In this document: positions 1 to 32,013 of the stretch, one piece after another
Position numbering within the stretch: the stretch's first letter is position 1
Layout of the letters: every line of letters begins with the position of its first letter
Source: Armatimonadota bacterium
GTDB lineage: Bacteria; Armatimonadota; JAAZEB01
Assembly: GCA_016199585.1 (NCBI GenBank)
Contig: JACQGM010000134.1
Span: forward strand, 1 to 32,013
DNA length: 32,013 bases
Reading direction: 5' to 3'
The notes under the pieces: model-generated
What the model saw: only the letters and a program-made list of their open reading frames with translations
Database searches by the model: none
Told to the model about the DNA's origin: nothing
Made by a program: the position numbers and the translations under genes

Positions 1-44
1 AATCGTACTCATACATCCTGAACTGTTACCCCCTGCCGTGCCCG

Positions 45-73
45 TTGACTCCTCTCCCGGCGGCTGGTACAAT
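45..73 (+). promoter_or_regulatory. Sigma-70-type promoter for the first membrane protein gene
   Basis: The -35 box TTGACT (45-50) and the -10 box TACAAT (68-73) each differ by one base from the consensus and are separated by exactly 17 bases. Transcription would start near 80. This places the ATG at 119 downstream of the start site and rules out the longer reading frame that begins at 38, upstream of the promoter. Confidence 0.72.
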
Positions 74-118
74 AGCAGCGGGCCTGATGCCAGCCCGGGG
101 GGATGGCGGGAGGTTGCC

Positions 119-700
119 ATGACCACGGCACTACCGGTCGCTCGCGCGCTGCTCGCGGTTGCTCGCCTGGGGTTCGCCGTGGCTCGCCTGGTGCCTGTTC
201 GGGTGTTCTATCTGGTCGCGCTCTGGGGCTGCTTTGGCATCGCCCGCTTACCGGTGGGCCCTCAAGGCGTGTGGTGGGTTCCTGCAGTGTGGGGAGGGGC
301 GGGGCTCTTCGGCTTCCTCTTCGAGTGGAATGGCCACGCGACGCGACGGGCGATGGTGGCAGAGGTGCTTCGTTCTTCCCTGAGAGGTACTGCCCTGCTC
401 GCTGGAATGGTCTTCCTCCCCGTTCCTTACGTCCTCTGGTACATGGCACTCCTCTCCCTGATCTTGGTGCGGCTCACCCGCTGCGAGCGGGAGGCCATCG
501 GGGAGCAGTACCGGGCCCTCCGCGCCGTTGGTCAGCCGACGGTCAGCCGGCTCCCAGCGGAACTCATCGCCAGCGAGGCCCCGCCGGGGCGCGGCACCGA
601 GATGGAGGCAGGGGAAGCCCCTGCTGGTCGCGGCACCGAGCTGGAGGCGGCTCCACACCCGGGAGGCCGCGGGGTTGGGGTGCCCTCGCGCCCGGCCTGA
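119..700 (+). CDS. Small multi-pass membrane protein with a repeat-derived tail
   Basis: I do not recognise the family. The ATG at 119 is preceded by a GGGAGG-type ribosome site and lies about 40 bases after a near-consensus promoter; the product is 193 residues. Hydrophobic stretches at roughly residues 10-45, 50-68 and 97-122 suggest three or more membrane passes, with a charged arginine-rich loop (NGHATRRAM) between the second and third. After the last segment comes a soluble tail of about 70 residues. The end of that tail is a 13-residue tandem repeat (GRGTEMEAGEAPA, then GRGTELEAAPHPG, then GRG), encoded by a 39-base DNA repeat containing small hairpins. The tail therefore looks like repeat DNA captured into the reading frame. 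It is separated from the downstream AAA+ gene by its own promoter and a palindromic repeat, so a functional link is not implied. Confidence 0.7.
   Translation: MTTALPVARALLAVARLGFAVARLVPVRVFYLVALWGCFGIARLPVGPQGVWWVPAVWGGAGLFGFLFEWNGHATRRAMVAEVLRSSLRGTALLAGMVFLPVPYVLWYMALLSLILVRLTRCEREAIGEQYRALRAVGQPTVSRLPAELIASEAPPGRGTEMEAGEAPAGRGTELEAAPHPGGRGVGVPSRPA
578..650 (+). repeat. 39-base tandem repeat inside a coding tail
   Basis: A 21-base unit starting GCGGCACCGAG at 591 recurs at 630 with two base changes. The preceding halves form hairpins: GCCCC-GCC-GGGGC at 578-590 and GCAGGGG-AAG-CCCCTGC at 608-624. The period of 39 bases keeps the reading frame. Confidence 0.7.
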
Positions 701-729
701 ACCGTGTGGGAGTTCGGGATTTGTGAGCA

Positions 730-802
730 GGGCGGGCCGAGACGGAGCGCGGCCCCTACGGAGTGCGCCTGGCATGTAGGGTTGCTGCTCTGACTGCGAC
801 CA
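730..802. repeat. Palindromic interspersed repeat (family R1), copy A
   Basis: Positions 730-759 match, base for base apart from a few changes, the reverse complement of 7071-7097 (core GACGGAGCGCGGCCCCTAC). A degenerate second arm begins with GTAGGG near 776. It fills the gap between two plus-strand genes and could fold in the RNA, possibly acting as a weak terminator. Confidence 0.6.
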
Positions 803-825
803 TTGGGCACTGAGGCGTTTTCGTC

Positions 826-855
826 TTGACTCCCCCCGCCCCCCTGTGCTACCCT
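826..855 (+). promoter_or_regulatory. Probable promoter of the AAA+/TPR pair
   Basis: TTGACT at 826-831 is followed after 18 bases by TACCCT at 850-855, with an upstream TG at 847-848 that makes an extended -10. The start site would lie near 862, giving a leader of about 40 bases before the ATG at 901. A TTG start codon at 826 would lie inside this -35 box and is unlikely. Confidence 0.55.
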
Positions 856-900
856 TACCGCGTGCGCGATGCCCCTCTGCCGGCGGGAAGGAACCCGGAG

Positions 901-2250
901 ATGCCGAAGGAAGCCGATGCCATGCGCGCCCTGCGCGAGGCGCTGAGCCACTCCCCCGACAACGTGCCCCTGCGTCGGCACCTGGCGGAGACCCTCGTCT
1001 CCCTGGGCGAGTTCGACGAGGCGGAGAAGGAGTTCCGCCGCGTCCTTCAGCTCGCCCCGAACGACACGCGCGCCAAGCTCGGCCTGGCGGAGGCCTACCA
1101 TGCCCGGGGCCGGCACCATGTCGCCCTCGCCGTGCTGGAGGACCTCCTCTCCGCCCCCGAGGCCACCGGCGCCGCCCACCTCCTCCACGCCCGCGTGCTC
1201 CTCAAGACCGGGCAGGTCGGCGCCGCCGTCCGCGCCTACCGCCAGGCGGTCGAGACAGACCCCTCGCTGGCCGACGATGCGCTCGCCGAGGCGCTGGGCG
1301 TGGATGCCGGAATCGAGAGCGCCGCCGAGGTGGTGGAGGGCCGGGTGCGCGCCCTCGACGGCGAGGCGGGCGACACGCTCACGGAGCTGGAGCGGCCGGG
1401 GCTCACCTTCGCCGACGTCGGCGGGATGGACGCGGTGAAGGAAGAGATCCGCATGAAGATCATCTACCCGCTCACCAACCGCGACCTCTACGCCGCCTAC
1501 GGCAAGCCGGTCGGCGGGGGCATCCTGATGTACGGCCCGCCCGGGTGCGGCAAGACCTACCTGGCACGCGCCACCGCCGGGGAGATCCGCGCCGGCTTCC
1601 TCGCCGTCGGGCTGCACGACGTGCTCGACATGTGGATCGGCCAGAGCGAGCGCCGCCTGCACGAAATCTTCGAGCAGGCGCGCCGCACCCGTCCCTGCGT
1701 CCTCTTCTTCGACGAGGCCGACGCCCTCGGCGCCAGCCGCAGCGACATGCGCCACAGCGGCGGCCGCCAGATCATCAACCAGTTCCTCGCCGAGCTGGAC
1801 GGCGTGCAGGCATCCAATGAGGGCGTCCTCGTTCTGGCGGCCACCAACGCCCCTTGGCACCTCGATCCCGCCTTCCGCCGTCCTGGGCGCTTCGACCGCG
1901 TCCTCTTCATCCCGCCGCCCGATGCCCCCGCGCGCGCCGCCATTCTCGAGATCTTGCTGAAGGGCAAGCCGCTGGAGAAGGTGGACCATGCGCAGGTGGC
2001 CGCGAAGAGCGATGGCTTCTCCGGCGCCGACCTGAAGGCGGTGGTGGACGTGACCATCGAGGCGAAGCTGCGCGAGGCGATGAAGCGCGGCGTGCCCCAG
2101 CCTATCGGCACGCGCGACCTCCTGGCCGCCGCCCGCGGCGTGAAGGCATCCACCCGCGAGTGGTTCGCCACGGCCCGCAACTACGCCCTCTACTCCAACC
2201 AGGGCGGCATCTACGACGACATCCTGCACTACCTGGGGCTGAAGAAATGA
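901..2250 (+). CDS. TPR-containing AAA+ ATPase
   Basis: A cytosolic ATPase of 449 residues. The first 170 or so residues are helical TPR-type repeats (for example the stretch around AEKEFRRVLQLAPNDTRA). The rest is a classical AAA module related to the p97/Cdc48/spastin group: Walker A GPPGCGKT (G212 to T219, K218), Walker B VLFFDEAD (D271, E272), and a second region of homology ending PAFRRPGRFDR, with arginines 326, 327, 330 and 333 available as fingers. The ATG at 901 follows GGGAAGGA by 8 bases. The next gene starts inside its stop codon (ATGA), so the two products are probably made in fixed ratio and may work together. The substrate is unknown. By family logic it remodels or unfolds a partner recognised through the TPRs; that role is inference. 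Confidence 0.9.
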   Translation: MPKEADAMRALREALSHSPDNVPLRRHLAETLVSLGEFDEAEKEFRRVLQLAPNDTRAKLGLAEAYHARGRHHVALAVLEDLLSAPEATGAAHLLHARVLLKTGQVGAAVRAYRQAVETDPSLADDALAEALGVDAGIESAAEVVEGRVRALDGEAGDTLTELERPGLTFADVGGMDAVKEEIRMKIIYPLTNRDLYAAYGKPVGGGILMYGPPGCGKTYLARATAGEIRAGFLAVGLHDVLDMWIGQSERRLHEIFEQARRTRPCVLFFDEADALGASRSDMRHSGGRQIINQFLAELDGVQASNEGVLVLAATNAPWHLDPAFRRPGRFDRVLFIPPPDAPARAAILEILLKGKPLEKVDHAQVAAKSDGFSGADLKAVVDVTIEAKLREAMKRGVPQPIGTRDLLAAARGVKASTREWFATARNYALYSNQGGIYDDILHYLGLKK

Positions 2251-3524
2251 GCGAAGCCCATATCCACCGCGCCGCGGTCCTCCTCCGGCAGGAGCGCTAC
2301 GACCAGGCCGCCCGGGAGCTGCGCGGCGCCCTCGCCGACGACCCGGACGACGCCTTCGCGCACGCCCTCCTCGCCATCGCCCTCAGCGCCTCCGAGAAGT
2401 ACCCGGAGGCCACCGAGCAGGCGCGCGCCGCCATTCACCTCGGACCCGACCTGCCGCTCGCGCACTACGCCCTCGCCAACGTCCTGGGGGCCCGCGGCTA
2501 CCTGAAGGAGGCCGAGGCGGCCATCCGCGAGGCGATCCGGCTGGACCCCGAGGACCCTGATCACTTCGGGGTGCTGGCCCGCCTCGCCATTCAGCAGCGC
2601 CGCTGGCAGGATGCCCTCGGTGCGGCAGACCAGGGCCTGCGGCTCGACCCCGAGCACGACGAGTGCGCCAACCTGCGGGCGATGGCGCTCGTGCAGCTCG
2701 GACGCAAGGAGGATGCCGGCGCCGCCATCGAGGGCGCGCTGGCGCGCGATCCGGAGAACGCGCTCACCCACGCCAATCAGGGGTGGGCGCTCCTCCATCA
2801 GGGGCGGCACAAGGAAGCGATGGAGTCCTTCCGCGAGGCGCTGCGCCTGGATCCGGAGCTGGAGTGGGCGCGCGCCGGCATCGTCGAGGCGCTCAAGGCC
2901 CGGCACCTCCTCTATGGCCTGATGCTGCGCTACTTCCTCTGGATGTCGCGTCTCAGCGCGCGGGGGCAGTGGGCGGTGGTGCTCGGGGGCGTGTTCGGGG
3001 TGCGCATCCTTCGCAACCTGGCGCGCGAGATGCCCGCGCTGCGGCCCGTCGTGACGCCGATCGTGGCGCTCTACCTCCTCTTCGCCCTCCTCACCTGGAC
3101 GGCGGACCCGCTCTTCAACGTGATCCTGCGCCTGAACCGCTTCGGCCGGCTGGCGCTCTCCCGCGAGCAGATCGTCGCCTCGAACTGGGTGGGCGGCTCG
3201 CTGCTGGGCGGCATGGCGGCGGTGGTGCTCTCCCTGGCGCTCCGGGTCCCCGCGCTGCTCATCGTCGGCGCGGAGCTGGCGCTCTTGATCCTCCCGCTGG
3301 CGGGTACCTTCCGCTGCAAGCTCGGCTGGCCGCGCCTGGCGATGGGCACCTACACCGCCGGCGTGGCGGCGATGGGCCTGGCCGGCGCCCTGCTGGTCCA
3401 CCTCGGCGCGGCGAGCGGCCGCGTGCCCCCGGCGGCCGCCTCGCTGCTCGGCCTCTGCCTGCTCGGGATCCTCTTCTCCACCTGGATTGGGAACCTGCTG
3501 GCGCTGGCGTCGCCGAAACGGTAG
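2247..3524 (+). CDS. TPR protein with C-terminal membrane domain
   Basis: 425 residues, starting at an ATG that overlaps the upstream stop by four bases. Roughly residues 1-220 are about six TPR units with the usual A-x-LGL-x-P pattern (for example LREALRLDPELEWARAG at the end). From about residue 225 the protein becomes hydrophobic, with about six predicted membrane segments (YGLMLRYFLWM, VVTPIVALYLLFALLTW, LLGGMAAVVLSLAL, ALLIVGAELALLILPL, and two more near the C-terminus). The TPRs should face the cytosol because there is no signal peptide. The coupling with the AAA+ gene suggests a membrane receptor or adaptor for the ATPase; that is inference from gene order and shared TPR content. No enzyme motif was seen. 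Confidence 0.85.
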   Translation: MSEAHIHRAAVLLRQERYDQAARELRGALADDPDDAFAHALLAIALSASEKYPEATEQARAAIHLGPDLPLAHYALANVLGARGYLKEAEAAIREAIRLDPEDPDHFGVLARLAIQQRRWQDALGAADQGLRLDPEHDECANLRAMALVQLGRKEDAGAAIEGALARDPENALTHANQGWALLHQGRHKEAMESFREALRLDPELEWARAGIVEALKARHLLYGLMLRYFLWMSRLSARGQWAVVLGGVFGVRILRNLAREMPALRPVVTPIVALYLLFALLTWTADPLFNVILRLNRFGRLALSREQIVASNWVGGSLLGGMAAVVLSLALRVPALLIVGAELALLILPLAGTFRCKLGWPRLAMGTYTAGVAAMGLAGALLVHLGAASGRVPPAAASLLGLCLLGILFSTWIGNLLALASPKR

Positions 3525-3576
3525 CCCGAGACTGTCCGGCGTGGAGGGAACAGCGCCCTGCGTACCGAAGATGGCC

Positions 3577-3603
3577 GTAGGGGCTGCCCTCTGTGTCGGC
3601 CCG
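3577..3603. repeat. Palindromic interspersed repeat (family R1), copy B
   Basis: GTAGGGGCTGCCCTCTGTGT and the following CGGCCCG match 7071-7097 in the same orientation with three or four changes. A very degenerate opposite arm may lie at about 3540-3563. It occupies the gap before the methyltransferase gene. Confidence 0.55.
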
Positions 3604-3655
3604 ATCCGCGATCTCATCCCTGTCTGGGCATCCTATGAGAGGAGCCGGTGACTCG

Positions 3656-6600
3656 ATGGCGGCAGAGACCCTTGAGAGCACGGTCTGGCGGCAGATTCGC
3701 AGCCGGGTAACGCATTTGGCCGACGCAATCCGCACCGCGGCCGAGGCGAACCCTGGGAACGAAGCGCAGTTCGTTCTCGAGTGCGACCACCTTCTGGCGG
3801 ACGTCGCGACGAACCTGGGCCTGTGCTGGGATCCCCGGGGCGAGCGTCGCGTCGTATGGCAGGAGGACACTGGTCCCAGAAGCGGGCGCATTGACCGCCT
3901 TTTCCATCGCGTCGTCGTGGAGTACGAGCCCCCAGGCTCGCTCTACCCCACCAACGAAGGGCACACCAACCGGCACGCGATCGAGCAAGCGCGCCAGTAT
4001 ATGGATGCGCTGATCGCCACCGAGGGTTGGGAATCCCCTTCGGTGGCGGGGGTGGTCACGGACGGGCTTCGGTTCATCTTCTGCCGCTACAGCGCCGGAC
4101 AATGGGTCCAGGAAGCCCCCACCGAAACCAACCCGGTGAGTGTGGGCCGCTTCCTGCGCCTGCTGCTCACGTTCCGCCGTCCGCCGCTCTTGCCCGAGCC
4201 GCTCGTTCGGGAGTTCGGCGCCGAGAGCGAGAAGACCACCATCGCCACCGTCCGCGCGCTCTACGATGCCCTCGGCTCGCCGGGCCGCTTCACGGAGGCC
4301 GTGTTCAACCAGTGGAAGGACTACTTCGCCGACATTGCCGGCCTGAATCCCGAGCGGCTTCAGGACAAGAAGGAGTTGATGACCTTCGCCCGCCGCGTGC
4401 TGGGCAGGGAAGCCGTCCAGCCGGATCGCCTCCTCTTCGCCCTCTACACCTACAGCGCCCTGCTCATCAAGCTCCTGGTCGTGGCCGCCGTGATGCGTTT
4501 CTTCGAGACCGACAGGGAGGACCGGCTGGCCGGGTGGGCCGCGCTGGAGGACGAGGGGCTACGCGAGCGCCTCCGAGAGGTGGAGAGCGGCGCCTTCTTC
4601 GCCCGGATCGTCCGCAACTTCACCGAGGGCGACTTCTTCGGGTGGTATGTGGAGGAGTGGTCCCCGGCCATCGCGCGCCAGGTGAAGCAGCTCCTGACCC
4701 AGCTCTCGGAATATGACCCCGACGCCGTGGAGCAGGCCCCCGAGCGGGTGCGCGACCTCCTGAAGCGCCTCTACCACGGCCTCTTCCCGCGCCAGGTGCG
4801 CCACGACCTGGGCGAATACTACACCCCCGACTGGCTGGCCGAGCGCCTCCTGGCGCAGGTGGACTCGGACCTCTTCGGCGACCTCCCGGCGGGGGAGGAG
4901 AGACGCCGCCTCCAGGCCCGGCGCGTGGCTCGCGACCTGACCACCAAGCGGTTCCTGGACCCCGCCTGCGGGAGCGGCACCTTCCTGGTCCTCATCATCC
5001 GCCGCCTCCGCCAGTGGGCCCGCGAGTGCGGTGTCTCCGAGAGCCAGACGCTCCTGCCCGCCCTTCTCCAGAACGTGGTCGGGTTCGATCTCAACCCGCT
5101 GGCCGTGATCTCCGCGCGCGCCAACTTCCTCCTTGCCATCGCCGACCTCCTCGACCCGGAGGCCGAGCCGGTGGAGCTGCCGATCTACCTGGCCGACTCC
5201 ATCGTACTCCCGGCCGAGGGCCAGGGCGACTCGCTCTACTCAGCTCCGAAGGGTGTCTATGAGCTCCCTCTGCGCGGCGTGGGGAAGCAGTTCGTGGTGC
5301 CCGACGCGCTCGCCAACCGGGAGCGCCTGGGCACGCTGGCCCGCCTCCTGCGCCGCGACGTGAACGAGGAAGTCGGCGCCGATGCCTTTCTGCGCGCCTG
5401 TGAGGGGCAGTTCAGCCTCCCGGCAGCGGAGTGGCGTCGCTCCGAGCCCCACCTGCGCGAGCTCTACGACATGCTCCTCCAGCTCCACCGGGAAGGACGG
5501 AACGGCCTGTGGGCCGACCTCGCCCGGAACATGTTCATGCCCCTCTTCGTCTCTCCTGCCGACTACGTCGTCGGGAATCCCCCTTGGGTCAATTGGGAGA
5601 GCCTGCCGCAGGAGTACCGCGACCGGAGCAAGGTTCTCTGGCGGAAGTGCGGGCTGTTCCCGGAACTGAAGGGGATAGATCGGCACCTTGGCAAGACGAA
5701 AGTTGACCTTTCTCAACTCCTCACCTACGTGGCCGCCGATCTCTACTTGAAGCGAGGCGGCAAGCTCGGATTCGTCATCACTCAGAGCGTCTTCAAGACG
5801 AGCGGCGCCGGCCAGGGCTTCCGACGCTTCCAGATTGGCGAAGGGGATGCGCTTCGGGTGCTGACGGTAGACGATTTCTCTGCACTCCAGCCCTTTGAGG
5901 GTGCGACGAACCGCACGGCGGCGTTTGTGCTGAGCAAGGGGCAGCCCACCGCGTACCCGATCACTTACTACGCCTGGAAGAAGGGCGGCAGGCGCAGCGT
6001 TCCTTTCACCGCCAGCCTGCAGGAAGCGCAGGAGCTCCTCCAGTCGACCACGCTGGCCGCCGAGCCGGTGGATGCCCGCGATCCCACCAGCGCCTGGATC
6101 ACCGCCACCCGGCCCGCGCTGCGCGCCCTGCGCAAGGTGCTGGGCCAGAGTGACTACCGGGCCTACGCCGGAGCCTATTCGGGCGGCGCCAACGCCGTCT
6201 ACTGGCTGGAGGTCCTGCGCCAGAACCCCGACGGCACGGTGCAGGCGCGCAACATCACCGAGGGGGCGAAGCGAGAGGTGCAGGCGGGCCTGTACACCCT
6301 CGAACCGGACCTGCTGTACCCCCTCTTGCGCGGGAGGGAGGTGAGCCAGTGGTGTGCATCAACAGACGTTAGCCGAAGGTTCCTGGTCACAGCGCCACCA
6401 GGCACTCTGGGCAAAGCCATAGCGGTCACGGCGATGTCGAACCAGTTCCCGCGCACGCTGAGGTACCTCGAGAGGCATGAGTCTATCCTGCGGTCCCGGC
6501 AGGACGGAGGTCTCAAGAGCTTCATGGCGCGTGGGGGTGAGTTCTACGCGGGTGTCTTCCGCGCCTATCATTTTGCCCCCCATAAGGTGGTGTGGGCGGA

Positions 6601-7003
6601 ACAGGGGCACTTCGGGTGTGCCGTAGTGGGCACTGAGCGCGGACAGCCGGTTGTGCCGGACCACAAGATCATGCTCCTCCCCTTTGAGAACCCGGATGAA
6701 GCGCACTTTGTCTGCGGTGCCGCGAACTCGTCGCCGTTTCGCTTGGGCGTGGCTGCCTACACTATCTCGATTCAGCAGGACCCCCACATCTTTCAGAACA
6801 TCCGCATCCCCCGCTACCAGCCGGGCAACCCCACCCACGCCCGCCTGGCGGAGCTGTCGCAGCGGGCGCACGCCATCGCGGCCGGCGAGTCGCCCGGGGT
6901 ACTGGCGGACGTGGAGCGGGAGATAGACGAGTGCGCCGCCAAGGTCTGGGACCTGACGCCGCAGGAGTTGGCGGCCGTGCAAGAGGCGCTGCGGAACCGG
7001 TAG
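3656..7003 (+). CDS. Fused nuclease-like/N6-adenine DNA methyltransferase (type IIG-like)
   Basis: 1,115 residues from the ATG at 3656, with GAGAGGAG 11 bases upstream. An N-terminal domain has the spacing of a PD-(D/E)XK nuclease: D80 in GRIDRLF, then E89-Y90-E91 in VVVEYEPPG, with glutamate where the lysine is expected. A helical segment follows. The methyltransferase core has motif I FLDPACGSGTFL (433-444, SAM binding), VGFDLNPLAV, and the catalytic motif IV NPPW (641-644), typical of adenine-N6 enzymes. The C-terminal 400 residues would hold the target recognition region and end in the IPRYQPGNPTHARLAELSQ-type segment common in such proteins. No separate specificity or restriction gene adjoins it. 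It probably methylates a specific site, either as a single-chain restriction-modification enzyme or as a solitary methyltransferase if the nuclease is dead. R1 repeats lie on both sides, which fits horizontal exchange. Confidence 0.88.
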   Translation: MAAETLESTVWRQIRSRVTHLADAIRTAAEANPGNEAQFVLECDHLLADVATNLGLCWDPRGERRVVWQEDTGPRSGRIDRLFHRVVVEYEPPGSLYPTNEGHTNRHAIEQARQYMDALIATEGWESPSVAGVVTDGLRFIFCRYSAGQWVQEAPTETNPVSVGRFLRLLLTFRRPPLLPEPLVREFGAESEKTTIATVRALYDALGSPGRFTEAVFNQWKDYFADIAGLNPERLQDKKELMTFARRVLGREAVQPDRLLFALYTYSALLIKLLVVAAVMRFFETDREDRLAGWAALEDEGLRERLREVESGAFFARIVRNFTEGDFFGWYVEEWSPAIARQVKQLLTQLSEYDPDAVEQAPERVRDLLKRLYHGLFPRQVRHDLGEYYTPDWLAERLLAQVDSDLFGDLPAGEERRRLQARRVARDLTTKRFLDPACGSGTFLVLIIRRLRQWARECGVSESQTLLPALLQNVVGFDLNPLAVISARANFLLAIADLLDPEAEPVELPIYLADSIVLPAEGQGDSLYSAPKGVYELPLRGVGKQFVVPDALANRERLGTLARLLRRDVNEEVGADAFLRACEGQFSLPAAEWRRSEPHLRELYDMLLQLHREGRNGLWADLARNMFMPLFVSPADYVVGNPPWVNWESLPQEYRDRSKVLWRKCGLFPELKGIDRHLGKTKVDLSQLLTYVAADLYLKRGGKLGFVITQSVFKTSGAGQGFRRFQIGEGDALRVLTVDDFSALQPFEGATNRTAAFVLSKGQPTAYPITYYAWKKGGRRSVPFTASLQEAQELLQSTTLAAEPVDARDPTSAWITATRPALRALRKVLGQSDYRAYAGAYSGGANAVYWLEVLRQNPDGTVQARNITEGAKREVQAGLYTLEPDLLYPLLRGREVSQWCASTDVSRRFLVTAPPGTLGKAIAVTAMSNQFPRTLRYLERHESILRSRQDGGLKSFMARGGEFYAGVFRAYHFAPHKVVWAEQGHFGCAVVGTERGQPVVPDHKIMLLPFENPDEAHFVCGAANSSPFRLGVAAYTISIQQDPHIFQNIRIPRYQPGNPTHARLAELSQRAHAIAAGESPGVLADVEREIDECAAKVWDLTPQELAAVQEALRNR

Positions 7004-7010
7004 CACGGCG

Positions 7011-7097
7011 CGGGCGCAGACGGAGCGGCGCCCCTACTGATTCCGCACGGTGCGCGGCGTTCCGCCAGATGTAGGGGCCGCACTCCGTGTCGGCCCG
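7011..7097. repeat. Palindromic interspersed repeat (family R1), full copy C
   Basis: Two 27-base arms, CGGGC...CCCCTAC at 7011-7037 and GTAGGGG...GGCCCG at 7071-7097, are imperfect reverse complements around a 33-base centre. It lies directly after the methyltransferase stop codon and could also terminate its transcript. The CTACTGATTC following arm one also follows the in-gene copy at 18055-18080, tying the two sequences together. Confidence 0.7.
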
Positions 7098-7106
7098 CCC
7101 CTTGCG

Positions 7107-7138
7107 AACCGTACTCATGAGCCCTGAACAGTCGCCCC
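7107..7138. repeat. Repeat segment shared with the window's first 32 bases
   Basis: This stretch matches positions 1-32 at 24 of 32 bases (shared cores CGTACTCAT and CCTGAAC). It directly follows R1 copy C, so the start of the window probably lies just downstream of another R1 copy. Confidence 0.5.
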
Positions 7139-7189
7139 GAAGGGCAGGGGTGATTCGCGAGAAGGAACCACCAGGACCGATAGCGAACT

Positions 7190-7210
7190 CGCCCCCAATC
7201 ACGGGGGGCG
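7190..7210. terminator. GC hairpin upstream of the fucosidase-like gene
   Basis: CGCCCCC, a short loop (AATCAC plus one G) and GGGGGCG form a 7-base stem 57 bases before the next start codon. There is no T-run, so a terminator role is weak; it could equally be a leader structure. Confidence 0.25.
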
Positions 7211-7267
7211 CCGGCGCAGGGAACGACCACCCGGCGTTCCCTCCCCGTTCCCCGCTGGAGGTGCTGC

Positions 7268-8551
7268 ATGAGCACGGACACGACCCTCGAGTCTCGCCTG
7301 GAGTGGTTCCAGGACCTCAAGTTCGGCGTGATGATGTCCCTCAGCCCGCGATGCCTCCTCGGCATGTCGCCCTGGGTGCTCAGTCTGGACCACGCTCGCG
7401 ACCCCGCGCAGAGCGCCCGCGTGCGGCCCAACTGGGACTACGACATTGATGTGTTCCGCAACACCTACTGGAACCAGTACAAGGTCTTCTACCCTCGCCA
7501 CTTCGATCCCGAGGAATGGGCCGGCGTTGCCAAGGATGCGGGCGCCCGCTACTTCGTCTTCCAGAACAAGCACCACGACGGCTTCTGCGCCTGGGACACC
7601 CAACTGACGGACTACAAGATCACCTCGCGCGACTGCCCCTACTCCGACCACCCGAACCCCGACGTGACCGCCCGGCTCTTCGACGCCTTCCGCAAGCGGG
7701 ACTTCGGAATCGGGGTCTACTTCTCGTACTCGGACTGGCACAGCCCGTTCTACTGGAAGCCGTACACCCCCTGCCCGGACCGGCACCTGAACTACGACAC
7801 GAACCAGGAGCCGGAGCGCTGGCAGCGGTTCGCCGACTTCGTCCACGGCCAGATCCGCGAGCTGATGAGCGGCTATGGCCGCGTGGACATCCTCTGGCTC
7901 GACGGCGGCTGGGACATCCACGCCGGCAAGAAGGACATCCAGCTCGGGCGCATGGTGGAGATGGCCCGCGGCTACCAGCCGGGGCTCATCGTCGTGGATC
8001 GGAACGGGCGCGGCCCCTACGAGAACTACCAGACCCCCGAGAACCGCATCCCGGCGGAGCCGCTCGGCGTTCCCTGGGAGACGTGCATGTCCATGGGCGG
8101 CAAGCCGATCCAGGAGCTGATTCGCATCCTGGTGGAGATCGTCTCCAAGGGAGGGAACCTGCTGCTGATGGGGATGTCCGGAACCCCGGATGGCACCCTG
8201 GCGCCGCCGGTCGTGGAGAACCTGACGCAGATGGGGGAGTGGCTGGCCGTGAATGGCGAGGCGATCTACGGCACGCGGATGCACTCTCAGTACAAGGAGG
8301 GAGACGTCCACTACACCCGCAAGGAGAATACCGTCTACGCGATCCAGCTCGCCGGCAGCGGCGCGGGTCTCCCTCGCCAGGTGACGGTGCAACACGTGCA
8401 GCCCGCCCGCGGCTCGGCCGTCCGGCTCCTCGGAGTCGAGGAGCCCCTGGAATGGCAGGCGGCGGCAGATGGCGTCACCGTCTCCGTGCCGGAGTCCGTG
8501 GTGCAATCGCCGCCGTGCCGGCACGCCTACTCGTTCCGCTTCGAGGTGTGA
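7268..8551 (+). CDS. GH29-family alpha-L-fucosidase-like glycoside hydrolase
   Basis: 427 residues without a signal peptide, so probably cytosolic. GGAGGTG stands 5 bases before the ATG. The N-terminal (beta/alpha)8 barrel shows the GH29 landmarks: WFQDLKFGVM near residue 13, NKHHDGFCAWDT (H102, H103, D104), a YFSYSDWHSP strand, and DILWLDGGWD with D212 at the position of the family's catalytic nucleophile. A smaller beta domain follows (about residue 335 on), as in family members. It should release L-fucose or a related sugar from glycans taken into the cell. The general acid cannot be assigned by eye. The exact substrate is uncertain because many GH29-like proteins in environmental bacteria are untested. 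It appears to be a single-gene unit ending at a strong hairpin. Confidence 0.85.
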   Translation: MSTDTTLESRLEWFQDLKFGVMMSLSPRCLLGMSPWVLSLDHARDPAQSARVRPNWDYDIDVFRNTYWNQYKVFYPRHFDPEEWAGVAKDAGARYFVFQNKHHDGFCAWDTQLTDYKITSRDCPYSDHPNPDVTARLFDAFRKRDFGIGVYFSYSDWHSPFYWKPYTPCPDRHLNYDTNQEPERWQRFADFVHGQIRELMSGYGRVDILWLDGGWDIHAGKKDIQLGRMVEMARGYQPGLIVVDRNGRGPYENYQTPENRIPAEPLGVPWETCMSMGGKPIQELIRILVEIVSKGGNLLLMGMSGTPDGTLAPPVVENLTQMGEWLAVNGEAIYGTRMHSQYKEGDVHYTRKENTVYAIQLAGSGAGLPRQVTVQHVQPARGSAVRLLGVEEPLEWQAAADGVTVSVPESVVQSPPCRHAYSFRFEV

Positions 8552-8575
8552 TAACCTCTTCGGTTAGGAATAGGA

Positions 8576-8629
8576 ACGAATCGTCCTCGTCCTCGGATCC
8601 CCGGCGAGCCGAGGACGACGACGATTCGT
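8576..8629. repeat. Strong palindrome after the fucosidase-like gene (family R6)
   Basis: Two 21-base arms (8576-8596 and 8609-8629) pair at 20 of 21 positions around a 12-base loop. Each arm is largely a repeated CCTCGT/ACGAGG unit. It starts 24 bases after the stop codon. No T-run follows, so it looks more like an interspersed repeat that may double as a transcript end. Confidence 0.7.
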
Positions 8630-8664
8630 CTCGTTTCTGACTGAAGACGCTATCACTCGTCACT

Positions 8665-8693
8665 CCCGCCGGGGCGCGCCGCGCCCCGACGGG
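8665..8693. repeat. GC-rich hairpin
   Basis: CCCGCCGGGGCGC and GCGCCCCGACGGG pair at 12 of 13 positions around a GCC loop. It is followed by GTAG, a feature shared with the R1 family. It may be a second repeat or a terminator in the 263-base gap; no promoter was convincing in this gap. Confidence 0.5.
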
Positions 8694-8814
8694 TAGCGCG
8701 CCCCATCCGCCTCCGTACCCGCACCCGTTCCCTCTCCCACTGGCATCCTTCTTGCTCCTCCACCCCCGGATCCCACCGAACCGCTGAACCCCGCGGTGCA
8801 GGAGCAGAGACAGG

Positions 8815-9921
8815 ATGCAGGCATTCGCTTCCAGATCGTTTCGAGGCGCTCTCGGCACGCTGCTGGCCGCCGCGGCGTTCATCGGCTATGGCGCCACCAG
8901 GACGCCGGCAGCGCCAATGCCGGGCGCGCGCGCCGCCGCGCCGCCGTCGCTCACGCCGCTCGCCGGATCGCCGCTGCAGCCCCGGCTGGATGAGACGTTC
9001 CCGAGCGCGGTGCGGGAAGACCTCCAGACGGTGGCGGACGAAGTCGCCGCCGTGGTGAGCCGCCTCCTCCCCGGGCCGCCGCCGGCGTTCCGTCCGATCA
9101 TCTGCACGGTGGACCCGAACGGCCCCCTCACCGACGTGACGACGGACCCCTCCCGCTACCGGATCACGCTGACGGTGACCGGGCGCTATTACGCTCAGCT
9201 CGTCTACCAGCTCTCGCACGAGTTGGCCCACGTGATGATGGATCCCCGGCGCACCAACGGGTCCGTCGAGACCGTAGCGACCGCCGTCTCGATCCGCGCC
9301 CTGATGGACATAGCCGACCGCTGGCAGGTGCAGCCGCCGCACCCCCGGTGGCAGGCATACGTGCCCCGTTTCCGGGAGTACGCGCTGGCGCGGCAGGCCG
9401 AGGCGCTGCGCAACTTCCCCGCGCCGGTGCGAGCGGCGGCGTACGATGGCCGCTGGGACGAGGTGGCGCTCTACCTCCGCTACCGGCGGCCAGAGTCAGA
9501 GGGCCGGCCCTACAACCGCGACCTGCACCACCTGGCGGCGATGGCGCTCTGCGCCGAGCCCGTGCCGTGGGCCGAGTTCGTCGGACTGGGGACGCTGACG
9601 GACCCCTCCCCCGAGCGCGATCCCGTCTTCCGATCCGACCTCCAGCTCGACCTGAGCCGTGTCCCTCTCTGCCTCCGCCGCATCGGCATCGGGAGGGCGA
9701 CGGCGCTGGCGGCCGCGGAGTTCGCGGCCCGCCCCGCCGTGAACGGGGGCTTCCTCTTCTTCGACGGGGGGCACTGGGTGTGGCTGGGCGAGATGGACCC
9801 GGCCGCCCGCGACACCTGCCTCCCCTGGCTGGCGCGGCTGGGCGCCACGCGGCTCCTCTGGGAGCCGGCCGTCTCACCGATGGCGCGCGGCGCGGTGGCG
9901 GGCGCCGTGCCCGGGTCGTAG
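8815..9921 (+). CDS. Exported HExxH putative zinc metallopeptidase-like protein
   Basis: 368 residues. The start has GGAG ten bases upstream. The N-terminus (basic FASRSFRG, then LGTLLAAAAFIGYG, then AAP) looks like a signal peptide or anchor, so the protein acts outside the cytosol. The sequence SHELAHVMMD contains HExxH (H135, E136, H139), and a glutamate in GSVET (E152) sits 13 residues on, a reasonable third zinc ligand for a gluzincin-like fold. The preceding segment, with RYRITLTVTGRYYAQLVYQ, resembles the edge strand and active-site helix of small metallopeptidases. The remaining 200 residues are helical and alanine-rich without a recognised domain. Peptidase activity is inferred from the motif only. 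Confidence 0.65.
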   Translation: MQAFASRSFRGALGTLLAAAAFIGYGATRTPAAPMPGARAAAPPSLTPLAGSPLQPRLDETFPSAVREDLQTVADEVAAVVSRLLPGPPPAFRPIICTVDPNGPLTDVTTDPSRYRITLTVTGRYYAQLVYQLSHELAHVMMDPRRTNGSVETVATAVSIRALMDIADRWQVQPPHPRWQAYVPRFREYALARQAEALRNFPAPVRAAAYDGRWDEVALYLRYRRPESEGRPYNRDLHHLAAMALCAEPVPWAEFVGLGTLTDPSPERDPVFRSDLQLDLSRVPLCLRRIGIGRATALAAAEFAARPAVNGGFLFFDGGHWVWLGEMDPAARDTCLPWLARLGATRLLWEPAVSPMARGAVAGAVPGS

Positions 9922-9986
9922 AGGCGGCACTCGGCGACAAGAACATCCGCACGGCGATCCACCCTTGGCTGCTGCCTGGGGCGAGA

Positions 9987-10061
9987 TCATGTGCCAAGCG
10001 TCGCCTGAATGGCCTCCTCCACCTGTCTCATAGCGTCGTCGGATACCGTGCCCCAGCGAGC
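9987..10061 (-). pseudogene. Probable mazF-type toxin 3' remnant
   Basis: Read on the minus strand this stretch encodes ARWGTVSDDAMRQVEEA followed by IQATLGT and a TGA stop. It strongly resembles the C-terminal helix of MazF/PemK-family mRNA interferases (the G-x-V/L-S-x-x-x-M-x-x-V-x-x-A-L-x-x-x-LG pattern). The rest of such a gene is absent: upstream, the frame runs into a repeat-like segment (10061-10085) and then the end of the esterase gene 50 bases away. It is therefore a relic. The call rests on a short match remembered from the family and was not searched. Confidence 0.45.
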
Positions 10062-10085
10062 CTCTGTGTCCTCTGTGGTGAGAGG
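10061..10085. repeat. Short interspersed-repeat-like segment (R5)
   Basis: The core CTCTGTGTCCTCTGTGGTGA looks like a short dispersed sequence I recall from many draft genomes of environmental bacteria. Only one copy is in this window, so repeat status cannot be shown here. Confidence 0.35.
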
Positions 10086-10110
10086 TAGCTGCCGTCTTCC
10101 GGATGGGCTC

Positions 10111-11814
10111 CTATTGCTCCCCAACCGCCACCTCCACCGCGGCGTGGTAGATCAGGCCGTAGTCGCGCCGGTCGCCCCGGTACTTCAGCATCGCCGCCAG
10201 CGAGGGCTTGGCCGACACCCTGACCGTGTGCCGCGCCCGCTCCACCTCCGCCAGCGTCTCCGGGTCCACGCCCCGCTCGATCACCTCTATCTCTACCGGC
10301 CTGGCGAAGTCCACCCCCATCTTCGGGTGGAGCCAGAGGGCGAAGCGGCGCACGTTGGTAGTGTAGACGCGGAAGCGGTTGCCGCCCAGGTTCTCGGCGT
10401 CGGCGGCGCCCGCCTTCATCATCTCGCGCTCCGGGGTGAACTTCTGGGGATAGCCGAACCGGGTCCGCAGCCTCTCCACCGGGATGCCCTCGGGGCCGTG
10501 CTCCAGCACGCTCACCCAGAAGCTGTACGGCTGGGGGGAGAAACGCTGAACGTACTCCTCATCCGTGCCCGAGTAGAGCGGATACCCGGACGACGAGGGA
10601 GGGGTGAACGGGGAGACGGCGCACGCCCAGGGTGGATACGGATCGCGCCGCGCGCTCCTCATCAGTTCCCTGATTGCCCGGGTCTGGGGCCCGGCGGAGG
10701 AGTTGCTGATGTGCCCGCCGGGATACTCCCCGTCAAGGTGAAAGATGCCGAGCGCCTTCATCCTCTCGTGACCGTAGCGAGCCCAATCTACGCGAGTCAT
10801 CCGGCTGTCATAGGCCCCGCTCAGATGATACAAGAGGGTGCCTCGGAGCTTGGGCCAGTAGGCGGCCGTCCAGGTTCCCGTTACCGGGGCGATGAGTGCG
10901 AAGCGGTCTCCGTGGCGCCAGGCGTGCCACCAGGAGCCGATGCCTCCCATGGAGCCACCCGATATGAAGACGCGATCCGGGTCGATGTGGTAACGGGTGG
11001 AGTACTCCTCGATGACCGACTGGATGTGGATTTCGCTCTCGGGGAAGCTCCACTTGAGGGGAGCGATCTTCGGCGTACCCAGATCCACCTGGATCGTGTT
11101 GTTCGGCAGTGCCGCCAGTGCCCGATCCGCCGCCGTCTCCGAGCCGAGCGCCGCCGAGTCGATGGCGTTCGTGCCGCCACCCCCGTGGAGGCGGATAGAG
11201 AGGGCATAGGCCCTCGTGGCATCATAGTCCTTGGGCACGAGGACCCAGCTTAGATACTCCTCGGCCGGCGCCGGGATCCCGTCCGGCGTGGCCGCTGCTC
11301 CCGGCGAGCCGCGCTGCAGGCGAAAAGCGGTTCGGCGATCCGACTCCGCCCTGGGAATGAGCTGAGGGATCGGGCCTGCGGGATGGGGGTGTTTGCGACT
11401 CCAGAGGATGTCACCATTCTCAGCAACCGCCGAGAACCGCCCATCCCTGACGACTGCTCTCGCCCCCTCGGGCAGCGGCCCGGGAAGGATGGGGAGCAGC
11501 CGCTGCATCCGGGCGCGGATGCGCGGCACGGTGAATCGGTCGCAGGCGAGGTAGCCGGTGGGCGCGTCCGCGGGGGGCACGGGGCGCAGCGCCCGGGCGA
11601 TCTCATCCAGCCGCTCACTCCATCCTTCCACCTTCTTCAGGATCTCCGCCCGCCGGACGCCGTCTTCCTCGTCCATGTAGGCACGCGCCAACGCCACGAC
11701 CTCGTTGTAGCTCAAGACTTGCCCCTCTGCCGCGACACGGCCCGCACCCGATGAGAGCAGGCCCGCCACGAGCACCAGGAGCAGAATGCTCCCCCCGTCT
11801 CTCGACCTCATCAT
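10111..11814 (-). CDS. Secreted alpha/beta-hydrolase (esterase/PHB-depolymerase-like)
   Basis: 567 residues with an N-terminal signal peptide (basic MMRSRDGG, hydrophobic ILLLVLVAGLLSSGAG, then AAE), so periplasmic or extracellular. The C-terminal two thirds is an alpha/beta-hydrolase: oxyanion loop RLHGGGG, nucleophile elbow GGSMGG with S288, a probable acid D336 in LSGAYDSRM, and H368 in YPGGHISN. This arrangement matches feruloyl-esterase/PHB-depolymerase-like secreted esterases. The first 190 residues are helical and unassigned. AGGAGG lies 5 bases before the first ATG (8 before the second), and its first bases fall in the stop codon of the upstream propeller gene, nine bases away, so the two are co-translated. 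The substrate is unknown; an ester on a polysaccharide or a storage polyester is plausible. Confidence 0.8.
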   Translation of the reverse strand: MMRSRDGGSILLLVLVAGLLSSGAGRVAAEGQVLSYNEVVALARAYMDEEDGVRRAEILKKVEGWSERLDEIARALRPVPPADAPTGYLACDRFTVPRIRARMQRLLPILPGPLPEGARAVVRDGRFSAVAENGDILWSRKHPHPAGPIPQLIPRAESDRRTAFRLQRGSPGAAATPDGIPAPAEEYLSWVLVPKDYDATRAYALSIRLHGGGGTNAIDSAALGSETAADRALAALPNNTIQVDLGTPKIAPLKWSFPESEIHIQSVIEEYSTRYHIDPDRVFISGGSMGGIGSWWHAWRHGDRFALIAPVTGTWTAAYWPKLRGTLLYHLSGAYDSRMTRVDWARYGHERMKALGIFHLDGEYPGGHISNSSAGPQTRAIRELMRSARRDPYPPWACAVSPFTPPSSSGYPLYSGTDEEYVQRFSPQPYSFWVSVLEHGPEGIPVERLRTRFGYPQKFTPEREMMKAGAADAENLGGNRFRVYTTNVRRFALWLHPKMGVDFARPVEIEVIERGVDPETLAEVERARHTVRVSAKPSLAAMLKYRGDRRDYGLIYHAAVEVAVGEQ

Positions 11815-11823
11815 GATCGCCTC

Positions 11824-13086
11824 CTACTCAATGGCGCGAAGAAGGCCGTCCTGGCCTCCGATGTAGAGGACCCCGTCGCCGCCCGGCACGGGCGAGGGGG
11901 TGATCGCGCCCCAACCCTCGATCAGCTTCAGGTCGCCGACCTTGCGGCCGTCCGCCAGCGCGTAGGCGCTCAACCGCCCGTCCATCGTGCCCACGTACAC
12001 CTTCCCGTCCGCAGAGATCAGCGGCGAAGAGTAGCGGGCGTTGGCCTCCACTCGCCAATCCACCATCGGTTCGCCGTCAACGACGCGCACGGCGTAGAGC
12101 GTGCCCTCGAAGGTGGAGACCACGATGCGCCCGTCCGCGCCGATCGCCGGCGCCGTCGTGACCCGGTCCTTCAGGTCAATGGCCCACCGAACCGTGCCGT
12201 CGGGCGCGGCGGCGTAGAGGTGGCCGTCCCACGATCCGAAGTAGACCGTGCCGTCCGGCCCCACTGCGGGCGCCTCGGGGATGTGGCCGTCGGTGGTGAA
12301 GTGCCGAACGATGTTCCCCTGAGCATCTCTCTCCGGCAGGCGAATCCCACCCTCCCCCTCGGGGCCGGCGCTCCACTTCCTCTCTCCAGTCTCGGGGGCG
12401 ATGGCATAGAGCTCCCTTTCAGTACTCCCGATGTAGACTGTGGCGCCGTCGGGGCTGAGAGCGAACGAGGAGTTCGCGTAGTAGGTGCCGCCGTGACGCC
12501 ACTTCTCGTTCCCGGCGCCATCAACGGCTAGAATCCCCCTGGTGATCGCCATGATGCAGACGCCATCCCGCAGCAGGGGGGAAGAGCGGGTCTTGGCCCG
12601 AAGCGCACGCGCCCAGATAAGACGAGGGTCGGCTTCTGGACGCGGATCCATCGCCAGGATATGGCCGCCGATCGCCACCGGCACGTAGAGCGTGCCGTCG
12701 GGGCCGAGCGCCGGCGACGCCGACGGGAAGGCGCCCGACCCCCCGCCGAACGACTCCGCGTGCCCGCTCTTCAGGAAATCATGCGTCCACAGCACCTTGC
12801 CGTCGGGCGACAGGGCGGAGACGCCCAGGCCCGCGATTGCGTAGAGCGTACCGTCCGCCCCGACGACCGGGGCGCTGACGATCTCGTATCCGAGCGGTAC
12901 CTCCCACTTCACGCGCATCTGCGTTGGCCCCCGGTAGGGGCTCTGGCCCGTGCGCTGAGCGTTCCCGCGGTACGTCGGCCAGATCGGACGGCGGCTCTCC
13001 TCCGCTCGCGTGGGCATAGTGGCGGAGACGACCAGGAGAAGCGCCGTGGGAAGGATCCCCCCCACGGCCGTGCACATTCTACTCAT
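11824..13086 (-). CDS. Secreted PQQ-like (BamB-type) beta-propeller protein
   Basis: 420 residues from the ATG at 13086, which follows GAGAGGA by a few bases. A longer frame to 13230 has no ribosome site and a low-complexity N-terminus. A signal peptide is clear (GGILPTALLLVVSATMPT, cut near RAEE). The mature protein is a run of about seven or eight blades with the repeated motif GxDGTLYA / GPDGTVYFGSWDGHLYA / GADGRIVVSTFEGTLYA, as in PQQ-like and BamB-like propellers. The start WPTYRGNAQRTGQSP is the usual opening of this family in secreted proteins. It is likely a binding or scaffold protein, with no sign of dehydrogenase cofactor residues. It lies upstream of, and is coupled to, the secreted esterase gene. 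Confidence 0.85.
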   Translation of the reverse strand: MSRMCTAVGGILPTALLLVVSATMPTRAEESRRPIWPTYRGNAQRTGQSPYRGPTQMRVKWEVPLGYEIVSAPVVGADGTLYAIAGLGVSALSPDGKVLWTHDFLKSGHAESFGGGSGAFPSASPALGPDGTLYVPVAIGGHILAMDPRPEADPRLIWARALRAKTRSSPLLRDGVCIMAITRGILAVDGAGNEKWRHGGTYYANSSFALSPDGATVYIGSTERELYAIAPETGERKWSAGPEGEGGIRLPERDAQGNIVRHFTTDGHIPEAPAVGPDGTVYFGSWDGHLYAAAPDGTVRWAIDLKDRVTTAPAIGADGRIVVSTFEGTLYAVRVVDGEPMVDWRVEANARYSSPLISADGKVYVGTMDGRLSAYALADGRKVGDLKLIEGWGAITPSPVPGGDGVLYIGGQDGLLRAIE

Positions 13087-13437
13087 GGGCTTCCTCTCAT
13101 TCCCGGGCGCCAGGCCTCCCGCGCAGACGGGCCCCGGCGGGCTCGCGCGTCCCGCACCGGGGCCACGGCGCTTCCGGGCGCGTGGCGCCGCGACTTCGCC
13201 GGCGGTCAGGGCGAGCCTTGTACAGAGCAAAGCGGCGCCGACCCCGGCGGGGTCAAGCGCGTGACGTAGTCGGGAAGCCGCTCACCACGGCTCGGCAGGT
13301 GAGCCTGCGGCGCGGCAGGATGAGTATCGGCGGGGCAAGGGACAGGGCGCCCGCGGAGAGTGGCCGGCACCCTCCGGGCGGGGCATCGCCCGGAGGTGCC
13401 TCAAACCAGGCCGCCGAGGCAGTCTGTCATGGCCGGG
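13087..13437. other. Gene-free gap between two minus-strand units
   Basis: 351 bases, very GC-rich, without a convincing reading frame or promoter. It holds two clear hairpins: GACCCC-GGC-GGGGTC at 13240-13254 and a longer one at 13366-13400. TTGACC on the minus strand near 13250 lacks a -10 partner at the right distance. The promoter of the propeller-esterase pair must lie here but could not be identified. Confidence 0.6.
13366..13400 (-). terminator. Hairpin downstream of the translin pair
   Basis: Perfect 10-base arms CCTCCGGGCG (13371-13380) and CGCCCGGAGG (13387-13396) surround a 6-base loop, extended by GGCA/TGCC with a one-base bulge. It stands about 40 bases past the stop of the minus-strand gene ending at 13438. 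There is no T-run, so termination is plausible but unproven. Confidence 0.5.
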
Positions 13438-14049
13438 CTAGTGCGAGTGCCCGTCGTGCTCGTCGCCGCTACTCTCCTCCGGCGCATCCGGGTCCACGAG
13501 TTGCGGCAACTCCTCCTGCAGCAGCACCTCGCCGTAGGGCGGCTTGTCTACCTCAGTCACCGACGTCGCCTGGATCATCGGCTGCGGCTTCGCGGGGTCG
13601 GCGCTGGCGGGGTCCGGGACAACCTTTCCCTGGACGCGCACCCAGACGCCCGGCTCGAAGCCCTGGTCCTCCTTGTAGGTCACCGGCACCGAGATCACGT
13701 GCGAGTTCTCCTGGGTGGGGGTTTCCGACAGCCGGCGCGCCAGGCGGAAGGTCTTACCCACCTTCTGTACCTCGCCCGACTGAAGGTCGGTGGGCTTCTC
13801 CTGGAGGATGTAGCCGATGGCAACCACGGACCCGAACTTCTCGACGATCTGGCGGTTCTCTGCGTAATAGCTCAGGATCCGGTAGATGTCCAGGTCAACG
13901 GTGGTGCCCAGCTTGAGCACCTTCGCGAGATACGGCCAGGGGCTCGTCAGACCGCGGTAGCGGTTGTGCGAGAAATCGTTCAACAGCCCGATGCCGATCA
14001 GGCAGAAGAGGATGATGGCGAAGTCGCGGGAGTTGCTTCGGGATGGCAT
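13438..14049 (-). CDS. Single-pass membrane-anchored protein, unknown function
   Basis: 203 residues. One hydrophobic segment near the N-terminus (DFAIILFCLIGIGLLNDF, about 9-26) acts as anchor. The rest is soluble: a helical part with LSYYAENRQIVEKFGSVVAIGYI, then a beta-rich region with GVWVRVQGKVV and MIQATSVTEV that looks like an OB-type barrel, then an acidic, histidine-rich end (SSGDEHDGHSH) that could bind metal. I do not recognise the family. Its ATG lies one base after the stop of the translin gene, with GGAGG inside that gene's last codons, so its translation depends on translin. The shared regulation suggests a common process, perhaps RNA turnover at the membrane; this is speculation. 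Confidence 0.75.
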   Translation of the reverse strand: MPSRSNSRDFAIILFCLIGIGLLNDFSHNRYRGLTSPWPYLAKVLKLGTTVDLDIYRILSYYAENRQIVEKFGSVVAIGYILQEKPTDLQSGEVQKVGKTFRLARRLSETPTQENSHVISVPVTYKEDQGFEPGVWVRVQGKVVPDPASADPAKPQPMIQATSVTEVDKPPYGEVLLQEELPQLVDPDAPEESSGDEHDGHSH

Positions 14050-14050
14050 C

Positions 14051-14683
14051 TCAACCTCCAGTGTGTTCCTCGACCCGGCGCAGCGCCTCCTGCAGCCGCT
14101 CCTGGCGGATGGCGGCGGTGAGGTCGCCGCGGCTGCGCTCCAGCACGCCCCGGACCATGTCGCAGGTGCGGCGGAGGCCGGCAGTGACCGCCTCCGGGTA
14201 GTCGAAGACGACCAGGCCGTCGTAGATATCGTCCATGAGAGAGAGGACCTCCTCGGCGCGCAGCACGTTGCCGCGGCGCAGCAGGTCCAGGAAGTGCCGC
14301 CGGAGTTCGCCGGCCGCCTCGCCGAGGGCGTTCAGGTAGGGGGCGTTCTCCACCTGGAGGTCGGAGGGGGCGGGCAGCGCCTCGCCGCGCACCAGCGCCA
14401 GGGTGAGACACGCCTCGGCGAACTCCCTCTGGGCGTCCTGGACGTAGCCGGTCCAGTAGATGCCCGGGTAGTCAACGAGCGCCGTGCGCATCTGGGCCAG
14501 CCGCGCGCCCGCCTCCGCCTGCAGCTCCTCCGCCCGCGCGAAGTCCTCCCGGTGGGTGGCGCGGGTGGAGTTGGCCGAGAAGCGAATGACCTCGCGCGAG
14601 AGGGTCAGCGCGCGCTCGCGGGTCGCATTCGCCGCCTCTATGCCCTGGCGTATCTCCTCGAGTGTGCTCTCCAGATGGTCCAT
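14051..14683 (-). CDS. Translin/TRAX-family protein
   Basis: 210 residues, all-helical. It carries the translin family landmarks in order: SREVIRFSANSTRATHRED with a basic first helix, YWTGYVQDAQREFAEACL, LPAPSDLQVENAPYLNALG, GELRRHFLDLLRRG, and LRRTCDMVRGVLERSRGDL. Translins and TRAX form oligomeric barrels that bind and cut small RNAs. The catalytic acidic residues of human TRAX are E126, E129 and D193; E87 and E90 in REFAEA and D175 in TCDMVRG fall at matching places, so this homologue may be an active ribonuclease. The ATG at 14683 is preferred; an in-frame GTG nine bases earlier is possible, and neither has a strong ribosome site. A near-consensus promoter with an internal inverted repeat stands about 85 bases upstream. 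It is the first gene of a two-gene unit. Confidence 0.82.
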   Translation of the reverse strand: MDHLESTLEEIRQGIEAANATRERALTLSREVIRFSANSTRATHREDFARAEELQAEAGARLAQMRTALVDYPGIYWTGYVQDAQREFAEACLTLALVRGEALPAPSDLQVENAPYLNALGEAAGELRRHFLDLLRRGNVLRAEEVLSLMDDIYDGLVVFDYPEAVTAGLRRTCDMVRGVLERSRGDLTAAIRQERLQEALRRVEEHTGG

Positions 14684-14776
14684 GTGTCTCACTGTCTGCA
14701 GCGGCAGGCGTCCGAATAGGGGACACCACCCCCCCGCCTGTCGTTCCCACAGACCTTGCCCTGATCTCCCGGCGAT

Positions 14777-14805
14777 ATGCTAACACACCGGGGAACCGGT
14801 GTCAA
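14777..14805 (-). promoter_or_regulatory. Promoter of the translin unit
   Basis: On the minus strand TTGACA (14805-14800) is followed by exactly 17 bases and TAGCAT (14782-14777). Transcription would start near 14770, giving an 85-base leader. Confidence 0.65.
14785..14802. promoter_or_regulatory. Operator-like inverted repeat in the translin promoter
   Basis: ACACCGG-GGAA-CCGGTGT is a perfect 7-base inverted repeat filling the spacer between the -35 and -10 boxes and touching the -35. This is a typical place for a repressor site. The regulator is not in the window as far as can be told. Confidence 0.5.
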
Positions 14806-14892
14806 GGATGGGACAACGGCGTGGCGTCTGCGGCGCGGCGCACGGGGGCCGCGCCCACTGAACATTTCCTGCGGCAGCTCCGTCCGTCCACG

Positions 14893-14906
14893 AAGTGGTA
14901 CCACTT
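14893..14906. promoter_or_regulatory. Perfect 14-base palindrome before exbB
   Basis: AAGTGGTACCACTT reads the same on both strands and ends 20 bases before the exbB ATG, next to the AAGGAG ribosome site. It could bind a dimeric regulator or fold in the leader. No good sigma-70 promoter for exbB was found in the 120 bases upstream. Confidence 0.4.
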
Positions 14907-14926
14907 TGCGATAAGGAGTCCGCTTC

Positions 14927-15583
14927 ATGCCTTCGCAATCACTGCTCGCCCTGATACAGCAGGGAGGGGTCGCGCTCTATCCCCTCGGCGTCTGTTCGAT
15001 TCTTGTGGTTGCCATCTTTCTCGAGCGCCTGTGGGCATTCTCGCGCATCGGCAGGGTACCGCGCGAGATGCTGCACCGGGCGGAGAGCCTTCTCTCTGCC
15101 GGGCAGTTGCAGGATGCCCTCCGCCTGCTGGATAGCTCCCCCGGCCCCTTCGCCCGCGTGGCCAAGGCCGGGCTGCTGCACCGGAAGGGGAGTGCCCGGG
15201 AGGTCGCGGACCGGCTCGCCCTGGCGTGCGAGGCGGAGATCGCGTCCGCCGGCCGCGGGCTGCCGGTGCTCGGAACCATCGGCAACATCGCTCCCTTCAT
15301 CGGTCTCTTCGGCACCGTCATCGGGATCATGCGCGCGTTCCACGCCGTCGCCCAGCGCGGCAGCGCCGAGGCAGCCGCCGTCTCCGGCGGGATCGCCGAG
15401 GCGCTGATCGCCACCGCCCTCGGACTCGGCGTCGGCATCGTGGCGGTCATCGGGAACAACTGGATGCACGCGCTCCTGGAGGGATTCCGCCTCCGCCTCG
15501 AGCATGCCGCCACGGAGTGGGCCTACTCGCTGCAGAACCTCGACCGGCCGTCCGAGACGAACGCCCGGGAGCGCGCCGCATGA
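14927..15583 (+). CDS. exbB: ExbB/TolQ-family proton channel subunit
   Basis: 218 residues. It forms, with ExbD, the inner-membrane proton channel that energises TonB. Three membrane segments are visible: GGVALYPLGVCSILVVAIFLERL near the N-terminus, then after a cytoplasmic domain GNIAPFIGLFGTVIGIMRAF, and GGIAEALIATALGLGVGIVAVIG. The LGTIGNIAPFIGLFGTVIGI stretch is the family signature. AAGGAG is 8 bases before the ATG. It is first of four genes joined by ATGA overlaps. Whether it serves TonB or a Tol-type system is settled by the tonB gene two places downstream. Confidence 0.93.
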   Translation: MPSQSLLALIQQGGVALYPLGVCSILVVAIFLERLWAFSRIGRVPREMLHRAESLLSAGQLQDALRLLDSSPGPFARVAKAGLLHRKGSAREVADRLALACEAEIASAGRGLPVLGTIGNIAPFIGLFGTVIGIMRAFHAVAQRGSAEAAAVSGGIAEALIATALGLGVGIVAVIGNNWMHALLEGFRLRLEHAATEWAYSLQNLDRPSETNARERAA

Positions 15584-16008
15584 TCCGAACCCGACGCAAC
15601 AAGCAATCAGCGATGATCTCGGGAATCAACATCACGCCCTTCACCGACGTGTGCCTGGTGCTCCTGATCATCTTCATCGTCACCGCCAACGCGCTCGCGC
15701 GCGAGTCCAGCCTGCGCCTGGACCTGCCGCGGGCGGCCTCGGCGCGGACGCCGCTGCCGACCTCGATCACGGTGGCGATCACCCGCGATCAGCAGGTCTT
15801 CCTGGACAACGCGCGCGTGACATTCGCCACTCTCGGGCGCAAGCTGACGGAGGCGCGCACGCAGCAGGGGGTTGATCTCCTGGTCATCAAAGCCGACGAG
15901 GGGATCCCCTATCGCCTCGTGGTGTCCGCCATTGACGCGGCGCGCCGGGTCGGCTTCGACCAGATCGCGCTGGCGACGCGCCAGCCCGAATCGAGCGCGC
16001 GACGATGA
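15580..16008 (+). CDS. exbD: ExbD/TolR-family protein
   Basis: 142 residues with one membrane helix, SGINITPFTDVCLVLLIIFIV, carrying the family's essential aspartate (TD-V-x-LVLLIIF), and a periplasmic domain ending in the typical IKADEGIPYRLVVSAIDAAR pattern (proton-channel partner of ExbB). The start overlaps the exbB stop (ATGA), so the pair is translated together. Length and layout match normal ExbD. Confidence 0.93.
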   Translation: MIRTRRNKQSAMISGINITPFTDVCLVLLIIFIVTANALARESSLRLDLPRAASARTPLPTSITVAITRDQQVFLDNARVTFATLGRKLTEARTQQGVDLLVIKADEGIPYRLVVSAIDAARRVGFDQIALATRQPESSARR

Positions 16009-16889
16009 TTCCTCCCTCACTGCGCGCCTGGATCGCGCTCTCCCTGGGTTTGCACGCCCTGCTGCTGGTGGCGCTGGGGCACACCTCTCTCCCGGGGCCG
16101 GGCGCGGAGTCCCTCGCGTCGCTGGTGCCGATCCGCTTCGTGGCGGCACCGGAGCCCGCTCCGGCGGCTCGCCAGCCGGCGCCCCGTCCGAGGGCGGCCA
16201 TCGTGCCGCCCGGGCCCAAACCGGCCGCGCCGAAGCCGAGACCCAGGCCCAAGCCGGAGCCCCGGGCTGCGGTAACGGTCCCCCGGCCGAAGCCGGTCGC
16301 GGCGCCCCGGCGGCCCGCGGCCCCGGCGGACGCGGCGGTGACGCCGGGCGATCCCTCCGGCCGCCGCACCGGCACGGCCACGGCGCCCGGGCGCACAGCG
16401 GCGGGACGAAGCGGGGCCGGGCCGGGACCCGGGGGCGGCCTGCGCCGCGGCACGGCCTCGGTCAGTCCGGCGCCCCCGGCCGTGATGCGAGCCCCCGGGG
16501 GCCGGGGCGCTCCTGCCCCGCCGGGGATCCCCGGCGGCACCGGCACGCAGGGAACCGGTCGCGAGTCGGCCCCCGGCGCCACGGGAGGAGAGCCGGGCGG
16601 TCCCACCACCGGCCCGGTGCGCCTGGGCGGCCCCGTGCCCGGCTACCCCAAGCTGGCTGAAGACGCCGGCGCGGAGGGCACCGTGGTGGTGCGGGTGTCG
16701 TTGAGCGCGAGCGGCGAGGTGGAGAGCGTCTCCGTCACGACCTCTTCGGGGAATGCTTCTCTCGACGCCGCCGCCGTGCGCGCCGCCCACTCCTGGAAGT
16801 TCCGGCCGGCGCTGCGCGACGGCAAGCCGGTCGCCGGCGCGGAGACCCTCCGCTTCCGCTTCGCCGACGGCAACGTCACCGGAGGATGA
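16005..16889 (+). CDS. tonB: TonB energy-transducing protein
   Basis: 294 residues. An N-terminal inner-membrane anchor (RAWIALSLGLHALLLVALG) has the histidine typical of TonB anchors. A long proline-, alanine- and glycine-rich linker follows (about residues 50-200, with PKPRPRPKPEPR). The C-terminal domain has GYPKLAEDAGAEGTVVVRV and the helix SLDAAAVRAAHSWKFRPAL, the conserved part that contacts TonB boxes of outer-membrane receptors. It transmits the proton gradient from ExbBD to the outer membrane. It overlaps both neighbours by four bases. The linker is longer and more glycine-rich than in E. coli TonB. No receptor gene is nearby. Confidence 0.92.
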   Translation: MIPPSLRAWIALSLGLHALLLVALGHTSLPGPGAESLASLVPIRFVAAPEPAPAARQPAPRPRAAIVPPGPKPAAPKPRPRPKPEPRAAVTVPRPKPVAAPRRPAAPADAAVTPGDPSGRRTGTATAPGRTAAGRSGAGPGPGGGLRRGTASVSPAPPAVMRAPGGRGAPAPPGIPGGTGTQGTGRESAPGATGGEPGGPTTGPVRLGGPVPGYPKLAEDAGAEGTVVVRVSLSASGEVESVSVTTSSGNASLDAAAVRAAHSWKFRPALRDGKPVAGAETLRFRFADGNVTGG

Positions 16890-18592
16890 ACGCCATGCCC
16901 GCACGCCTCGCCATGCTCGTTCTCGCTCTCCTCGTGCCGGCGACCCGGTCGCTCGCCGCGGAGAGCGCGCCCGCCCCGCCATTCGTGATCGCCAACGAGT
17001 TCGTTCGGGTGGTGGTCAACCCCGGTCCCAAGGAGGCCGGCCGGTTCTCGATCGGCACCACCGGCGGCGATCCTTCGCGCCCCGCCAGCGCGCGCCAGCA
17101 CCTCATCTTCGGCGGCACGGCCCCCTGGACGAGCTTCACCACGCTCTTCCTGGATGGCGCCAGCTACGTCTTCGGGGGGCCGACCCATCGCCGCGCCGGC
17201 AGGAACGCCCGCTGCGGCGAGGCGGTCGGCTCGCCACGGGTGACGGCGACCTCCGTCACGCACACCGTCCGGCTGGCGGACATCGAGGTGACCCAGGAGC
17301 TCTCGCTCGTGCGCGGCCCGAGCACGCGGATGCTGGACACGGTGCGCATCGCCTACCACCTCACCAACAGGGGGGCCGCCGCGCACCAGGTGGGGCTGCG
17401 CGTGATGCTCGACACCATGCTCGGCACGAACGACGGCGCCCCGGTGCGCGCCGGCGCGGAGGCGATCACCGCTCCCGGCGCCCTCGCGGGCAAGGCCGTG
17501 CCGGACTACTGGCAGGCCTTCGACAGCATCGCCGACCCCGGCGTCATCTCGCAGGGGAGCCTGCGCGGCGCCGATCTCACCCCGCCGGACCAGATCCTCT
17601 TCGCCGACTGGGGCACGCTCGCCGATGATCCCTGGGTGCCGCCGCTCGCCCCCGACCAGAGCTTCATCCGCAAGGGGGAGGCGGACCCGGACACGGCCAC
17701 GGCGCTGGTCTGGAACCCCGAGCCGCTGGCGCCGGGGACCAGCCGGACCCTCAGCACCGCCTACGGCATCGGCGGGGTGACGCTGCGCCCGGGCAAGCTG
17801 GCCCTGGGCCTCACCGCGCCGTCCGCCGCTCTCTTCCTGCACGAGCGCACCCAGCCCTTCACCGTGGCGGGGTACCTGGAGAACACCGGCGGGTTCGACG
17901 CCCGCGACGTGACCCTGACGCTGACGGTGCCCCGGGGCCTCGAGCTGCTGGAGGGCGAGCCCGAGTTCCGCCGCGCCGCGCTGCCGCGAGGCGAGACCGT
18001 GCAGGCCACCTGGACGCTGCGCCCGAACGGGCAGGCGAGCGCGGCGCGGGTCCCGGCGCGGGGCGGAGCCCGCGCCCTACTGATTCGCCTGGAGGCGAGC
18101 AGCGCCAATGTGGAGACGAACCGCATCGAGCGCGCCATCGAGGTGGAAGTGCCCTCGCCCCGCCTGGGGATGCTCGCCGAGCCCGCCTCCGTGCCGCTGG
18201 AGACGAACGGCTTGCCCACGGTGGTGCTGGTGCCCCTGACGCTCACGCCCGCCACGGAGTTCGCCGCCGCCCGCGTCGTCCTGACCTACGATCCGGCCGT
18301 CATCCGTGCCTTCGACGTATCGCGCGGGAGGGCGTTTGTGGATCGGAGCGTCCTCCTGCCGGGATGGCGCTATGATCTCTCGCAGCCGGGGAGGGTGGTG
18401 TTCACCGCAGCGCGCGGCGACGCCCCGCCGCTGACGCAGGCCGAAGTCAACCTGGCGGTCGTCCAGTTCCGCGCGGTAGCCCCCGGCCGCAGCGCGCTCA
18501 CACTCGCCGAGGTGCGCCTCACCGACGCCCGCGGCGCGGAGATCGCCGTTCAGACCGCCGATACCTCCGTGAGCATCGTCGGGAGCCGGTGA
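16886..18592 (+). CDS. Exported protein with C-terminal cohesin-like domain
   Basis: 568 residues; GGAGG directly precedes the ATG, which overlaps the tonB stop. A signal peptide is clear (MPARLAMLVLALLVPAT, cleavage near LAAE). Residues 30-300 form a beta-rich domain I do not recognise (FVRVVVNPGPKEAGRFSIGT and later TRMLDTVRIAYHLTNRG). A CARDB- or NEW3-like beta-sandwich follows (NTGGFDARDVTLTLTVP). The last 130 residues resemble a cohesin or cohesin-like carbohydrate-module partner (VVLTYDPAVIRAFDV, then LPGWRYDLSQPGRVVFTAA). Residues 390-399 (PARGGARALL) are encoded by a 26-base palindromic repeat found again, exactly, at 18670-18695, so part of the protein is captured repeat DNA. Coupling to exbBD-tonB suggests an envelope role, perhaps at the cell surface; this is inference. 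Confidence 0.75.
   Translation: MNAMPARLAMLVLALLVPATRSLAAESAPAPPFVIANEFVRVVVNPGPKEAGRFSIGTTGGDPSRPASARQHLIFGGTAPWTSFTTLFLDGASYVFGGPTHRRAGRNARCGEAVGSPRVTATSVTHTVRLADIEVTQELSLVRGPSTRMLDTVRIAYHLTNRGAAAHQVGLRVMLDTMLGTNDGAPVRAGAEAITAPGALAGKAVPDYWQAFDSIADPGVISQGSLRGADLTPPDQILFADWGTLADDPWVPPLAPDQSFIRKGEADPDTATALVWNPEPLAPGTSRTLSTAYGIGGVTLRPGKLALGLTAPSAALFLHERTQPFTVAGYLENTGGFDARDVTLTLTVPRGLELLEGEPEFRRAALPRGETVQATWTLRPNGQASAARVPARGGARALLIRLEASSANVETNRIERAIEVEVPSPRLGMLAEPASVPLETNGLPTVVLVPLTLTPATEFAAARVVLTYDPAVIRAFDVSRGRAFVDRSVLLPGWRYDLSQPGRVVFTAARGDAPPLTQAEVNLAVVQFRAVAPGRSALTLAEVRLTDARGAEIAVQTADTSVSIVGSR
18055..18080. repeat. Palindromic repeat inside a coding sequence
   Basis: GGCGCGGG-GCGGAG-CCCGCGCC has perfect 8-base arms and is followed by CTAC. 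The full 26 bases recur exactly at 18670-18695. The element lies in frame in the cohesin-like protein gene between two beta segments. The following TGATTC also follows R1 arm one at 7011-7037, linking it to that family. Confidence 0.75.
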
Positions 18593-18623
18593 GCGCCCGG
18601 GGCGGGGCAGCGCGGCCGGCCGG

Positions 18624-18695
18624 GGGGCGGAGCGCGGCGCGGGGCGGAGCGCGGCGCGGGGCGGAGCGCGGCGCGGGGCGGAGCCCGCGCCCTAC
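18624..18695. repeat. 17-base tandem array ending in the palindromic repeat
   Basis: The unit GGGGCGGAGCGCGGCGC occurs three times in a row (18624-18640, 18641-18657, 18658-18674), then runs into a last variant unit, GGGGCGGAGCCCGCGCC plus CTAC, which is the end of the palindrome at 18670-18695. The array ends 19 bases before the GTG start of the next gene, directly before its ribosome site. There are no spacers, so this is not CRISPR. Confidence 0.8.
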
Positions 18696-18713
18696 GGGAA
18701 AGGAGACCATGCC

Positions 18714-19325
18714 GTGAGAAGATACCATCGTTTGATCGCCGTGCTGTGGCTGCTCTCACTCGGGGCACTGGCGGCGTTCGCTGCGGATGCCCCGAAGGAA
18801 GCGCCCAAGGAGACCCTGGCAGACGTCGCCGTGCGCGTTCAGGAGCTGGGAAAAGCGAACGTCGTGCTCCACGAGGACCTGGCAAGGACTCGCCTCCAGC
18901 TCGATCTCACCCGGGAGGCGCTGGAGAAGGCGCGGGCCGACCTGACCGCCGAAGCCGCCGCGCGTCAGGCGCTCGAATCGCGACTGGCGGAGGCGCAGCA
19001 GCAGACGGCGCGCGACATCACCCGGAGTGATGAAGCACTGAAGAAGGAGTTGATGGACGCGGTGCAGCTCCGGCTGGCCGCGGTGGAGAAGAGCATCGAG
19101 GCCCTCAACACGCGCCACGGTGCGGAGTTGGCCGCCGCGAAGCAATCCTACGACCAGAAGCTCGCCTCGCTGCAGGATGCTCTCGACAAGGAGACGGCGG
19201 CGCGCCTGGCCCTGGAGGAGAGCACCGCGGCGCAGGTCGCCAGGGTGGAGAAGCAGCAGAAACAGGACCGCACCTGGGGCTGGGCCCTGGGCGGTCTCAA
19301 CCTGGGGGTGTCGATCTTCAAGTAG
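18714..19325 (+). CDS. Exported coiled-coil protein with a C-terminal hydrophobic tail
   Basis: 203 residues from a GTG at 18714, with AAAGGAG about 10 bases before it; no ATG in frame is close. A signal peptide or anchor is present (HRLIAVLWLLSLGALAAFA, then AAD). Residues 30-180 are one long charged coiled coil (KARADLTAEAAARQALESRL and similar). The last 16 residues (WGWALGGLNLGVSIFK) are weakly hydrophobic and may touch a membrane. No family recognised; a structural or tethering role in the envelope is likely. It follows the tonB unit on the same strand, separated by the tandem array, so co-transcription is possible. Confidence 0.75.
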   Translation: MRRYHRLIAVLWLLSLGALAAFAADAPKEAPKETLADVAVRVQELGKANVVLHEDLARTRLQLDLTREALEKARADLTAEAAARQALESRLAEAQQQTARDITRSDEALKKELMDAVQLRLAAVEKSIEALNTRHGAELAAAKQSYDQKLASLQDALDKETAARLALEESTAAQVARVEKQQKQDRTWGWALGGLNLGVSIFK

Positions 19326-19376
19326 GGGGGAGACGGGATCCGGGGTCAGGTTGGGACTGTCGGGCAGTGGCCCGAG

Positions 19377-20186
19377 CTACTGCGCCCCGAAGAGGTCTTC
19401 GAGGACCACGGCCACGCCGTCCTCTGCGTGGTGCGGGGCGATGCGGTCGGCGGCGGCGCGGGCCTCGGCGATGGCGTTCTCCATCGCCACGCCGAGCCCG
19501 GCCCACCGGATCGCCGGCACGTCGTTCATCGCGTCGCCGAAGGCGACCACGCGCTCGCGCGCGATGCCGAACCGGCGGGCGACCACGGCCAGCGCCTTCC
19601 CCTTGTCCACCGAGAGGGGCATGAACTCCAGGTACTCCGGGAAGGAGGTCGTCACGTAGGCGCGGCCCGCGTAGCGGGGGCCCAACTCGGCCAGCAGCGA
19701 TGCCACTCGCGCCGCATCGGCGACGATGAGGAGCTTCGTCGGCGGCTTGCCCTCCAAAGCGCGCAGATTGCCGACCGGGTGGGGCAGGGAGCTCGTCCGA
19801 GCGGCGTAGAGATCCCCCCAGTGGTTCGGCCGAGCGATGTAGAGGCGGTCGTCGCAGTAGTAGTTGAGGTGGAGGCCGCGCTCCTCGCACAGCGCCACCA
19901 GCTCCCGCGCCACCATCGCATCCAGGTGCTCGTCGAGCAGCACCTCGCCGGTCTCCTCGTGCTTGATGAAGGCGCCGTTGTAGGAGATGATCGGCGTATC
20001 GAGCGCCATCGCGCGCCAGTAGACGAGGGTGGAATCGTGCATGCGGCCGCTGCTGATGACAACTCGGGCGCCGAGGCTCCGGCAGCGGCGCACCGCGGCC
20101 AGGTTGCGGGGGCTGACGCGCAGGCCGGCATCCAGCAGTGTGCCGTCCAGATCGAGGGAAACCAGCTCGAAGGGCGATCGGCTCAT
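19377..20186 (-). CDS. Cof-type HAD phosphatase (subfamily IIB)
   Basis: 269 residues, cytosolic. All HAD motifs are present: DLDGT with nucleophile D12 and D14, SSGR (motif II), a conserved lysine in VDKGKALAV (motif III) and GDAMND (motif IV). The large inserted cap between motifs II and III, with KLLIVAD and the PEYLEFMP approach to the lysine, is typical of Cof/YidA-type sugar-phosphate phosphatases. The natural substrate cannot be told from sequence. AGGAG lies about 11 bases before the ATG. It stands 70 bases downstream of tRNA-Glu on the same strand and is convergent with the coiled-coil gene (51-base gap, nothing notable in it). Confidence 0.9.
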   Translation of the reverse strand: MSRSPFELVSLDLDGTLLDAGLRVSPRNLAAVRRCRSLGARVVISSGRMHDSTLVYWRAMALDTPIISYNGAFIKHEETGEVLLDEHLDAMVARELVALCEERGLHLNYYCDDRLYIARPNHWGDLYAARTSSLPHPVGNLRALEGKPPTKLLIVADAARVASLLAELGPRYAGRAYVTTSFPEYLEFMPLSVDKGKALAVVARRFGIARERVVAFGDAMNDVPAIRWAGLGVAMENAIAEARAAADRIAPHHAEDGVAVVLEDLFGAQ

Positions 20187-20213
20187 CGCGCGACGTGTGC
20201 TCCTGTACGCAGC

Positions 20214-20244
20214 AGGGCCGCCGGGGGAATGCGCCGACGGCCCT
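20214..20244 (-). terminator. Hairpin after tRNA-Glu
   Basis: Arms CCGACGGCCCT and AGGGCCGCCGG form an 11-pair stem with one G-U wobble in the minus-strand RNA and a 9-base loop. It begins 12 bases beyond the tRNA CCA end. No T-run; it may end the tRNA transcript or attenuate reading into the HAD gene. Confidence 0.45.
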
Positions 20245-20256
20245 ATCTGCCTCTCG

Positions 20257-20331
20257 TGGTACCCCGTAGGGGAATCGAACCCCTGTTACAAGAATGAAAA
20301 TCTTGTGTCCTGACCTCTGGACGAACGGGGC
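20257..20331 (-). tRNA. trnE: tRNA-Glu (anticodon UUC), CCA encoded
   Basis: A full cloverleaf folds on the minus strand: acceptor GCCCCGT with ACGGGGT, D-stem GTCC/GGAC, anticodon stem CAAGA/TCTTG with loop TTTTCAT (anticodon TTC), T-stem AGGGG/CCCCT with loop TTCGATT, discriminator A and a genome-encoded CCA. The first pair is G1-U72 rather than the usual G-C. Confidence 0.96.
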
Positions 20332-20352
20332 CCCTGCCGTTCCGACAGTCAG

Positions 20353-20382
20353 ATTCTACCAGATCGCCGCCACTGGCGTCAA
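20353..20382 (-). promoter_or_regulatory. Promoter of tRNA-Glu
   Basis: Minus-strand TTGACG (20382-20377), 18 bases, then TAGAAT (20358-20353). The expected start, near 20346, is about 15 bases before the tRNA. Confidence 0.65.
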
Positions 20383-20577
20383 GAGCAGGCGCCGACTCGC
20401 GCCGCGCCTGCCGGTTGCCGCATCACTGCGAGACGGGGCAGGAACGGGGGAGCGCGCGGCGAATTGCATCCCGAGCGCGTCCCCTCCGGCCGGGCGGAGT
20501 GGGGGCGTCGCGGCGATACTCTGTTCGGCACGCTGCGGCCTCGGCACGCATCCACCCGCGGCGGCGAGGAGGGTGCG

Positions 20578-22791
20578 ATGAGATCCCATATCCAGCGCCT
20601 GTTCGGACTCGTTCTGCTCCCCTGCCTCCTCTTTGCGTCCGCTTCCTGCCGGCGCTCCCCGGCGGTCACGGATGCCACCCCGGCAGCCGTGAGTGTTGCT
20701 GTCAGTGACGGGCCGGGCGCAGGGGCGACAGCAGCGTCGTCGGCCGCCGGGGCCAAGGGCAAGGCGGGCCCGAGAGCGAGCGCCCCCAAGGCGCCGGCCG
20801 TCCCGGCGACCGAGCGCAGCATTCGCAAGATGATGGCCCCCTTCTACCGGCGCCACCTGATCGAGGGGTACCGGGAGTTCGGGGCGCGCGACAAGAAGTG
20901 GGGCGCGGACGCGCGCGCCTTCATCGAGGGATTCGTCAACGCCTACTGCGGACAGCCGGGCGCCCCCGCCCACGAGGCGCTGCTGGAGCAGGGCGCCGCG
21001 CTGCGGAAGGCCCACTGCGACGACCCCTTCGTGACGTACGCCTACGCCACCTACCTGCAGGACTGCGAGGGGGATGACGGCCAGGCCATCCCGCTCTTCC
21101 AGCGCGCGGCGCGGGGCTTCCACCCGTCGAAGCGCAAGTGCGCCATTCCGGCGCTCGCTGCGATCCGGGCGGCCCAGAGCTACCGCGGGTCCACGGAGGT
21201 CGATCCCACGGGCGCCGAGAGCACTCTCGGGATCGCCGCCCAGCTCACCGCGGAGTCCCTCTGCGATGGCAGCTACCTCCCCGGTGAGGAGCGGCTTCTG
21301 CTGCACAATGTCCGGTGGATGGTGAGCGAGGCGGCGGGGAAGGTGCTCCAGTGCCTCGAAGGCAGGGGGAATATCAACCCTCGCGCCCTCAAGCTCCTGC
21401 AGGCTCGGTCGGAGGTTGACAAGGGTTGGGAGGAACGCGGCTTCGGCTGGGCCAGCTCGGTCACGCCCGAGGCGGCAGAGGGATTCCGGGAGCACCTGGG
21501 GAAGGCCCGCGACATCCTGATTCAGGAGTGGGAGCTGCACCCGGATTACCCCTACGCCGCCGCTGAGATGGCCGCCATCACCATGGCCGCCGGCGCCAAG
21601 CCCGGCATGACCCCCCGCCTCTGGTTCGACCGCGCCGTTGCCGCCCAGGTGGACTACCTACCCGCCTATGACGCGCTGCGGACCTCCCTGCTCCCCCGGT
21701 GGGGAGGCAGCCTGGAGCAGCTCCACGAGTTCGGGCTGGAGTGCCTCAACACGCGCCGCTTCGATACCGATGTCCCCCGACAGTACCTCTACGCGCTCCA
21801 GGCGCTGGAGAGGGACCTGGGCGGCGGCCCGCACTACTGGCAGCTCCCTGAGACTTACCCGCGCCTGATCGTGCTGGCGAACGGCATGGCGAAGCAGACA
21901 CAGGGGCGGATGCGCCGCCTGTGGGAGTCGATGCCCGTCGCCGCCGGATGGTATTGCGACCGCTGTGATGACGCCAAGCGGGACCTGGACGCGCTGGGCG
22001 ACCGCTACGACCACGCTGCCTTCCGGGAGTTGATGGGGGTGGCGGGTCGCACCGCCCTCTCCGAGATCCACGGTCACGCCCGCCCCTACGGCCCGAGCGT
22101 GCGCAAGGCGCGCGATCTGGCCGACAAGGGCGACTACCAGGGGTCGCTGGCGCTGCTGGAGCGCGTGCGTGGGGACGCTCGGGCGGATCCCCTCGCCCTG
22201 CAGTACATTGACCGCTGCATCGGGGAGACGCGCGGCAATCAGCAACTCAACAACGGCGAATGGACGGACCTGCGCGTGGACCCCACCCTCTCCTCCTGGC
22301 ACTGGGCCAAGGGCGTGTGGAAGATGGCCGCCGACGGCGCCATCGAGGGCAGCTCGACGCGACAGGGGCTGATGCTGGACTACCGGCAGCCGTTCGGACC
22401 CCGCTGGGAGATGCGCGGCGAGGTGGAGTTCGTCTCCAGCCCCTACAGCCAGCAGAACGCCGGCGTGATCTTCCTCCGCCCCAGCGGATACTCCGACTAC
22501 TCCAGCTTCCTCGTCTACCGTGATACGAAGGAATCATCCCTCGGCCAGTTCTTCGAGGCGGAGGACGCTGTGCGCCGCCCGGTGCCGCCGGCGTCACGGC
22601 ACACCTTCCGGGTGCGTGTGGAGAACGAACGGGTGAGCACCTTCGTTGACGGCAAGCCGGTTCACACTGACGTGGCGATCGGGGAGCCGGGCACCGCCCC
22701 GGGCTCCCGGGCCGGCATCGGCGGCCACTACTGGTATGACAAAGCGGTGGTCCGCTTCCGCAAGCTGCAGGTGCGGCGACTGCGGGGCTGA
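20578..22791 (+). CDS. Large exported helical-repeat protein with C-terminal LamG-like domain
   Basis: 737 residues from the ATG at 20578 (GGAGGG just upstream); the frame extends to 20464 but without a ribosome site. The N-terminus RSHIQRLFGLVLLPCLLFAS ending in ASC is a signal peptide, probably lipoprotein type, though the -3 residue is serine rather than the usual leucine. A low-complexity linker (to about residue 80) leads into a long helical, TPR- or Sel1-like region with paired cysteines and WYCDRCDDA. The last 200 residues (RPSGYSDYSSFLVYRD, HTFRVRVENERVSTFVDGKPVHT) form a concanavalin/LamG-type sandwich as in DUF1080 proteins, probably binding sugar. Function unknown; an envelope or surface protein is likely. 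It stands alone, convergent with the metal ATPase. Confidence 0.75.
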   Translation: MRSHIQRLFGLVLLPCLLFASASCRRSPAVTDATPAAVSVAVSDGPGAGATAASSAAGAKGKAGPRASAPKAPAVPATERSIRKMMAPFYRRHLIEGYREFGARDKKWGADARAFIEGFVNAYCGQPGAPAHEALLEQGAALRKAHCDDPFVTYAYATYLQDCEGDDGQAIPLFQRAARGFHPSKRKCAIPALAAIRAAQSYRGSTEVDPTGAESTLGIAAQLTAESLCDGSYLPGEERLLLHNVRWMVSEAAGKVLQCLEGRGNINPRALKLLQARSEVDKGWEERGFGWASSVTPEAAEGFREHLGKARDILIQEWELHPDYPYAAAEMAAITMAAGAKPGMTPRLWFDRAVAAQVDYLPAYDALRTSLLPRWGGSLEQLHEFGLECLNTRRFDTDVPRQYLYALQALERDLGGGPHYWQLPETYPRLIVLANGMAKQTQGRMRRLWESMPVAAGWYCDRCDDAKRDLDALGDRYDHAAFRELMGVAGRTALSEIHGHARPYGPSVRKARDLADKGDYQGSLALLERVRGDARADPLALQYIDRCIGETRGNQQLNNGEWTDLRVDPTLSSWHWAKGVWKMAADGAIEGSSTRQGLMLDYRQPFGPRWEMRGEVEFVSSPYSQQNAGVIFLRPSGYSDYSSFLVYRDTKESSLGQFFEAEDAVRRPVPPASRHTFRVRVENERVSTFVDGKPVHTDVAIGEPGTAPGSRAGIGGHYWYDKAVVRFRKLQVRRLRG

Positions 22792-22818
22792 GGCTCGATG
22801 CCGCCGCCGGGTGCGCTC

Positions 22819-25512
22819 CTATGCCGACCGCGGCGCGGCGCGCTCCGCGTGCTCGTGGCACGCCGGCGCGGCCATTGCGCACTCCCCGCCGCAGGCGCAG
22901 GCCTCGTCGGCGGGAGCGGCGTGGCCGGCGCGCGCCCGCCCCGAGGGGAGGCGCCGCGCGGCGCGCAGCAGCCGCAGTCCGTTCGCGGTGACGATCAGCG
23001 AGGTGCCCGTGTCCGCCAGCACGGCCAGCCAGAGGGTGATCGCCCCCAGGAAGGTGGCCGCCACGAAGGCCGCCTTCACCGCGACCGCGAAGGCGATGTT
23101 CTGGCGGATGATCCGCACCGTGCGCCGACTCAGCCCCAGCACGTAGGGGATCCGCGACAGATCGTCGGACATGAGCGCCGCGTCGGCGGTCTCCAGCGCC
23201 ACATCGGTGCCCATGGCGCCCATGGCGATGCCCACGGTGGCGGCCGCCAGAGCCGGGGCGTCATTGACGCCGTCGCCCACCATCGCCGTGCGCCCATAGC
23301 GACGCAGCAGGTCGTGTACCGCCTCCACCTTCTGCTGGGGCAGCAGCTCCGCGCGGTACTCGTCCACGCCGATCTCGCGCGCCACGGCCGCCGCGGTGCC
23401 GGCGTTGTCGCCCGTGAGCATCACCGTGTGCTCGACCCCCAGGGCCTTCAGGGCGCGGATGGCGTCACGCGCCGCCGCGCGTGGCCGATCCGCCGCCAGA
23501 ATGAGGCCAACCAGCTCCGTCTCCGTGCCGAGCAAGAGGACCGTGCGCCCCCGCGCCTGTTCGGCCGCGATCCGCTCGCGCACGCCATCCACCGGCACAC
23601 CGATCCGCTCGAAGAGGCCCGGCCGGCCGACGTAGCACACTTCCCCGTCGATGCGCGCGCGGGCCCCCTGGCCGGTGATCGACTCGAAATCGCTCAACTT
23701 GGGCCAGCGCACCCCCTCGAAGTACGCCTTGCGCAGGATGGCCTCCGCAAGGGCGTGCTCCGAGCGCGACTCTACGGCGGCAGCCAGGCTCAGCACCTGC
23801 TCCGGCGACCGCCCGTCCAGGGGCACGATCTCCAGGATCTCCGGCGCTCCCTGCGTCAGCGTGCCGGTCTTGTCGAACGCCACCACGCGCACCCGCCCGA
23901 TCTCCTCCAGGTGCGCGCCGCCTTTCACCAGCACGCCGCTGCGCGCCGCCGCCGAGATGGCCGAGACCACCGAGACGGGAGTGGAGATGACGAGGGCGCA
24001 CGGGCAGGAGATGATCAGGAGCGCGAGCGCCCGGTAGAACCAGACATCGAACGACGCCCCGAACGCGAGCGGCGGCACGGCGGCCAGCAGCACGGCCAGG
24101 AGGATGACCGCTGGCGTGTAGACGCGCGCGAAGCGGTCCACGAACTGCTCGGAGCGCGCCTTCTGCGCCTGCGCTTCCTCCACCAGGCGGATGACGCGGG
24201 CGAGAGTCGTGTCCGCGTACTCCTTGTTGATGAGGACTTCCAGCGCGCCGCGCCCGTTGATGCTGCCGCTGTAGACATCGTCGCCGACGCTCTTCTCCGC
24301 GGGCAGCGGCTCGCCGGTGATCGGCGCCTCGTTGACGGAGGAGAACCCGGAGACGACGGTACCGTCCAGGGCCACGCGCTCGCCGGGTCTTATCACCATC
24401 ACTTCGCCGGGGCGGATCTCCTGCACGGGCAGCGTCAACTCCTGGCCGTCGCGGCGCACCACCGCCTGCTCCGGAGCCAGGCGCATCAACTCGCGGATGG
24501 CATTGCGGGTCCGGTCCATCGTGTACGACTCGAGCAGCTCCGCCACCGAGAAGAGGAAGACGACGGACGCGGCCTCGGCCCACTCACGGATGGCCAGGGC
24601 GCCGATGACGGCGATGACCATGAGGAAGTTGATGTCGGTCGTCAGGCGCGTGCGCAGGGCGACCCAGGCGCTGCGCACCACGTAGATGCCGCCCGCGAGG
24701 ATCGCCGCCAGGTAGAGGCTGCCCGCCACGGCTTCGGGCGCGCCGCCCACCTGCGCCAGGAACCCGCCGGCCGCCGCGATCCCGGAGAGCACGGTGAGGA
24801 GCAGCCGGGCGTTCTTCTCCCAGAAGGCGGGGATCTCCGGGTCGTGGGTCGGGTTGCCCTCCACGCGCACCTCGTAGCCCGCCTCGCGCACGGCGCGCGC
24901 CACGCGGTCGAGCGAGAGCGCCGCCGGGTCGTAGCTCACGTGGGCGCGGCCGGTCATAAAGTTGACCCCCGCGGAGCGGGCCCCGGGGAGGGCCATGATG
25001 GCGCGCTCCACCTTGCGCGCGCAGTCGGCGCAGTCCATGCCGCTGAGGTGGAAGACGCCGCTCTGGGTCGGCCCCTGCGCCTCCTCGACGCGGTAGCCAA
25101 GGCGCCCGACGGCACGGAGGATGGCAGCGCGTGAGGCGTGGCGCGAATCGTAGGCCACCGCCAGCCGCGCCGCGGCGAAGGAGACGGAGGCGTGCAGCAC
25201 TCCCGGAAGCCCGCTCACCACGCGCTCGACCTTCAGGGCGCAGTCCGGGCAATCCATGCCCCGCAGCACCAGGTTCTCGTGGGTCACGTGCTGCACCAGC
25301 GCGGCGCCCGCCGCCACGGCCGCGCGCTCGATCGCCTCCGGCGAGACCTGAGAGCCATCGTAGGTGAGCACGATCCGGCCCTCGCCGCGATCCACCTCGG
25401 CCGCCCGGACTCCCGGAACCTCCAGCAGGCGCGCCGTCAGATCCTCAGCGCAGCGCGCGCACTCCTCACCTCCGGGCAGCAGCACCGGCAGCAGCAAGCT
25501 CTTCGTCGCCAC
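22819..25512 (-). CDS. P1B-2-type zinc/cadmium/lead-exporting ATPase (ZntA/CadA-like) with three HMA domains
   Basis: 897 residues from a GTG at 25512 (GAGGAAG just upstream), overlapping the ArsR gene by 47 bases. Three N-terminal heavy-metal domains carry CARC (18-21), CPDC (88-91) and CADC (161-164). Then come the membrane helices, the TGEP loop, the CPC metal site in ISCPCALVISTP (C503, C505), the phosphorylated DKTGT (D547), TGDN and GDGVNDAPAL. The last helices NIAFAVAVKAAF and LADTGTSLIVTANGLRLLR have the asparagine, lysine and aspartate pattern of zinc/cadmium/lead pumps rather than copper pumps. The C-terminus is an extra Cys/His-rich tail (CACGGEC, CHEH) that may bind metal. It exports toxic divalent metal from the cytosol; the ArsR sensor just upstream controls it. 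Confidence 0.93.
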   Translation of the reverse strand: MATKSLLLPVLLPGGEECARCAEDLTARLLEVPGVRAAEVDRGEGRIVLTYDGSQVSPEAIERAAVAAGAALVQHVTHENLVLRGMDCPDCALKVERVVSGLPGVLHASVSFAAARLAVAYDSRHASRAAILRAVGRLGYRVEEAQGPTQSGVFHLSGMDCADCARKVERAIMALPGARSAGVNFMTGRAHVSYDPAALSLDRVARAVREAGYEVRVEGNPTHDPEIPAFWEKNARLLLTVLSGIAAAGGFLAQVGGAPEAVAGSLYLAAILAGGIYVVRSAWVALRTRLTTDINFLMVIAVIGALAIREWAEAASVVFLFSVAELLESYTMDRTRNAIRELMRLAPEQAVVRRDGQELTLPVQEIRPGEVMVIRPGERVALDGTVVSGFSSVNEAPITGEPLPAEKSVGDDVYSGSINGRGALEVLINKEYADTTLARVIRLVEEAQAQKARSEQFVDRFARVYTPAVILLAVLLAAVPPLAFGASFDVWFYRALALLIISCPCALVISTPVSVVSAISAAARSGVLVKGGAHLEEIGRVRVVAFDKTGTLTQGAPEILEIVPLDGRSPEQVLSLAAAVESRSEHALAEAILRKAYFEGVRWPKLSDFESITGQGARARIDGEVCYVGRPGLFERIGVPVDGVRERIAAEQARGRTVLLLGTETELVGLILAADRPRAAARDAIRALKALGVEHTVMLTGDNAGTAAAVAREIGVDEYRAELLPQQKVEAVHDLLRRYGRTAMVGDGVNDAPALAAATVGIAMGAMGTDVALETADAALMSDDLSRIPYVLGLSRRTVRIIRQNIAFAVAVKAAFVAATFLGAITLWLAVLADTGTSLIVTANGLRLLRAARRLPSGRARAGHAAPADEACACGGECAMAAPACHEHAERAAPRSA

Positions 25513-25915
25513 CGACTTCCTCGCCCTTTCTCTCGTCCGCGTCCGAAACCCGATGTCCGAGGTGTTCCAGCGCCTGGTCGAAGAGCGTGCGCACGTGCTC
25601 ATCGTCCAGGGAGTAGTACACCCGGCGGCCCTTGCGGCGCGGGCGCACGATGCGCAGCGACCGCAAGGTGCGGAGCTGATGGGAGACCGCCGAGACGCTC
25701 ACCCCGAGCAGCGCCGCCACGTCGCAGACGCAGAGCTCCGCCTGCGAGAGCGCGAAGAGAATCTTCACCCGCGTCGGGTCGCCCAGCGCCTGAAACGTCT
25801 CGGCCAGCCCGGCGAAGACGAAGCCGGGGAGCATCCGCTCCGCCACCACGTTCACTCGCTCCTGATCTACGTAGTGCGTCTCACACACTCCATCCCGCGC
25901 CGCGTCCGCATCCAT
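25466..25915 (-). CDS. ArsR/SmtB-family metal-sensing repressor
   Basis: 149 residues from the ATG at 25915 (GGAAGGA upstream). The longer frame, to 25966, starts inside the -10 box and is rejected. A winged helix-turn-helix follows LGDPTRVKIL, with recognition helix SVSAVSHQLRTLRS. Two metal sites known from the family both seem present: ELCVCD (C62, C64) with C11 and H14 at the N-terminus, as in CadC-type sensors, and DEH...HLGH in the last helix, matching the DxHx10HxxH pattern of zinc sensors. Metal should release it from the operator, allowing the pump gene to be read. The C-terminal 20 residues are an alanine/glutamate tail that runs into the overlapping ATPase start. Confidence 0.92.
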   Translation of the reverse strand: MDADAARDGVCETHYVDQERVNVVAERMLPGFVFAGLAETFQALGDPTRVKILFALSQAELCVCDVAALLGVSVSAVSHQLRTLRSLRIVRPRRKGRRVYYSLDDEHVRTLFDQALEHLGHRVSDADERKGEEVGGDEELAAAGAAARR

Positions 25916-25938
25916 CGCGAGTCCTTCCCCGAAAATAC

Positions 25939-25954
25939 TTGAACGATTGCTCAA
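25939..25954. promoter_or_regulatory. ArsR operator-like inverted repeat
   Basis: TTGAACGATTGCTCAA has TTGA/TCAA ends and pairs at 6 of 8 positions per arm, like SmtB/CadC-type operators. It lies just downstream of the -10 box, where binding would block transcription. Confidence 0.65.
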
Positions 25955-25964
25955 ATCTGCAAAC

Positions 25965-25994
25965 ATGATACCAGTCAGTGTGCCCGTCTGTCAA
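25965..25994 (-). promoter_or_regulatory. Promoter of the arsR-metal ATPase operon
   Basis: Minus-strand TTGACA (25994-25989), 18 bases, TATCAT (25970-25965). The start site falls near 25958, at the edge of the operator. Confidence 0.72.
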
Positions 25995-26084
25995 GGGGGA
26001 TTGGGGCGAGTTCGGGGGCATCCTCATCGCTCCGGCGCGTGCCCGGCCGGCGTCGGCTGTGCCACCGTGGGCTGCCGGGGTATC

Positions 26085-27389
26085 TCACCCGGCCGGTGGA
26101 TGGGCGAGCGTCGCCGGGTCCACCTCGCCGATGACGTAGAACGACCCGGTGATACAGATCAGGTCCTCCGGCTGCGCGATGGCGAGCGCGCGGCGCACCG
26201 CCTCCGGCACGGGCGTGACGGCCTCGACGCACGCCGCTTGCTGCCGGGCCGCCGCGGCTACCTGCTCGGCCGGCAGAGCGCGGGGGTTGTCCGCCGCGGT
26301 CGCGATCACCGCCGCGGCCCGGAGGGCCAGGGCGCCGACCACGTCGGCGGCGGAGTGGTCCTGCGAGATGCCGAGGACCAGGATGAGCCGCCGGTCGCCG
26401 TAGAGCTCGCGCAGCGCGGCGGCCAGCGCCTGCGCCGACGCGGCATTGTGGGCGGCGTCAATCATCACCAGCGGCGCGCGCCGCAGGATCTCCATCCGGC
26501 CCATCACCCGCGCCTTCGCGAGGCCGGCGCGCACGGCCGCCTCCGGGACGGCGCGTTCCACGGCGCTCAGCATGTCGAGGGCGGCGACGGCGGTGGCGGC
26601 GTTCTCCACCTGGAACTCCCCGGCCATCGGGGTGGTCAGGTCGCGGTATTCGCGCACCGGCGTCCGCACGCGGAAGCGCTGCCACCCCTCGCCGAAGGCC
26701 TCGCGCGTCACATCGAACTCCCGACCGATGCGCCAGATCGGCGCGCCCTGCGCCTGTGCCGCCCGCTCGATCACCGCCAGCGCCTCCGGGTGGCGCGCCG
26801 CCGTGACCACCGGGCGCCCAGGCTTGATGATCCCCGCCTTCTGCGCCGCGATCTCCGGGATGGTGTAGCCGAGGCGCTCCACGTGGTCGAGGCTGACGTT
26901 GGTGATCACTGAGACGAGGGGCGTGAGGACGTTGGTGGAGTCGTAGGTGCCGCCGAGGCCGACCTCGATCACGGCGACATCCACCGGCAGGCGCTCGAAG
27001 TGGAGGAACATCAGGAGGGTCTTCGCCTCGAACTCGGTGGGGTTGCCGAAGCCGGCGGCGGCCACCGCCTCGATGTGGGGGCGGATCTCGGTCATCAGCG
27101 CGGTGAACTCCGCGCCGGAGATCGGCTCCAGGTCTACCAGCACGCGCTCGCGCACGTCGTAGAGGTGGGGCTTGACGAAGCTCCCCACGCGCATCCCCGC
27201 GGCGCGCAGGATGTGCGAGAGCATCATCGTTACGGAGCCCTTGCCCTTGGTGCCGCCCACGTGCAGGGCCGGGATGCGATCCTCCGGGTGCCCGTAGCGC
27301 GCGCACAGCATCTGGATCCGCTCCAGGCTGAGCACCGAGCCGAAGCGGGAGAGGGAAGAGAGATAGGCGAGGGATTCTTGGAGGTTCAT
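26085..27389 (-). CDS. folC: Bifunctional folylpolyglutamate/dihydrofolate synthase
   Basis: 434 residues from the ATG at 27389, with AAAAGGA just upstream; a GTG five codons earlier lies on top of that ribosome site. The Mur-ligase-like ATPase shows the FolC P-loop VGGTKGKGSV, the strand with KPHLYDVRERV, the VIEVGLGGTYDSTNV motif, LDHVERLG, and the C-terminal MGRMEIL and DAAHN motifs. It adds glutamate to folates in the cytosol (dihydropteroate plus glutamate, and folylpolyglutamate tails). Length is normal for the family. It stands alone between a repeat-filled gap and the metal-resistance promoter. Confidence 0.95.
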   Translation of the reverse strand: MNLQESLAYLSSLSRFGSVLSLERIQMLCARYGHPEDRIPALHVGGTKGKGSVTMMLSHILRAAGMRVGSFVKPHLYDVRERVLVDLEPISGAEFTALMTEIRPHIEAVAAAGFGNPTEFEAKTLLMFLHFERLPVDVAVIEVGLGGTYDSTNVLTPLVSVITNVSLDHVERLGYTIPEIAAQKAGIIKPGRPVVTAARHPEALAVIERAAQAQGAPIWRIGREFDVTREAFGEGWQRFRVRTPVREYRDLTTPMAGEFQVENAATAVAALDMLSAVERAVPEAAVRAGLAKARVMGRMEILRRAPLVMIDAAHNAASAQALAAALRELYGDRRLILVLGISQDHSAADVVGALALRAAAVIATAADNPRALPAEQVAAAARQQAACVEAVTPVPEAVRRALAIAQPEDLICITGSFYVIGEVDPATLAHPPAG

Positions 27390-27421
27390 CTGCGTCCTTT
27401 TCACACGCCCGCTGATTCTAC

Positions 27422-27545
27422 AACCGCAGATACACGCGAATAGACGCGAATGGGCTCTGAAGTGGAGGCATCCCGTGGCCTGCGGTGGACCGCGGCGAGA
27501 GCCTGGTTCCTATCCATTCCCGTTCATTTGCGTTCATTCGCGGTT
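27422..27545. repeat. Inverted-repeat element (R3) between vapC and folC
   Basis: Arms 27422-27453 and 27514-27545 are reverse complements at 24 of 32 positions around a 60-base centre. Each arm is built of a 10-base unit used twice (ACGCGAATAG/ACGCGAATGG, and CGTTCATTTG/CGTTCATTCG). It fills the folC upstream region; its left edge abuts a possible -10 box TAGAAT (minus strand, 27420-27415). Confidence 0.7.
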
Positions 27546-27561
27546 AAGTGCGTCTGTAGGA

Positions 27562-27975
27562 CTAACGGATGAACCGGATGGGGCAGAGCGCCCGGACCGC
27601 GTCGTTGTCCAACTCATGGCGGTCGGTGGAGAGAAAGGTGCCGCCCACTCGCCGGGCCAGGGCGAGGCCGAAGCAGTCGGCTAGGGACACGCGCCGCTGA
27701 TCCGCCTTGATGCGGGCTAAGTCCTGCCAGAACGCGGGGTCGAAATCCGAGCGGAAGAGGTCCCCGGCCTCGGTCAGCCGGCGCAGCGCCCCTTGTGCGT
27801 GTTCCTCACCATGTGACCGCCGCGCATCATAGAACACCTCCGCCAGGTTGGCGCCGTGGGCGAAGATGGTGTTCTCCGGGTCCTCTGTCAAGGCGAGGAA
27901 CAGATCGCCGCCGGGTTCCCCACGCAGGAGGGCGATCATCGCGCCGGCATCGGCGACATGGATGGTGCCGCTCAT
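27562..27975 (-). CDS. vapC: VapC-type PIN-domain toxin
   Basis: 137 residues. The four PIN acidic residues are in place: D9 in VADAGAMIALLRGEPG, E46 in NLAEVFYD, D100 in SLADCFGLALA and D118 in STDRHELD. PIN toxins are magnesium-dependent ribonucleases that cut tRNA or rRNA when freed from their antitoxin. The start overlaps the upstream antitoxin stop by four bases, the normal arrangement. The reading frame is intact with no missing active-site residue, so the toxin is probably functional. Confidence 0.92.
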   Translation of the reverse strand: MSGTIHVADAGAMIALLRGEPGGDLFLALTEDPENTIFAHGANLAEVFYDARRSHGEEHAQGALRRLTEAGDLFRSDFDPAFWQDLARIKADQRRVSLADCFGLALARRVGGTFLSTDRHELDNDAVRALCPIRFIR

Positions 27976-28241
27976 GCGAGTTCCCCGTGCCGGCGGCGGT
28001 ACCGCTCCTCTTCGCGCTCGGTGTCTTCGTGCTTCTCGCGCAGGAAGTCGTCCACCGTGCGGCCATCCCCCTTCAGGTAGCCATAGGCGGCACGGGCCTT
28101 CGCCCGGCGCTCCTCCGGCGATACCGGGGCGGGCGCAGTCCCCTCGGGCAGCTTCAGCCCGCGCACCATGCGCTCCAGCACCAGCAGGTCACTCTCCGGC
28201 AAGTCCTCGATCAGGTTCCGGACCCTCTCCTTGGCGGTCAC
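27972..28241 (-). CDS. Antitoxin partner of VapC
   Basis: 89 residues from a GTG at 28241, with GGGAGGTGGAGAC upstream. The N-terminus (AKERVRNLIEDLPESDLLVL) is a helical segment of the kind used as DNA-binding or dimer region in small antitoxins; the charged C-terminus (DDFLREKHEDTEREEERYRR) would wrap the toxin. It overlaps both the upstream gene (GTGA) and vapC (ATGA). The family could not be named from sequence; the position and shape support the role. Confidence 0.8.
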   Translation of the reverse strand: MTAKERVRNLIEDLPESDLLVLERMVRGLKLPEGTAPAPVSPEERRAKARAAYGYLKGDGRTVDDFLREKHEDTEREEERYRRRHGELA

Positions 28242-28594
28242 GTCTCCACCTCCCTCGCATCCTCTCGTTCCACGTTCGCTGCCCCAGCGCGGGGTGCCCG
28301 CGGCTGCATCCCGGCCATCTGCAGGAGACGGTCGGAGCGGTTGCGGGCATAGAGCGCCAGCAGGGGGCGGGCCGGCTCCAGGGGCCACAGCCGCCGCCAA
28401 ACTCGCAGTTCGCGCTGCACCCCCGCCAGTTCGAGCAAGAGGTCTGGGGGCACGCGCGGCGCACTCCATTCGATGAATAGCATCGCCTCCCGCAGCGAGG
28501 CCGTGACCAACTCGTCGTACTGCGGCGAACCGGCCCGCGAGGCAATTCGCGCCATCGTGGAGGCGAGGTTGCCAAGCTGCCGCGGCCACTCCAT
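28238..28594 (-). CDS. Small unknown protein in the toxin-antitoxin unit
   Basis: 118 residues, helical (EWPRQLGNLASTMARIASRA, then FIEWSAPRVPPDLLLELAG). No family recognised. It ends inside the antitoxin start codon, so it is translated with it. The start is uncertain: the ATG at 28594 has no good ribosome site, while the frame stays open upstream (IDERALRERFQG) back to a GGAGGTGGG at the end of the previous gene, so a non-ATG start near 28636 is possible. It may be an accessory or regulatory component of the vapBC pair. Confidence 0.55.
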   Translation of the reverse strand: MEWPRQLGNLASTMARIASRAGSPQYDELVTASLREAMLFIEWSAPRVPPDLLLELAGVQRELRVWRRLWPLEPARPLLALYARNRSDRLLQMAGMQPRAPRAGAANVEREDAREVET

Positions 28595-28629
28595 GCCCTG
28601 GAAGCGCTCTCTCAGCGCGCGTTCATCTA

Positions 28630-28968
28630 TCAGCCCACCTCCAGCAACCGGCGCGCGATCCCCTCTATCCGCTCCCGCAGCGCGGGATCCTCGACCTCGA
28701 GTCCGAAGTTGCCCTGGCGCGGCCGGATGTTGATGAGCGACTCGAACGCCACCTTCCCCTCAAGCGGGTACCAATCGGCACCCCAGACGTCCTCCTGGCG
28801 GCTGCCATCTTCGAGCAACGCCTCCTCGCAGTCGGCGTGCAGCCCGGACCCGCCTGCCAGGAAGCCGCGAGCGACATCAACTGCGAGCTTGATCATGACG
28901 CCATCGAACGCCTCCGCCATTTGCTCCATCTGCGCCTGCGCTGTGGGTTCTCGGATGACTTGGACCAT
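28630..28968 (-). CDS. DUF5674-family protein
   Basis: 112 residues, ATG preceded by GAGAGGA. The central block (KLAVDVARGFLAGGSGLHAD, LLEDGSRQEDVWGADWYP) and the end (SLINIRPRQGNFGLEVEDPA) match, from memory, the DUF5674 family, small proteins of unknown function often found near toxin-antitoxin and mobile genes. It follows the broken nuclease gene by 12 bases and precedes the small unknown gene, in one minus-strand run. Confidence 0.7.
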   Translation of the reverse strand: MVQVIREPTAQAQMEQMAEAFDGVMIKLAVDVARGFLAGGSGLHADCEEALLEDGSRQEDVWGADWYPLEGKVAFESLINIRPRQGNFGLEVEDPALRERIEGIARRLLEVG

Positions 28969-28980
28969 AGCGGCGTCCTC

Positions 28981-29831
28981 TCATCGTGGGCCAGCCAACC
29001 TCAGCCACGGCTGCGGCGGTGACTGCACACTCCAGATCAGGCAGTTGGGACGAATGCACCACTGAGGTCGCCGTAGATAGGCAAACTGAGACACCGTTCC
29101 TGTGAGGGCTATCCCTTTCTCGCTGATGTAGTGTCGCTCCATCACCGAGAACGGATCATCCTCGCGGTGAGCGCTCGAACGGTAGAAGTGCACGAAATCC
29201 TCCAGGTCATCCTGGCGCCAGTACCACCCGCACCCGCAGAGAGCCAGCACAAAGGCATTGTTAGGTGCATCAAGCATCCCCTCGGCAATCTTGCCCTCGA
29301 GCTCCAAAGTGTACTCCAGCATTCGACTCCGAGCGGCGAACCACCCGTGCCAGATATCTCCTCCTTGCCCGTTCTCAAACAACACGACCTTGACAGCGTC
29401 TGGAATCCTGCCTGCTTGACGCACTGCTCAAACTGCTGCCAGCGATCTCCTGGCGATGGCCTGATCGTCTTTACGTCTATCCAGACTGTGATCCCATCCT
29501 TGGAGTGCGCCCGAAAGTCGATAGACTCTCCACAGGACGGGATACTGGGTTCGTATTCCAGACTTGCGAACCAGGGGCGCGTGCAGGACAGCATAGCATC
29601 CGCGACGCACATCTCGCTGTGAGTGTGGCCCGCCTCTGAGGAGCGATCTCGGCTCCACCCGTCAGACTCGACGCGACGGACTTGGTCCTGGAAGCGGCAG
29701 AGCAGACGCTTCCAGTCTTTGAAGCGTCCTTCGTCTGACGAAAACCGAGCAGAGAACACCTCGGTGACGGTCCTGGCGTACTCCTGGAACCTATCGACTT
29801 CCGCGGGGTGCATCGGCTTGCGGCTTCGCAT
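28981..29831 (-). pseudogene. PD-(D/E)XK-like nuclease gene with a frameshift
   Basis: Two frames together read as one protein of about 282 residues. The 5' part (29831 to about 29407, ATG at 29831 after AAGGGAG) has a nuclease-like core: D105 in ESIDF, then WIDVKT with D119 and K121. The 3' part continues in another frame with VKVVLFENGQGGDIW, RSRMLEYTLELEGKI and DLEDFVHFYRSSAH to the stop at 28981. Each part ends meaninglessly without the other. The break lies at a duplicated CAGG (minus strand; 29414-29407), and loss of one base, or of one 4-base unit, would explain it. No X-XXY-YYZ slip site is present, so programmed shifting is unlikely. Function unknown; a type II restriction or toxin-like nuclease fits. 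A sequencing error cannot be excluded. Confidence 0.7.
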
Positions 29832-29848
29832 ACCCACTCCCTTCGCAG

Positions 29849-29877
29849 ACCAGCGCCGTGGTCGGTCGCGCGCTGGT
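29849..29877 (-). terminator. Hairpin between the coiled-coil gene and the nuclease gene
   Basis: ACCAGCGC and GCGCTGGT are perfect 8-base arms around a 13-base loop, about 20 bases before the nuclease start. No T-run follows. It may attenuate rather than end transcription. Confidence 0.35.
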
Positions 29878-29928
29878 GCGGCTCTACCCCCGCAGCAACT
29901 CCAGGAGGCGGCGGCACACGGGGCGCGT

Positions 29929-30723
29929 TCACTGCCGGCCCCACTCGGCAACCGCCTCCTCCCAGAAGGCACTTACCCCGTCGTGCATCAGGACCACCTT
30001 CCGGTCGCGAGCCAGCTCCGCGGCGCCCTCGGTGGCGGACTGCCCCCCGACCAGGGCCACCGCGTGGAAGCCCGCCTGCCGGAGCAGCCCCGCGCGGCGC
30101 AGCGCGCGTTCCACATCGTGGCTGTCTACTACGGCGGAGACCTCGGCCACCAGCAGGATCTCCGGCGCGCCGGGGAGATGGCGGGGCCGGCCCTTGATCA
30201 GCAGGTGCACCCGCATCACCTCGCGGAGGTCCTCCGGCGACAGGTGCGCTTCCAGGGCGTCTTCCACGTCCCGGGGGGTGATCACCTGCAGGCGCCGCAG
30301 CAGGTGGCCCAGGTAGGCTGGAGCCCGCCTCTCCCATCGCATCTCCCACATCTCCCCCACCAGGCGGCCAACGGTGGTATCCAACTGGCCAACAGTGGCG
30401 TTCAGCAAGGCGATCTGTGCGTTGGTGCGCTCCTGTGCGACGATGAGGCTCTGTAGCCGCTCCTCGGTGCGCCGCTGCGCCTCCGTCAGCGCCTCCACCC
30501 GCTCCTCGGTGCGCCGCTGTGCCTCCGCAAGGGACGCCACGACACCGTCCAGGTGGGTGAGTCGCTCTTCGGCGCGCCGGTGTGACTCGGTGAGTGCGCG
30601 CACCGCACCCGGTAGGTCCAGCAGCTCATCGGTGAGCACCAGCCGGCGCACCTCAGCGCGCATCTCCGGGCTCTCATGCAACAGCCTTATCAAGTCGTGG
30701 TAGTCTTCGACGATGAAGGGCAT
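29929..30723 (-). CDS. Coiled-coil protein with degenerate nuclease-like C-terminal domain
   Basis: 264 residues; GAGAGGA stands 7 bases before the ATG. Residues 45-125 form a coiled coil with a 14-residue repeat (EAQRRTEERVEALT, EAQRRTEERLQSLI, VAQERTNAQIALLN). The C-terminal domain (VHLLIKGRPRHLPG, ILLVAEVSAVVDSHDVERAL, GFHAVALVGG) has the shape of the PD-(D/E)XK-like domains joined to coiled coils in many thermophile and Chloroflexi proteins (DUF3782-type), but the ExK position reads E-V-S, so catalysis is doubtful. It starts 31 bases after the valS stop and may be read through from it. Confidence 0.7.
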   Translation of the reverse strand: MPFIVEDYHDLIRLLHESPEMRAEVRRLVLTDELLDLPGAVRALTESHRRAEERLTHLDGVVASLAEAQRRTEERVEALTEAQRRTEERLQSLIVAQERTNAQIALLNATVGQLDTTVGRLVGEMWEMRWERRAPAYLGHLLRRLQVITPRDVEDALEAHLSPEDLREVMRVHLLIKGRPRHLPGAPEILLVAEVSAVVDSHDVERALRRAGLLRQAGFHAVALVGGQSATEGAAELARDRKVVLMHDGVSAFWEEAVAEWGRQ

Positions 30724-30754
30724 AGGACTATCCTCTCGTCACCTCGCCAACCCG

Positions 30755-32013
30755 CTACCCCCGCAGCACCGCCAGCCGCGCGCGTAGCGCCCGGTGGCGC
30801 TCGGCCAGCTCCGCCTGGCGCTGACGGTCCTTCTCTACCACGGCCGGCGGGGCCTTCGTCAGGTACTGCTCGTTGGCCAGCTTGGCGTTGAGGCGCTGGA
30901 CCTCTTTCCCCAGGCCCTCCATCTCGCGGGTGAGGCGCTGGACCTCCGCGTCAATATCCACCAGGCCGGCGAGGGGCACAAGGGCCTGCACGCCCGCCAC
31001 GGCGCGCGAGAGTGCCTGGCGGTGCTGCTGCGCCGCCTCGGGGCTCTCGAAGCGGACCTCGTCCACGCGCGCCAGGCTGCGGATATAGCCGCTCCACGGC
31101 TCCAGACGGGCCACCTCGCCATCGGCCGCCCCCAGGATGGCCGTCGGGATGGGGCGCGACGCGGGCACGTTCATCTCGGCGCGCATGTTGCGCAGCGCGG
31201 TGATGACCTCCATCACCTGCGCCATGTCGCGCTCGGCATCCTCGTCCACGCACTCCGGGTCGAACTCCGGGAAGTCAGCCACCATGATGCTCTCTCCCGC
31301 CCCCGGCAGCTTCCGCCAGATCTCCTCGGTGATGAAGGGCATGTAGGGGTGCAGCAGTCGCAGCGACTGGTCGAGCACGTGCAGGAGGAGGCCGCGCACA
31401 GTCCCGTCCCCCTCGCGCAGGCGCGGCTTCGCCAGCTCCACGTACCAGTCGCAGTACTCGTTCCAGAGGAAGGCATAGAGCGCCTTCGCCGCCTCGTCGA
31501 AGGAGTACTCCGCGAACGACCGGTTCACCGTCTCGATGGTCCGGTGCAGCCGGGAAAGGATCCAGCGGTCGGAGAGTTCGGAGTGCGGAGTTCGGAGTTC
31601 GGAGTTCGGAGTGCCGAGTGCCGGTTGCTGAGCGCCCTTGCCCGGCTCCGCACTCCGCACTCCGCACTCCGAACTCATATTCATCAGCACAAACCGCGCC
31701 GCGTTCCAGATCTTATTGGCGAAGTTGCGGCTCGTCTCGCAGAGGGGGGCGCGGATCGGGTCGCCGGGCTTGCGGCGGCCGTCGTCGAAGCGCATGTCCT
31801 GGGTCTTGCCGGCCTGCATCGTGATGGCGAAGCGCGTGGCGTCGGTGCCGTACTGCGCGGTCAGGTCGAGCGGGTCAATGCCGGTGCCGAGGGACTTGCT
31901 CATCCGCTTCCCCTCCCGGTTGAGCACGGTGGCGTAGATATACACGTCGCAGAACGGGATCTCGTCCAGGAACTTGAGGCCCGTCATGATCATGCGCGCC
32001 ACCCAGAAGAACA
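30755..32013 (-). CDS. valS: Valyl-tRNA synthetase, C-terminal part, with in-frame repeat insertion
   Basis: Incomplete at the right edge; about 419 codons are present. Visible are the KMSKS loop (RMSKSLG, near 31890), the YGTDATRFAI stem-contact region, the anticodon-binding domain (SDRWILSRLHRTIETVNRSF, LWNEYCDWYVELAKPRL, PYMPFITEEIWRKLP), and the C-terminal coiled-coil arm (MEGLGKEVQRLNAKL) that grips the tRNA in valyl enzymes. It charges tRNA-Val and is essential. Between NAARFVLMNM and SDRWILSRLH, where relatives have a short variable loop, lie 34 extra residues (SSECGVRSAEPGKG and the rest) encoded by a 103-base hairpin repeat. The frame is kept, so the enzyme is presumably active with a surface loop added. 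Confidence 0.93.
   Translation of the reverse strand, partial: FFWVARMIMTGLKFLDEIPFCDVYIYATVLNREGKRMSKSLGTGIDPLDLTAQYGTDATRFAITMQAGKTQDMRFDDGRRKPGDPIRAPLCETSRNFANKIWNAARFVLMNMSSECGVRSAEPGKGAQQPALGTPNSELRTPHSELSDRWILSRLHRTIETVNRSFAEYSFDEAAKALYAFLWNEYCDWYVELAKPRLREGDGTVRGLLLHVLDQSLRLLHPYMPFITEEIWRKLPGAGESIMVADFPEFDPECVDEDAERDMAQVMEVITALRNMRAEMNVPASRPIPTAILGAADGEVARLEPWSGYIRSLARVDEVRFESPEAAQQHRQALSRAVAGVQALVPLAGLVDIDAEVQRLTREMEGLGKEVQRLNAKLANEQYLTKAPPAVVEKDRQRQAELAERHRALRARLAVLRG
31574..31676. repeat. Hairpin repeat (R4) inserted in frame in valS
   Basis: Left arm 31574-31615, GAGTTCGGAGTGCGGAGT and more, is made of 7-base units GGAGTTC and GGAGTGC. Right arm 31644-31676 is its reverse complement over the first 18 outermost bases and again in units further in. 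The centre (31616-31643) is unrelated. The whole element encodes 34 residues and ends exactly at conserved valS sequence on both sides. Confidence 0.85.

Follow-up and report, generated by a model that had tools for sequence, protein, structure and literature searches.

The stretch of DNA analyzed here, called the window throughout, comprises 32,013 nucleotides of a contig from an Armatimonadota bacterium (JACQGM010000134.1, positions 1 to 32,013) and contains near its end part of valS, the frame of which is truncated by the end of the contig and otherwise intact. Pfam domains identify the 418-residue frame as ValS (tRNA-synt_1, residues 1-76; Anticodon_1, 148-290; Val_tRNA-synt_C, 352-416), and a palindromic element of 103 bp corresponds to residues ~112-146, between the class I core and the anticodon domain, with the host frame kept open through it (table 1). 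The first-pass annotation of this DNA had described just such a palindrome of 7-base units lying in frame inside valS, and its position, unit size, palindromic nature and place between the domains are all borne out: The arms have a period of 7, their outer 18 bp are perfect reverse complements, and the RNA fold of the element reaches -70.5 kcal/mol (z = -6.1), a value that 0 of 200 shuffled sequences matched. The period-7 run of the left arm, given in table 1 at the lenient setting, is 31579-31614 at the strict one. With up to one mismatch allowed, GGAGTKCGGAGT has 10 matches in the window where 0.5 would be expected; every one of them falls inside the valS element, and a period scan of the window found no 7- or 8-bp arrays outside it. 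Two inverted stretches with a 10-bp period, ATACACGCGAATAGACGCGAATGG and CATTCCCGTTCATTTGCGTTCATTCGCGGT, lie at 27430-27544 of the window and may form another hairpin, built of a longer unit.

Table 1. Positions of the valS element, its parts and comparable heptad tracts (window coordinates unless a locus is named).
Feature	Position	Strand	Basis or remark
valS, C-terminal 418 residues	30755..32011	-	Translation, Pfam, alignment with 29 relatives
Heptad hairpin element in valS	31574..31676	.	Palindrome of 7-bp units
Left arm, ~7 units GGAGTTC/GGAGTGC	31574..31623	+	Period-7 run, lenient setting
Central loop without heptads	31624..31643	.	Period-7 signal absent between arms
Right arm, inverted units GCACTCC/GAACTCC	31644..31677	-	Period-7 run; complementary to left arm
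Other heptad arrays at the ValS loop	L031 1835-1866; L047 552-580		Two other Armatimonadota
RACo inserts	L004 1501-1534 and about 1301-1345		Same genome as valS element

Since the frame is intact, we infer that translation runs through the insert and yields a surface loop, for which GAQQPALGTPNSELR and TPHSELSDR are among the predicted tryptic peptides. Survival in frame would have been easier because five of the six reading frames are open across the element. Given the perfect 18-bp stem, cutting of the hairpin RNA by RNase III is possible, and the central stretch between the arms may be what is left of the native ValS loop.

ValS is present in 60 of 61 Armatimonadota genomes, and 30 of its sequences were aligned. 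The two closest relatives, which belong to the same family and are 73-75% identical, have no element and a loop of 20 residues versus 36 in the present ValS. The absence from close relatives foreseen in the first-pass annotation is thus found, but the gain of 34 residues that it had deduced is not: The net gain is 16, and this difference implies that part of the native ValS loop was replaced or overwritten. With native residues replaced and no clean insertion, a target duplication is not definable at this copy. The 34 residues are not conserved in distant ValS proteins, and two distant Armatimonadota carry different heptads at the same loop, namely four copies of AAATCTC (G045) and six of a GGACTGG type (G059). 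As these alignments indicate, the ValS loop is a permissive site that has been struck at least three times.

The evidence for the source genome (G000) comes from sampled stretches and pattern searches in an assembly that is ~80% complete. Pattern search finds the GGAGTTC/GGAGTGC unit at several further places, including sites inside genes, as had been anticipated from the window. The same search across 121 genomes of the phylum finds it absent from 119, both family members among them, and the only other carrier is G005. A second unit, AATCTGA, occurs at ~30 sites in the source genome, where the reversed control pattern gives 0 matches. A 0.64-Mb sample of this genome has 13 runs of period 7 and 12 of period 8; period 12 gives 7 runs, period 6 gives 4, and periods 5, 9, 10, 11, and 13 give 0-2. 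Many copies are intergenic, and several lie in frame inside genes: RACo has an in-frame heptad insert together with a second insert of 8-bp units, neither of which is present in relatives, and further tracts are found in a squalene-hopene-cyclase-like protein and in the N-terminal part of a DUF58 protein. The four sites of G005 all fall within genes and keep the frame; they are in a pyruvyl transferase, the linker of an epimerase-dehydrogenase fusion, an O-antigen-ligase/TPR protein, and LplA. In LplA (L341) heptads stand in place of native residues and the net gain is 1-3, as if the repeat had overwritten its target. Heptad arms can also be read as the ends of neighboring proteins, such as the C-terminus of an S23p (L118) and the N-terminal part of the DUF58 protein (L026).

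Dispersed copies, in-frame tracts and relatives without insert support the earlier proposal that the spread of a repeat adds protein loops in this lineage. The underlying notion of a dispersed palindromic repeat also stands, but it needs to be qualified, for the class is defined by inverted tandem heptads rather than by one palindrome sequence, as the other heptads at the same ValS loop in two genomes indicate. Could the loop instead be a selected functional feature, for example in tRNA binding or in regulation by an mRNA hairpin, that is palindromic by chance? Its intact and in-frame condition in an essential gene would fit this explanation, yet both close relatives do without the insert, different heptads take its place in two further genomes, and its peptide words recur in the unrelated RACo, LplA, pyruvyl transferase and epimerase-dehydrogenase fusion. 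We consider a selected loop very improbable.

S23p (PF05635/TIGR02436) is familiar chiefly from the intervening sequences that interrupt 23S rRNA. The source genome has four genes for this four-helix-bundle protein, also called IVP, and heptad arrays of units other than that of valS adjoin three of them. Among 70 S23p loci of Armatimonadota, short tandem arrays lie within ~450 bp at 41, with none at the threshold used at the remaining 29; 52 period-7 runs fall within 300 bp of the genes (41 kb) versus 6 in the 157 kb farther off, a density 33 times higher near the gene in a comparison by distance in which the share of intergenic DNA is unmatched. The same type of comparison gives a 12-fold higher density near the gene for 80 named loci from Acidobacteria, Verrucomicrobia, Planctomycetes, Cyanobacteria, Deltaproteobacteria, and others (arrays at 41, none at the threshold used at 39). 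The flanking units are mostly 7-mers, sometimes 8- or 10-mers, and where the phylum loci have arrays on both sides, these are in most cases complementary and inverted, as in AAGTCGA/CGACTTT, TGGTGCC/GGCACCA, and TGAGTTT/AAACTCA. Moreover, the similarity of heptads rises with the identity of the S23p proteins, also for pairs from different phyla (Mantel r 0.51, permutation sd 0.06, reverse-complement control -0.08). One unit, AGTCGAA, flanks S23p in two genomes (G017 and G076), both of which also contain gene-less copies of it, whereas only 2 of the other 119 genomes have it (P = 0.0008); the gene-less copies of G017 are inverted pairs, and one lies in frame within an open frame of unknown function. 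Most units in the named clade resemble CAGGAGT/CAGAAGA, and the heptamer of the Coxiella intervening sequence (IVS), GACAGAT, when rotated equals CAGAAGA at 6 of 7 positions (PMC4990558).

The gene-bearing form carries S23p alone, a protein with structure matches to PDB 2GSC and 2RLD and with no known catalytic site, and no transposase or obligate partner of the gene-bearing elements was found. Phages gave no match for S23p, and among the sampled loci only two isolated single-motif matches, at chance level, pointed to a position inside 23S rRNA. Reverse transcriptase was considered as an obligate partner and rejected, the link being weak at most: RVT_1 matches occur in 24 of 61 genomes with S23p versus 13 of 60 without (Fisher P 0.048, uncorrected for genome size). 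The 37 S23p genomes with no such match include many incomplete drafts.

The most direct view of these elements as discrete units comes from cyanobacterial plasmids. In plasmid C of Trichormus, an S23p gene with heptad arms sits between two genes of the conjugation region, and ~97% identical plasmids do not have it; the cleanest pair, with a Tolypothrix plasmid, gives a net difference of 428 bp and a 5-bp direct repeat, GTAAT. A Nostoc pair differs by 417 bp. In Nostoc N6 a gene-less heptad hairpin of 182 bp splits an S23p gene, which Nostoc ATCC 53789 has uninterrupted. The heptads that accompany S23p are TCAGGAG/TCAGAAG in Nostoc ATCC 53789 and AGGGAGT in Nostoc edaphicum. Other S23p elements lie between nrdB and nrdA and, inside type III-B and type I-D cas operons of cyanobacterial plasmids (L349, L356), between cas10 and cmr3 and between cas6 and cas4; in relatives the corresponding sites are empty. 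As far as comparison of sequences can tell, these plasmid pairs are direct evidence for the insertion of heptad elements. The trb site has a decayed S23p copy (L361, about 1160-1280), and a second S23p element occupies a different site of the same plasmid region (L366, 1128-1505).

It could nevertheless be argued that nothing was inserted in valS, the heptads having grown locally in its loop as replication slipped and switched templates at a quasi-palindrome, and that S23p genes merely lie in repeat-rich intergenic DNA. The tracts of LplA and ValS, which overwrite native residues with little net gain in length, would fit local growth; unit copy number differs even between close copies (L351 vs L352), and hairpin centers compared by eye have no conserved core. 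This explanation does not account as readily for a single unit that recurs at dispersed sites within one genome and not in relatives, for the covariation of heptad and S23p across phyla, or for discrete insertions of 417-428 bp and 182 bp at otherwise empty sites. We give local growth a small but real chance.

Small non-autonomous hairpins that are dispersed with the help of a protein acting in trans are familiar as miniature elements of the MITE kind and as REP/REPINs. The valS family shares with MITEs its terminal inverted repeats and several dispersed copies, and a conventional element of this type, moved by a transposase in trans with S23p as a frequent passenger, would also be consistent with the coexistence of gene-less and gene-bearing forms. 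The GTAAT repeat of the Trichormus/Tolypothrix pair may be a target site duplication, a MITE trait, but a clear duplication is absent from the Nostoc pair and from the other clean filled and empty pairs. No transposase or RAYT was identified, and the arms are short tandem arrays rather than a fixed terminal repeat. In several unrelated contexts S23p is the sole annotated gene of the inserted unit, and the arms vary by locus while tracking the sequence of the protein, which a foreign transposase would not explain. A conventional transposase-driven element has, in our judgment, a slim chance of being the answer.

In comparison with other known systems, the valS element acts like a Rickettsia palindromic element, an analogy already drawn in the first-pass annotation and fair in functional terms, while its architecture groups with the S23p/IVS kind. 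The Rickettsia elements are palindromes of ~100-150 bp (about 105-146 bp) that are either intergenic or fused in frame in conserved protein genes, and occur also in RNA genes (Ogata et al. 2000, reviewed in PMC2229807). The valS family is alike in having a 103-bp palindrome with both in-frame and intergenic copies. However, its arms are tandem heptads, the unit of which changes between genomes, and a gene-bearing S23p form exists; homology is made unlikely by the construction from heptads and by the changing unit, and the Rickettsia elements are set apart also by their description as Rickettsia-specific, with their own sequence and 12-bp terminal repeats (PMC2229807). The IVS in the 23S rRNA of Coxiella has 428 nt, the size of the plasmid insertion; its long terminal inverted repeats form a stem and enclose S23p, which tandem heptamers precede, and known S23p IVSs (Coxiella, Leptospira) lie in 23S rRNA helices and are removed by RNase III (PMC4990558). 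An inverted-repeat stem with tandem heptamers is common to the valS element, but sites of its family are between or inside protein genes, and we file the valS copy as a gene-less variant rather than an IVS because it is outside 23S rRNA and without S23p.

Dispersed arrays of 7-bp tandem units have been described for GGGAATC in Xanthomonas and GGGGAYT in Nostoc, with 70 inverted paired arrays in X. campestris; they are presented as mainly intergenic and of G-quadruplex type, with no association with mobile elements found (Rehm et al. 2015, PMC4692102). The valS element resembles them in its inverted pairs of 7-bp units, but GGAGTTC/GGAGTGC differs from GGGAATC and has G runs of two only, and the portion of that account drawn on here mentions neither a link with S23p nor in-frame insertions into proteins (PMC4692102). 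Avd, which acts in the retrohoming of diversity-generating retroelements, is homologous to PF05635 (PDB 2GSC; PMC10053308). Unlike Avd systems, the inserted S23p unit comes without a reverse transcriptase, and the absence of an RVT_1 match from 37 of 61 genomes suggests that such an enzyme in trans is not generally needed.

The valS hairpin is probably a gene-less copy of a small mobile hairpin family whose full form carries S23p, although it is linked to S23p by class and not by identity, since none of the S23p genes found in G000 (~80% complete) has GGAGTKC arms and the best match in other genomes is 6 of 7. The gene-bearing form was out of sight for the first-pass annotation. The grounds for this reading at sequence level are the two forms themselves, the covariation of unit and protein across phyla, a unit common to gene-bearing and gene-less copies, and the filled and empty sites. 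The arms of the family are tandem units of 7 bp, sometimes 8 or 10 bp, in inverted orientation, enclosing in the full form of ~420-430 bp a single gene for S23p/IVP. How the elements move we can only infer. S23p, which is stated to be a pentamer (PMC4990558) and is homologous to Avd, would bind its own heptad hairpin, either in RNA or in single-stranded DNA form, and in trans promote the copying of the hairpin into new sites, with gene-less hairpins riding along. The copy in valS would then owe its tolerance to its mostly open frames and to its place in a variable inter-domain loop.

More tentatively, and at somewhat less than even chances, S23p genes and heptad hairpins may constitute one widespread class of transposase-free mobile elements, in which an Avd-like pentamer recognizes its own stem and host replication or repair does the copying; the 23S rRNA IVS, the heptamer repeats and in-frame loops such as that of ValS would be three faces of this class. 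In a search of open-licence PMC papers, S23p and heptad arms were joined only in the heptamers of the Coxiella IVS. Decades after their discovery, the function and origin of S23p and its IVSs are described as unclear (PMC4990558), and over-represented heptamer repeats of bacteria have received little study so far (PMC4692102). Both questions would become testable if S23p and the heptamers belong together, with each S23p predicting its own heptad. The repeat is, furthermore, a way in which essential enzymes gain new protein loops in bacteria other than Rickettsia and Wolbachia, and close relatives of the present ValS keep the older, shorter loop.
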